From: Lachnospiraceae bacterium
Lineage (GTDB): Bacteria > Bacillota > Clostridia > Lachnospirales > Lachnospiraceae
Direction: 5' to 3'
Assembly: GCA_024687745.1 (NCBI GenBank)
Contig: JAILEM010000129.1
Location: forward strand, 1 to 49,697
Length of the DNA: 49,697 bases
Both the position numbers and the translations under genes were made by a program. This document shows positions 1 through 49,697 of this stretch, in pieces. Each line of letters begins with the position of its first letter. The stretch's first letter is position 1. The notes below the pieces were generated by a model. The model was not told the DNA's origin, made no database searches, and was given only the letters and a program-made list of their open reading frames with translations.

Positions 1-1287
1 CACCTTAATAACAAACAGAGCCGTGATGATCCACAGGACGGGATTTATCTCCTTTACCTTTCCGGTAAATGACTTTAACAATACATAAGAGAACAATCCA
101 AACATTATTCCGTCGGAAGCACTGGATGTGAATACCATAAAGATCATTGTCATAAATGCAGGTATTCCCTCTGTATAATCAGAGAAGTCTATATTCTTTA
201 CCTCACTCATCATCAAAAATCCGACGATTATGAGTGTGGGTGCGGTTGCAGCTCCGGGTATCGATCCGAAAACAGGCTCTAAGAAAAGAGAAACAAGGAA
301 TAAGAATCCTACAACAACTGCCGTAAGACCTGTTCTTCCTCCCTCTGCCACACCTGCCGAGCTTTCTATAAAGGTAGTTACGGTCGAGGTCCCGAGAAAG
401 GCTCCCGCTGTTGTTCCTACAGCATCAGTCATAAGCGCTTTTTTTGCATTCGGAATACTTCCGTCCTCTTTGATCATTCCCGACTTTCCCGCACAGGCAA
501 TAAGGGTACCAACAGTATCAAACATATCAAAATACAGGAAGGTAAAGACTACTATCACAAAATCGAACAATGCATCCGGACTCGCTGTTATTTCCCCGAA
601 AGCAAACTCAGCAAAATACGGAGCGGAAGGAAGGTAACTTCCCCCGACATAGGTCGTGACCCCGAGCGGTATACCGATAAGGGTTGATATAACCATACCT
701 ATGAGCAGGGCTCCCTTTACCTTCCTTACAAGCAGGATGGTTGTGATAATGATACCTATAACCGCTATCAGTGGTGCGCCCTTATACCATTCGGGATTGA
801 GACCTGTAAGATTTGCGCCGTCATCCACTATCAGTCCGCCGTTTTTGAGACCTATAAAGGTAATAAGAAATCCCACACCAACACCTATCGCCTTCTTAAG
901 ATTGGCAGGAATACTTGTTACGATCGCCTCCCTGGCGTTGGTAAACGTTAATATCAGAAATATTATTCCCTCTACAAGAATGGCTGAAAGAGCCCATTTC
1001 CAGGAATAACCCATCCCAAGGCAGACCGTATAGGCAAACATGGCATTTAGCCCCATACCTGCTGATAATGCAAACGGAAGATTTGCGTATAATCCCATCA
1101 TTACGGAAGCAATGGCGGATGCGATCGCGGTTGCCGCAAAGACCTTACCGAATTCCATTCCTGTTTCCGACAGGATACCGGGATTGACGGCAAGTATATA
1201 TGCCATCGTCATAAAGGTTGTCACGCCGGCCATTATCTCCGTACGTACATTGGTTCCGTTTTCCTTAAGTTTAAACAGTTTTTCCAT
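1..1287 (-). CDS. NCS2/AzgA-family purine (guanine/hypoxanthine) permease, 3' end outside window
   Basis: The reading frame starts at the ATG at 1285-1287 and runs open off the left edge, so about 429 residues are visible and the C-terminus is missing. The N-terminus (MEKLFKLKENGTNVRTEI, then AGVTTFMTMAYILAVNP) is the typical opening of AzgA-type nucleobase:proton symporters such as PbuG/PbuO. Later hydrophobic segments and the stretch DMFDTVGTLI also fit this family. A GGGAG Shine-Dalgarno sequence lies 5' of the ATG. The gene follows the ABC ATPase gene after about 117 bases but has its own sigma-A promoter, so it need not depend on the cobalamin operon. Guanine/hypoxanthine rather than adenine specificity cannot be decided from sequence alone. 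The leader is too short for promoter plus purine riboswitch. Confidence 0.9.
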   Translation of the reverse strand, partial: MEKLFKLKENGTNVRTEIMAGVTTFMTMAYILAVNPGILSETGMEFGKVFAATAIASAIASVMMGLYANLPFALSAGMGLNAMFAYTVCLGMGYSWKWALSAILVEGIIFLILTFTNAREAIVTSIPANLKKAIGVGVGFLITFIGLKNGGLIVDDGANLTGLNPEWYKGAPLIAVIGIIITTILLVRKVKGALLIGMVISTLIGIPLGVTTYVGGSYLPSAPYFAEFAFGEITASPDALFDFVIVVFTFLYFDMFDTVGTLIACAGKSGMIKEDGSIPNAKKALMTDAVGTTAGAFLGTSTVTTFIESSAGVAEGGRTGLTAVVVGFLFLVSLFLEPVFGSIPGAATAPTLIIVGFLMMSEVKNIDFSDYTEGIPAFMTMIFMVFTSSASDGIMFGLFSYVLLKSFTGKVKEINPVLWIITALFVIKV

Positions 1288-1369
1288 TTTTCTCTCCCAC
1301 TACATGATAAATGTTAATTGTATTTTTCCGGTGTTAAACGCATATACCATCTTTCATCCGGACAAAAAA

Positions 1370-1398
1370 ATGATAATGTTTTTTCAGGAAATCGTCAA
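1370..1398 (-). promoter_or_regulatory. sigma-A promoter of the purine permease gene
   Basis: On the minus strand there is a -35 box TTGACG (1393-1398), a 17-base spacer and a -10 box TATCAT (1370-1375). The -35 begins seven bases past the stop codon of the upstream ATPase gene. The predicted leader is about 75-80 bases and I see no purine riboswitch in it. Confidence 0.75.
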
Positions 1399-1404
1399 GA
1401 CTGT

Positions 1405-2178
1405 TTACTTTTTGATTCCGTCATAGCCGCTTAAGTCAAAGAGCTTCCCTATATGCTCCTTCTCAAAGGCCTTATCAGCTTCTCCGTAATATTCGACAGC
1501 TCCGTTCTTAAAGCATATTACCTTATCCGATATTCTTTTAGCAATTTCCAGCTCGTGTACGGAGAGAATTACCGCTATGTTCTTTTCAGCAGCAAGCTTC
1601 AGTATAAGTTCCGATATTTCGTACTTATATCTGATATCAAGAAAACCGGTCGGTTCATCGAGGATAAGAAGCTTAGGCTGCTGGCATAGGGCTCTTGCGA
1701 TCATTACCCTCTGTTTTTGTCCGTCACTCAGTTTATAAAAATACTTATCCTCCATTTCCGTTAACTCAAATTCATTTATTATCTCGTTTACTATCTCCTC
1801 ATCGCTGCCTTTTAAGATACCGAGTCTTCCGGTATAGGGATATCTGCCGGATTCCACCATATCTCTTACTGTCATCCATTCCGTATCAGGTCTTCCCGTA
1901 AGAAGAATGGCCATATTTTTTGCGATCTCATTGCCTGTCAGAGAATCTGTATCCTTACCGTTAAGCTCTATACTTCCGCCAAGTCTCTTTAAAAGTCCCG
2001 CTACAGTATATATAAAGGTTGTCTTACCCGATCCGTTTGGTCCGAGTATTGAGGTTATCTCTCCCTTTTTGGAAGACATATTTATATCTCTTACTATACA
2101 TATCCGATCCTTTCTCTTCATATATCCCGTGTCCAGATTCCTGACAGACAGGATCTCCTCTGATCTTTTATCACTCAT
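1405..2178 (-). CDS. FecCD-type ABC transporter ATP-binding protein (BtuD/FepC-like)
   Basis: This 257-residue protein is an ABC ATPase that would energise import through the adjacent FecCD-type permease at the cytoplasmic face. Visible motifs are Walker A GPNGSGKT (residues 46-53), the signature LSDGQKQR (150-157), Walker B LLILDEP (about 170-176) and the switch histidine in SVHEL (about 208). The signature has LSDGQ in place of LSGGQ, a common variant. The start ATG overlaps the permease stop codon in an ATGA arrangement, with GGAG upstream, so the two are probably translationally coupled. As the last gene of the cobalamin-riboswitch operon it probably serves corrinoid, cobalt-chelate or tetrapyrrole uptake. 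Siderophore or heme substrates cannot be excluded from this subunit alone. Confidence 0.93.
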   Translation of the reverse strand: MSDKRSEEILSVRNLDTGYMKRKDRICIVRDINMSSKKGEITSILGPNGSGKTTFIYTVAGLLKRLGGSIELNGKDTDSLTGNEIAKNMAILLTGRPDTEWMTVRDMVESGRYPYTGRLGILKGSDEEIVNEIINEFELTEMEDKYFYKLSDGQKQRVMIARALCQQPKLLILDEPTGFLDIRYKYEISELILKLAAEKNIAVILSVHELEIAKRISDKVICFKNGAVEYYGEADKAFEKEHIGKLFDLSGYDGIKK

Positions 2179-3209
2179 AACAGCTTTCTCCTGTTCTGTC
2201 TTCCTATTAACATCATTATGACAACCGGGGCTCCGAGTATGGAGGTTATACTGCTTATGCTCAATTCGTTTGGCGCAAATACCGTTCTTGCGATAAGGTC
2301 GGAAAACAGGCAGAAAACCGAACCTCCAAGAAAACAGGCCGGTATCATCGTACCAGCCTTTTCAGTCCTGAAAAGCTGCCTCATAAGCTGCGGAACAGCG
2401 ATCCCCACAAAGGAAATAGGGCCCGCAAAGGCAGCTACTATGGCAGCCATCAGGCAGGCAGAGAGAATTATGGCTATCTTCAGAGCGCGGACATTTACCC
2501 CAAGCCCCTTTGCATATTCCTCTCCCAGTATAAGCGCACTGACGGGCTTTGATATCGAAATGACAGAAGCAATAAGAATAACAGTGCTTATGAAAATGAT
2601 CCTTACATTATCCATACTTATCCCTGAAAAGCTTCCCATGGACCAGTTATGAAGGTTTACTATGTTTGAATCATCGGCAAAATTTATTATTATCTCGGTT
2701 ATCGCCGAACACAGATAACCTATCATAACTCCGCAGATAATGAGTATGGAGGATCTTCTTGTTTTGGATGCTGTTAACAATATCATGAACATGGTAAGGA
2801 CAGATCCTGCAAAAGCCGAACCGATCATTCCCCATGAAGAGATATGAATCCCCCTCTCAAGCAGGAGTATAAGCGCCAGGGCAACAGTGAGCTTGGCTCC
2901 TGAGGAAATACCAAGCACAAAGGGACCTGCTATGGGATTTGAAAAATATGTCTGTAAAAGATAACCTGATACTGAAAGGATACCCCCTAACAAAAGGGCG
3001 CTCAATATCCTTGGAAGCCTCAGTTTTAAAACTATATCGGCAGAGAGATTATCAGAAGTGCTTCCGCTTATAAGGTTTATTACCTCCTTAACGGATACAG
3101 AGCTGCTTCCGCTTATAAGATTCAGGATCGCTAAGATTACAATAAGAACCAAAAGGATCAAAAATCCCGCTATTATTATTCTTCTTTTTCTTATCCCTGA
3201 ATCGTTCAT
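2175..3209 (-). CDS. FecCD-family ABC transporter permease (BtuC-like)
   Basis: This is a strongly hydrophobic protein with roughly nine or ten membrane segments. It contains FecCD/BtuC hallmarks such as KLRLPRILSALLLGGILSVSG near the N-terminus, GISSGAKL, and GPISFVGIAVPQLMR towards the C-terminus. It would form the translocation pore for the neighbouring ATPase and binding protein. I chose the start at 3209 (MNDSGIRKRR, 344 residues) because it begins just after the upstream stop and has GGA about eight bases before it. An upstream in-frame ATG at 3248 would add 13 residues overlapping the previous gene; its spacing to AAAGG is poor, but it cannot be ruled out. The family covers vitamin B12, siderophore and heme importers. 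The riboswitch and chelatase context points to corrinoids or cobalt. Confidence 0.93.
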   Translation of the reverse strand: MNDSGIRKRRIIIAGFLILLVLIVILAILNLISGSSSVSVKEVINLISGSTSDNLSADIVLKLRLPRILSALLLGGILSVSGYLLQTYFSNPIAGPFVLGISSGAKLTVALALILLLERGIHISSWGMIGSAFAGSVLTMFMILLTASKTRRSSILIICGVMIGYLCSAITEIIINFADDSNIVNLHNWSMGSFSGISMDNVRIIFISTVILIASVISISKPVSALILGEEYAKGLGVNVRALKIAIILSACLMAAIVAAFAGPISFVGIAVPQLMRQLFRTEKAGTMIPACFLGGSVFCLFSDLIARTVFAPNELSISSITSILGAPVVIMMLIGRQNRRKLL

Positions 3210-3213
3210 ATGA

Positions 3214-4206
3214 TCATTCCAGTCTGTGCAGGTATTTAAGCTCATCATCCTTTGCGGCGGGATCCCTTATGATCTTAGCAAGATCGAGTATAACCCCTTT
3301 TATATCGGTTGGCTGCTGAAACATATCCTTTTCCATGCAGAAAACATTTCCCTCTTTGCATGCCTTTATCCCTGCAAGTATCTCTGATTTTTCATAAAGA
3401 TCCTTAAGGTCCCTTATATCTCCCTGTATGGTGCTGTTATAGATTAAGATATCAGCATCCCTGCACTGCTCATAAAAGCTCTCCATCTGTATTGTCACAA
3501 GAGTCTTATTTGTTCCCGCTTCTTTTGAAAGGCTTTCAAATGGATAACTTCCGCCTGCTATCCTTATCATTTCCGTCATATAGTCATCTTTTGTCCTTAT
3601 GCTGACTATACCGTTCTGTCCTATCGAAAAAAAAGCTGTCTTCTTAATTTCCCCTGCATCGGAAGCGATCTTTTCGATCTCATTTACGCATCTTTCAAAA
3701 TAATCACAGGCTTCTTCATATTTTCCTGTTATGGCGCCGTAAACCTTTATCCATTCAAGTCTTCCGAGAGGATCCGACTCATAGCTTGATCTTTCAACTA
3801 TCACCGGAATCCCGAAGCTCTCAAGAGTCTCCTTAACCTCAGGGTTATGATATATCATTGTATTTTCTATTGCAAGGGAACAGCCTTTATTAAGCAGCAG
3901 TTCATAATCGGGAAGGCTGTACTTCCCTACATATGTTATCTTTCCCATATCCACAAGCTCCCCTGCCTCAGGGATACTCCAGTCATCGGCCTTTGTGCTC
4001 GTCATCCCAACAAGCGAAAGTACATCAAGCTCCCTGAAATGATCCATTACAGAAGAAGAAGCCAGATATATGTTTTCAGGCTCCTCCTCTATAATGATAT
4101 CCGCGCCTGTCCCCTTATCATCCTTATTACCCTTCTTGACTATGAGGCACTTCCCGCTGTCATGGATATCTATCAGTATATTACCGTTTGCGGTTTCATT
4201 TATCAT
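3214..4206 (-). CDS. ABC transporter substrate-binding protein, BtuF/FecB-like, probably made as a frameshift fusion to the upstream chelatase
   Basis: The 330-residue product resembles cobalamin/iron-chelate binding proteins. Visible stretches include ENIYLASSSVMDHFRELD, the core LNKGCSLAIENTMIYHNPEV, and GIPVIVERSSYESDPLGR. An importer subunit outside the membrane needs an export signal, yet this protein begins MINETANGN with no hydrophobic leader. The only canonical start codon before residue 50 is the ATG at 4204-4206; its AAAGGG Shine-Dalgarno sits only three bases away. The frame stays open 5' of this ATG as far as a TGA just upstream of a nine-A slippery tract inside the end of the chelatase gene. 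A -1 shift there adds EYEVSHAKGF and joins the two proteins (about 946 residues). I infer that the fusion is the exported form. A sequencing error in the homopolymer would give the same reading. Confidence 0.88.
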   Translation of the reverse strand: MINETANGNILIDIHDSGKCLIVKKGNKDDKGTGADIIIEEEPENIYLASSSVMDHFRELDVLSLVGMTSTKADDWSIPEAGELVDMGKITYVGKYSLPDYELLLNKGCSLAIENTMIYHNPEVKETLESFGIPVIVERSSYESDPLGRLEWIKVYGAITGKYEEACDYFERCVNEIEKIASDAGEIKKTAFFSIGQNGIVSIRTKDDYMTEMIRIAGGSYPFESLSKEAGTNKTLVTIQMESFYEQCRDADILIYNSTIQGDIRDLKDLYEKSEILAGIKACKEGNVFCMEKDMFQQPTDIKGVILDLAKIIRDPAAKDDELKYLHRLE

Positions 4207-4223
4207 AAACCCTTTGGCATGAC

Positions 4224-6053
4224 TTACTTCATATTCTTTTTTTTTACATCTTCACTATCTGCCTTATCCTCTCCCGATTCCTTTATCGAGGAAGAATCAA
4301 AGCAAAGTGTATATTCTATCTCATGAGGCTTGCTCATGGCTGTTGTGTCGGCAATGACTTTTATCTCTTCATCAAAATATGCAACGGGTATGGTAAACCT
4401 TGAATTCCCCCCGGTACTCTCATTAAGGATTTTTTCGTTATCTACTACCATATAATCATAGTTCGGGCTGCTCCATTCTATTTCGGCCATACATTTTCCG
4501 TCTTCTATGACAATGCCGGCAGGTGATGTGACTGACGCCTTTCCCGAGCCTCCCTTTAAGCTAACCTCTGCCTCATAGCTTCCGTCTTCAAGAGAAAGAT
4601 CAGAGACCTTCTTTGAAGCATCCTCTTTGAATGCTGCCTTATCAAGGGAATCCGCCCTGAATACAAGAGTTCTGTCATACCACATTTCCTTATTCTTACT
4701 GAAGGCAGCCAGCGGAATCTCTGCATCAAGAGCCTCTACCCTTATCTCAAAGGAATTGCTTCCATCCTCATTTTCCACAGGCTCTATATATTCTGATCCA
4801 TCAGCCTTTGAGGCCTCCTCACCCGTTCCCATGAAGACATACTTATATCCGGTGCCGCCCATATTCATGACAGCTCTTGCTTCTCCTTCTTTTACAAGAA
4901 GCTTTGCACTTACTATGCGAAACATGGATGATGAAGAGTCAACTATGATATCGTATTCCCCGTCATTAATGTCCTTTATCGCTACAGGCTCCATCCCCTC
5001 AAAGGAAACATCCTTTACCTCAGCCATATCCTCCTCTGTGGCAACATTACCTGAAACTGCGGCCTTAACATGCTCTACATATATATCTCTTATTCCTTCA
5101 AGCTGCCCAAGGCCTTCCACTACCGTCGTAACCTCATACCCGGCATCTGAAAAAAGTGTTTTCCAGGAATCCTCATCATCTCCTGCCATATCATTATTTG
5201 CATGATCTCCCGCAACGACCATCAGAGGCCTGAGTACTGCTTTTTTATATCCTTTGTCAGCTATCTCCGAAAGTACATCCTCAACACTCGGACTGGCTTC
5301 AACCGTACCTATATAGATGTTTTCAAGACCCTTTTCATCGATGACCTCCTGCATCCTTGCATATACCTTATTTGATCCGGCTTCGGTTCCGTGACCCATA
5401 AAGCAAATGGCAGTCTCTCCGTCATCATATCCGGAAACGGCTTCTGCTATTATATCTGCCACCCTGTCAAGATCTTCATCCGAAGAAAGAAGCGGTTTTG
5501 ATACAGATACCTTTTCAAAGGCATCGGAATAATTTCCTACCTCTTTAACAAGATCGTTATACTCAAAACCGTCCATTAAATGGGTCGGTACGACAACAAG
5601 CTCCTTTACATTATTATCGGAAGCCCTTTTTAATGCTGCCTCTACATTATCGATAAGGATACCGTCCCTTTTGTTTATATGATCTATTATTATCTGGCTC
5701 GTAAACGCTCTTCTTACACTGTAATCGGGAAAAGCCTCCTCTACAGCTCCTTCTATGGCACCTATCGTAAGCCTTCTGCTGTCGTTATAGCTTGTACCAA
5801 AGCTCACAACAAGTATTTCCTTATCACCTATATCATCGCCGTTACGGGGATCATCCTTTGTTGCATCTCCCGTATCGTAATTTTCTTCCTCCTCTGCTTC
5901 CTCCTTCATAGTATCAGTCTCTTCCTCCTGATCCTCTTTTGCGCTTTCTCCCGCTGCTGTCCCTGTGGGATCCTGTATGCCTGCCGGATATGCACAGCCT
6001 GCAAAGACGAGCATAGACAATGAAAGCATCATCAGGATAAATCTTTTTTTCAT
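4224..6053 (-). CDS. cbiK: Lipoprotein CbiK-type sirohydrochlorin cobaltochelatase with two C-terminal beta-rich domains
   Basis: Residues 1-20 form a lipoprotein signal ending in FAGC (Cys20), followed by an acidic linker to about residue 75. Residues 78-335 match anaerobic cobalt chelatase CbiK: ILVVSFGTSYNDSR at 80-93, MGHGTE with His221, and AGDHANNDMAGDDEDSW with His284. These histidines correspond to the two metal/active-site histidines known in CbiK. CbiK inserts Co2+ into sirohydrochlorin, normally in the cytoplasm; a lipid-anchored extracytoplasmic form recalls the periplasmic CbiK of Desulfovibrio. The 609-residue length is about twice the usual. The excess is two similar beta-rich domains (about 362-470 and 487-588), each opening with DGxY and closing with an IPxA/IPVAYFD-type strand, reminiscent of NEAT ligand-binding domains; that assignment is tentative. 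The start has AAAGGAG seven bases upstream. The 3' end holds a slippery A tract. Confidence 0.88.
   Translation of the reverse strand: MKKRFILMMLSLSMLVFAGCAYPAGIQDPTGTAAGESAKEDQEEETDTMKEEAEEEENYDTGDATKDDPRNGDDIGDKEILVVSFGTSYNDSRRLTIGAIEGAVEEAFPDYSVRRAFTSQIIIDHINKRDGILIDNVEAALKRASDNNVKELVVVPTHLMDGFEYNDLVKEVGNYSDAFEKVSVSKPLLSSDEDLDRVADIIAEAVSGYDDGETAICFMGHGTEAGSNKVYARMQEVIDEKGLENIYIGTVEASPSVEDVLSEIADKGYKKAVLRPLMVVAGDHANNDMAGDDEDSWKTLFSDAGYEVTTVVEGLGQLEGIRDIYVEHVKAAVSGNVATEEDMAEVKDVSFEGMEPVAIKDINDGEYDIIVDSSSSMFRIVSAKLLVKEGEARAVMNMGGTGYKYVFMGTGEEASKADGSEYIEPVENEDGSNSFEIRVEALDAEIPLAAFSKNKEMWYDRTLVFRADSLDKAAFKEDASKKVSDLSLEDGSYEAEVSLKGGSGKASVTSPAGIVIEDGKCMAEIEWSSPNYDYMVVDNEKILNESTGGNSRFTIPVAYFDEEIKVIADTTAMSKPHEIEYTLCFDSSSIKESGEDKADSEDVKKKNMK
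4236..4245 (-). other. Candidate programmed -1 frameshift site (A9 tract followed by G)
   Basis: On the minus strand codons GTA AAA AAA AAG AAT close the chelatase gene. This contains the heptamer A AAA AAG in the correct phase, the same slippery sequence used by E. coli dnaX. The substrate-binding-protein frame is open only after a TGA roughly a dozen bases upstream of the A tract, and the chelatase frame ends at TAA (4224-4226). The A tract therefore lies exactly inside the window of about 27 bases where both frames are open. Either -1 ribosomal slippage or a one-base transcriptional insertion at the A run yields an in-frame fusion. No strong downstream stem was found; a weak GGTTT/AAACC pairing occurs about 20 bases on. 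Confidence 0.6.
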
Positions 6054-6143
6054 TTTAATACTCCTTTCCCGTACAGAATCTTCCCGTCTTTGATCCCTCT
6101 AAAGCACTCAGGATCCTGTCTTTTTCCAAACTTCGGCTGAGTC

Positions 6144-6172
6144 AAAAAAATCCGATGCCAAAAGGCAGCGGA
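6144..6172 (-). terminator. Second leader terminator upstream of the cobaltochelatase gene
   Basis: On the minus strand TCCG-c-TGCC, loop TTTT, GGCA-t-CGGA forms an eight-pair stem with one internal mismatch, followed by seven T. It lies about 90 bases before the start codon and only about 13 bases after the first terminator ends, so transcription must pass two terminators in series. Confidence 0.75.
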
Positions 6173-6184
6173 CATTTACATACC

Positions 6185-6208
6185 AAAAAAAGTATCCCAA
6201 AGATACCT
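6185..6208 (-). terminator. First leader terminator after the cobalamin aptamer
   Basis: On the minus strand AGGTATC, loop TTTGG, GATACTT forms a seven-pair stem with one G-T pair, followed by a T run. It sits about 55 bases past the B12 box. An extra GTATC copy just upstream could pair with the same GATAC arm and act as an antiterminator. Confidence 0.65.
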
Positions 6209-6252
6209 GATACGGTACGACCAATGCCTCGTGATCCGGGTTTCCCCTGTAC

Positions 6253-6476
6253 CAGACACACGGCAGGTTTCCTGACTTGGGCATCCTCATATATGACTGC
6301 CTTCCCGGCCTTTTAGCCAGTGACCATGCCGGTATTTTGGTTTAGATAAAATACCCTTAACCGTATTCAATCCGGCATCCTGTCATATACTCCTCCGATA
6401 CAGTGACGAGATCGTGCGGGATTTAGACCCGCTTCCCTTTTAACATTCAACTATCGTATTCTGCACCGTATGTCTT
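6253..6476 (-). promoter_or_regulatory. Cobalamin (adenosylcobalamin) riboswitch
   Basis: The minus strand contains a B12 box AGTCAGGAAACCTGCC at 6262-6277. Upstream, in order, are AAAAGGGAAGC, TCTAAATCCCGCACGA, GTCACTGTATCGG, GGTCACTGGCT and CCGGGAAGGCAG, all close to conserved core segments of this aptamer class. A closing stem pairs CATACGG near the 5' end with CCGTGTG just after the B12 box. The two terminators downstream suggest transcriptional attenuation when cobalamin is bound, so the chelatase/transport operon would be expressed when corrinoid is scarce. The pairing was judged by eye; the exact ends are approximate. Confidence 0.93.
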
Positions 6477-6493
6477 CCTTATTATTTTTATAA

Positions 6494-6522
6494 AATATAA
6501 CACAGACAAACCATAATATCAA
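6494..6522 (-). promoter_or_regulatory. sigma-A promoter of the cobalamin-riboswitch operon
   Basis: On the minus strand the -35 is TTGATA (6517-6522), the spacer is 17 bases and the -10 is TATATT (6494-6499). The -35 overlaps the stop codon of the upstream helicase gene. Predicted transcription would start a few bases before the riboswitch closing stem, which supports both calls. Confidence 0.8.
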
Positions 6523-8684
6523 TCTTCCACTACCATCGGAAGATATTTCTTTTTTTCCTGTTCTATCACACTTCTTACAAAATCCTTGTCGATAAGACTG
6601 TCATAGGCCTCCGCTATGGCGGATCCGTCTGCAAAATCATTAAATTCAAGCTTCTTCTCCTCAAGAATTCCTATCATATACTCATCAAGCGTATCCTGAC
6701 ACAGGAGATGATATACCAAAACATTTCTGATCTGTCCCATCCGGTATACTCTCGAGAGAGCCTGCCAGGTTAGAGAGGGTTTGATCTGGGGTTCGCAAAA
6801 GATCACTATACTGGCTGCCTGTATATTAAGTCCGACTCCGCCGGCCTGTACCTGGCATATCAGTACATCACCGCTGTCATTTCCGCCAAATCTGTCTATA
6901 ATAAGCTGTCTGTCCTCTATCCTCGTGTCACCGGTTATCACACCGGCACATCTGTCACCCAAAAGACAGCTTATCTTTTCTATGGTATCCCTGAAGAAGG
7001 AAAAAACAACCACCTTTCTGCCTTCACAAACTGCCTCCTGACAGATTTCAAGAAGCCTTGCGGCTTTGGAGGAAGTACCTGTATCATCCTGGATATATGA
7101 GACCCTCCTCATATCACTGAAGCTCCCTGAAGCGACCGCACTTACATAGGATTCCCTGTCTTCCAAAGTCATATCACACCATTCCTGCTTCTCATCTATC
7201 GGCGGAAGCTCAGTAAGGACCTGTTTTCTTGTTCTTCTTAAATAAAGGGATGAAAGCTTTTCCTTAAACTCCGGAAGGTTTCTTAAATGCGCAATTTTCC
7301 TGATCTCCTGAGTCATGTCGGGGCGTATGAATTCTATGAGATTGCACATTTCATCCACCCTGTTTTCAAGCGGAGTCCCGGTCATGAGAAGGATACTTTC
7401 GGATTCATCATATAACTTTCTTATATACTGTGTTCGAAGTGCGCCCGGGTTCTTTATATAATGGGCTTCGTCTATTATAAGTAATGACAGCTTCATCCTG
7501 TTATCGATCCCGTCTATTATCTTATTTAACGATTCGTAATTTGTTATGGCGGCTCCGCCGTTTTCCTTCCATCTCAGAAGATCTCCTTCTGTTGACTGTC
7601 CGTGAAGGATATATCTGTTAAGCTCACTGAATTTTCTTATCTCTCTTTCCCAGTTGATAATGACACTTGCAGGGCAGACTATCAGAAAATGACTTTTCTC
7701 ATATTCCGTTGCATTTATATGAATCATTACGGCGATCGCCTGGATAGTCTTTCCAAGTCCCATCTCATCTCCCAATAGGACTTTTTTCTGATTCAGGATA
7801 TATTTTGCGCCAAAAGCCTGATAGGCTCTCAGATTACCCTTAAAGTCTTCAAGGCAGAGCTCTGTATCCTCTATGGCATCCGCCAGATTTACGGGGATGC
7901 TGTCATATAAGAAGGGCTTATGTCCCATCCTGCTCTCAAGATTTTCAAGAAGGGCATAGAAATCGGCACTGTTTTTTGAGTATGCATCAAGTGCTTCCGA
8001 CTGTTCTGTTTTTAAAGCAGAATTATAGTCTGAGAGCAGGTTTAGAAGGCGTTTAAAAAATGGAGATGCACAGTACCCTTCTATATCCTTTATCATAAAA
8101 AGGGTATGCTGTTTTGTCTCATTCCCCGAAAAGAGCCAGCGGAAGCTGCTTTTTGCCATAGCATCCCTACGCATAAGCTCAACATACGCTCTCAGGTTTT
8201 TAAATGGCTCTTCTGCCTCTGACCTTATCTTCTCACACTTCATATAACGCCAAAGCTGGGTCAGGAGTTCGTTATTTTTAGGTGTTTCTTTACCGGATCC
8301 CGGTGCTTCTAACCCTACCATATAATGCGATGAGAGGCTGTTTGCAAACTCCGTTATGATCTGTCTTATCGACTCTGTCTGCTTTTCTCCTATCCCCTCC
8401 GTCCTTAACAGCTCATGATCCGATACCCTTGCAATATCTCCAAGGGTATTGTAACCGGCCGCAAGAAGGGCACTGACCCGTATCCCTGCTTTGGAGTTTT
8501 TAAGCTCCGTAACAGATATTGAGGAGAGCTCATCTATCGCGTAGTCATGCGCGATAAGTGCACAGAGGGAGCTTATGGCTTCCTTTTGGTTATCCCTGTC
8601 GGCAAACATGCTCTCAAAGCCCAGGTTCACACTCTCTATTATCTTTATATTATTTTTAAGTTCTCTGAAATCCGGCTTTTTCAT
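6519..8684 (-). CDS. SNF2-family DEAD/DEAH-box helicase-like ATPase
   Basis: This 721-residue protein is a SNF2/Rad54-type double-stranded-DNA-translocating ATPase; its client is unknown. Motif I is DEMGLGKT (306-313) and motif II is DEAH (405-408). The C-terminal RecA-like lobe carries VQAGGVGLNIQAA, and motif VI appears as SRVYRMGQIRNV. Before the ATPase core lies an N-terminal region of about 280 residues with a helix-hairpin-helix-like segment (RTEGIGEKQTESIRQI, about 94-109), suggesting DNA contact. The gene starts about 16 bases after the hemZ stop with an AGGATGAG ribosome site, so it appears to be the last gene of the galE-relA-MBL-hemZ run. No terminator is evident before the next promoter. 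A role in repair or transcription recycling, as for RapA, would be speculation. Confidence 0.88.
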   Translation of the reverse strand: MKKPDFRELKNNIKIIESVNLGFESMFADRDNQKEAISSLCALIAHDYAIDELSSISVTELKNSKAGIRVSALLAAGYNTLGDIARVSDHELLRTEGIGEKQTESIRQIITEFANSLSSHYMVGLEAPGSGKETPKNNELLTQLWRYMKCEKIRSEAEEPFKNLRAYVELMRRDAMAKSSFRWLFSGNETKQHTLFMIKDIEGYCASPFFKRLLNLLSDYNSALKTEQSEALDAYSKNSADFYALLENLESRMGHKPFLYDSIPVNLADAIEDTELCLEDFKGNLRAYQAFGAKYILNQKKVLLGDEMGLGKTIQAIAVMIHINATEYEKSHFLIVCPASVIINWEREIRKFSELNRYILHGQSTEGDLLRWKENGGAAITNYESLNKIIDGIDNRMKLSLLIIDEAHYIKNPGALRTQYIRKLYDESESILLMTGTPLENRVDEMCNLIEFIRPDMTQEIRKIAHLRNLPEFKEKLSSLYLRRTRKQVLTELPPIDEKQEWCDMTLEDRESYVSAVASGSFSDMRRVSYIQDDTGTSSKAARLLEICQEAVCEGRKVVVFSFFRDTIEKISCLLGDRCAGVITGDTRIEDRQLIIDRFGGNDSGDVLICQVQAGGVGLNIQAASIVIFCEPQIKPSLTWQALSRVYRMGQIRNVLVYHLLCQDTLDEYMIGILEEKKLEFNDFADGSAIAEAYDSLIDKDFVRSVIEQEKKKYLPMVVED

Positions 8685-8700
8685 CTCTCATCCTATAAGC

Positions 8701-10185
8701 TCAAGACCCGGCAGAGTCAAAAAGTCTTCTTTTTCTCTCTATCATCTCGTCGATTTTCTCAATATAGAGTTTAACATCCTTTACGTTATCGCACCGTTCT
8801 ATGAGTCCTGTTTTATTCCCGTTTTCATCCGCATATACCCTTTTTGTGACCGTTCCTGCCCCCAGTGCCACAATGGACTGCACCTCCTCCATGATAAGGA
8901 TATTGTAAAGTCCGTAATGTCCCTTCAGGGCATATCCGGTGTTTTCATAATTCCCGGCCATATTTTTCTGCCTGTAAAGATAATACGGCAAAAGTCCCAT
9001 TTCTCTTGCTCTTCTTTCGGAAAGATCTATCATCTCAGGAGTATTTTCACTCTTTATTTCAGGATGGGCACTTAGATATTCATGCATCCTTGCCGCTCTT
9101 TTTACAGCCATTGAATGAACTGTCAGAGATTCGGGATTAAGCCCTCTTATCTCATCAAAGGTATATTCAAGCTCATCTGTTCCCTCACCGGGAAGTCCTA
9201 TTATAAGATCGGTATTGATATTGTCAAAACCCGCTTCCCTTGCAAGATAAAAGGCCTCATGTACCTGCCTTTCCGTATGCGCCCTTCCTATTATCTTAAG
9301 CGTCTTTTCGTTCATTGTCTGAGGGTTTATCGATATCCTTGTAACTCCCGTCTTTTTGAGCACATCAAGCTTTTCCTTAGTGATACTGTCCGGTCTTCCC
9401 GCCTCCACTGTAAACTCCTTAACCGATGACATATCTAGCTTTTCCCGTAAATATCCTATTATATCTTCAAGCTGGCAGGGCTCAAGAGTAGTGGGAGTTC
9501 CTCCCCCTATATATACCGTATCCAGTATCTTCTTATTCTCTGCATTTGCTTTTTGGGTATAATCGATCTCCTTCTTTAGGGCCTTTATATATTCATCTGC
9601 CAGATCCCTGAAAGCAGATATAGGAAAGGAAGTAAAGGAGCAGTACATACAGGTCGTTGGGCAGAAGGGGATCCCTATATAAAGGCTGTAGCCCTTAGCG
9701 CCCGATAAGTGATCAAGTATATCCCTCTCCCTTTTTGCTATCTCAAGTCCGAGAGAAAGCCTTTCACCAGATACCAGATAGGATCTCTTTATTTCTTCCA
9801 TGATGATCTCATCCCCAAGCCCTTCATCCAGTCTGTTCATAAAAAGCTTAATGGGTCTTATTCCCGTAAGTGTTCCCCATGGCAGTTCCTTATTCAGTTT
9901 TTTACTGAGATTATTATAGATCAGGCGTTTAATGATATTTCTGTAGGAGGAGGTATCGACCCCTTTTGCTGTCTCTGTCTGCCTGTATAAAAGGGCACCG
10001 TCTTTATATTCATCATATATCACGGTGCCATCCTTTGTATTTATCCTGAAATGATCTTTCTGACGGGAATCTTGGTCCCCGACATTGATGCTTACCTCAT
10101 CGTTTGAATAAAAAGCCTTAAACAATGAATGTATATCATACTGATATTTCTCATCATCAGTATCTATATAGATCTTCTTTCCCAT
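8701..10185 (-). CDS. hemZ: Oxygen-independent coproporphyrinogen dehydrogenase HemZ (radical SAM)
   Basis: At 494 residues with a long N-terminal region, this matches the HemZ branch of the HemN-like radical SAM family. The cluster-binding motif CPTTCMYC (Cys175, Cys179, Cys182) is in the CxxxCxxC form and is followed by SFTSFPI. Further family features are YIGGGTPTTL and LIIGLPGEG. The enzyme family oxidatively decarboxylates coproporphyrinogen in anaerobic heme synthesis, although many HemN-like proteins have other roles. The start ATG has AAAGGAAG upstream. The gene lies 14 bases downstream of the MBL hydrolase and 16 bases upstream of the helicase, so cotranscription is likely. No other heme-synthesis gene is in the window, so its physiological substrate remains open. 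Confidence 0.9.
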   Translation of the reverse strand: MGKKIYIDTDDEKYQYDIHSLFKAFYSNDEVSINVGDQDSRQKDHFRINTKDGTVIYDEYKDGALLYRQTETAKGVDTSSYRNIIKRLIYNNLSKKLNKELPWGTLTGIRPIKLFMNRLDEGLGDEIIMEEIKRSYLVSGERLSLGLEIAKRERDILDHLSGAKGYSLYIGIPFCPTTCMYCSFTSFPISAFRDLADEYIKALKKEIDYTQKANAENKKILDTVYIGGGTPTTLEPCQLEDIIGYLREKLDMSSVKEFTVEAGRPDSITKEKLDVLKKTGVTRISINPQTMNEKTLKIIGRAHTERQVHEAFYLAREAGFDNINTDLIIGLPGEGTDELEYTFDEIRGLNPESLTVHSMAVKRAARMHEYLSAHPEIKSENTPEMIDLSERRAREMGLLPYYLYRQKNMAGNYENTGYALKGHYGLYNILIMEEVQSIVALGAGTVTKRVYADENGNKTGLIERCDNVKDVKLYIEKIDEMIERKRRLFDSAGS

Positions 10186-10198
10186 CTTCTTCCTTTAA

Positions 10199-10831
10199 CT
10201 AGCAGCAGAACGGATTATACTTTCTTTCGTATCCGACCGTTGTATCATCTCCATGCCCGGGATATACCCTTACATCATCGGGTAATACCAGGATCTTTTT
10301 TCTTATCGACTGTATCAGATCTCCCATGCTTCCGGTGGGCATGTCAGTTCTTCCTACCGATCCCAGAAACAGGGTATCTCCTGCTATCAGGATCTTATCC
10401 TCTTCAAAATAAAAGCAGCTGCTTCCTATGGTATGCCCGGGTGTCCATAAGGTCCTGAACCTTATTCCGTTTATATCGGTCACTTCATTGTCCTCAAGAT
10501 AAACATCTGCCTTGACCGTTGCCACCCTTCCCTGGGCTGATGACTGGTTTAAGTCAGGATCAAGAAGAAACTCCTTTTCCTTAAGCGGTGCATATACCTT
10601 AGCTCCTGATGCTTCCTTCAGCTCATCCACCCCGTAAATATGGTCATAATGCCCGTGTGTAAGAACAATACCGGCAACATGAAGTCCCTTCTCATTAAGT
10701 CTGTCATAAAGCCTTTTTCCATCGTCTCCCGGATCGAACACAACAGTCTCCATAGTCTCAGGATCGAAGACGAAATAGCAATTTGTAGAGATCCATCCCA
10801 AAACGGCTCTTCCTATCTTCAGTTCTCCCAT
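10199..10831 (-). CDS. MBL-fold metallo-hydrolase, glyoxalase II-like
   Basis: This 210-residue cytoplasmic protein has the metallo-beta-lactamase-fold metal-binding motif THGHYDH (residues 58-64). Downstream ligands appear in TPGHTIGS and AGDTLF, and a final PGHGDDT supplies the last histidine. The length and motif set fit small glyoxalase II-like hydrolases, which often act on hydroxyacyl-glutathione or other thioesters; the substrate here is unknown. It has an AAGGAGG ribosome site and starts about 11 bases after the relA stop codon. The order relA, MBL hydrolase, hemZ recurs in Clostridia as I recall, which supports this as a conserved operon. Confidence 0.9.
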   Translation of the reverse strand: MGELKIGRAVLGWISTNCYFVFDPETMETVVFDPGDDGKRLYDRLNEKGLHVAGIVLTHGHYDHIYGVDELKEASGAKVYAPLKEKEFLLDPDLNQSSAQGRVATVKADVYLEDNEVTDINGIRFRTLWTPGHTIGSSCFYFEEDKILIAGDTLFLGSVGRTDMPTGSMGDLIQSIRKKILVLPDDVRVYPGHGDDTTVGYERKYNPFCC

Positions 10832-10842
10832 TGCTCTCCTCC

Positions 10843-13137
10843 TTATGTGTTGGTTCTCTCGATGTCGATTATAGAATCTATGGTATTAAGTTTTTCTACA
10901 AGCCTGTTCAGTTCTTCCTTACCTGCAACTTCAAAAGCTATAAGTATGGTCACCGTGCCCTGCTTGCTCGTCCTTACATTCATCGAAATGATGTTGATGT
11001 TCTTTTCTGTCAGAACTCTTGTGATTTCGGCCAGGACACCCGGGTTGTTCTGCGAATAAATACTGATCTCGGCAAGGAACTTATCCTTATCCACAAGATC
11101 CTGCTGCCATTCGGCCTCTATAAGCCTTGCCCTGTCCTCAACCGGCATATTTATGATATTTATACAGTCAGTTCTGTGAACAGATACCCCTCTTCCCCTG
11201 GTCACAAAGCCTATTATCTCATCTCCGGGTATGGGGGAACAGCACTTTGAAAATCTGACGGCGACATCATCAAGACCCTTGACGATTATCCCTGCCTTTT
11301 TCTTATTATAGTTATATCTGTTCTTCTTTTCTTCTATATCACGGATTATCTCCTCATCCGACTTATTAACCGGATGATCATTGTCATATAGCTCCATCAT
11401 CTTATTGATGATCTGGCCTTCCTTGAGTCCTCCGTGACCGACTGCGGCCCTTACGGCATCCCATTCCTTAAAGCCGTACTTCTTCATTATTGCCGACATA
11501 TATTCCGGCACAAAGATCTTTGAAGGATCTATAGCCTTCTGTTTGCAATAATCGGCTAAGAGCTCTTTACCCTTTGTAATGTTCTCCTCTTTAAACTCAT
11601 TACGAAACCACTGGTTTATCTTGTTCCTTGCCTGGGTGCTCTTTACTATATTTAGCCAGTCTCTTGAAGGACCCTTGGAATTCTGGGATGTTATTATCTC
11701 TATTATATCCCCGTTATTTATCTCATAATCTATCGTAACAAGTCTGTCATTGACCCTTGCCCCTATCATCCTGTTACCCACCGCAGAATGTACACTGTAG
11801 GCAAAGTCTATGGGATTTGAGCCGGCAGGAAGGGTCTTGACATCTCCTGTAGGAGTAAAGCAATAGACACTGTCGGAAAAGATGTCCATATCGTTCTTAA
11901 GGGTATTAAGAAATTCCCTGTTATCCGACATATCCTTCTGCCACTCAAGGATCTGTCTTAGCCAGCTTAGCTTCTCCGCTTCCTGTTCCTCTATCTTCTT
12001 TCCGTTAGCCGTTTCCTTATACTTCCAATGAGCCGCTATTCCGTATTCTGCGGTCCTGTGCATCTCATAGGTCCTTATCTGTATCTCAAAGGGCTGTCCG
12101 CTGTTTCCCACAAGTGTGGTATGCAGGGACTGATACATATTTGCCTTGGGCATGGCTATATAATCCTTAAACCTTCCCGGTATGGGCTTATATATCTCAT
12201 GTATCACACCAAGCACTGCATAACAGTCCTTCACGGTATCAACAAGCACTCTTACCGCAAAAAGATCGTAAATCTCATCGATCGTCTTATTCTGGTTAAG
12301 CATTTTCTTATATATACTGAAAAAATGCTTTACCCTTCCGTCTATCGAGAATTTGATCCCTGCGTTTTTCAGATGATCGCCGACCTCATCCACTATGGAC
12401 TGGACATACTGTTCTCTCTCGGACTTTTTGATCGCTATCTTATCGACAAGGTCATAATATACATACGGTTCCAGGTACTTAAGTGAAAGATCATCCAGCT
12501 CGACCTTAAGCTTTGATATACCAAGCCTCTGGGCAAGCGGAGCATAGATATCCATGGTCTCTCTTGCTATCTCCTGCTGTTTTTCCTTGGGCATATGCTG
12601 AAGTGTACGCATATTATGAAGTCTGTCCGCAAGCTTTACCATAATAACTCTTATATCCTTGGCCATGGCAAGGAACATCTTCCTCAGGTTATCTGCCTGG
12701 AACTCCAGCTTGTCCTCGTTATACTTAAGCTTTTCAAGCTTTGTGACACCATCAACTATCAAAGCAACATCGGATCCAAACTCCTTTTCAAGAGCCTCGA
12801 CCGTCATAACGGTATCCTCGACAACATCATGAAGAAGACCCGCAACAATGGATTCCTTATCAAGCTGCATATCAGCAAGTATTATGGCAACACAAAGAGG
12901 ATGGATTATGTAATGCTCCCCGGATCTTCTGTACTGATCCTTGTGTGCATCACTTGCCACCCTGTATGCCTTTTCGATCATCGAAATATCGTCCGAGGGA
13001 TGATACCTGTGAACTCTTTCTATGAGATCATTGTATAAGTTCTCAGGACTAATGTTTTCCCCGATCGATTCTATATGACCGTCATCAAGCACAAGCTCTA
13101 TCTGCTGTTTTTCTTCTTCTTTTACAGCATTATCCAT
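10843..13137 (-). CDS. relA: Bifunctional (p)ppGpp synthetase/hydrolase, RelA/SpoT family
   Basis: The 764-residue length and domain order fit a long Rel protein. There is an N-terminal HD hydrolase domain with HDVVEDT at 103-109, a synthetase domain with GRVKHFFSIYKKM near 265, a TGS domain around 425-485 (FTPTGDVKTLP), and a C-terminal zinc-finger/ACT part. The segment CCSPIPGDEIIGFVTRGRG and the final GVLAEITRVLTEKNINIISM belong to the regulatory half. With both HD and synthetase signatures intact it is probably bifunctional, making and degrading the stringent-response alarmone. It follows galE by about 25 bases and is followed by the MBL hydrolase. The start has GGGGAAA upstream. Confidence 0.95.
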   Translation of the reverse strand: MDNAVKEEEKQQIELVLDDGHIESIGENISPENLYNDLIERVHRYHPSDDISMIEKAYRVASDAHKDQYRRSGEHYIIHPLCVAIILADMQLDKESIVAGLLHDVVEDTVMTVEALEKEFGSDVALIVDGVTKLEKLKYNEDKLEFQADNLRKMFLAMAKDIRVIMVKLADRLHNMRTLQHMPKEKQQEIARETMDIYAPLAQRLGISKLKVELDDLSLKYLEPYVYYDLVDKIAIKKSEREQYVQSIVDEVGDHLKNAGIKFSIDGRVKHFFSIYKKMLNQNKTIDEIYDLFAVRVLVDTVKDCYAVLGVIHEIYKPIPGRFKDYIAMPKANMYQSLHTTLVGNSGQPFEIQIRTYEMHRTAEYGIAAHWKYKETANGKKIEEQEAEKLSWLRQILEWQKDMSDNREFLNTLKNDMDIFSDSVYCFTPTGDVKTLPAGSNPIDFAYSVHSAVGNRMIGARVNDRLVTIDYEINNGDIIEIITSQNSKGPSRDWLNIVKSTQARNKINQWFRNEFKEENITKGKELLADYCKQKAIDPSKIFVPEYMSAIMKKYGFKEWDAVRAAVGHGGLKEGQIINKMMELYDNDHPVNKSDEEIIRDIEEKKNRYNYNKKKAGIIVKGLDDVAVRFSKCCSPIPGDEIIGFVTRGRGVSVHRTDCINIINMPVEDRARLIEAEWQQDLVDKDKFLAEISIYSQNNPGVLAEITRVLTEKNINIISMNVRTSKQGTVTILIAFEVAGKEELNRLVEKLNTIDSIIDIERTNT

Positions 13138-13162
13138 ACATTTCCCCGTATATGATAATTAT

Positions 13163-14194
13163 CTATTCATTATAACCGTTAGGGTTTCCCGACTGCCATC
13201 TCCAGGAGTCCTCGCACATCTTATTGATATCATACACAGCCTTCCAGTTAAGTTCTTTGCCGGCCTTTGTCGGATCAGCATAACAGGTTGCGATATCCCC
13301 TGCTCTTCTCGGCTTTATCTCATAGGGAATGCTTCTCCCTATTACCTTCTCAAAAGCATGTACGAGTTCAAGGACACTTACACCGTTTCCCGTACCGAGA
13401 TTATATATCTTTACCTCGTCCGCTCCCGCCTTCTTCATATCATCTATCTTATCAAGGGCCTTTACATGTCCTTTGGCAAGATCCACAACATGTATATAAT
13501 CCCTTACTCCGGTTCCGTCCGGTGTATCATAGTCATCTCCGAAAACCCCGAGACACTTAAGCTTGCCTATTGCCACCTGCGATACATAGGGCATAAGATT
13601 ATTCGGAATACCCTTGGGATCCTCTCCTATCTTTCCGGATTCATGAGCACCGATAGGGTTAAAATATCTTAACAGGATTATGTTCCAGTCATGATCGGAC
13701 ACATAGAGATCCTTAAGTATCTGCTCTATCATAAATTTCGTCCTTCCATACGGGTTGGTGACTCCTCCCACCGGACATTCCTCTGTTATGGGAACAAAGG
13801 CAGGATCTCCGTAAACCGTGGCCGATGAGGAAAAAACAATGCTCTTACATGCATGTTTCCTCATGACATCACATAAAATAAGAGTTCCCGTTATATTATT
13901 ATAATAGTATTCAAGCGGCTTCTTTACCGACTCTCCTACTGCCTTATATCCGGCAAAATGAATGACCGAATCAATATCCTCTTTTTCAAATACCTCTTCA
14001 AGCGCATCCCTGTCAAGGATATCCACCTTATAAAACTTCAGGCTCTTTCCCGTTATCTCCTCAACCCTTCTTATGGATTCCTGTGATGCATTATAAAGAT
14101 TATCAACTACAACCACCTCATAGCCTGCCTCTAAAAGCTCCAGACATGTATGGCTTCCGATAAACCCGGCTCCTCCCGTTACAAGTACAGACAT
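13163..14194 (-). CDS. galE: UDP-glucose 4-epimerase
   Basis: This 343-residue protein is a short-chain dehydrogenase/reductase-type sugar-nucleotide epimerase. It has the NAD-binding glycine motif GGAGFIG at 7-13, the SSSATVYG segment near 122-129, and the catalytic YxxxK at Tyr149-Lys153. Length and the C-terminal stretch [15 protein letters not shown] fit GalE, which interconverts UDP-glucose and UDP-galactose for galactose use and envelope polysaccharide synthesis. The ribosome site is AGGAGG. A consensus promoter lies about 65 bases before the start, making galE the apparent first gene of the galE-relA-MBL-hemZ-helicase run. UDP-GlcNAc epimerase activity cannot be excluded by eye. Confidence 0.95.
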
Positions 14195-14258
14195 CTTGAT
14201 CCTCCTATATACACATGTTTTATCATAGTATCTATCACTTTAATTTATATATCTTTTA

Positions 14259-14287
14259 ATTTTATACTAAAATGCCATTTTTATCAA
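14259..14287 (-). promoter_or_regulatory. sigma-A promoter of galE
   Basis: On the minus strand the -35 is TTGATA (14282-14287), the spacer is exactly 17 bases and the -10 is TAAAAT (14259-14264). It lies in the 126-base gap between the preceding membrane-protein gene and galE. The leader would be about 60 bases and A/T-rich. Confidence 0.8.
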
Positions 14288-14320
14288 TTACCAAACTACC
14301 ATTTCGCCATCCGTTGACAG

Positions 14321-14962
14321 TTATTCATCGAGCAGGATAAACCCGAATTTACCGTAGAAATATCTCCTTACGCTGCCATCCTTCAAAAGGAGTGACAATA
14401 TACCGTCTTCATCCGCATTAATTCCAACAATGTCAAGACCTGTGTCGGAGGATACCCATTTCTGGCTGATGACCCTTTTCCCACTCTTATCTCCGGTATT
14501 TAATGCCAGATATCTCTCATTTATCACCTCTGAATTATCAAAGCCGAATTCATATACGCCTATATGCTGGGAATAATTATTTTCATCCTCTTCGACCCAG
14601 AAAGGCCTGTAGGGCCCATAGCTTCCCCTTTTCCAGAATAAGACTATGAGCTCTTCCTTCCCATCCTTATCTATATCACTTATAAGATAATCCGAGACCT
14701 TATACTCCTCATCGGATACATATTCACTTCCCTCTTCGTTCCGTATCCTTAACCTCTTATCCTTAAGAATGATATCGTAACAGATCCTTCCTATATCCTT
14801 CTTATCAGTCTTTTCCATAAAATCAGCCCAGAAGGGAATTATATATCTCTTACTGTACAAAATGACCAAAACCGCAAAGATGGCTACTGAAACTATCAGT
14901 AGCCAGATCTTTACACTTTTAAACCTGCCGGTAAATTTTACTTTATCAGTATTCCGGCTCAT
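14321..14962 (-). CDS. Hypothetical single-pass membrane protein with a VCBS/FG-GAP-like segment
   Basis: I do not recognise a named family. From the start chosen here (MSRNTDKVKF, ATG at 14960-14962, with AAGGG seven bases upstream) the product has 213 residues. A longer in-frame start at 15028 would place more of the gene inside the upstream DUF3160 gene. A hydrophobic helix at about residues 17-40 anchors it in the membrane. The outside part contains ISDIDKDGKEELIVLFW, which resembles a calcium-loop-bearing FG-GAP/VCBS strand. The gene overlaps the DUF3160 lipoprotein stop by about 17 bases, suggesting coupled expression and a surface role. Function unknown. Confidence 0.75.
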   Translation of the reverse strand: MSRNTDKVKFTGRFKSVKIWLLIVSVAIFAVLVILYSKRYIIPFWADFMEKTDKKDIGRICYDIILKDKRLRIRNEEGSEYVSDEEYKVSDYLISDIDKDGKEELIVLFWKRGSYGPYRPFWVEEDENNYSQHIGVYEFGFDNSEVINERYLALNTGDKSGKRVISQKWVSSDTGLDIVGINADEDGILSLLLKDGSVRRYFYGKFGFILLDE

Positions 14963-17213
14963 AATAAAGCCCTTCTGTCCATTCGGGCAGGTCGACCTCA
15001 CTCTCATGCCATTGTGTATAATCTTCAAACTCTATACCAAGCATTTCTCTCCACTCATGATCGGTAAGTCTGTTCTCCATTGGCCATGGGAATTCATAGA
15101 AGGTATAAACTGCTCCCCGTGCAATCTTTATCTTGCCATCCACCTTGATAAGTACATAGATGTCCCTGGGATCCCCCGTTCCTACCTCGAGTACGGATCC
15201 GTTGGGGTCGGTAGCCACATCGGCAATAATAGCCGCAGGGTATTCTTCCGATGAGAACATATCTGTTCCGGCCTGGTCTCTGTTCGCAACCACCCAGAAA
15301 TGCTCTATCTCTCCGCCGTAGCATCTGATCAGCTCATACTCCTCATCGGTAAGCACCTCATCCTTAAGCTCCTTTATTGATATATCCCTTAACTTTGCCG
15401 ATAGATCAGCTAAAATATCCAGATCCTCTTCATTATCCTTAGTAAGGTAACCAAAATCCGAGAGTCCCTCCTTGGTTGCGACCACGAGATTGTGAAGTCT
15501 TGAATATACCCTGACCTCAGGTTCCACATAACCTCTGTCATCATATTCCTCGATATCACCGCCGCCCATTTCGGCCATGAGCTGTTTTGAATAAAGTATG
15601 GTATCATGCTTAAGCTCTGCATAGCTTCCAAGGAAAGTGATAAGATCCTTTATCTTCCACTTGTCACTGAGCATAAAGGATGGATATCCCTCGCCCTTTT
15701 CCTCTATCACGGGTCTTAACATATTTAACCACTCCGAATAAAGAGAAGCGTTCCAGAGAGTCTCATCGGCATCTTCTATCTCAGCCCTGAGCTTATCCAT
15801 ATTTTCCGTATAGCCTTCGTAGTCCGTGGCACCCATATCATCAAGAATGGATAATGCTGTTTCTGAACCAAAGGCTGCCGGCACATCAAGAGCATCCGGA
15901 AGCATACGCTTATCTCCATCACTGTTTTCATCCACAGCTGAAAATACCAGTTTGGAGAATACCGCTGTATCTATGGAAAATCTCTGCCCCATGAATCTGA
16001 AGCCTGTTGACTTACTCTCCTTATCCTCTGCGCTGTCATCCTGATATACGACAACAGAATTGATCTTAGGTTTTTTAAGTTCTCCCGTAAGAGTGTGGAA
16101 TTCATCAAAAAGAGAATCGTCAGCCATAAGTCCGGAAGCATTTACGTCTTCACCGTAAACTGCATCTATTATCGGCTTATATTCATAATATCCGCTGTCA
16201 TCGGCTGCACCTGCAAAGAAGGTCGTGACAGAATAGATCTTTTCCCAGCTCTCAAGTACTTCATCCTTCATTGCAAGAGTCATAAGAAGGGCACTTCTGT
16301 CAAGATCCGTATTGCCATCCGGGTCTTCCCTTGTAAAATTCATTCTGCCATACCACATCATGGTCTTAAAGTATCTGCGAAGGTTCTCGTCATCATCATA
16401 ATATCCCCTTGGGATAAACTGTGAATAATCCTCTTCATGATCAAAAAGGGGAGAATCGGCTATGCCGGATGCAGCTTCAATAAGCTCAAGCTCCTTCCCG
16501 ACCTCATCCTTCAGATCTTCATCTATCTCTGCGGAATCATCGAGAAGACAGGCTGCAACATTGAAAAAGCCAAGATTTACTTTTGCGGCTTTTTCCCATT
16601 TGCTTCCCTTAAGCTCCTCATACTGGGCTTTGGACTCTTTGAGCATGCTTGCGGTAAGCTCATTTAACTCTTCATATAGATAATTCTTTTCCGTATTCCT
16701 TAACAGATATGAAAAATACAGATGATATGTATGAAGCAGGGAATCAACGGTTACAAAACTTGGAACATAACCATATCTGTTATATTCATAGGAATCAAAA
16801 AATTCTCTTCCGCCATAGCTGCTGATATAAAAATAATCTTCCTTTAATCTCTCCTTCTGCTCATCATCCAGATAGAAAAGGTCAAGATTATAAACATTAC
16901 CCAGATCGTCATCCACCTCATAGGGCTCTGTTGTTGCCTCTGTCTCCTCTATATCGGCTTCCATATATTTTGCGACCAAAGAGTTTCTATCAAGACTTTC
17001 AGGGCTTTCTATAACCCTTGTCTCCGACCCTTCTTTTATATCTTCATCTCCGGCTTCTTCATTATCTGACGCAACTTCTTCATCTGAAGCTTCTTCAGAC
17101 TCTTTGGTGTTTTGCGCATTTTCATAAACTCCTGCAGGAGCTGCCTGACATCCCAGGGATGTAAATGATATGGCGGATGCAACAATAATTGCTGCTATTC
17201 TTTTGTAATTCAT
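14946..17213 (-). CDS. DUF3160-family secreted lipoprotein
   Basis: The 755-residue protein begins with a lipoprotein signal ending in TSLGC (Cys22), then an acidic low-complexity linker rich in Glu, Asp, Ser and Ala. The remainder fits what I recall of DUF3160 proteins: YGYVPSFVTVDSLLHTYHLYF, FMGQRFSID, and a C-terminal region with ADVATDPNGSVLEVG. The function of this family is not established as far as I know. The protein would be anchored outside the cytoplasmic membrane. The start has a GAGAGGTG ribosome site. It lies about 54 bases downstream of the GH94 phosphorylase gene and overlaps the small membrane-protein gene at its 3' end, so the three may be cotranscribed. Confidence 0.85.
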   Translation of the reverse strand: MNYKRIAAIIVASAISFTSLGCQAAPAGVYENAQNTKESEEASDEEVASDNEEAGDEDIKEGSETRVIESPESLDRNSLVAKYMEADIEETEATTEPYEVDDDLGNVYNLDLFYLDDEQKERLKEDYFYISSYGGREFFDSYEYNRYGYVPSFVTVDSLLHTYHLYFSYLLRNTEKNYLYEELNELTASMLKESKAQYEELKGSKWEKAAKVNLGFFNVAACLLDDSAEIDEDLKDEVGKELELIEAASGIADSPLFDHEEDYSQFIPRGYYDDDENLRRYFKTMMWYGRMNFTREDPDGNTDLDRSALLMTLAMKDEVLESWEKIYSVTTFFAGAADDSGYYEYKPIIDAVYGEDVNASGLMADDSLFDEFHTLTGELKKPKINSVVVYQDDSAEDKESKSTGFRFMGQRFSIDTAVFSKLVFSAVDENSDGDKRMLPDALDVPAAFGSETALSILDDMGATDYEGYTENMDKLRAEIEDADETLWNASLYSEWLNMLRPVIEEKGEGYPSFMLSDKWKIKDLITFLGSYAELKHDTILYSKQLMAEMGGGDIEEYDDRGYVEPEVRVYSRLHNLVVATKEGLSDFGYLTKDNEEDLDILADLSAKLRDISIKELKDEVLTDEEYELIRCYGGEIEHFWVVANRDQAGTDMFSSEEYPAAIIADVATDPNGSVLEVGTGDPRDIYVLIKVDGKIKIARGAVYTFYEFPWPMENRLTDHEWREMLGIEFEDYTQWHESEVDLPEWTEGLYYEPEY

Positions 17214-17267
17214 GCTTTCACCTCTCTTTCATATTCAAACTGTAATTGGTTTTATTATACAAAACAT

Positions 17268-19664
17268 CTATCCCATTATAACACAGATTTCGTTTTCCTC
17301 TTTAAGATCTGAAGCTTTTACAAGATTACCGGGCTGTCTGACACCGTTAAGTAAGATCTCCTTTACTCCCGACTCCCTGTGTGCGCTGTTATCGATCTTT
17401 ATGTGAAGCTTTGATCCTCTGAAATTCTTTTCTATCTTAAGTCCATCCCACTTTGATGGTATGGATGGATCTATTAAGAGCCCCTTAGCATTTGGTCTCA
17501 TTCCAAGGATTCCCTCCACACAGCCGACCATAATTGTAGATGCCGTTCCCGTAAGCCAGTGCACATGTGATCTTCCTTCATAAGGGGATCTTTTTGATTC
17601 CGTGAACTGTCCATGGGCATAAGGTTCTATCACTCTCTGTTCTGCCTTCTCATTCATGGCAGCTGGTGATGTCTCCATAAAGTATTCAAAGGCTCTGTCA
17701 CCTCTTCCAAGAAGACTCTCGGCAAGGATCAGCCATCCCTGGCTCTGTGAGAAGATCCCTCCGTTCTCCTTTGTATCGGGATTGAAAATATGCATAAGCG
17801 CACCCTCAAACATGTGATCTACATAGGGAGGCTCCATAAGCTTTGCACCATAGGGTGTGTTGAGAATGGAATATACGCTGTCCATAACGGTATATGCCTG
17901 ATCATCCGAAGCAAATCCGGAAATAACAGACCAGCTTTGCGGGTTCAGCCACATATTAGCCTCAGGATCCTTCCTTGCTCCGACTATCTCTCCCGTATCC
18001 CTTATACCTCTTATGAATCTGTCCTGATCATAGCACTCAGAGAGAGCCCCGGAAAGATCTGCCCGTATCCTTTTTAAATACTCACAGTATTCCTCATCAC
18101 CCCTGTCCTTTGCAAGCTCAAGCATCATATTCATTGCATAATAGAGCTGGAATGCAACAAAGGTAGATTCTCCCTTTGCTCCAAGTCTTAAGCAATCATT
18201 CCAGTCGGCATGAAGTCCGGCAGGCATATTATGCTCTCCCATTCTCTCCACGGAAAAATCTATGGCCTTTTTAAGATGGTCATACACAGTTGCCTCCCCG
18301 CCGTTTGCATATACTATCACCTCGTCAAGGAAGGCTGTATTACCACTCTCTCCAAGATATTTATATATTGTGGGGAAGAGCCAGAGAGCATCATCGGCCC
18401 TGTATGAGGGATGCCCTGTTTCCCTTACGTATTCAGGGTCATCGGGAGTATTCTCATGACCCGCATTATGTGTAAATTTTACCAGAGGCAGGCCTCCCCC
18501 GTTATCGACCTGGGCGGAGAGCATAAATCTTATCTTCCCAAGTGCCATCTCAGGATCCAGATGTATGATACCCTGTATATCCTGAACCGTATCCCTGTAG
18601 CCATATCCGTTTCTCAGCCCGCAATAGATGAGCGAAGCCGCCCTTGACCAGGTAAAGGTGATAAAGCACTGATAGGCATTCCATACATTGACCATATTAT
18701 TAAATTCATCCGATGGTGTTTCAACCTTAAAATTATCAAGCTTTGAATGCCAGTAGGATCTGAGCTTTGAAACCTCTCTGTCCACTGCTCCGTCAGCTTC
18801 ATACTCGTTGATTATCCTCTCTGCCGTCTCATTATCTGCCTGTCCGAGAATATATACAAGCTCTCTTGTCTCTGAAGGCTTTAAGATGAAATCGGTCTGA
18901 AGCGCCCCACAGGAATTGTCATTATAGTTCAATACATTATCACAGTGACCTCTCTCGACTGCCAAAGGGTTAGAAAAGTTTCTGTAAGCGCCGATGAAAT
19001 TATCTATATTACCGTTATAGGCATCAACCTTTCCCTTTGCCAGTCCCAAAAACCTCTCCTTGTGATTAGAACCTGTACTATCCTTTTTTTCATTTTCACA
19101 TATATGCTGAAGTATCTTATTACCTTCAAAGGAAGTTCTTGAAATAAAAAGGGAGTACTGGATGTTTACCTGGTCCTGAGAATAATTAGGCTCATTGGTA
19201 AACTCCACAAATCCAAACGAGGAAAGCTCTCTCTCACCTTCTGAAAGATTTGTGACCTTAAGTCTCCATACCTCACAGGTCTTATCCTTAGGCACATAAT
19301 AGGTCACCTCAGACCTTATCCCTGAGTACTCTGAGGTTATAATGGTATAACCCGTCCCGTGCCTGCATTCATTTTTATAATCATTAAGATCCTTTCCCAC
19401 AGGCTGCCACGTAGCCGACCAGTAATCTCTGCTTTTGTTGTCTCTTATGTAGATATATCTTCCGGGAAGAGCCATTTTGGAATTAAATCTAAACCTTGTT
19501 ATCCTACCGTTTGCTCCGCTCTTTACAAAACTGTATCCCTCTGCATTATTGGATATTATGGCTCCATATTCGGGTGACCCAAGATAATTGCACCAGGGGG
19601 CAGGTGTATCGGGCTTTGTGATAACATACTCCCTCATACCCATATCAAAATGACCGAATTTCAT
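17268..19664 (-). CDS. GH94-family disaccharide phosphorylase (cellobiose/chitobiose phosphorylase-like)
   Basis: The 798-residue length matches GH94 phosphorylases, which split a beta-glucoside with phosphate to give a sugar 1-phosphate. The N-terminal beta domain begins MKFGHFDMGMREYVITKP, and YLGSPEYGAIISN is typical. The catalytic (alpha/alpha)6 barrel carries the motif DWND at 487-490; Asp490 aligns by motif with the general acid of cellobiose phosphorylases. The segment YGYRDTVQDIQG and RLGAKGES differ from the classic cellobiose-phosphorylase wording RDSNQD, so chitobiose or another disaccharide is possible. There is no signal peptide, so it acts on imported sugars. An AGGAGG ribosome site precedes the start, 24 bases after the rubrerythrin stop. 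Confidence 0.88.
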   Translation of the reverse strand: MKFGHFDMGMREYVITKPDTPAPWCNYLGSPEYGAIISNNAEGYSFVKSGANGRITRFRFNSKMALPGRYIYIRDNKSRDYWSATWQPVGKDLNDYKNECRHGTGYTIITSEYSGIRSEVTYYVPKDKTCEVWRLKVTNLSEGERELSSFGFVEFTNEPNYSQDQVNIQYSLFISRTSFEGNKILQHICENEKKDSTGSNHKERFLGLAKGKVDAYNGNIDNFIGAYRNFSNPLAVERGHCDNVLNYNDNSCGALQTDFILKPSETRELVYILGQADNETAERIINEYEADGAVDREVSKLRSYWHSKLDNFKVETPSDEFNNMVNVWNAYQCFITFTWSRAASLIYCGLRNGYGYRDTVQDIQGIIHLDPEMALGKIRFMLSAQVDNGGGLPLVKFTHNAGHENTPDDPEYVRETGHPSYRADDALWLFPTIYKYLGESGNTAFLDEVIVYANGGEATVYDHLKKAIDFSVERMGEHNMPAGLHADWNDCLRLGAKGESTFVAFQLYYAMNMMLELAKDRGDEEYCEYLKRIRADLSGALSECYDQDRFIRGIRDTGEIVGARKDPEANMWLNPQSWSVISGFASDDQAYTVMDSVYSILNTPYGAKLMEPPYVDHMFEGALMHIFNPDTKENGGIFSQSQGWLILAESLLGRGDRAFEYFMETSPAAMNEKAEQRVIEPYAHGQFTESKRSPYEGRSHVHWLTGTASTIMVGCVEGILGMRPNAKGLLIDPSIPSKWDGLKIEKNFRGSKLHIKIDNSAHRESGVKEILLNGVRQPGNLVKASDLKEENEICVIMG

Positions 19665-19688
19665 CTCAAACCTCCTAAATATATGCTA

Positions 19689-20228
19689 TCAGTAGTTTTC
19701 AGCCCTTACTTCAAAATAGCTCCTTGGATGTGCGCAAACAGGACAGATGTCGGGAGCCTTGGTTCCAACGACTATATGACCGCAGTTCCTGCATTCCCAT
19801 ACCTTGACCTCGCTCTTTTCAAATACACTTTTAGTCTCAACATTATCAAGAAGTTTACGATATCTTTCTTCATGTGTCTTCTCTATAGCGGCAACGCCTC
19901 TGAATTTTTCGGCGAGCTCATGAAAACCTTCCTCATCCGCAGTCTTTGCAAAGCCATCATACATATCGGTCCACTCATAGTTTTCGCCGTCTGCTGCCTG
20001 CACAAGGTTTGCTGCAGTATCTCCTATTCCGCCAAGCTCCTTAAACCACATTTTTGCATGTTCCTTTTCATTATCCGCCGTTTTTAAAAAGAGGGCCGAT
20101 ATCTGCTCATATCCCTCTTTTTTTGCAACCGATGCAAAATAAGTATACTTATTCCTTGCCTGGCTCTCTCCTGCAAATGCGGTCTGCAGATTCTTTTCTG
20201 TCTGTGTTCCTTCATACTTATTACCCAT
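19689..20228 (-). CDS. rbr: Rubrerythrin
   Basis: The 179-residue protein has a ferritin-like four-helix di-iron domain, with [17 protein letters not shown] near the start and [14 protein letters not shown] mid-domain supplying ExxH ligands, plus [13 protein letters not shown]-terminal rubredoxin-like FeS4 module carries CRNCGH and CPVC. Rubrerythrin is a cytoplasmic NADH-linked hydrogen peroxide reductase of anaerobes, protecting against oxygen exposure. The start has a strong AGGAGG site. I found no PerR-like operator by eye in the upstream gap and no convincing -35/-10 pair. It may be cotranscribed with the GH94 gene that begins 24 bases after its stop. Confidence 0.95.
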
Positions 20229-20391
20229 TAGTTTACCTCCTGTACGTACTCTGTATGTTCTGTTACCCGTTATACCGTTTTTTCTTCCCTAAGCTTTCAT
20301 TTTACGGCATTTATGGTTTTATTCTACACCACCCGGCATACTTTTACCATGCAAAAAGATAAGATAAATATAAGAACAGATAAGACGATAT

Positions 20392-20420
20392 TTGAAATAA
20401 TCCGGCAAATAATATATTAT
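20392..20420 (+). promoter_or_regulatory. sigma-A promoter of the GH28-like gene
   Basis: The -35 is TTGAAA (20392-20397), the spacer is 17 bases and the -10 is TATTAT (20415-20420). It is the only plus-strand promoter I can support and faces the only clear plus-strand gene. The leader would be about 105 bases. Confidence 0.75.
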
Positions 20421-20433
20421 GTATTTTATCGGG

Positions 20434-20454
20434 AAATCGTCTTTAATACGATTT
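20434..20454. promoter_or_regulatory. Inverted repeat downstream of the GH28-like promoter, possible operator
   Basis: AAATCGT, a seven-base spacer CTTTAAT, then ACGATTT form a perfect seven-base inverted repeat. It begins about 14 bases after the -10 box, a position suited to a repressor. A related half-site ACGATATTT overlaps the -35 at 20385-20393. The cognate regulator is not in the window. Confidence 0.45.
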
Positions 20455-20531
20455 ATTGATCGTTTTGTAAATTAATGATGACTGTATCAGACGTTTCCCA
20501 CGATCGATCAATTCAACAGGGAGACCATCAG

Positions 20532-21851
20532 ATGAAAATTGATTTACTTGACTACGGTGCGTTAGGTGACGGAATTTCAAACGACGGGAAGATCATACAG
20601 AAGGCAATAGATGACTGTTTCGAAAACGGCGGCGGAAAGGTAGTCTTTTCCGGTGGACACACATACAGAAGCGGAGCTCTTATCCTTAGATCCGGGGTGG
20701 AATTACATCTTGAGACGGGAGCTACACTTAAGGCAGTTGATGATCTGAATTTACTTGATCTGTTCGGGAAGGGAAAGGATATAAACAGGGAGCTTTCAAA
20801 ACCCACCTATGAAGCCTGCGATTATGACGGAGCGCCGGCCTTTTACTTTATATACTGTAAGGATGCCGAAAATGTTGCCATTACGGGCTTGGGAAGTATT
20901 GACGGTAACGAGGGCATATTCTACGGAAAAGAAACGAAATGGCATATAGACGGAAGCTTTTATCCAAGGGCACCGCTTTTATATATGGTAAATATACATC
21001 ATCTTACCATAGAGGGCGTTACGCTTACAAATTCGGCCTTCTGGACTACCCATCTTATTGGATGTAAAGATGTCCTCATACAGGGAATCCGTATACTCAA
21101 CAATCTAAGACTGGCAAACTGTGATGGGATAGATCCTGATCATTGCCGCAATGTAAGGATCATCGGGTGTCATATCGAAACCGCCGATGATTGTATAGTA
21201 TTTAAAAATACAGCCCAGTTCATGCAATACGGACCCTGCGAAAACATAACAGTCAGTGACTGCACACTTACATCTACCAGTGCAGCCATCAAATTCGGAA
21301 GTGAAAGCGAAGACCTGTTCCGTAATATTACCGTAAACAACTGTATCATAAGCAGGACAAACAGAGCCATATCCCTGATGCTTCGCGATAAGGGTTCGAT
21401 CGAAAACGTCATTTTTTCAAATATCTGTATTGATACCAGGATGTTTTCAAAACTCCACTGGTGGGGTTCTGCCGAGCCGATCGTGATAACTGCTGTTAAA
21501 AGAAGCTATGATACTGTGACGGGTCATATAAAAAATATCACCTTCAGCAATATTAATGCCGAAGGCGAAAACGGTATCTTCATATATTCCGATGAGGAAG
21601 ACAAGATCAGGGATTTAAGCTTTGAACATGTAAATATAAGTCTTGTCAAAAAGACAGACCACCCCAAGGATACCTATGATATAAGGCCAACAACAGGTGA
21701 AGGGCTTATAAAGGCTCCTTTAAGGGAGGTCTTTATAAAAAATGCGACAGGCATTTACTTTAATAACTGCAGGTTTGAGGCTTCCGAAGAAATAAGACCA
21801 TATATGGAAGAACCTGTTCATCTTGAAAATTCATCCGTTACAGGACTATAA
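20532..21851 (+). CDS. GH28-like right-handed beta-helix glycoside hydrolase
   Basis: From the ATG at 20532 (MKIDLLDYGALGDG, preceded by AGGGAG eight bases upstream) the protein has 439 residues; the upstream ATG at 20475 lacks a ribosome site. The opening DYGALGDGISNDGKIIQKAI is the usual pectate-lyase-fold/polygalacturonase start. NCDGIDPDHCRNV and ADDCIVFK give the Asp-rich active-site signature of GH28. However, the canonical GHG and RIK motifs are replaced by TSTSAAIKFGSES and NRAISLMLRDKG. A divergent substrate or altered catalysis is therefore likely, although similar variants exist in bacterial GH28 groups as I recall. There is no signal peptide, implying action on imported oligosaccharides. 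It stands on the opposite strand, convergent with a TIM-barrel-like gene. Confidence 0.85.
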   Translation: MKIDLLDYGALGDGISNDGKIIQKAIDDCFENGGGKVVFSGGHTYRSGALILRSGVELHLETGATLKAVDDLNLLDLFGKGKDINRELSKPTYEACDYDGAPAFYFIYCKDAENVAITGLGSIDGNEGIFYGKETKWHIDGSFYPRAPLLYMVNIHHLTIEGVTLTNSAFWTTHLIGCKDVLIQGIRILNNLRLANCDGIDPDHCRNVRIIGCHIETADDCIVFKNTAQFMQYGPCENITVSDCTLTSTSAAIKFGSESEDLFRNITVNNCIISRTNRAISLMLRDKGSIENVIFSNICIDTRMFSKLHWWGSAEPIVITAVKRSYDTVTGHIKNITFSNINAEGENGIFIYSDEEDKIRDLSFEHVNISLVKKTDHPKDTYDIRPTTGEGLIKAPLREVFIKNATGIYFNNCRFEASEEIRPYMEEPVHLENSSVTGL

Positions 21852-21854
21852 GGA

Positions 21855-21886
21855 TTTCCCGGCTTTTTGTTTCTATTTCCGGGAAA
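21855..21886. terminator. Possible bidirectional terminator between convergent genes
   Basis: TTTCCCGG and CCGGGAAA form a perfect eight-base inverted repeat around a 16-base T-rich loop. It begins just after the GH28-like stop codon and overlaps the 3' end of the convergent gene. It is not followed by a clean T run on either strand, so termination efficiency is uncertain. Confidence 0.45.
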
Positions 21887-23636
21887 CCCTCTTTATCTTA
21901 TACGCAGCTATCCTTCCTGCTAAGGCTCTTATATCAAAGCAGGCCTCTCCCTCATTATTTATATACAAAGGTTTTATCTCATTCCCACTGACTGTATCGA
22001 TCATACTCTCTGCTTCCTTTATAAAGATCTTTACATCAGTATCGGCTGTATGCCTGTCTGTATAATGATACAGCACGAAGGTATCATTGTCATATACAAA
22101 GATACTTGTCATACCCTCTCCCTCAAGCCTTATACCGTTGACGGCAAACTCTTTACGCATTCTGTTTAATACAGGCTCAGGATATTTCTGGATATCCGAA
22201 AAAGACTCGGGTATAACAAGAGTATACATCTGGCCGTCTCCGTAGGTATCTCTTGAAAATACCGTATAGCTCTCCTCATCCTTCACACCCTTGCAGACCG
22301 CACCCCAGGTCACATTATTCCTGAACTCGAGTACCGGTATCTCTATATTCTCCTTCGAATATGAGTTTTCCCATTTATAAAATCCCAGGGACTCTGAGGC
22401 AAAATCCTTTAAGCTTACATATCTGTCCCTGTTCCTTAAGGAGGTCATGGCCTTTAAGCCCCTGTCAAGCGTAGCCTTTACAAACCCGCTTGTAACTATG
22501 GCCTTGTTGCCTTTTGCCACATACTTATCAAGCTTATCCACAATATCCTCATCACAGGCAGATGACCTTGTAAGCAGCATTACCGGTGCATCCTCCTTAA
22601 ACCAGGGGGTTGTGACAATGGGAAATCCGTGCATACCAAGGTAATCCTGGACATTATCCTCTCCCTGGGAGGCATTGGGTATATAACAGGGAATACCTAT
22701 AGGTTCTCCAAGATCATCAAGAAGATCATCCAGCTTATCCAGCATAAATCCAAGCGCCGGAACATTTACCGTATCAACAAGGGCCTGGAAGCAGAACATC
22801 ATCATCTCCTTTGGCCTGGCAAATGCTGTCAGATAAGCCTGCTCAAGATAATAATCCAGCAGTCTGCAGTCAAAGGGATCGAACCATCCTCCGTTATTTC
22901 TTGAAGGTGCCATGTCATCCATATATCTCATAAGCGAAAAGGAAAGATATCTGGGCAGATGCTGATCAGTGTTAACAGGATCCCTCGTTTCCGTTCCCGT
23001 ATAGATATAATCAAATATATCCTTCTGACTTAACGGATCATACCCTGCCTCCTGGTAGCTTTCCATCCAGTTTGGATATTTGATGGTTATCTTACAGTCA
23101 GGGTTTACTTTCTTTGCCGGGCCAATTATATAATCCCTTGATATCTCATATTGCCTGTGAACCCTGTATTTTTCAAAGCTTCCGTCTTCTATACCGTTTT
23201 CTTTATTGAACTTATCCTTCTCAGCCCTGCACTTTTCACAGGTACAGTTGGTAAAATAAAAATCGTCTATGATAAATGCATCAAACATCTCTGCGTTGTA
23301 TTCTGCAGTCTCCTTTAACGTCTCGAGCATCTCCCGGTCATTATAACAGAAGGTATTAAAAAGACGCTGTTTTTTATGCCTTCCTTCTATATCGGGTATA
23401 CAGGTTGTCAGTCCTCCCTCAACCTTTATCCCGTTCTCCAAAAACACCCTTTTACACATTTTTGTCTGCTCTTTTGAAGCAAAAACACCGTCTCTGTATG
23501 GCTCAAGATAGACTTTATCGATCCTCATGTATTTTTTAAAAAAATCTATATCCTTTCGAAGCTTCTCTTCAGAAGTTTCTGCCGTTCCTTTTGCAACAAA
23601 ATAAACTACAAGTTCAAAATTTCTGTAATTGCCCAT
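21873..23636 (-). CDS. Unrecognised cytoplasmic protein, probable TIM-barrel glycoside-hydrolase-like fold
   Basis: I do not recognise a named family for this 587-residue protein. There is no signal peptide or membrane segment. The first 330 residues look like a TIM barrel: strand-like IDKVYLEPYRDGVF, then FDAFIIDDFYFTNCTCEKC, where two acidic residues end a strand and a CxCxxC-like cluster follows, then DCKITIKYPNW. The middle (IPCYIPNASQGEDNVQDYLGMHGFPIVTTPWF) resembles the glutamine-amidotransferase-like domain found after the barrel in some glycosidases, and the C-terminus looks like a small beta sandwich. Its position next to the GH28-like gene suggests oligosaccharide breakdown, which is inference. 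The start has a CGGAGG ribosome site. Confidence 0.75.
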   Translation of the reverse strand: MGNYRNFELVVYFVAKGTAETSEEKLRKDIDFFKKYMRIDKVYLEPYRDGVFASKEQTKMCKRVFLENGIKVEGGLTTCIPDIEGRHKKQRLFNTFCYNDREMLETLKETAEYNAEMFDAFIIDDFYFTNCTCEKCRAEKDKFNKENGIEDGSFEKYRVHRQYEISRDYIIGPAKKVNPDCKITIKYPNWMESYQEAGYDPLSQKDIFDYIYTGTETRDPVNTDQHLPRYLSFSLMRYMDDMAPSRNNGGWFDPFDCRLLDYYLEQAYLTAFARPKEMMMFCFQALVDTVNVPALGFMLDKLDDLLDDLGEPIGIPCYIPNASQGEDNVQDYLGMHGFPIVTTPWFKEDAPVMLLTRSSACDEDIVDKLDKYVAKGNKAIVTSGFVKATLDRGLKAMTSLRNRDRYVSLKDFASESLGFYKWENSYSKENIEIPVLEFRNNVTWGAVCKGVKDEESYTVFSRDTYGDGQMYTLVIPESFSDIQKYPEPVLNRMRKEFAVNGIRLEGEGMTSIFVYDNDTFVLYHYTDRHTADTDVKIFIKEAESMIDTVSGNEIKPLYINNEGEACFDIRALAGRIAAYKIKRVSRK

Positions 23637-23758
23637 TTTTAAACCTCCGTAAAGTTAATGAATCACCTTCAGTTATCATTATTATATATCAGCAGATCAT
23701 CATGTATTGTAAATAATTAAACGCGAATGGTAGATTATTAAGCAATCAAGCATAAAGA

Positions 23759-23793
23759 ATGACCTTCAAATACACATGGTACCTGAAGGTCAT
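23759..23793. repeat. Perfect 10-base inverted repeat downstream of the CAP-domain gene
   Basis: ATGACCTTCA and TGAAGGTCAT flank a 15-base loop containing the palindrome GGTACC. It lies between the CAP-domain gene stop (23881) and the start of the TIM-barrel-like gene (23636). On the minus strand only a weak TTCTTT follows, so it could be a terminator for the CAP gene or an operator for the gene downstream. Confidence 0.5.
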
Positions 23794-23880
23794 CTCACAC
23801 TCAACCAATATGGGTTAAACATTATCAGAGTTAATCATAATACATTCTTTTACTGTCTCCTGATCAGATATCTCCCGATA

Positions 23881-24450
23881 TTAATATCCGAATTCCTGTG
23901 CCCAGTAAAGTGTTCCGTCATCTGACTGATAAACAGAGATCGCGATCTTTGTAAATGTGTTATAAAGGATATTCTCTCTGTGTGTAGGACTGTCCATCCA
24001 TCCGCCAAGAACATCATCTGCGGTATCATAACCGAAAGCAAGATTTTCTCCACCCATGATCTTACTGTTTACTGTATTCCACTTGCTTCCATTAGGACGG
24101 GTATGATCAAACACATCCGATATCTCTTTTGCTCTTACGTCTGCCGCGCTTTCAAGGTTACCGTCCCATGTAAGCGTTCCAAGTCCCTCAGCTTCTCTCT
24201 GCTCATTAACAAGATTATATGCCTTAAGTGCTTCGCTTCTTAAAGAGGTATTGTCTCCCGAAGTATCAGCAAGAGCGATGGCTTCTTCATCAAGATAAAT
24301 AACCCCATTCGAATCCATATCTGTCTGAGCTATGAAAGCTGCTTCATCAGGTAATGTTCCTGCCTGCTTATTATTATAAAAAACAGAGCAGATAACTATG
24401 GGTACTATCAAAGCTAATGCAATAACTCCAAATAATGTTTTTTTCTTCAT
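23881..24450 (-). CDS. CAP/SCP-domain secreted or membrane-anchored protein
   Basis: From the ATG at 24448-24450 (MKKKTLFGV, preceded by AAGGAGG six bases upstream) the protein has 189 residues; an upstream in-frame start at 24495 has no ribosome site. Residues 4-22 are a hydrophobic signal or anchor helix. The C-terminal 120 residues form a CAP (PR-1/SCP) domain: LVNEQREAEGLGTLTWD, the histidine in VFDHTRPNG, GENLAFGY, and WMDSPTHRENIL supplying the second histidine. The fold is common in extracellular bacterial proteins of unknown role; spore-coat YkwD belongs to the same family. It has its own apparent promoter and no obvious partner among its neighbours. Confidence 0.88.
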   Translation of the reverse strand: MKKKTLFGVIALALIVPIVICSVFYNNKQAGTLPDEAAFIAQTDMDSNGVIYLDEEAIALADTSGDNTSLRSEALKAYNLVNEQREAEGLGTLTWDGNLESAADVRAKEISDVFDHTRPNGSKWNTVNSKIMGGENLAFGYDTADDVLGGWMDSPTHRENILYNTFTKIAISVYQSDDGTLYWAQEFGY

Positions 24451-24516
24451 GCTTTTCCTCCTTGTTTCTTCACGAAAACGTATTCGAATAAACATAATCT
24501 CTCTTTTGTGATACTA

Positions 24517-24544
24517 TTATTACATACTCCGTCACAAATTGCAA
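24517..24544 (-). promoter_or_regulatory. Probable promoter of the CAP-domain gene
   Basis: On the minus strand the -35 is TTGCAA (24539-24544), the spacer is 16 bases and the -10 is TAATAA (24517-24522) preceded by TG, an extended -10 feature. It lies about 70 bases before the start codon. Confidence 0.55.
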
Positions 24545-24573
24545 GCAGTTTTTATAAAAAATCACAAGAAAAT

Positions 24574-25446
24574 TTAAATGTGACATTTCTTCATCATTCC
24601 AACCCCCATTGCATTGGGTCCTGTATGGGTAGTGATGCTGCATGAAAGCGGATCATAAAATACTTCTGTATCGGGAAATGCTTCCTTTACGGTACTAAAC
24701 CACTTCTCTGCTTCACTTCTTTCGGTAAAGCTTCCGGCTACTCCTATGAGCATATCCTCTGCAGAGACATCAGAAAATCTTGTTTTCATTTCCTTATGCA
24801 TGTTTTCAATGATCTTCGCGGCACATTTCTTTGCTCCCCTTACCGCTGTCACCGGTTCAAACTTCTCTCCCGTTGTCCTTAAGATAGGTTTAACACTTAA
24901 TACATTACTGACGAGACTTGCAGCGGCAGATGTAGCCCTTCCTGTCTTCATGAAATATTCAAGAGTATCAACGCCAAGGTAAACAACAGAATCATTTCTC
25001 ATTGCTTCCAGTATATCTTTGATCTCAGCTCCTGATCTTCCGGAATCCGAAAGTCTTTTGGCATCCATGACAGAACCTCTGAGAGTTACGGAAATCCTGT
25101 GGTTATCCACAACAAAGACCCTTCCTTCATAATCATCCATACAGCTGTATGCGCTGCTGCATGAACTGCTCAGCCCGCTTGACATGGGTATATAAACCAG
25201 TTCATCATACCCTTCATCAAATATACTCTCCCACATATCTATAAGATCTCCGGGAGAGGGCATCGAGGTCGTTACATCCTTCTTTGCCAAAAGCTCCTTC
25301 ATATATTCATCTACAGTAAGACTTTCGTTTTCGTAATAATTCTTTCCTTCGATTATTACAGGCATCGGCATGGAAAATATCCCCATAGCCCTGGCTTCAT
25401 TAACGGATATCCCACTGTTTGTATCCGTAAGAATTGCTGTTCCCAC
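24574..25446 (-). CDS. DegV-family lipid/fatty-acid-binding protein
   Basis: The 290-residue cytoplasmic protein fits the DegV family. It opens with ILTDTNSGIS, continues with TSMPSPGDL, and has the conserved PMSSGLSSSCSSAY segment that contacts the fatty acid carboxylate. MKTGRATSAAASLVSNVLSVKPIL and a C-terminal HTGPNAMGVG are also typical. DegV proteins bind fatty acids; in several Firmicutes a related protein (FakB) delivers them to the fatty acid kinase FakA, which is not in this window. The start codon is GTG, with GGAG eight bases upstream. It is separated from the flagellar operon by about 95 bases containing a plausible promoter and probably forms a single-gene unit. Confidence 0.92.
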   Translation of the reverse strand: MGTAILTDTNSGISVNEARAMGIFSMPMPVIIEGKNYYENESLTVDEYMKELLAKKDVTTSMPSPGDLIDMWESIFDEGYDELVYIPMSSGLSSSCSSAYSCMDDYEGRVFVVDNHRISVTLRGSVMDAKRLSDSGRSGAEIKDILEAMRNDSVVYLGVDTLEYFMKTGRATSAAASLVSNVLSVKPILRTTGEKFEPVTAVRGAKKCAAKIIENMHKEMKTRFSDVSAEDMLIGVAGSFTERSEAEKWFSTVKEAFPDTEVFYDPLSCSITTHTGPNAMGVGMMKKCHI

Positions 25447-25460
25447 AATCTTATCTCCAC

Positions 25461-25489
25461 ATATACTTCTACTAATAAAGACATTACAA
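25461..25489 (-). promoter_or_regulatory. Possible promoter of the degV-family gene
   Basis: On the minus strand there is TTGTAA (25484-25489), a 17-base spacer and GTATAT (25461-25466). The -10 box is imperfect, but the spacing and position about 15-20 bases before the ribosome site fit. Confidence 0.4.
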
Positions 25490-25541
25490 AAGGGAAAAAG
25501 GGTTCATGATATAAAATAATGAATTAAAATTTTTATGGTCA

Positions 25542-26546
25542 TTATCTTCCCGTTAATATTTTAGCGATCTCTTCCCGTGAAAGCCCCTTTGACAGCTCAA
25601 ACGTTCCGGAGCTTATCCTTGAATCCAGTTTTCTCGAAATCAGGTAGCTGTCAAATTCGGAAGCACTCTCTATTATCCCGCTGTTCTGAAGCTTCTTACA
25701 TATATCGGAAGAATCATCACCGTCAGATACGGTGATCTTTACCACAGCTTTGGAAGCATCCGAAGCTTTTGCATTCTCCGATCCGCTCTCTGTTTTATTC
25801 TCCTCTTCTGTCAGGGATTCCTTCGTTTCTTCTTTTGCGGCATCCTCTGCCTTTATCTTTTCGGTCTCTTCTTTTATCTGCTCTGTTTTTTCCTTTGTAA
25901 CCTCATTATCATCCTTTATCTTTTCAGTCTCTTCCTTAACCCTTTCGGCTTCCTGTTTCAGCTTTTCCGTTTCCTCTTTTGCTTCCTCAATAGCCTTATC
26001 CGTTCTTGTTATGATCGATTCACTTCCATCATCGGAAACAGTACCTGAAACATTTAACTCCTTATCGGAATTTGGATCTGTATTTTCTGTCTGTACCTCT
26101 TCAGATGACGGTGTCTGCAAAGCTTCCTGAGTGACCTCTCCGCTCTCCTCTGCTGCAGGGGCTGAAGAACCCTCATCTCTTTTTATCGTATCTATGCTCA
26201 TGGATTCTATGTTATCCTGATCATCCCCTGTAGAGGATCCTGCATCACCTTCCGGCAAACCTTCTTCTGCATTCTGATCCGATCCTTCTGTCGCATCCGT
26301 ATTTTCATCATCCGTATCATTCACAAGTTTGGATACTGTTATACCGCTTTCTCTGTCCGGCTCATCCTTATCGGAATTCTGTACCAAAAGCTCATTTTCC
26401 TTAACCATACCCAGTTTTGAAGCCGCTTCCATTATTTCCGCATCCGTCATCTGTGCAGATGCATTCTTACTGTTGGAAAACCCCATAAGCAATGCTGTTA
26501 CAGCTATCCCTATTCCAAGTCCTCTTAAATAATATCTCAGATTCAT
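25542..26546 (-). CDS. Membrane-anchored coiled-coil protein with a C-terminal MltG/YceG N-domain-like segment
   Basis: The 334-residue protein has a single hydrophobic segment (about 9-25) after MNLRYYLRG, then an acidic Ser/Asp/Glu-rich linker. A charged helix at about 180-245 has heptad-like repeats of KEETEKIK, likely a coiled coil. The last 70 residues (VSDGDDSSDICKKLQNSG, then SGTFELSKGLSREEIAKILTG) resemble the LysM-like first domain of the endolytic transglycosylase MltG, without the catalytic domain. It starts six bases after the preceding DUF6115-like gene and appears to close the fla/che operon. A role in envelope or flagellar anchoring is inference only. Confidence 0.75.
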   Translation of the reverse strand: MNLRYYLRGLGIGIAVTALLMGFSNSKNASAQMTDAEIMEAASKLGMVKENELLVQNSDKDEPDRESGITVSKLVNDTDDENTDATEGSDQNAEEGLPEGDAGSSTGDDQDNIESMSIDTIKRDEGSSAPAAEESGEVTQEALQTPSSEEVQTENTDPNSDKELNVSGTVSDDGSESIITRTDKAIEEAKEETEKLKQEAERVKEETEKIKDDNEVTKEKTEQIKEETEKIKAEDAAKEETKESLTEEENKTESGSENAKASDASKAVVKITVSDGDDSSDICKKLQNSGIIESASEFDSYLISRKLDSRISSGTFELSKGLSREEIAKILTGR

Positions 26547-26551
26547 AATCC

Positions 26552-27469
26552 CTACCTCTTGAACAGATCTATCACAAGCTTGACTTCCCCAACGCCCAGG
26601 TTAAGATTTTTAGCTATATCGACCGTGCTCATTCCTTTTTCGTGAAGTTCGATTATCTTCTTATTATTATTTCCTATCGCACCTCCGAAACCTGACATCA
26701 TACTCCCGGCATTTTCACCCTGCTGTACATCATCAGCTATAGTATCGACCATAAATGATGTATTATCGCCGTTTTCAACGGGAAGCGGTTTTATCACATC
26801 TGACTGTTCGATGAGGGTTATCGTCTCAAATTCATCGGAATTTAAAGCATTGAAGACCGGTTTAATATTATTCTGGGCCTTCTTTGCCTTTATTATATCT
26901 ATCCCCGTCAAAGGCTTTGTTTCAACCGCAACAGGCCGTGAGGAAACAGATGCCGCATTTGCGGTCACCGTATCTGCCGCCTGTTTCACTTCTTCAAGTT
27001 TTTTCTCTGAATAAACCTCCAGATCTTTTTTAAATTCCTGGGAGCTGTTCTGGGCAGCCTCGGAAAAATTCTCAACTTCCTTAACTGTTGCTTCTGCCTT
27101 CCTTACCGAATTCTTAACATCGACCTGCTTATCCTGAAGCATATCATACAGGAACATGACTTCCTTATGGCTCTTATCTATCTCACCCATTATCATGTTT
27201 GAGTAATCATTGACTGCCATTATCTTTTCATTGGATATTTTCTCAAGAGATCTTTCGGCCTTATCCATTGCATATTCCACTGTCTCATCCGTAACATCGG
27301 TAACCTTTATCTTCATGTTACTGAGCTCAGTTTCCATCATAGAGCGGATCTGATTCTTTCTTTCCTCGATATCCTCATCATTCTTTGCCTCATTTTTGTC
27401 CTTAATAAAAAAGCTTGCGGCAAAAATAAGCACACCCAATACTAAGAGTGTTATCTCCATCGCTGTCAT
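26552..27469 (-). CDS. DUF6115-like membrane coiled-coil protein, possible SwrB counterpart
   Basis: This 305-residue protein has an N-terminal membrane helix (about 5-22), a long charged helical region likely to form coiled coil, a flexible middle, and a C-terminal helix-turn-helix-like tail (IIELHEKGMSTVDIAKNL). The architecture is what I recall for DUF6115 proteins. In Bacillus subtilis swrB, which encodes a single-pass protein that activates the flagellar export machinery, also closes the fla/che operon near sigD. Position and architecture make this a candidate functional counterpart, but I cannot show homology by eye. The start has GGGAG six bases upstream, and it lies 34 bases after the FapA-like gene. 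Confidence 0.72.
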   Translation of the reverse strand: MTAMEITLLVLGVLIFAASFFIKDKNEAKNDEDIEERKNQIRSMMETELSNMKIKVTDVTDETVEYAMDKAERSLEKISNEKIMAVNDYSNMIMGEIDKSHKEVMFLYDMLQDKQVDVKNSVRKAEATVKEVENFSEAAQNSSQEFKKDLEVYSEKKLEEVKQAADTVTANAASVSSRPVAVETKPLTGIDIIKAKKAQNNIKPVFNALNSDEFETITLIEQSDVIKPLPVENGDNTSFMVDTIADDVQQGENAGSMMSGFGGAIGNNNKKIIELHEKGMSTVDIAKNLNLGVGEVKLVIDLFKR

Positions 27470-27503
27470 AATAATCTCCCTCTGATAAAAAATATAAAAA
27501 CCG

Positions 27504-29111
27504 TCAGAACAGTGCTTTTATTCTTATATCTGCGCCTTCTCTGACAAACTTTGTCCTCTGGGTTAACGTCTTTATCTCTTTTGAAACATCATTGATCGTG
27601 ATCACGGTACCCGGATAACAATCCCCCGAAACTCTCACAGAAGGAGTAACATCCGAAGCTTCATCCTTGATCTTTTCCATATAATCATTATATTCCTTCG
27701 TTGCCTTTGAAATAGCGGCTGTAAGAGCCTTGTACTGGTCATTGAGCTGCTTCAGATACCTGATCTGATCAGTAGTCAGCTTATCTCCCTTCTGCATGCG
27801 CTGAGTCAGGGTCACAAGTATCGGTTTTACCTGTTCCAGAGCCTTATTAAGCTTTTTTACATCCTGTTCCATGGTCTGTGCCTTTGCCTTTATGGCGGGA
27901 TCTGCGCCAACCTCCAGAACAGTCTCTACTCCCATCGTGGATCCGACAGTCTTTGCTTCGATGTCAACACCGGCCTTTACCTTTCCACCGGTTATGTTCC
28001 CTCTTTTTCCATTGACGTTTATCTCGGTTTTGGCAAGTACCTCACTGTGTACTATGGCTTCCGCGGTAACGTAACCGCCGCTTTCAACATGAGCATTCTC
28101 AATAAACTTTGATACTATATTATTACCGGCCTTAAGAGTTCCCTTGTTCATTCCGTTCATTCCATGACCGATGATTATATCAAGTCCGGCATCAAGAGAA
28201 GCCCCTTCCACTACTCCCTTGACTTCTATTGTCCCGTTCGATCTTACCGAAAAGCCTTCCTTGACATTTCCCCTTACTACAACATCGCCCTCATAATCTA
28301 TGTTTCCTGTGGATGTATCCACATCGTCAACCTCATATACGTCCTTTACAAAAACCATACCGTCAACAAACGAGACGTTCCCGTCAATATTGGCTAAAAG
28401 CTCCAGTCCGTCCGCACTTACCCTGGTATTATTTCCGGGCATGAATGAGGGATTTTCAACATCCTTCGGTTTTACGGCTTTTCCATATACATCAAAACCG
28501 TCACTGCCTTTTACGGCCGGAGTTATCCTTGCAAGAACCTCATCTTTTTTACATGGAGATATAAGATCAAGTTCAAAGAAATTAACTGTCCCGTCTTCAT
28601 TCAGTTTGGGTTTGGTATTATGATCGGTATTAAAGAAATATTCTATCGTTCCGTCCGAGCCTGAAGTCGGCGGCTGCCCCTCGGCCAAAAGATAGGATCT
28701 GCAATAATCTCTGTCTTTAAGATATGAATCTATCACTTCAATATTCAAACCGGAAATGATCTTTTTTGCCTTAAGATCTCCGATTATCTCATCCCTGTCA
28801 AGTTCGTTTCCACCCTCGGAATTAGGGTAAAACCTTGCAAATGCCCTGAGTCCGTCCTCACTCAGAGTCAGGCTGAAGCTTTCACTTTCAGGAAATCCCT
28901 TTTCAGAATCAAGCTTTAGCGTCTGCATGCCGAGAGCGGATTCCACTATCGCATTATTAATAGCTATCATATCTACCGGATAGCTCCTGTCCGAAAGATA
29001 ATTCCTCAGCTCATTAAAATCCACGGCATCTCCGCCGTCCTGTGGCGGATATACCTCCAAAAATCTTCCCTTTTCATTTATCTGAATCCTGAAATAACCA
29101 TTCTTTTTCAT
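27504..29111 (-). CDS. FapA/DUF342-family polymerising beta-helix protein
   Basis: From the ATG at 29109-29111 (MKKNGYFRIQ, with GGGGG five bases upstream) the protein has 535 residues; a longer start at 29165 would overlap the sigma-factor gene. The central region has repeating short strands such as NIDYEGDVVVRGNV, VEGASLDAGLDIIIGHGM, ENAHVESGGYVTAEAIVHSEV and NGKRGNITGGKVKAG, typical of the DUF342 right-handed beta helix. A C-terminal helical hairpin follows (MEQDVKKLNKALEQVKP onwards). The family (FapA, formerly DUF342) is often encoded beside flagellar or chemotaxis genes in Clostridia and Vibrio. Its role is not clearly defined and it may form a scaffold. It lies directly downstream of fliA. 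Confidence 0.85.
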   Translation of the reverse strand: MKKNGYFRIQINEKGRFLEVYPPQDGGDAVDFNELRNYLSDRSYPVDMIAINNAIVESALGMQTLKLDSEKGFPESESFSLTLSEDGLRAFARFYPNSEGGNELDRDEIIGDLKAKKIISGLNIEVIDSYLKDRDYCRSYLLAEGQPPTSGSDGTIEYFFNTDHNTKPKLNEDGTVNFFELDLISPCKKDEVLARITPAVKGSDGFDVYGKAVKPKDVENPSFMPGNNTRVSADGLELLANIDGNVSFVDGMVFVKDVYEVDDVDTSTGNIDYEGDVVVRGNVKEGFSVRSNGTIEVKGVVEGASLDAGLDIIIGHGMNGMNKGTLKAGNNIVSKFIENAHVESGGYVTAEAIVHSEVLAKTEINVNGKRGNITGGKVKAGVDIEAKTVGSTMGVETVLEVGADPAIKAKAQTMEQDVKKLNKALEQVKPILVTLTQRMQKGDKLTTDQIRYLKQLNDQYKALTAAISKATKEYNDYMEKIKDEASDVTPSVRVSGDCYPGTVITINDVSKEIKTLTQRTKFVREGADIRIKALF

Positions 29112-29130
29112 TTTATCCCCCTGTTTTTTA

Positions 29131-29910
29131 CTACATACTTCCGGCGATGACATCCATGTACGCACCCATCTTGCCCTTCATCTTTGTAAGTGCCTTTGTA
29201 TGAAGCTGTGATACCCTTGACTCCGAAACCTCCAGAATATTACTGATCTCCTTAAGAGTAAGATCCTCATAATAGTATAGAAGTATCACCTTCTGTTCCT
29301 TCTCCGTTAAAAGAGCCAACGCCTCCTTAAGCTTTTCCTTAAGCTCTTCCTTAGCTACCGCCTCCTCAGGCATATCAAATCTTGACATTGTCTCCTGGGT
29401 TTCGGTAACATTTACATCGCCTCCGCCCTGTTCGACAAATTCGTCCAGTGAGACGATATTTGTGACCTTCATCTGCGACTGCCATTCATCATATTCACCC
29501 TGTGATATGCCAAGCTGATCTGCGATCTCCTCATCTGTGGCAGATTTACCGGTCCTTGCTTCTATATCCTTAATGGCCTGTGATATATCCCTCTGTCTTT
29601 TCCTGACTGTTCTTGGTATCCAGTCCATCTTTCTGATCTGGTCGAGTATGGACCCCCTTATCCTCAGGCTTGCATATGTTTCAAACTTAACGTCCTTTCG
29701 AGGGTCAAATTTATCGATGGCATCTATCAAACCGAATATCCCGTAACTGACAAGATCATCGTATTCAACATTATAACCCAGATACATGGCAAGTCGGCCG
29801 GCTACAACTTTTACCAACGGTGCATACTCCAGTATTATCTTTTCCCTTGTTTCCTGCGTCGGATTCTTGATATAGGAATCCCACAGCTTCTGTTTTGCAG
29901 CCTCGTCCAT
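29131..29910 (-). CDS. fliA: RNA polymerase sigma factor FliA/SigD (sigma-28)
   Basis: The 259-residue protein fits the FliA/WhiG sigma family. Region 2 contains YNVEYDDLVSYGIFGLIDAI, followed by KFETYASLRIRGSILDQIRK and MDWIPRTVRKRQRD, a near-diagnostic FliA stretch. Region 4 is ALLTEKEQKVILLYYYEDLT with helix-turn-helix LKEISNILEVSESRVSQLH. It directs late flagellar genes such as flagellin; those genes and its antagonist FlgM are not in the window. It lies at the same place as sigD in the Bacillus fla/che operon, after cheC-cheD. The ribosome site is GGAGGG. I found no convincing sigma-28 promoter upstream of window genes, consistent with the core operon being sigma-A driven. Confidence 0.96.
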   Translation of the reverse strand: MDEAAKQKLWDSYIKNPTQETREKIILEYAPLVKVVAGRLAMYLGYNVEYDDLVSYGIFGLIDAIDKFDPRKDVKFETYASLRIRGSILDQIRKMDWIPRTVRKRQRDISQAIKDIEARTGKSATDEEIADQLGISQGEYDEWQSQMKVTNIVSLDEFVEQGGGDVNVTETQETMSRFDMPEEAVAKEELKEKLKEALALLTEKEQKVILLYYYEDLTLKEISNILEVSESRVSQLHTKALTKMKGKMGAYMDVIAGSM

Positions 29911-29929
29911 TTATACCCTCCAATACGTC

Positions 29930-30238
29930 TCAGACCCCTTCATCCCCTTCCGGTCCGGATGTACCTTCATTTTCTCCAACCTGCTTTTCTATTACTTCTC
30001 CTTCGTCTCCTTCAAGGCTTATCTCTTCTCCCTCAGTTTCACTAACCTCTTCCTCTGGCAAAGGGCAGAACTTATCAAGTACTCCCTTTATTATCAGCCC
30101 GATGATAAGAAAAACAACCAGAGCAAGAAACAGGGCAGGCAAAAGTTCATTAAGCTCATAGTCGTTTAGATATGTCACTATACAGGTGACCAAAGCACCC
30201 AAAAGCATTACCACTAACGGAATCTTTTTTGTATTCAT
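29930..30238 (-). CDS. Small membrane protein with an acidic tail, between cheD and fliA
   Basis: I do not recognise a named family. The 102-residue product has two hydrophobic helices (about 7-25 and 32-51) and a C-terminal tail very rich in Glu, Asp and Gly. It begins nine bases after the cheD stop and ends 20 bases before fliA. No clear Shine-Dalgarno lies before the ATG at 30236-30238, so translation may depend on coupling to cheD. Its conserved slot within the operon suggests a motility function, which is inference. Confidence 0.75.
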   Translation of the reverse strand: MNTKKIPLVVMLLGALVTCIVTYLNDYELNELLPALFLALVVFLIIGLIIKGVLDKFCPLPEEEVSETEGEEISLEGDEGEVIEKQVGENEGTSGPEGDEGV

Positions 30239-30247
30239 AATCAGAAA

Positions 30248-30733
30248 TCAGATTTTCTTCTGCCCCTTACCAACGGTTTTGATTATATAATCACCTGTTT
30301 CAGGGTAATACTCTACGGTTCTACCGTAGCTGTCCCCCGTATCCTCTGCAAGAATAGGTATCTTCAGCTCTTTTAACACTTTTTTGACGGCCTCGACATT
30401 CCTGTCACCCACTGACATCAGATCCGACTTACTGGAAAAGGCAAACATCTTGGCTCCTCCGGCAATCTTTGACTCAAGTCTCATCCGATTTCCGCCATTC
30501 TTTGCAATTATATCCACAAGCTCTCTGACACCGGTGTCTGCAAATTTAGCAATATTATGCCCTCCCTGAATAGATTTACTGTCAGGAAGCATAATGTGCG
30601 CAAGTCCTCCCACCTTAGTTCTGGGATCCCGTATCGCTATACCCACACAGGATCCAAGGCCCAGTGTAGTTATCCCGTCCGGAGCCTTACATAGCTTTAA
30701 ATCAGCCATTCCAACCTTTATCATTTCACTCAT
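30248..30733 (-). CDS. cheD: Chemoreceptor glutamine deamidase CheD
   Basis: The 161-residue protein shows the CheD catalytic pair: Cys29 in LGLGSCVGIAI and His46 in GLAHIMLPDS. The later ESKIAGGAKMF segment is conserved too. CheD deamidates glutamines on methyl-accepting receptors and, in the Bacillus system, forms a complex with CheC that raises CheC phosphatase activity towards CheY-P. Here it directly follows cheC by six bases, matching that partnership. The start has GGGGAT about ten bases upstream. Confidence 0.95.
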   Translation of the reverse strand: MSEMIKVGMADLKLCKAPDGITTLGLGSCVGIAIRDPRTKVGGLAHIMLPDSKSIQGGHNIAKFADTGVRELVDIIAKNGGNRMRLESKIAGGAKMFAFSSKSDLMSVGDRNVEAVKKVLKELKIPILAEDTGDSYGRTVEYYPETGDYIIKTVGKGQKKI

Positions 30734-30739
30734 AACCGA

Positions 30740-31354
30740 TTACATCCCCAATGATGATAAAATTTTATCATATGAATCCAAATCCGGAACAAGGATAAAA
30801 AATCCATTAAGCTTAAGATCGTCCGAAAAAGCGGTTTCTATCAATAATATCCTGTCGCCAAGCTCTCCAAATTCTATTGCAGGAACAGACATTATCGCCC
30901 CTGCCATATCAATACTTATATCCGGTATTGAAGGAAATATCTTAAGATTTGTCAGTGTAGACAGACTCGACAGATAAGAACCGGTGATAATATTACCTAT
31001 CTCCTTTAACGCAGAAATCTCCATTTCGGTAAAGGATTCGGAATCATGCTCCGGTGTTCCCATTAACATCGAGATCAGTGTCCTCGCTGACTTTTCCTCA
31101 AGTAAGAACATTATGCTCCCATGAATGTCTCCGTCAACGACCTGATAAATCCCTGCCATGATCTGTTCTTCCCCGCCCATGGCTTCGCCTACCTCTGAAA
31201 ATTCCAAAAGCTCAACCTTGGGCACCTTCATGTCTACCTTGGTATTCAAAAGCTGAGCCAGAGCGGTCGTCGCATTTCCTGCTCCAATATTTCCTATTTC
31301 TTTAAGGACATCAAAATACATGGTGTCCATCTGCTCAAGATCGATTTTAGCCAT
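30740..31354 (-). CDS. cheC: CheY-P phosphatase CheC
   Basis: The 204-residue protein carries two copies of the CheC phosphatase motif ([DS]xxxExxN): DVLKEIGNIGAGNA near the N-terminus and SALKEIGNIITG near the middle. Both Glu and Asn are present in each helix, so both active centres may work. CheC dephosphorylates CheY-P and binds CheD. The length is normal for the family. The start has GAGGAG upstream. It lies between cheW and cheD in the conserved chemotaxis block. Confidence 0.95.
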   Translation of the reverse strand: MAKIDLEQMDTMYFDVLKEIGNIGAGNATTALAQLLNTKVDMKVPKVELLEFSEVGEAMGGEEQIMAGIYQVVDGDIHGSIMFLLEEKSARTLISMLMGTPEHDSESFTEMEISALKEIGNIITGSYLSSLSTLTNLKIFPSIPDISIDMAGAIMSVPAIEFGELGDRILLIETAFSDDLKLNGFFILVPDLDSYDKILSSLGM

Positions 31355-31418
31355 TTAATCTCCTCTTCTTCCTTATTATTCTACAGTCAGTAATTTTAAA
31401 GCAAAGCAAACGGGACTG

Positions 31419-31877
31419 TTATTCGGATATCACCGCATTCAGGTCAAGCAATGAAATAAGGGAATTATTACATTTACCTATACCGTTTATGAATGTTACC
31501 TGCTCATTCCTTACAGTTCCCTTTGTATACTCTATCTCGTCGCTTGTAAGTGTGACCACTTCCTTTACGGCATCCACTACTATTCCTATAGGTGCATTGT
31601 TCTCAAGCTTTATTATTATGATCCTTGTATCTTTGGTATATTCTTCATCGGGAAGTCCTGCCTTTTTTCTAAGGTTCATAACAGGAACAACCTCTCCTCT
31701 TAAGTTTATAACACCTTCAAAATAGCTCTGTACATCGGGTACTCTTGTTATCTTCTGCATACGTACGATATTGTCTACGTATTTGATGTCTATACCGTAC
31801 TGCTCATCTCCTATCCTTATTACTATAAACTGAGTCTTCTCCATTTCGACTTCCGAATTTAACATTAATTCATCCAT
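31419..31877 (-). CDS. cheW: Chemotaxis coupling protein CheW
   Basis: The 152-residue protein has a CheW beta-barrel fold: FIVIRIGDEQYGIDI at the start, ITRVPDVQSYFEGVINLRGEVVPVMNLR in the middle, and ITFINGIGK-like IGKCNNSLISLLDL near the end. It links chemoreceptors to the histidine kinase CheA at the membrane. The start has a GGAGGAGC site. It starts about 18 bases after the cheA stop. Receptor genes are not in the window. Confidence 0.95.
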   Translation of the reverse strand: MDELMLNSEVEMEKTQFIVIRIGDEQYGIDIKYVDNIVRMQKITRVPDVQSYFEGVINLRGEVVPVMNLRKKAGLPDEEYTKDTRIIIIKLENNAPIGIVVDAVKEVVTLTSDEIEYTKGTVRNEQVTFINGIGKCNNSLISLLDLNAVISE

Positions 31878-31895
31878 TTTAAAGCTCCTCCCGTA

Positions 31896-33989
31896 TTATA
31901 TTAAAACATTGGCATCAAGGATAAGCGCAACCTCGCCATCACCAAGGATCGTAGCACCCGAGATAATACGGCTCGCACAATTAATATATTTTCCAAGCGA
32001 CTTGATAACGATCTCCTGTTGTCCTATAAGTTCATCAACAACAAGACCTGCAAGCTTATCGCCCTTCTTTACCACGACTACTATCATCTCATCCTTATCC
32101 TCGGATCCCTCATCTATATTGAGGACTCCGTGAAGTCTTATAATAGGTATCACGTTCTCTCTTAAGGTGATAACTTCTTTTGCCTCCACATACTTAACAT
32201 CGGATTTCGAAATACTCTCTATAGTATCGATGGAGCCAAGAGCGATAGCATATTTTTCTTCTCCGACAACTACCATAAGTGCCTGAATAATGGCAAGCGT
32301 CAGAGGAAGTCTTACGGAGAATGCAGAGCCTTCACCAAGCTTTGTCTTGACAGATACATCACCGCCCAAAGATTCGATCTTTGATTTAACTACATCAAGA
32401 CCGACTCCTCTTCCGGATACATCTGTTACTACCTTGGCTGTTGAAAAGCTTGGCTGGAAAAGCATATCGATGACTTCTTTCTCAGTAAGCTGTTCAGCCT
32501 GTTCGGGAGTGACGGCACCCCTCTCTATTGCCTTTGCCCTGACTGCTTCAACATCTATTCCGTTACCGTCATCTCTTACCTCTATGATAACATTATTACC
32601 ATCCTGATAAGCATCAAGGAAGATGGAACCTTCTTCCGGTTTACCTCTCTCAGCTCTTACTTCCGCTGACTCAAGTCCATGGTCTGCAGAGTTTCTGATG
32701 AGGTGCATCAAAGGATCACTGAGTTCATCTACAACGGTTCTGTCAAGTTCTGTATCTTCACCGGACATGAACAGATTCATCTTCTTGTTGAGCTTTTTGG
32801 AAAGATCCCTTACCATCTTGGGGAACCTGTTAACTACACTCTCAATAGGTACCATCCTGACCTTCATGACAGATTCGTGAAGATTGGTCGTAACGCTTTC
32901 GAGATATCCTATATGATCATTGAAGGAAGAAGAATTTGCCATTCCCTCTCCCGAAGAAGCCGAAACGATACTGTTTTTTGCAATGATCAGCTCACTTACA
33001 AGATTCATAAGAACGTCAAGCTTTTCTATATCAACTCGAACTGTTCTGTTAACCACAGGCTTACCCGCCGAAGGCTTGGTCTGTTTATTCTGCGCGGCCT
33101 GAGCCGAAGGAGCCTTGGGCTTAGGTTCTTCTTTGACTGCCGGTGCGGTCTCTGTAACCGTTTCCTTGGGTTCTTCCTTTGTTGTAAATGACTGTATGTC
33201 TACTTTTTCACCGATGCATTTTTCGATCTCTGACACACTTAACACAGCAGCCTCAACCTTATCATAAGGTTCTGCCGTAGCAACATACATTGAGAAATCA
33301 AAATCAAATTTCTCATCTTCTATATCCTGTGCGGAAGGATTGGTCACTATTATCTCGCCTATGTCCTCTATGGCTTTAAAAACAAGGAATGCTCTGGCTG
33401 CTTTAAGTACGCATGACTCCTGGATATGGACACCTACACCGTATATATTGAGGCCTTTTTCGTCAGCGTCCTTTATCGCGCTTATATTTTCCTCCGAGAG
33501 CTTTATATCCTGCCAGGGCTTGTCTTTTGAATCAGCGCCGTCCGAAGCACTCTTGCCTTCGTCTTCTGTCTTTTCCGCCTCATCTGCTGCAGGCGCTTTC
33601 CCGAGTCCCTCATCAAGTATCCTGTTAAGCTCCTTGATTATAGGCTCATTATCGTTTGTGCCCTCGTCAGAGGTTTCCCTTATTACCTTTTCGTACTCCT
33701 CGAGCGCATCGAGAGCCTTGAAAAGTACATCTATAAGGTTGGAATTAACCTTCATGTTGCCGTTTCTGACTTCGGTAAATACGTTTTCCATATCATGGGT
33801 AAGATTCTGCATCCTCTTGTATCCCATGGTACCTGCCATACCCTTCAGGGAGTGAGCCGAACGGAATATCTCATTGATAGTATCCGTATTATCGGGCTCC
33901 TGTTCCAGGATCATAAGCTGATCGCTCAGACTCTGAATGTGTTCGCTGGTTTCATCGAGAAAGATTTCCAAATACTGGTTAACATCCAT
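31896..33989 (-). CDS. cheA: Chemotaxis histidine kinase CheA
   Basis: The 697-residue protein has the full CheA order: an N-terminal Hpt domain with the phospho-acceptor in RSAHSLKGMAGTMGY (about His47), a P2-like region, a Pro/Ala/Lys linker, the dimerisation helix pair from about residue 315, and the ATPase domain. The ATPase has LIRNSADHGLE, VRDDGNGID and VSGRGVGLDVVK, and a CheW-like domain ends the protein. It autophosphorylates in response to receptors and passes phosphate to CheY and CheB. It starts one base after the cheB stop, so the two are tightly coupled, and the ribosome site is GGGGG. Confidence 0.97.
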   Translation of the reverse strand: MDVNQYLEIFLDETSEHIQSLSDQLMILEQEPDNTDTINEIFRSAHSLKGMAGTMGYKRMQNLTHDMENVFTEVRNGNMKVNSNLIDVLFKALDALEEYEKVIRETSDEGTNDNEPIIKELNRILDEGLGKAPAADEAEKTEDEGKSASDGADSKDKPWQDIKLSEENISAIKDADEKGLNIYGVGVHIQESCVLKAARAFLVFKAIEDIGEIIVTNPSAQDIEDEKFDFDFSMYVATAEPYDKVEAAVLSVSEIEKCIGEKVDIQSFTTKEEPKETVTETAPAVKEEPKPKAPSAQAAQNKQTKPSAGKPVVNRTVRVDIEKLDVLMNLVSELIIAKNSIVSASSGEGMANSSSFNDHIGYLESVTTNLHESVMKVRMVPIESVVNRFPKMVRDLSKKLNKKMNLFMSGEDTELDRTVVDELSDPLMHLIRNSADHGLESAEVRAERGKPEEGSIFLDAYQDGNNVIIEVRDDGNGIDVEAVRAKAIERGAVTPEQAEQLTEKEVIDMLFQPSFSTAKVVTDVSGRGVGLDVVKSKIESLGGDVSVKTKLGEGSAFSVRLPLTLAIIQALMVVVGEEKYAIALGSIDTIESISKSDVKYVEAKEVITLRENVIPIIRLHGVLNIDEGSEDKDEMIVVVVKKGDKLAGLVVDELIGQQEIVIKSLGKYINCASRIISGATILGDGEVALILDANVLI

Positions 33990-33990
33990 T

Positions 33991-35184
33991 TTAATAAACC
34001 CCCACGTTCTTAATAATATGTTCTGCTATTTCATCAAGAGGAACAAGTTCGTTTACGGCGCCGCTCTGTACTATGGCTCTGGGCATTCCGTATACGGTAC
34101 ATGACTCCTCATCCTGCGCAATGACGCGCACATTTTTTTTCTTCTTCAGTTCGAGTATTCCGGCTGTACCATCGCTTCCCATTCCGGTCATGACAACGCA
34201 TACGATCTCATCATATTTGGAATTTATGAGCGATTCGTACATATAATTGGCACAGGGCTTGACGCCTTCCCTGCTTGGCTGGTCAGAATATTTTATCGCA
34301 TACATATTTCCTCCGGTCGGTTCGGCGTTCAGATGAAGTCCGCCCTGGGCTATGTATACGTGGCCCTCTTTTATCAGCTCTCCATCCACAGCCTCAGTTA
34401 CGGGAATGTTTCCAAGCGACGTAAGTCTTTCCGCCAGCGATTTGGTAAATCCCTTTGGCATATGCTGAACAAGCAGCACCGGTGCCTTAAGATTTTTGGG
34501 AAGCTTTGGTATGACATATTGCAATGCTCTCGGACCTCCCGTAGAGCTTGCTATGGCAACGATCTTTCTGCCGCTTTTAGGTGGCAGCTCCTTTACAAGG
34601 GCCTGCGCATTTTTCCCCTTCGCAGACATTGACTGCATCTGCGGTCTGTCCGCCGGCTTTTTCGAAGCTGTTGCACCCTCACCTGCCGTATGTTTGTTAT
34701 GAAAATTAACATCATATCTGGCGGTAAATGTGGAAGGCTTGCTTTGGGAAGTGCTTCTTCCTACGGAAATATGATGGCTTGGCCTTGCAAGCGTTACCGT
34801 ATTGAGAAGATCAAGAAACCTTTTCCTGAAGTCATCAAGCCTTGCATCTGCAACATTTTCGGGTTTTTTTATGAAATCGATCGCTCCTAACTCAAGAGCT
34901 TCCATTGTTTCCCGTGCGCCCTCGCCGGTTGTGGTACTTGCCATCATAACATTGGCATAGACATTACTCTTCTGCATCTCCCGAAGCATTTCGAGCCCTG
35001 TCATCTTAGGCATATATACATCGAGAACAACAGCATCATATTTGTGGGAAACAATAAACTTAAAGCCTTCAGCACCATCCTTTGCCATGTCGGCAACCTC
35101 GAATCTGCTGTCGGAATTAATTATATCACAGAGTACCCTTCTCATGAGTGCAGAGTCATCGACGATCAGAATTTTTTTCTTCAT
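33991..35184 (-). CDS. cheB: Chemotaxis response regulator protein-glutamate methylesterase CheB
   Basis: The 397-residue protein joins an N-terminal receiver domain (KILIVDDSALMRRVL; phospho-acceptor in AVVLDVYMPKMTG) to a C-terminal methylesterase. The catalytic triad elements are visible as ASSTGGPRAL (serine), VQHMP (histidine) and MTGMGSDG (aspartate). It demethylates chemoreceptors and is activated by CheA. No CheR methyltransferase gene is in this window, so it must lie elsewhere. The linker of about 60 residues between domains is rich in Ser, Lys and Gln. Confidence 0.96.
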   Translation of the reverse strand: MKKKILIVDDSALMRRVLCDIINSDSRFEVADMAKDGAEGFKFIVSHKYDAVVLDVYMPKMTGLEMLREMQKSNVYANVMMASTTTGEGARETMEALELGAIDFIKKPENVADARLDDFRKRFLDLLNTVTLARPSHHISVGRSTSQSKPSTFTARYDVNFHNKHTAGEGATASKKPADRPQMQSMSAKGKNAQALVKELPPKSGRKIVAIASSTGGPRALQYVIPKLPKNLKAPVLLVQHMPKGFTKSLAERLTSLGNIPVTEAVDGELIKEGHVYIAQGGLHLNAEPTGGNMYAIKYSDQPSREGVKPCANYMYESLINSKYDEIVCVVMTGMGSDGTAGILELKKKKNVRVIAQDEESCTVYGMPRAIVQSGAVNELVPLDEIAEHIIKNVGVY

Positions 35185-35193
35185 GATATTAAC

Positions 35194-35919
35194 CTACCCT
35201 TTTTCTCTTCTTCTTATTTTTCTTTCTTCTTCAAAAATATACCTGATAATACTCTCGCGCTCATCGTTGAGTATATTTATGAACTGTATCCTGTGCTCAT
35301 AAGCATTGGGATTATTTGTCATCGGTTCGGAAAAGAGTACCTTACCACGCAGTCTGTATTCATTGAGCTTACCGCTTACAAAAAGCTTGAATACAAAAAG
35401 TATCTCAGTATCAATAGGATACCTCACCTTAGAAATGAACCTTGCTCCCCCTCCGGAAATATCAACCATTATACCGTTGTTAAAGGTTATATCAGTATCC
35501 AGAAACTCAACTTTTTCGGTTACATTACCCTTATCTCCCGCTTCCTTTACCGCTCTTGATTTCATATCAAGTACGCAGTTTAGTCTGTAATACTCTCTTC
35601 TCTGATATTTCGAAAGGTCTGTCGTAAGCTCAAGTACAAGTACAAAAACATTATCATTCCTGTATCTGTCTATCACCCTTGCCAGGCACTGATATAACCC
35701 GTTACTTGTATAAAAGCAGAGATTATATTCTCCGTCTATAGGTAAGAGTACAAGCTTGCCGTGCTCCATGGGCATAGCAACCTTGAGCTGATCCTCTGCT
35801 ATAATGTCAAATACAGAGCTTCTGTATTGCCGTTTTTCATTTAGCGTTTCACTTTCTCCGAGTGATTCGATAGTTTCAAGATCAAGCTTATCTCCCACCT
35901 TGACATATTTTGATAACAT
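35194..35919 (-). CDS. PilZ-domain flagellar brake protein, YcgR-like
   Basis: The 241-residue protein has a YcgR-like N-terminal domain followed by a PilZ domain. The cyclic-di-GMP-binding signature is complete: RREYYR (RxxxR) and DISGGGARF (DxSxxG). YcgR-type proteins bind c-di-GMP and slow the motor by contacting the stator or switch. The gene sits between flhG and cheB, where the Bacillus operon has none, placing the brake under flagellar control. The start has an AGGAGG site. Confidence 0.9.
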   Translation of the reverse strand: MLSKYVKVGDKLDLETIESLGESETLNEKRQYRSSVFDIIAEDQLKVAMPMEHGKLVLLPIDGEYNLCFYTSNGLYQCLARVIDRYRNDNVFVLVLELTTDLSKYQRREYYRLNCVLDMKSRAVKEAGDKGNVTEKVEFLDTDITFNNGIMVDISGGGARFISKVRYPIDTEILFVFKLFVSGKLNEYRLRGKVLFSEPMTNNPNAYEHRIQFINILNDERESIIRYIFEEERKIRRREKG

Positions 35920-35934
35920 AATAACCTCCTGAAC

Positions 35935-36816
35935 TTATGAAAACTTCTTTCCTCTGACCATATTGGCAAAAAACCCGGCCATACCGTGTTTATGATAGGC
36001 AGCCACCGGGTCGCCTCCTGTGAGTGTTGCTGCTATGGCTTCAAATGCCATGGAAGATTTGGCATTAGGATTATCTATCGAAATAGGCGTCTGCTGCATA
36101 ATAGCCTTTACAAGCTGAGGATCCTCCGGTACATATCCCAGATATTGTATCGGCATCTTCAGATATCTGTTTACAACGGCATTAAGTTTATTATATAACT
36201 GTTTTCCCTCATCCGCTCCGGAAACCTTATTTGCTATAACCTTGATAAGTGTCATTTCCCTGTTATATCTTGGATGCCTGTTTAAGGCCTTTAACAGCGA
36301 ATAGGAATCCGTTATGGAGGTAGGCTCCGGTGTAGTTACCAGTAATACCTCTCCGCTTGCAACAAGAAATTCTATAACCGCATCGGATATTCCGGCCCCT
36401 GTATCTATTATAATAACATCTGCAAGAGAATCCAGTTCGGCAAGATTCTGGACAAGATAGTTTATATAATCCCTCCCGAGATTTGAAAGTCCGGCTATCC
36501 CCGACCCTCCGGAAATAAACCCGATATCCATAGGCCCCATCGTTATGATCTCCTTAATGTTCTTGCCCTGGTATATGAGATCGGAGAGATTATGCTTTGG
36601 AACAGCACCAAACATCACCTCGATATTGGCAAGACCAAAGTCGGCATCAAAAATGATGACACGCTTGGAAAGCTTCTTTAACTGTACGGCAAGATTTATA
36701 GACACATTCGACTTTCCGACACCGCCTTTACCGCTCGTTACCGTTATGACTCTTGCAACGTTTGTCCTGACCTGTTCTCTTTTTATGATATTTCTTAGAT
36801 TCTGCGCCTGATCCAT
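35935..36816 (-). CDS. flhG: Flagellar number regulator FlhG (MinD/ParA-like ATPase)
   Basis: The 293-residue protein opens with MDQAQNLR, the DQAxxLR helix by which FlhG stimulates FlhF GTPase. A deviant Walker A motif (TSGKGGVGKSN) follows, then DADFGLANIE and DTGAGISD. It is a membrane-associating ATPase controlling the number and position of flagella. The start codon overlaps the end region of flhF, and AGGAGG lies in the last flhF codons. Adjacency to flhF supports the assignment over a plain MinD. Confidence 0.95.
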   Translation of the reverse strand: MDQAQNLRNIIKREQVRTNVARVITVTSGKGGVGKSNVSINLAVQLKKLSKRVIIFDADFGLANIEVMFGAVPKHNLSDLIYQGKNIKEIITMGPMDIGFISGGSGIAGLSNLGRDYINYLVQNLAELDSLADVIIIDTGAGISDAVIEFLVASGEVLLVTTPEPTSITDSYSLLKALNRHPRYNREMTLIKVIANKVSGADEGKQLYNKLNAVVNRYLKMPIQYLGYVPEDPQLVKAIMQQTPISIDNPNAKSSMAFEAIAATLTGGDPVAAYHKHGMAGFFANMVRGKKFS

Positions 36817-36817
36817 A

Positions 36818-38146
36818 TCACTTACCTCCTAACAGCTGCTTGACTGTAGACTGTGGCGAAAACGGCTCAATATCATCAGGAACGCTCTGACCGCAGGTAA
36901 CATAAGACATGTCCGCTCCGGTATACATACGTATATTCAACAGATTCCCAAGAGCTCCCGTCTCATCCAGTTTGGTAAATATCAGCTTAAATTTGTTAAA
37001 GTCGGTATATGAATCTACTATATTCATAAGATCCCTGTACTTTGTCGTTGCGGAAAGTACAAGAAAGATCTCCTTTTCTATATCAGGCTCTACACTGTCT
37101 GCGATCTGACTCATGCTGGTCTTTAATTCATCATTATTATGTGAATGTCCCGCTGTATCTACCAGAATATAATCAGACTGTTTAAAATCGTCTATTGCCT
37201 CCTTCATCTCATCTGCGGAATATATGACTCTGAATGGTATATTCAGTATACCTGCATAGGTACGAAGCTGCTCTGCTGCTCCGACCCTGTATGTATCGGC
37301 AGTCAGTAATACAACCTTTTTCTGGTCATTTACACAAAGATTTGAAGCTATCTTGGCTATCGTGGTTGTTTTTCCAACTCCGGTAGGCCCTATAAAAAAT
37401 ACTACCTTGGCTCCCTTCTTAGCCGGTGTAATGGTCTTTGGCTGTCCGAATTTAAGGATAAGCTTCTGATAAACATTTGACAGTACCATATCGATATCTG
37501 CATCCTTATCTGCCTTACCCAGTTCATCTATGACCTCATTTGCATACCTCTCCGCCACTTCATTATCGATGAGTGTATTATATATAAGCTTCAGATATGA
37601 AACCTGTCCGGATTCGGGTTCAGACTCTGTTTCCGATTCCTTTGTCTCATTTTCCTTTGCGAGCTGCTTTTCGATAAAGCTCTGAAGATTATCCAGCTTC
37701 TCCTCAAGAAGCTTGTCTCCCGAAGGGATATCTGCACTCTTTTTCTGTATCTGCGGTTTCTTCTCCTCTTGTGCCAAAAGATCCGGTCTTATATTTTCAT
37801 CAGCAGCCAGATCAAGGGAGGAACCGGATACTCTTTTCTTTTCATCCGTTAAAGTCTTACTGTCGGCATTATCCTTTACCGTTCCTCTTTGGCCGATACC
37901 TTCATGCCTTTGAAGAGATTGATTCTTACCGAGTGGTTTTATCGGAACACCGGGTTTAAAGGGGATCCTCTCCTTTTCATCCTCCAATGCCACGGTAACC
38001 TCGATCTTTGAACGCTTAAAGAGCGATAAGAACCCCCTCTTTTTTACATTACGAACGTTCATTATGACAACGCCGTTACCTAACTCTCTTTTAGCTACCT
38101 GAACAGCCTCTTCTTCTGTTTTTCCCTCAAATTTCTTGATTATCAT
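36818..38146 (-). CDS. flhF: Flagellar biosynthesis GTPase FlhF (SRP-like)
   Basis: The 442-residue protein has a variable N-terminal half (MIIKKFEGKTEEEAVQVAK, then a charged linker) and a C-terminal NG GTPase domain related to FtsY/Ffh. The GTPase has GPTGVGKTT, TADTYRVGAAEQLRTYA, DTAGHS and TKLDETGALGN. FlhF sets flagellar placement together with FlhG. Its ATG overlaps the flhA stop (TAATG), indicating translational coupling. DTAGHS replaces the more usual DTAGR, as in several FlhF proteins. Confidence 0.96.
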   Translation of the reverse strand: MIIKKFEGKTEEEAVQVAKRELGNGVVIMNVRNVKKRGFLSLFKRSKIEVTVALEDEKERIPFKPGVPIKPLGKNQSLQRHEGIGQRGTVKDNADSKTLTDEKKRVSGSSLDLAADENIRPDLLAQEEKKPQIQKKSADIPSGDKLLEEKLDNLQSFIEKQLAKENETKESETESEPESGQVSYLKLIYNTLIDNEVAERYANEVIDELGKADKDADIDMVLSNVYQKLILKFGQPKTITPAKKGAKVVFFIGPTGVGKTTTIAKIASNLCVNDQKKVVLLTADTYRVGAAEQLRTYAGILNIPFRVIYSADEMKEAIDDFKQSDYILVDTAGHSHNNDELKTSMSQIADSVEPDIEKEIFLVLSATTKYRDLMNIVDSYTDFNKFKLIFTKLDETGALGNLLNIRMYTGADMSYVTCGQSVPDDIEPFSPQSTVKQLLGGK

Positions 38147-40200
38147 TATGCTGCTACCATTCCGACAGATTGAAGATTGATATTACTGTCTACTTCATTA
38201 TAGGAAACTACTATGAGATCTTTGAAATAATCCTCCGTCAGCTTCTTAAAATAAAGCCTGACTATCGGGGAGGTTATGATTATCGGATTCTTACCAAGAT
38301 TTTCAAGCTTTGCTATCTCTGTTTCCACAGATTTCATTATCGCCTTTGTACGTTCGGGATCAAGAGTCAGATAAGCGCCCTGCTCGGTCTGTTTGATGCT
38401 TGCCATTATCTCCTGTTCGATCTTGGGATCCAATGTAACAACACTTGTAGTTTCATTGGCCGCAAAAAACTTGGCGGATATGGCACGTTTAAGAGCCTGT
38501 CTGACATATTCCGTAAGAACATCCGTATCCCTTGTAACAACTGCATGATCCGCTAATGTCTCAAATATCGTAAGCAGATCTCTTATGGAAATTCCCTCAC
38601 TGAGAAGATTCTGAAGTACCTTTTGTATCTCACCTATACCCAAAAGCTTAGGTGTAAGCTCATCAACAACCGAAGGAGAATTCTCCTTGACGTTGTTGAC
38701 AAGATTCTGAACATCCTGCCTTGTAAGAAGTTCGGCAATATGCTGTCGTATAACTTCCGTTAAATGAGTGGCTATGATACTTGGCGGATCTACTACCGTG
38801 TACCCAAGGCTCTCCGCCCTTTCTCTCTGAGATTCGGTTATCCACAAGGCCGGCAGATGGAACGAGGGTTCCTGTGTGGGAATACCCGATATCTCCTCCT
38901 CCACAAATCCGGGATTCATGGCCATATAATGGTCAAAAAGGATCTCACCCTCACTGACCTGGATTCCCTTTATCTTGATGATGTACTGGTTCGGATTCAG
39001 CTGTATGTTATCCCTTAACCTTATAATGGGTACAACGGTTCCAAGCTCCAAGGCTATCTGACGCCTTATCATGACCACTCTGTCCAGCAGATCACCACCC
39101 TGATTTACATCAGCGAGAGGGATTATTCCGTAACCAAACTCCAGCTCTATGGGATCCACCTGTAAGAGTGACGTGACATTCTCTGGCTTTCTCACTTCCT
39201 CCGCCTCTGCCTCTGATTCATCTACCGCTGCCTCAACCTCACTCTCCTGGGTGAGCGTTGCCACATATCTTCCGACAAGGATAAACAGCATACCTATAGT
39301 CAGAAATATAACTGCATTCAGTGGAGTCACTATTCCCAAGAAGGATATGACGCCTCCCACAAAATACAGGGCCTTTGGCATACCAAAGAGCTGCTTTACA
39401 ACGGAATCACCAAATTCTCTCTGCTTACTTCCCTTTGTGATAAGAATACCGGATGATAAGGATATTATAAGTGATGGTATCTGGCTGACCAATCCGTCAC
39501 CTATCGTCAATATGGAATACTTTTGCATGGCCTCTGCAAAGCCCATCCCGTTATTGAGGACACCGGTCGCTATACCTCCGATAATATTGATGGCGGTTAT
39601 TATAAGACCCGATGTCGAATCTCCCTTTACATACTTAATGGCACCATCCATGGAACCGAAGAAATTGGATTCTTCCTGCAGCTTTTCTCTTCTTATCTTT
39701 GCTTCGGCATCATCTATGGCTCCCGTGTTAAGGTCTGCATCTATGGCCATCTGTTTTCCGGGCATTGCATCGAGCGTAAACCTTGCCGTAACCTCCGCGA
39801 TCCTCTCGGTACCTTTATTGATGACCATGAACTGGATGATGATCAGGATTATGAAGATTATCGCACCTATGATAAGATCTCCGCCACCTACGAAATTACC
39901 GAAGGTCTGAACTACATTACCCGCGTCTCCCGTTGTAAGGATAAGTCTTGTGGAGGATACGTTAAGGGATATCCTGAATATCGTTGAAAACAGAAGTATC
40001 GTAGGGAAGTTATCCATGTCGAGAACTTCCTTACAGAACATACAGTTGAAAAGAATGGCGAACGAAATAGCCATATCCGCCGCCAGACATATGTCCAGTA
40101 TAAGCGGACTTACCGGTACTATCAGAAATATAAACGCAAAGAGCAGATAAAGGGCAACGCCCAGATCAGCTTTACCGATTTTCTTTCCCGCAATATTCAT
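38146..40200 (-). CDS. flhA: Flagellar type III export gate protein FlhA
   Basis: The 684-residue protein has an N-terminal half with about eight membrane segments and a conserved cytoplasmic loop (ARFTLDAMPGKQMAIDADLNTG). A soluble C-terminal half, which binds substrate-chaperone complexes, begins near residue 335. The loop stretch IKYVKGDSTSGLIITAIN is also typical. FlhA forms the nonameric export ring. It starts 11 bases after the flhB stop and overlaps flhF by one base. Confidence 0.97.
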   Translation of the reverse strand: MNIAGKKIGKADLGVALYLLFAFIFLIVPVSPLILDICLAADMAISFAILFNCMFCKEVLDMDNFPTILLFSTIFRISLNVSSTRLILTTGDAGNVVQTFGNFVGGGDLIIGAIIFIILIIIQFMVINKGTERIAEVTARFTLDAMPGKQMAIDADLNTGAIDDAEAKIRREKLQEESNFFGSMDGAIKYVKGDSTSGLIITAINIIGGIATGVLNNGMGFAEAMQKYSILTIGDGLVSQIPSLIISLSSGILITKGSKQREFGDSVVKQLFGMPKALYFVGGVISFLGIVTPLNAVIFLTIGMLFILVGRYVATLTQESEVEAAVDESEAEAEEVRKPENVTSLLQVDPIELEFGYGIIPLADVNQGGDLLDRVVMIRRQIALELGTVVPIIRLRDNIQLNPNQYIIKIKGIQVSEGEILFDHYMAMNPGFVEEEISGIPTQEPSFHLPALWITESQRERAESLGYTVVDPPSIIATHLTEVIRQHIAELLTRQDVQNLVNNVKENSPSVVDELTPKLLGIGEIQKVLQNLLSEGISIRDLLTIFETLADHAVVTRDTDVLTEYVRQALKRAISAKFFAANETTSVVTLDPKIEQEIMASIKQTEQGAYLTLDPERTKAIMKSVETEIAKLENLGKNPIIITSPIVRLYFKKLTEDYFKDLIVVSYNEVDSNINLQSVGMVAA

Positions 40201-40210
40201 ACCACATCAC

Positions 40211-41344
40211 CTATGCTGTCCTTTTGTTGTAAATGACCGCCAGTATCTCCGCTACCATCTGGTATAATTCCTGCGGGATCATGGCACCTATATCAACGTT
40301 GTAATACAGCATCCTTGCCAAAGGCTTGTTTTCAACTATCTCAACATTATTCGCCTTAGCCTCTTCCTTGATCCTTGCCGCCAGAAAATCTTCTCCCTTT
40401 GCAACCACATAAGGCGCACTTGCAACTTCCGGATCATATTTTATCGCAACGGCAAAATGTGTGGGGTTTGTAATAACTACATCCGCCTGGGGAACAGCCT
40501 TCATCATACGTCTCATCGAGGCTTCCCTCATCCTTTGCCTCTGTTTGCCTTTTATGGCCGGATCTCCCTCGGCGTTTTTCATCTCATCCTTGACTTCCTG
40601 CTTTGTCATCTTAAGATCTTCATGATGCTTATGCCTTTGATACAAAAGATCAGCAAAACCAACGATGAGATAAAAAATGCTTACCTTTATCCCCATATTT
40701 ATAACGATATTCCCAAAGGTCTGTATAGCCTGGACCAGAGAAACATCATAGAGATTGAGTATCGTGGCAACCTCAGCTGCAAGGGTTGAATAAGCCATAT
40801 AGCCGATTATCACGAGCATTACGGCCGATTTTAAGAGTTCCACGAGCTTATCCTTGGAAAAAAGTCTCTTAACTCCGCTTACAGGATTCAGTTTACTGAA
40901 TTTAGGCTGTAAAGGCTTTGTTGAGACCTTCCATTTGACCTGAACAAGGTCGACCACAAAGGCGATAACAAAAGCTACTAAAAGAAACGGCAGGATATAG
41001 GTAAGTATATTAAGGACTGAGCTCATGAAAAGCTTCCTGAATGTAAGTGAAGGAATCTCTCCCTCTATCATTTTGGTATATACCGGTATAGTGGAATATA
41101 CCGAATGAAAGGTTTCCAAAAACTTTATTCCTAAGCTTCCTGCGTAAAACTTGAGAATTATAAACAACGAAAGAAGACTTATAGCCGAATATAATTCCTT
41201 ACTTTTGGCTACATTTCCGTCTTTTCTTGCCTCTTCGGTCCTTTTGGATGTAGGCTCCTCTGTTTTTTCTCCCCCGGGACCCTCTTTGGCAAAGTACTGA
41301 AGATCAAGCTTAAACAGATATTCCCTGTTTATATCTTCTCTCAT
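40211..41344 (-). CDS. flhB: Flagellar type III export switch protein FlhB
   Basis: I chose the ATG at 41342-41344 (MREDINREYLFKL), giving 377 residues, because GGGGG lies five bases upstream; an upstream GTG at 41362 has no ribosome site. Four membrane helices precede a cytoplasmic domain with the self-cleavage site NPTH (in VVITNPTHFAVAIKY), which switches export from rod/hook to filament substrates. The N-terminal segment GGEKTEEPTSKRTEEARKDG is diagnostic. The gene lies between fliR and flhA. Confidence 0.96.
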   Translation of the reverse strand: MREDINREYLFKLDLQYFAKEGPGGEKTEEPTSKRTEEARKDGNVAKSKELYSAISLLSLFIILKFYAGSLGIKFLETFHSVYSTIPVYTKMIEGEIPSLTFRKLFMSSVLNILTYILPFLLVAFVIAFVVDLVQVKWKVSTKPLQPKFSKLNPVSGVKRLFSKDKLVELLKSAVMLVIIGYMAYSTLAAEVATILNLYDVSLVQAIQTFGNIVINMGIKVSIFYLIVGFADLLYQRHKHHEDLKMTKQEVKDEMKNAEGDPAIKGKQRQRMREASMRRMMKAVPQADVVITNPTHFAVAIKYDPEVASAPYVVAKGEDFLAARIKEEAKANNVEIVENKPLARMLYYNVDIGAMIPQELYQMVAEILAVIYNKRTA

Positions 41345-41364
41345 TCTTACCCCCGTTTTCACCC

Positions 41365-42144
41365 CTATGTCATACTCTCTATCATAGCAGTCATCATGGT
41401 CTTCATTTCCCTGAAGATATAATCGGCCGCATGAGGAAGGAATCCTATGGTAAAAAATATCACGGCAAACCCGACTACTATCTTTATCTGAATACCCACA
41501 GAAAACATATTTATCTGCGGTGCCGTCTTAACAAGGATCCCAAGTACCGCATTTACAAGCATTATCGATACTATAACCGGTATACATATCCTGAATGAAA
41601 TACTCATATAATCGCTCAGGAATAATACTATCGACCTCGTCATCCTCTGTGAATCAAAAACCTGCTTTCCCAAAGGGATAAGTGTATAGGTCTCGATTAT
41701 TGCCCTTATAAAATAATAATGCATTCCGGATATGACCATTATAAGTGTAACGCCGTACTGATAGATCGTTCCGGTAAAGCCTCTTGCCTCCCTTGTGGAA
41801 GGATCAAAGAGCTGAACCATGGAGATTCCGATCTCCATATCAGAAATCTTTCCGGCAAACTGAAGGATCGACTCACAGATATTTGCTCCCATCCCGATTA
41901 TCAGTCCGCACATGGCTTCCTTAAGTACAAGGGCAGCATAGCCGTAAACCGTACTGTATACAAGAGGCGTATGAGGAACCACTCCGTATACAAGATAGGA
42001 TACAAACATGGCAAATCCTGCCTTGAACCTCCTTGGTATGTTCCTGCTCGAAAAGAAAGGACAGGAAACTATAAAGGAGGACATCCTTGTAAATATTAAC
42101 AGATAGATCTCAAGATCCCTGTATGAAAATGAATAGTCTAACAA
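41365..42144 (-). CDS. fliR: Flagellar export gate protein FliR
   Basis: The 259-residue, strongly hydrophobic protein has about six membrane helices and family stretches such as LLIFTRMSSFIVSCPFFSSRNIP and GKISDMEIGISMVQLFDP. It assembles with FliP and FliQ into the export core. The start codon appears to be TTG (42142-42144), directly after an in-frame TAG, with only a partial GGTGG Shine-Dalgarno; no ATG occurs in frame until residue 21. It starts 13 bases after the fliQ stop. Confidence 0.94.
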   Translation of the reverse strand: MLDYSFSYRDLEIYLLIFTRMSSFIVSCPFFSSRNIPRRFKAGFAMFVSYLVYGVVPHTPLVYSTVYGYAALVLKEAMCGLIIGMGANICESILQFAGKISDMEIGISMVQLFDPSTREARGFTGTIYQYGVTLIMVISGMHYYFIRAIIETYTLIPLGKQVFDSQRMTRSIVLFLSDYMSISFRICIPVIVSIMLVNAVLGILVKTAPQINMFSVGIQIKIVVGFAVIFFTIGFLPHAADYIFREMKTMMTAMIESMT

Positions 42145-42157
42145 ATCCTACCACCGG

Positions 42158-42421
42158 TCATACATAGATTGAAAAGTTGTACAACTCTTCCATCAAATTT
42201 ATAACATTTCCCATGATCCAGTGACCTAAAAGCATGATCATAAGGAAAATTCCGATAAATTTAGGCACGAATGTCAGTGTCTGCTCCTGTATGGATGTAA
42301 CGGTCTGAAATATACTCACGATAAGACCGAGCACAAGAGAAGTAAGCAGCATTGGCATCGAACTGAGTATAACTGTATAAAGCGTTGATCTGACTATCTC
42401 AGTAACATCATCGATCGTCAT
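42158..42421 (-). CDS. fliQ: Flagellar export gate protein FliQ
   Basis: This 87-residue protein has two membrane helices, the expected size and topology of FliQ. The segments VLGLIVSIFQTVTSIQEQTL and FVPKFIGIF are characteristic. Four copies join FliP5FliR1 in the export gate core. It lies between fliP and fliR, and has GGGG upstream of the ATG. Confidence 0.95.
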   Translation of the reverse strand: MTIDDVTEIVRSTLYTVILSSMPMLLTSLVLGLIVSIFQTVTSIQEQTLTFVPKFIGIFLMIMLLGHWIMGNVINLMEELYNFSIYV

Positions 42422-42433
42422 AACAAAAACCCC

Positions 42434-43321
42434 TTAATAAAATGTCTTCACAAGATTAACTATTATCAGATTCCAGCCGTCCGCAAGCACAAACAAAAGG
42501 ATCTTAAACGGCATCGATATAGTGGTCGGAGGAAGCATCATCATACCCATTGACATAAGCGTGGCCGCCACTACCATATCTATGACTATAAACGGGATAT
42601 ATACTAAAAAGCCAATTATGAAAGCTGTCCTTAGCTCACTTATCATAAAGGCAGGTACCAAAACCCTTGTAGGGATGTCTTCTATAGACTCGACCGATTC
42701 TATCCCCTCTATATCGAGAAAGAGTCTGGCATCCTTTGTCTGGGTCTGACCATACATGAATTCCCTGAGGGGCTTAAGACCCTCCTCAAAAAATTCGTCC
42801 TGGGTGATCTCGCCTGCTTCAAAAGGTTTTATGGCATTTTCATTGATCTGCGTCATCACAGGATTCATAATAAAAAATGTCAGAAACAGAGCGATACCTA
42901 CAAGCACCTGATTTGGAGGAGCAGTCTGAGTACCCAGCGCAGTTCTGACAAAATGTAATACAATCAAAATCCTCGAGAATGACGTCATCATTATGATGAG
43001 CGTCGGAGCCAGAGCCACAAGAGTCAGAGTGATCAGTATACGCAATGCTCCCGACAGATTACCCTGCCCGTCACGATATGTAATATCGAGGCTGTTGGAA
43101 ACATTCAACTCCCTTAAATCCGAAGCAGTTTCAGCCGTTCCCGGTGTATTAACGATTGTTTCATATTCATTTATCCCGTCTTCATCCGTTATTCCAATAT
43201 CATTAACATCCGCATTAACAGCCCTGACCTGTACCGGAGTCAGATAGAGAGTACATATGAAGACTAATAAGCCAAAAGCAACGGATATTGCCCTGCTTAT
43301 CATAATCCGCCTATGAATCAT
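42434..43321 (-). CDS. fliP: Flagellar export gate protein FliP
   Basis: The 295-residue protein begins with a signal-like hydrophobic helix, followed by a loop and the FliP core: MTSFSRILIVLHFVRTALGTQ, PNQVLVGIALFLTFFIM, and a C-terminal GMMMLPPTTISMPFKILLFV. The extracytoplasmic N-terminal extension is moderately long (about residues 30-95). It overlaps the fliO stop by four bases (ATGA), with GGGGG just before the start, so translation is probably coupled. Confidence 0.96.
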   Translation of the reverse strand: MIHRRIMISRAISVAFGLLVFICTLYLTPVQVRAVNADVNDIGITDEDGINEYETIVNTPGTAETASDLRELNVSNSLDITYRDGQGNLSGALRILITLTLVALAPTLIIMMTSFSRILIVLHFVRTALGTQTAPPNQVLVGIALFLTFFIMNPVMTQINENAIKPFEAGEITQDEFFEEGLKPLREFMYGQTQTKDARLFLDIEGIESVESIEDIPTRVLVPAFMISELRTAFIIGFLVYIPFIVIDMVVAATLMSMGMMMLPPTTISMPFKILLFVLADGWNLIIVNLVKTFY

Positions 43322-43704
43322 TTACCCCCGCCTCTGTTCTTAAAGCTATCCTTTGCCTTGTCCAATACCTTCATGAAGCTTTCACTGCCGGCCTTTGAGC
43401 CGGATTCCTTTGGAAGCTTTAGTTCTTCTTCGTCCAGTTCCGTAACCACAGTCACGGATTCTTTCGAAACAGCCAGAACAAAATACCTTTTTCCAATACG
43501 TACAAGCTGAAGGTAAGAATTGGATCCCAGCTTAAAAGCTTCGATCGAATCAAAATTTTCCGTACTGCTGCGGATCTTCTGGACGTTACCCAAAAATCTG
43601 GTCCCCCAGACAGTGATCGCAAGGACAAAGACAAATGCCACCAGCACCGTAATAAACTGAGCAACGCTCTCAACTTCGGTGTTCATAGCGATCAAAACAC
43701 ACAT
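43318..43704 (-). CDS. fliO: Flagellar biosynthesis protein FliO/FliZ
   Basis: This short protein has one membrane helix near the N-terminus (FITVLVAFVFVLAITVWGTRF) and a cytoplasmic tail with LVRIGKRYFVLAVSKESV, the usual FliO pattern. FliO assists assembly of the FliP ring. The start is uncertain: I prefer the ATG at 43702-43704 (128 residues), which has GGA at suitable distance, over a TTG at 43716 that overlaps cheY by eight bases. Position between cheY and fliP matches the Bacillus operon, where it is called fliZ. Confidence 0.88.
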   Translation of the reverse strand: MCVLIAMNTEVESVAQFITVLVAFVFVLAITVWGTRFLGNVQKIRSSTENFDSIEAFKLGSNSYLQLVRIGKRYFVLAVSKESVTVVTELDEEELKLPKESGSKAGSESFMKVLDKAKDSFKNRGGGK

Positions 43705-43708
43705 GATA

Positions 43709-44071
43709 TCATCCAACTACTTTTTTGACAGCCTCGAGAACACGATCGGCCTGGAAGGGCTTAACTATAAAATCCTTGGCACCTGCCTGAATGGATTCTA
43801 TAACCATGGCCTGCTGTCCCATGGCAGAACACATTATAACAAGAGCGCTCGGATCAGCTTCCTTGATCTTCTTGAGGGCCTGAATCCCATCCATCTCGGG
43901 CATGGTAATATCCATCAATACAAGATCAGGCTTGAGTTCTGCGTATTTCTCCACAGCCTTAGCTCCGTTCTCTGCCTCACCAACAACGTTGTACCCATTT
44001 TTTGTGAGAATATCCTTGATCATCATCCTCATAAAAGCCGCGTCGTCACTGATTAAAATGTTTTTTGCCAT
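43709..44071 (-). CDS. cheY: Chemotaxis response regulator CheY
   Basis: The 120-residue protein is a stand-alone receiver domain. It has the acidic pair in ILISDDAAFMR, the phospho-acceptor aspartate in DLVLMDITMPEMDG (about Asp54), the conserved Thr/Ser position in VIMCSAMG, and the lysine in DFIVKPFQ. CheY-P binds the switch proteins FliM and FliY and changes rotation. It sits directly between fliY and fliO, as in Bacillus. The ribosome site is GGGAGAAG. Confidence 0.97.
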   Translation of the reverse strand: MAKNILISDDAAFMRMMIKDILTKNGYNVVGEAENGAKAVEKYAELKPDLVLMDITMPEMDGIQALKKIKEADPSALVIMCSAMGQQAMVIESIQAGAKDFIVKPFQADRVLEAVKKVVG

Positions 44072-44134
44072 CTTTCTTCTCCCATCTTAAATAATGTTAT
44101 AAATATCGATAACCTTTAATATGATCATCTATTA

Positions 44135-45367
44135 TCAATTGATTATCTCAGTTACCCTGACACCGAAGTTTTCTTCTATAACAACAACTTCTCCTCTTGC
44201 AACCATCTTTCCGTTTACAAGAACATCAACAGGTTCTCCTGCGATTCTCTCCAGTTCTATAATAGTACCCGGTGCAAAGTCTAGTATATCACTAATTGAC
44301 TTATTTGTCCTGCCTAATTCAACAGTGACCTCTAACGGAACATCTTTAATAAGCGATATATTTTCCTGGCTCTGCATGGCATTTACATCTGTTGAAAATG
44401 CCTGGAAAGAAGCCGGCTGTACATTTATATTCGGCATGGCCATCGTGGGCTGTGCTCCCATGCCCATACCCATTCCCTGGGGCATTCCCATGCCCATGCC
44501 CATACCCATTCCCTGGGGCATTCCCATGTTTCCCTGGGGCATTCCCATGCCCATGCCCTGAGGCATTCCCATGCCCATACCAAGATCGGGTGCAGAACTT
44601 TCCGTGAATGAGGGTGCCGCCGGTGGCGGTGGCGGTGCAGGTTCCGGTTCCGGCTCCTGATTGCTCATAAAGTAATTATAAAGATCCTTGGCGAAATCTA
44701 TGGGATACAGCTGCATGATCTTTGAATCCACCAGATCGCCTATCTGCATCCTGAAGGTGATCCTTACGAAGGTTTCGTTCAGAAAGCTTGAAACGTCTGA
44801 CGTATCAAGATCTCCGAGCTCGACCAGGGAGGCTTCCGGAGGTGAGATATCTATCATCTTACCAAGCATTGAGGACAGGGATGTTGCACTTGAACCCATC
44901 ATCTGGTTCATGGCCTCTGATATTGCACTCAGATGAAGCTCTCCCAATTCTCCCTCAGTGTTTGTTCCGTCACCGCCCATCATAAGGTCGGTTATTATCT
45001 TAACATCTTCCTCTTTGAGAACAAGAATATTTGTACCTTCCAAACCCACTGTATATTTTATCTTTATAAATACACAGGGTTTTTCATAATCCTCAACGAT
45101 CTCACCCCACCTTGCCAGAGTTACAACGGGAGTTGTGATATTGACCTTACGGTTGACAAGGTTATATAAGGTTGTCGCCGAGGTTCCCATACTTATATTG
45201 GCAACCTCACCTATGGCATCTCTTTCGATCTCCGATAATAATTCATCATCGGAAGAAGAGCCGCCGGCTGGTTCTGAAGCTGCATCTTGGGATGCCCCTC
45301 CTCCATCAGTGGCATCCATACTGCTCAGCAGGGCATTTATCTCGTCCTGTGATAGCATTCCATCCAT
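44135..45367 (-). CDS. fliY: Flagellar motor switch phosphatase FliY with a Met-Gly-Pro repeat linker
   Basis: The 410-residue protein begins with a CheY-P-binding motif (MLSQDEINALLSS). A CheC-like phosphatase domain follows with two intact centres: DAIGEVANISMGTSA and SAISEAMNQMMGSSA. The C-terminal FliN domain (VPLEVTVELGRTNKSISDI, then MVARGEVVVIEENFGVRV) builds the C-ring. Between them lies a linker rich in Pro and Glu, followed by about 45 residues made almost only of Gly, Met, Pro and Gln (GMGMPQG units). FliY both forms the switch and removes phosphate from CheY-P. The linker is unusual and its DNA is repetitive. Confidence 0.96.
   Translation of the reverse strand: MDGMLSQDEINALLSSMDATDGGGASQDAASEPAGGSSSDDELLSEIERDAIGEVANISMGTSATTLYNLVNRKVNITTPVVTLARWGEIVEDYEKPCVFIKIKYTVGLEGTNILVLKEEDVKIITDLMMGGDGTNTEGELGELHLSAISEAMNQMMGSSATSLSSMLGKMIDISPPEASLVELGDLDTSDVSSFLNETFVRITFRMQIGDLVDSKIMQLYPIDFAKDLYNYFMSNQEPEPEPAPPPPPAAPSFTESSAPDLGMGMGMPQGMGMGMPQGNMGMPQGMGMGMGMGMPQGMGMGMGAQPTMAMPNINVQPASFQAFSTDVNAMQSQENISLIKDVPLEVTVELGRTNKSISDILDFAPGTIIELERIAGEPVDVLVNGKMVARGEVVVIEENFGVRVTEIIN
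44440..44585. repeat. Tandem imperfect repeats inside fliY encoding Gly-Met-Pro-Gln units
   Basis: Plus-strand words such as CCCATGCCCATACCC and ATTCCCTGGGGCATTCC recur several times. They encode repeated GMGMPQG units in the linker of FliY. Such a tract could change length by replication slippage while keeping the reading frame when whole units are gained or lost. Confidence 0.85.
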
Positions 45368-45370
45368 CTG

Positions 45371-46348
45371 TTACTCCTCTCTCAATACCGATGTCACCCT
45401 TACTGCATATCCCTCTTTGGATGTTCCCGGAAGTGCCTTAAACTTCCTTATATTCCCCACAAATACATCCATTTCGGTATCTATCTTAGAATTAAGCTTT
45501 ATGATATCCCCAAGCTGAAGATTAACAAAATCACTTACCGTTATCGAGCTCCTCCCAAGTATTGCTTTGATAGGCATTGAGACCTTTCTGACAACGGACT
45601 CTATATGTTCGTTATAATCCTCATCATTGTTTTCCTTCATTGATGCGAACCAGTACTTGGTGTTGAGCTTATCCATTACTGATTCCAGCGTAAAGTACGG
45701 AAGACAGGCATTCATGAGCCCTTCCACTTCCCCGATCTTAATATTCAGGGTTACTATAGCTATCATCTCGCTCGGAGCTATTATCTGCGCAAACTGAGGA
45801 TTGGTTTCTACTCTTTCAAGAATGGGAGATATCTCCACAACATTCTTCCACGGTTCTCTTAAGAGCTGTACGCAAACAGCCAGCATCTTATCAACTATTG
45901 ACCTTTCGATCTCCGAAAAATCCCTTGTTCTCTCCAAAGGGTTCCCCTGTCCGCCAAGCATCCTGTCGATCATCGCAAATCCTAAGTTAGCGGCTAACTC
46001 CATCATTATATTTCCGCCCAGAGGTTCAAAATTAACTATGGCAAGCAGAACCGGATTTGCAAGAGCCGTAGAGAACTCCGAAAAAGTACAGGCTTCTGAG
46101 TTTACCACGCTGACCTGTATATTCTTTCTCAGGTATACAGGCAGATTAGTCGATAATAATCTTCCGTAATGTTCAAATATTATTTCAAGGGTCCTGAGAT
46201 GTTCCTTGGAAAACTTGGCCGGACGTCTGAAATCGTAATTCTTCGCTACCTTTTCGTCCGCAGCAGGCAGATCGTCTGCATCCAGTTCGCCTGAGCTTAA
46301 AGCCTGCAGTAAGCTGTCTATCTCATTTTGTGAGAGTACATCTGCCAA
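45371..46348 (-). CDS. fliM: Flagellar motor switch protein FliM
   Basis: The 325-residue protein opens with the CheY-P-binding motif LSQNEIDSLLQAL. A central CheC-like domain lacking the phosphatase residues follows (FEHYGRLLSTNLPVYLRK, MIDRMLGG). A C-terminal FliN-like domain contains VSDFVNLQLGDIIKLN. FliM forms the middle of the C-ring. The start codon is TTG with AGGTGAGC upstream. It ends three bases before fliY begins. Confidence 0.96.
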   Translation of the reverse strand: MADVLSQNEIDSLLQALSSGELDADDLPAADEKVAKNYDFRRPAKFSKEHLRTLEIIFEHYGRLLSTNLPVYLRKNIQVSVVNSEACTFSEFSTALANPVLLAIVNFEPLGGNIMMELAANLGFAMIDRMLGGQGNPLERTRDFSEIERSIVDKMLAVCVQLLREPWKNVVEISPILERVETNPQFAQIIAPSEMIAIVTLNIKIGEVEGLMNACLPYFTLESVMDKLNTKYWFASMKENNDEDYNEHIESVVRKVSMPIKAILGRSSITVSDFVNLQLGDIIKLNSKIDTEMDVFVGNIRKFKALPGTSKEGYAVRVTSVLREE

Positions 46349-46375
46349 TTAAGCTCACCTCACTTCACTGTTGAT

Positions 46376-46894
46376 TTACTGGCATTTAAAGTCTCTGAAA
46401 TATACCTCGTATATAAAGTTGGATCCGAATAATTCCTGGATCTTTGTAGTGATCTCAGCTTCTATCCCTTTTGTATTAGCGGTCACATCATCCTTGGTAT
46501 ATGCGCTGACTACATCTATAACTATACTCTTTATCTTACTTTCATTTGTACTGATGAGCGGCTGCATCGTTGCATAGTCATCATGCTTGTTATCTATCGA
46601 GAGAGAAACGGATACCATGGCATAATGATCCGCTCCGTCACCACTGGGAGCAAGCGCTATAACCATTTCATCCGCGATATTATAGGTCTCTGTATCAACA
46701 ATGGAAGGTGCCCCGTTCGAGTCAGTCGAATCCTGATACGGATTCATCTCGAGATTTAAAACCGCGGCTATATCATCAACCAAAGCCTTTGTTTTTGCAT
46801 TTGCAGACATTGTAGACACCATCATTATAGCGCTTAGAACTATGTCTACCAGAACAAGGGCCAATATGATAACAAGTATCAGGTTTCTTTTCAT
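46376..46894 (-). CDS. fliL: Flagellar basal-body-associated protein FliL
   Basis: The 172-residue protein has one N-terminal membrane helix (about 4-28) and an extracytoplasmic domain with the FliL pattern: alternating strands (AMVSVSLSIDNK), a helix, and the end DDVTANTKGIEAEITTKIQELFG before YEVYFRDF. FliL surrounds the stator and supports torque. Position between motB and fliM matches its partners. The ribosome site AAGGAG is somewhat far (about 13 bases) from the ATG. Confidence 0.9.
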   Translation of the reverse strand: MKRNLILVIILALVLVDIVLSAIMMVSTMSANAKTKALVDDIAAVLNLEMNPYQDSTDSNGAPSIVDTETYNIADEMVIALAPSGDGADHYAMVSVSLSIDNKHDDYATMQPLISTNESKIKSIVIDVVSAYTKDDVTANTKGIEAEITTKIQELFGSNFIYEVYFRDFKCQ

Positions 46895-46937
46895 AATAAT
46901 TTCAAGCTCCTTAAATATCTTTATGCCGATATAACTG

Positions 46938-47732
46938 TCAGTATGTGCTCAGCGTATGATAAATCTTTATTTCCACCCTTCTGTTCTTCGCTCTTCCCTC
47001 AGCAGTGGAATTATCGGCAACGGGAACATATTCTCCTCTTCCCGAATGTTTCACCATCGACGGATCGAGTCCGGCATTTTCCACCAGATAATCAAAGACC
47101 GCAAGTGCTCTGGCGCTGGAAAGCTCATTGTTGTTCGAAAATTCCGCATTGTGGATCGGGACATTATCCGTATGTCCCTCGATCTCTATAATACTCTTAC
47201 CGTATTTTCTGAGTATCCCGCCTATCTTGTCAAGTATGGGAAGAGATTCATCCTTCAGACTGTCAGATCCCGAATCAAACAGCAATGCTCCGTTCAGGGT
47301 AAGCGATACGTACTGGGATGTGAAATCCACATCAACCTGTTCGGACAGGGATTCTTCCGTCAAAACTTCCTGTATTATCTCAGCAAGGCTTTCCGATTCC
47401 TTGAGCTGCTCCTTCTCAACTTCCTCCCAGACATCACTCTCTGTATTTGATTCTGCCGCCTTTCCCATCGAATACATATAATCATCGAGCTCATTGAGCT
47501 GACTGACCCCGTTCGATATAAGTATTCCGTCACCTATAGACTGTGCTCCCGCAGAAAATATACTGTAGGAATCATTAAAGGAAGCTGCTATGGCTTCAAA
47601 CTTCTGCTTATCTACGTCAGACATGGCAAAAAGCATAACGAAGAAACACAGAAGAAGATTCATCAGATCTGCAAAGGTCGATTGCCACGCCGGCGCTCCC
47701 TTTGGCGGATCTTCAGGCTTTCTCTTAGCCAT
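46938..47732 (-). CDS. motB: Flagellar stator protein MotB
   Basis: The start chosen (MAKRKPEDPPKGAPAW, 264 residues) has GGAGG eight bases upstream, and overlaps the motA stop by eight bases; a GTG at 47741 is less likely. A short cytoplasmic part is followed by one membrane helix with the proton-binding aspartate in FADLMNLLLCFFVMLFAM. The C-terminal OmpA-like domain (SIIEIEGHTDNVPI, AEGRAKNRRVEI) anchors the stator to peptidoglycan. It pairs with MotA. Confidence 0.96.
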   Translation of the reverse strand: MAKRKPEDPPKGAPAWQSTFADLMNLLLCFFVMLFAMSDVDKQKFEAIAASFNDSYSIFSAGAQSIGDGILISNGVSQLNELDDYMYSMGKAAESNTESDVWEEVEKEQLKESESLAEIIQEVLTEESLSEQVDVDFTSQYVSLTLNGALLFDSGSDSLKDESLPILDKIGGILRKYGKSIIEIEGHTDNVPIHNAEFSNNNELSSARALAVFDYLVENAGLDPSMVKHSGRGEYVPVADNSTAEGRAKNRRVEIKIYHTLSTY

Positions 47733-48531
47733 TTCCATCACCTCCGTCGGAATCCTGACCCATGCTGCTCCTTAAGCTTGGAGCCAGGAACGATTTCAGC
47801 TTTTCTTCAATGACTCTGGGATTCTCACCCGCCTGTATGGATAAAAGACCTTCTATGGTGATCTCCTTGCATTGCATTTCAGCTCCGTTTACGGCTTTTA
47901 ATTTGGTCGCAACGGGTGTGCACAGCCAGTTGGCAAGAACCGAACCATAGAAAGTCGTTATCAATGCCACGGCCATGTTCGGGCCAAGCGTTGATACATC
48001 TTCCATATGATACAACATCATAACAAGACCTACAAGAGTTCCGATCATACCCCATGCAGGTCCCATTGCTCCAAGATCTTCCCAAAATGTAATATTGGCT
48101 CTGTGCCTGCCGTCAATACTGACTAACTCCGTTTCCATGATACCTCTTACGAGTTCAGGATCAGTACCGTCTACCACAAGCATTATTCCCTTTTGTAAAA
48201 AGGTGTCTTCCAATCCTCCCGCAGCCTCCTCAAGGGACAGAAGTCCCTCTTTTCTGGCTACATTTGACAATTCTATTATTTTTTTGATTACGGCTCCGAC
48301 GTCATTACCCTTACCGCCGCTTATAGCGATCTTTATACTTGAAAGCCCCTTAATAAAGTCAGGTATCTTATAGCCTGCAAAAATAGCCGCGAAGGCTCCG
48401 CCGAAGGTGATCATGGCACTTGGTGCATCCAGGAAATATACTATTCCCGCCATACCATCCTGTCCCAGTGCAACTGAGATGATGATGAATACAATACCCA
48501 GAACCAGACCTATAATGGTTGCAATATCCAA
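47725..48531 (-). CDS. motA: Flagellar stator protein MotA
   Basis: The protein begins DIATIIGLVLGIVFI and has four membrane helices with a large cytoplasmic loop. Conserved stretches are MITFGGAFAAIFAGYKIPDF, GPAWGMIGTLVGLVMML and ALITTFYGSVLANW. It conducts ions with MotB to drive rotation. The start is uncertain: a TTG at 48529-48531 has AGGTGG five bases upstream and gives 268 residues, while a GTG at 48540 would add three residues but lies too close to its ribosome site. Confidence 0.96.
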   Translation of the reverse strand: MDIATIIGLVLGIVFIIISVALGQDGMAGIVYFLDAPSAMITFGGAFAAIFAGYKIPDFIKGLSSIKIAISGGKGNDVGAVIKKIIELSNVARKEGLLSLEEAAGGLEDTFLQKGIMLVVDGTDPELVRGIMETELVSIDGRHRANITFWEDLGAMGPAWGMIGTLVGLVMMLYHMEDVSTLGPNMAVALITTFYGSVLANWLCTPVATKLKAVNGAEMQCKEITIEGLLSIQAGENPRVIEEKLKSFLAPSLRSSMGQDSDGGDGNG

Positions 48532-48544
48532 TACTCCCACCTAC

Positions 48545-48730
48545 CTAATTCGCGTAAATATCCCTTTTAAAAGATTTTACTAAATTTTTAACTTCTTGTC
48601 TACGCTCTTTTATAATAATTTTTTTCCCGTTCATGAGTGTAATGACCGTATCAGGAGTCTCTTCAACGGTTTCGATCTGATCGGGATTTATTAATATCTT
48701 AACGCCGTTCATCCTTGTTACTTCGATCAT
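48545..48730 (-). CDS. flbD: FlbD/SwrD-family flagellar protein
   Basis: The 61-residue protein matches the small FlbD family: MIEVTRMNGVKILINPDQIE, then a TPDTVITLMNGKKIIIKE strand pair. It is usually encoded just after flgE; in Bacillus the counterpart SwrD increases motor torque. Here it lies between flgE and motA, fitting a stator-related role. GGGGAG precedes the ATG by six bases. The upstream gap holds a strong terminator-like hairpin, so its transcription depends on read-through or on an unseen promoter. Confidence 0.92.
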   Translation of the reverse strand: MIEVTRMNGVKILINPDQIETVEETPDTVITLMNGKKIIIKERRQEVKNLVKSFKRDIYAN

Positions 48731-48761
48731 GCTTATCTCCCCAAACTAAAACCACATATTG

Positions 48762-48798
48762 AAAAAGTGGGGCGATCCGGTCACCGGACCGCCCCAGC
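48762..48798 (-). terminator. Strong hairpin terminator between flgE and flbD
   Basis: On the minus strand GGGGCG-g-TCCGG, loop TGA, CCGGA-t-CGCCCC forms an eleven-pair GC-rich stem with one internal mismatch, followed by ACTTTTTC. It starts about 15 bases after the flgE stop and ends about 32 bases before flbD. The space left after it is too short for a separate promoter outside the hairpin. Confidence 0.8.
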
Positions 48799-48812
48799 TT
48801 TTATCTTATCAA

Positions 48813-49697
48813 TTATCTCTTAAGGTTTGTAAGTTCTTCTATCATCGAATCGGATACGGTTATTATACGGCTGTTAGCCTGGAAACCACGCTGTGTGGTG
48901 ATCATATCCGTAAATTCGGCCGAAAGGTCTACATTTGACATTTCAAGGACACCGGTTGACAGCTTTCCGATACCGTCTGATGTTACATCCTTTCCTATAC
49001 CATCGAAAAGACCGGAGTTCATGGTCGGTGAATAAAGGTTATCCCCCGCCTTCTCAAGACCGGAAGGATTTGCAAAGGATGCCACGGCTATCTGTCCGAG
49101 AAGCTTTGTATCGCCGTTATCATAAGAAGCATAGATCTTACCGTCTGTCTGAACGGATACGCCGGACATGGTACCGACCTTACGTCCACCGTTGTTTCCA
49201 TTATAATCTCCTGCGGTTCCTGCAAAGGTAGAAGCTCCGTTATTATCATACATAGTCGTAGTATCAAGGGCTATATCAATATTTTTAAAGCTGTCCTTTC
49301 CGCCTGCGGTAGTCATTGTAAGCGCATCTGTGGCCCCATGTGAAGCAGTATTGGCAGAGGTTGGTTTAGTCTCGCTGTATCCCTTATATTCTCCGGTTTC
49401 GGTATCATAAGTAAGATATACCGAATCACTTCCACCGATCTTATAATAATTATTTACAGTCTGGCCGCTTGTTGTATCGACAATGGATTTATTTGTTGCG
49501 GAATCGATTATATCGGTAAGAGTAAGCTTATAAACACCCTCAGGCAACCCTTCGCTATCAGGCTGAGTGATGGCATATTTTGCGACATAACTGTAACCGA
49601 GATTATCATAAAATGATATATTACTTACGATACCGTCTCCGGTAAGCTGTGTTGAATTCTTATCGATGATCCCCGAAAAATACGCTTTGGTAGTTGC
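48813..49697 (-). CDS. flgE: Flagellar hook protein FlgE, C-terminal part (5' end outside window)
   Basis: The frame is open from the right edge to the stop at 48813, giving the last 294 residues; internal TTG/ATG codons should not be taken as starts. The end of the protein is diagnostic for hook proteins: GQIAVASFANPSGLEKAGDN, then SGVSVQTDGKIYASYDNGDT upstream and a C-terminal heptad helix LSAEFTDMITTQRGFQANSR. FlgE forms the flexible hook and is exported by the machine encoded downstream. The middle part is rich in Gly, Thr and Asn as usual for a surface-exposed hook domain. Confidence 0.95.
   Translation of the reverse strand, partial: ATTKAYFSGIIDKNSTQLTGDGIVSNISFYDNLGYSYVAKYAITQPDSEGLPEGVYKLTLTDIIDSATNKSIVDTTSGQTVNNYYKIGGSDSVYLTYDTETGEYKGYSETKPTSANTASHGATDALTMTTAGGKDSFKNIDIALDTTTMYDNNGASTFAGTAGDYNGNNGGRKVGTMSGVSVQTDGKIYASYDNGDTKLLGQIAVASFANPSGLEKAGDNLYSPTMNSGLFDGIGKDVTSDGIGKLSTGVLEMSNVDLSAEFTDMITTQRGFQANSRIITVSDSMIEELTNLKR

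Follow-up and report, generated by a model that had tools for sequence, protein, structure and literature searches.

A nine-A run between a chelatase lipoprotein and an ABC binding protein of a Lachnospiraceae bacterium: slippage may rejoin a split protein

In a contig of a Lachnospiraceae bacterium, the gene of a CbiK-type chelatase lipoprotein ends on a run of nine As, and the substrate-binding protein of an ABC transporter follows in another reading frame. Are these two separate genes, or two parts of one protein that are joined by slippage on the run? An earlier note on this DNA proposed a programmed -1 frameshift. We analyzed the whole stretch of 49,697 bases (hereafter the window; its GC content is 43%), the 256-contig assembly to which it belongs, and homologous loci of related genomes; loci are numbered with the prefix L below. 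Judging from the sequences, slippage may rejoin the chelatase and the binding protein; their split could also have arisen by simple mutation or through a mistake in the assembly.

Genes, domains and the junction

The locus lies on the minus strand and consists of a CbiK-type lipoprotein gene (6053-4224), the binding-protein gene (4206-3214), and genes of a FecCD-type permease (2175-3248) and an ABC transporter ATPase (1405-2178), both assigned with Pfam. The lipoprotein frame encodes 609 residues: a leader with a lipobox-like FAGC (read from the sequence), a CbiK domain (residues 78-333, positions 5055-5822), and two beta domains. The CbiK domain scores 283 bits with the Pfam CbiK model (gathering score 26.2). 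The equivalog model of sirohydrochlorin cobaltochelatase CbiK, NF047852, gives 216.2 bits and does not reach its cut-off of 400. The binding-protein frame, 330 residues from its ATG, matches Peripla_BP_2 with 100.3 bits (cut-off 27.5) and has no export leader of its own. Its profile matches Lmo2184 (PDB 5joq, E 5.6e-8), which we take to be HupD of a haem importer. Elsewhere in the window, a mechanically called ORF without a Pfam match (14321-15028, minus strand) overlaps the end of a full-length DUF3160 gene; it looks like a neighbour gene or a chance frame and not like a frame break.

The first beta domain, beta1 (about residues 365-465, 4659-4961), is a predicted beta sandwich, possibly related to NEAT domains, and was barely covered in the fold comparison. 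The fold of beta2 (about residues 486-591, 4281-4598) matches haem-bound NEAT domains, which places it with the NEAT fold. At the sequence level, the Pfam NEAT model (cut-off 32.8 bits) gives 14.7 bits for beta2 of the window alone and no match for beta1 and beta2 together; in relatives it reaches 35.2 bits (L094) and 17.3 bits (L093). A sequence search of solved structures with the beta domains returned no match. The iron-ligand motif of NEAT domains is YxxxY. It is absent here and HxxxY is found instead, with His in 28 of 29 aligned sequences; the correspondence of the two motifs was derived from the order of strands.

At the junction, the chelatase frame reads GAT GTA AAA AAA AAG AAT ATG AAG TAA on the minus strand. 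The binding-protein frame lies one base behind it and reads TGA AGA TGT AAA AAA AAA GAA TAT GAA GTA AGT CAT GCC AAA GGG TTT ATG. The former is closed by TAA at 4224-4226 and the latter by TGA at 4252-4254. The nine As (4237-4245, coding strand) at the end of the chelatase gene, with A_AAA_AAG in phase at 4236-4242, were thus described correctly by the earlier note. They lie inside the only stretch where both frames are open, as it also stated; this stretch (4227-4251) measures 25 bases instead of about 27. A shift between the frames would give 606+10+330 = 946 residues, in line with the size of about 946 put forward before.

Nowhere else in the window does A or T repeat nine or more times in a row, and runs of G or C are at most six bases long there. 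The whole assembly contains 39 exact A9 runs. Thirteen of them lie in an open sense frame of at least 150 codons, 25 lie neither in such a frame nor at a frame transition (one of these 25 precedes the end of an open frame by 23 bases), and the single run at a frame transition is the one at the junction. None of the three A10 runs of the assembly falls inside a long frame, though the numbers are small. By this survey the observation at the junction is therefore correct and unusual within the genome. The heptamer alone means little: A_AAA_AAG occurs in phase eight times in the 14,240 codons of 37 window genes. Another slippage-prone tract, eight consecutive coding-strand Ts at 3627-3634, lies inside the binding-protein gene.

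The ATG of the binding protein stands 17 bases past the chelatase stop. The earlier note held that the protein lacks a signal peptide and that the ribosome site is three bases from the ATG. Both points are borne out: no leader was found, and the site is a weak Shine-Dalgarno-like AAAGGG (4210-4215) at this distance. Its dG is -2.9 and its spacing 2; for 31 starts called mechanically, the medians are -6.3 and 6, and two of these starts are weaker. The ten codons ahead of the ATG (4207-4236) read EYEVSHAKGF in the binding-protein frame. The likeness of SHAKGF to the usual start of the mature domain, suggested previously, was recovered by alignment, where EVSHAKGF falls on the L-x-Y-A-x-x-F domain start of the relatives. 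In a 32-row alignment that includes the window and leaves out L062-L064, 30 rows have the Ala (L031 has Ser and L055 a gap) and 29 have the Phe. Both are invariant in the 16-row alignment A3, which combines the window with a hand-picked 15 of 80 named loci and lacks L031 (a further alignment, A2, leaves out L156). Probably the binding protein did not ancestrally begin at its ATG.

The gene itself appears to be in good order. Its 330 codons contain no stop within the frame. Of the 51 positions that do not vary among the other 15 rows of A3, the domain retains 49, as many as the intact L093. From these comparisons there is no sign of decay. A second copy of the binding protein or of CbiK was not found in the assembly, which is 95% complete. 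Contig 176 encodes a different Peripla_BP_2 protein.

Arrangements of the locus in related genomes

The relatives carry the same domains in four arrangements. In the first, the chelatase is followed by a chain of leader, two beta domains and binding protein (L031, L051, L093, L117, L167, L251). The second, found by frame and domain position in most loci of the genus, consists of a chelatase with one beta domain followed by a binding protein with the other; leaders of this arrangement were read by eye in L035 and L036 only. In the third, the chelatase carries both beta domains and the binding protein has its own leader (L033, L034, L037, L247). The fourth is one continuous chain with a single leader, with one beta domain in L112 (3028-5493) and two in L246. 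In L246, a single open frame of 941 codons (1855-4677 on the strand of the match) contains all four domains in order, and this chain is, by its domain content, the natural equivalent of the product of about 946 residues.

Among 110 loci (L061-L064, L246, which was found later, and L160, a duplicate of L036, are excluded from the count), the binding protein is preceded by a hydrophobic stretch in 76, shares a frame with a beta domain in 30, and shares one with both chelatase and beta domain in one. Hydrophobic leaders were scored as a 13-residue mean with a threshold of 1.7, which is a crude test and not a signal-peptide predictor. Only three loci have neither a leader nor an in-frame beta domain: the window and two loci cut by the end of a contig. 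Where frames break before the binding protein in these 110 loci, the break resembles a normal boundary between genes, followed by a hydrophobic leader (76 loci). L036 belongs to the same genus as the window, and its binding domain does not differ from that of L160 (contig DGUG01000127.1). Six loci (L119, L128, L134, L145, L168, L170) have two consecutive CbiK-type matches upstream of the genes of the beta domain and the binding protein. L061 (G012) has a binding-protein copy with two TGA and one TAG and is apparently broken.

A quickly built tree covers 113 binding domains, without the broken copy L061 and the partial L062. In it, the window groups first with L031 (support 99) and next with L093 (89, below the tool's mark of 95). 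Both of these relatives have continuous beta-beta-binding proteins. The most economical reading is that, in the ancestor of the window, a single frame encoded beta2 together with the binding domain. Comparison shows that the binding-protein frame is homologous to the continuous chains of the nearest relatives, and it supports the view that the two frames were formerly one chain. A stand-alone gene of the binding protein, provided with a leader, would speak against a fusion at this place. Such a gene does occur in 76 of the 110 loci by the crude test. It is absent from the two closest relatives, and the idea of a fusion is therefore not refuted here. In L031, the closest relative, A_AAA_AAG also stands in phase at the aligned linker (1835-1856) of a continuous frame; a -1 slip at that site would add two codons and then a stop (GAT AAA TAA), and this may be a dnaX-like arrangement or chance.

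The comparison of homologues suggested earlier gave a divided answer: continuous fusions exist (L246, and L112 with one beta domain), but no relative has the break. No shared frame break was found in the genus (31 of 37 genomes match) or in the best 80 of at least 592 candidate contigs, nor in 392 genomes of the order (79 match, E 1e-40) and 391 of the class (28 match). The scans of order and class, in which leaders were looked at for a few loci only, returned no other full-length match with an open frame below 372 codons and one partial match each. The best relative within the genus shares 56% identity in the binding domain. The species was not represented by another genome among the genus genomes and the best 80 of at least 592 contigs; very near records may be missing from the contig search.

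Slippage and its alternatives

We give a probability of roughly 0.45 to expression of a split one-chain lipoprotein that is restored by slippage; this figure and the grades of its four alternatives are judgements, not computed values. According to this reading, the locus would be a split copy of a one-chain surface lipoprotein that combines a CbiK-type chelatase, two NEAT-like domains and the binding domain of a FecCD importer. The break at the A9 run would be real in the organism. RNA polymerase would slip on the run and produce a part of the messages with one extra A, and ribosomal slippage on the lysine codons may contribute a little. The expected products are a 609-residue chelatase-NEAT lipoprotein and a minority chain of about 946 residues, with one lipid anchor for the binding domain and the rest of the chain. 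The NEAT-like domains would serve to capture haem or a similar tetrapyrrole, the chelatase domain might act on the metal of the captured ligand, and the binding domain would pass the ligand to the permease.

We counted for slippage the kept motif ahead of the ATG, the grouping with continuous relatives in the tree, the chain of L246, the rarity among the 110 loci of a binding protein with neither leader nor in-frame beta domain, the conserved binding domain, the lack of a second copy, and the two lysine tRNAs as in Thermus. Against it we counted the singleton nature of the break, the division of the assembly into 256 contigs, and the failure to find a second genome of the species. As at known poly-A slippage sites, a sense-strand run of about nine or more As lies in a coding overlap and the downstream frame is unbroken in homologues. 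In Thermus dnaX, an A9 run drives transcriptional slippage (PMC1088944). RNA polymerase of E. coli slips little on poly(A), undetectably below eight As, and hardly any rescue by insertion occurs except on T runs, according to excerpts of PMC6260861. For singleton frameshifts validated with BLASTp, excerpts of PMC3711429 state that sequencing errors are to be expected over genuine indels. Taken together, the points for and against lead us to the value given for slippage, with the alternatives ranked below it in falling order.

If slippage is real, it may even be used and not merely tolerated, setting the ratio of free chelatase-NEAT lipoprotein to minority tethered chains, which we consider doubtful. 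In that case a few complete units would dock on the importer with many capture units around them, and the protein would be a recoded subunit that is enzyme, hemophore and importer part at once.

The first alternative, unlikely in our opinion, is that the assembled length of the run is wrong or that the break exists in a part of the population, and that the real gene is a continuous chelatase-NEAT-NEAT-binding protein fusion. A complete one-frame fusion is known from L246, and singleton cases like this one are mostly errors according to the part of PMC3711429 cited above. However, with 13 of the 39 A9 runs in long open sense frames and only that at the junction at a frame transition, A9 runs are therefore not generally miscalled. 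Furthermore, no other broken domain was noticed in an unsystematic look at 24 scanned window proteins, and a longer coding A-run would be unusual here, judging from the few A10 runs.

Slightly less probable still is a real indel without useful rescue, the binding domain being off through recent loss or through a reversible change in tract length (phase variation). Homopolymers readily undergo slippage during replication, phase variation is typical of genes for surface proteins and transporters (excerpts of PMC3711429), and nine As may be short for efficient slippage of a bacterial RNA polymerase, to judge from PMC6260861 in part. This explanation has to contend with the stop-free 330 codons, the retained conserved positions, the missing second copy, and the intact frames of permease and ATPase.

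The programmed ribosomal -1 shift of the dnaX kind, proposed by the earlier note, is not supported, and we regard it as improbable. The heptamer does lie in phase within the overlap, and one predicted RNA fold that includes 45 upstream bases (4160-4290, minus strand) has z -2.36, better than 199 of 200 shuffles. The folds of four downstream stretches are unremarkable (z -0.31, -1.69, -1.88 and +0.26), no relative has the break, so that the site is not conserved as a frameshift, and the heptamer is common in window genes. Stimulators of the dnaX type are an upstream Shine-Dalgarno sequence near 10 bases and a downstream stem-loop; here Shine-Dalgarno-like stretches stand 19 and 25 bases before the heptamer. 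In E. coli, a sole tRNA-Lys(UUU) that also reads AAG contributes to the shift. The genome studied here encodes both anticodons, UUU and CUU, with tRNA-Lys(TTT) in L218 and tRNA-Lys(CTT) in L220. A second lysine tRNA, tRNA-Lys(CUU), may be relevant in Thermus dnaX to slippage of the polymerase and not of the ribosome (review PMC5009743, in part).

Least of all do we expect two separate proteins, with a cytoplasmic binding protein made from its own ATG by coupling or re-initiation: the ATG is 17 bases past the stop and frame transitions of ABC transporters have been classed as translational coupling (PMC3711429, in part), but there is no leader, a start at the ATG removes the conserved motif, and the ribosome site is weak and close. 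An importer cannot use a cytoplasmic binding protein.

Significance and comparison with known systems

Should the break be real and read through, slippage on a poly-A run would decide whether the binding protein of a transporter is anchored outside the cell. Apart from the frameshift, a CbiK-type chelatase, NEAT-like domains and a FecCD-type binding protein come together in this family of loci, and relatives differ in where the joints lie. Such loci point to a system for scavenging haem or tetrapyrroles in anaerobic Bacillota that has been little studied. Among the papers listed by a literature search on NEAT domain, chelatase, ABC transporter and CbiK, none contained both "NEAT domain" and "CbiK". 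The papers listed by searches on frameshifted ABC binding proteins, CbiK with haem, and NEAT apparently do not describe this arrangement.

The locus is like the Isd systems of NEAT-domain haem uptake in the fold match of beta2 to haem-bound NEAT domains; it differs in having HxxxY for YxxxY and a CbiK-type chelatase in the same chain. The profile match to PDB 5joq likens its binding protein to those of the Lmo2184 type.

Among recoded genes, E. coli dnaX has the same heptamer in phase; unlike it, the locus has no clear stimulators, a second lysine tRNA, no conservation of the site, and the reverse outcome, as a shift would lengthen the product. Thermus thermophilus dnaX shares the nine As and the two lysine tRNAs in the genome, but there the long form is read in frame and the short form arises by slippage. 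In dnaX genes with two open frames, a -1 step also joins the frames, and 12 of 17 sites are at poly-A runs of 7 to 10; those sites are clustered across 12 genera, in contrast to the singleton here (excerpts of PMC3711429). Frameshifting in chlD, a Mg-chelatase gene, likewise concerns a metal chelatase with a -1 transition and continuous fusions among homologues, but the enzymes are of the ChlIDH/CobNST type and not CbiK, and the signal is highly conserved (PMC9227772 and PMC3711429, in part). Homopolymer genes of Blochmannia resemble the locus in that one indel in a poly-A or poly-T tract disrupts a gene that is intact elsewhere, and transcriptional slippage possibly corrects it (PMC3017870, in part); these endosymbionts are very AT-rich with many tracts, whereas the window here has a GC content of 43% and this is the only such break noticed.

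By analogy, the best parallel is tssM1 of Citrobacter rodentium, described here from excerpts of PMC4256274. There, too, a sense poly-A run stands a few bases before an early stop, the missing C-terminal domain is encoded in the next frame, and most homologues are unbroken. The gene encodes a secretion-system protein and not an uptake lipoprotein, its run has eleven As as opposed to nine, and its slippage is experimentally shown, compared with a case from sequence here. In tssM1, transcriptional slippage on the A11 run amounts to about 20-25%, and both products are needed.
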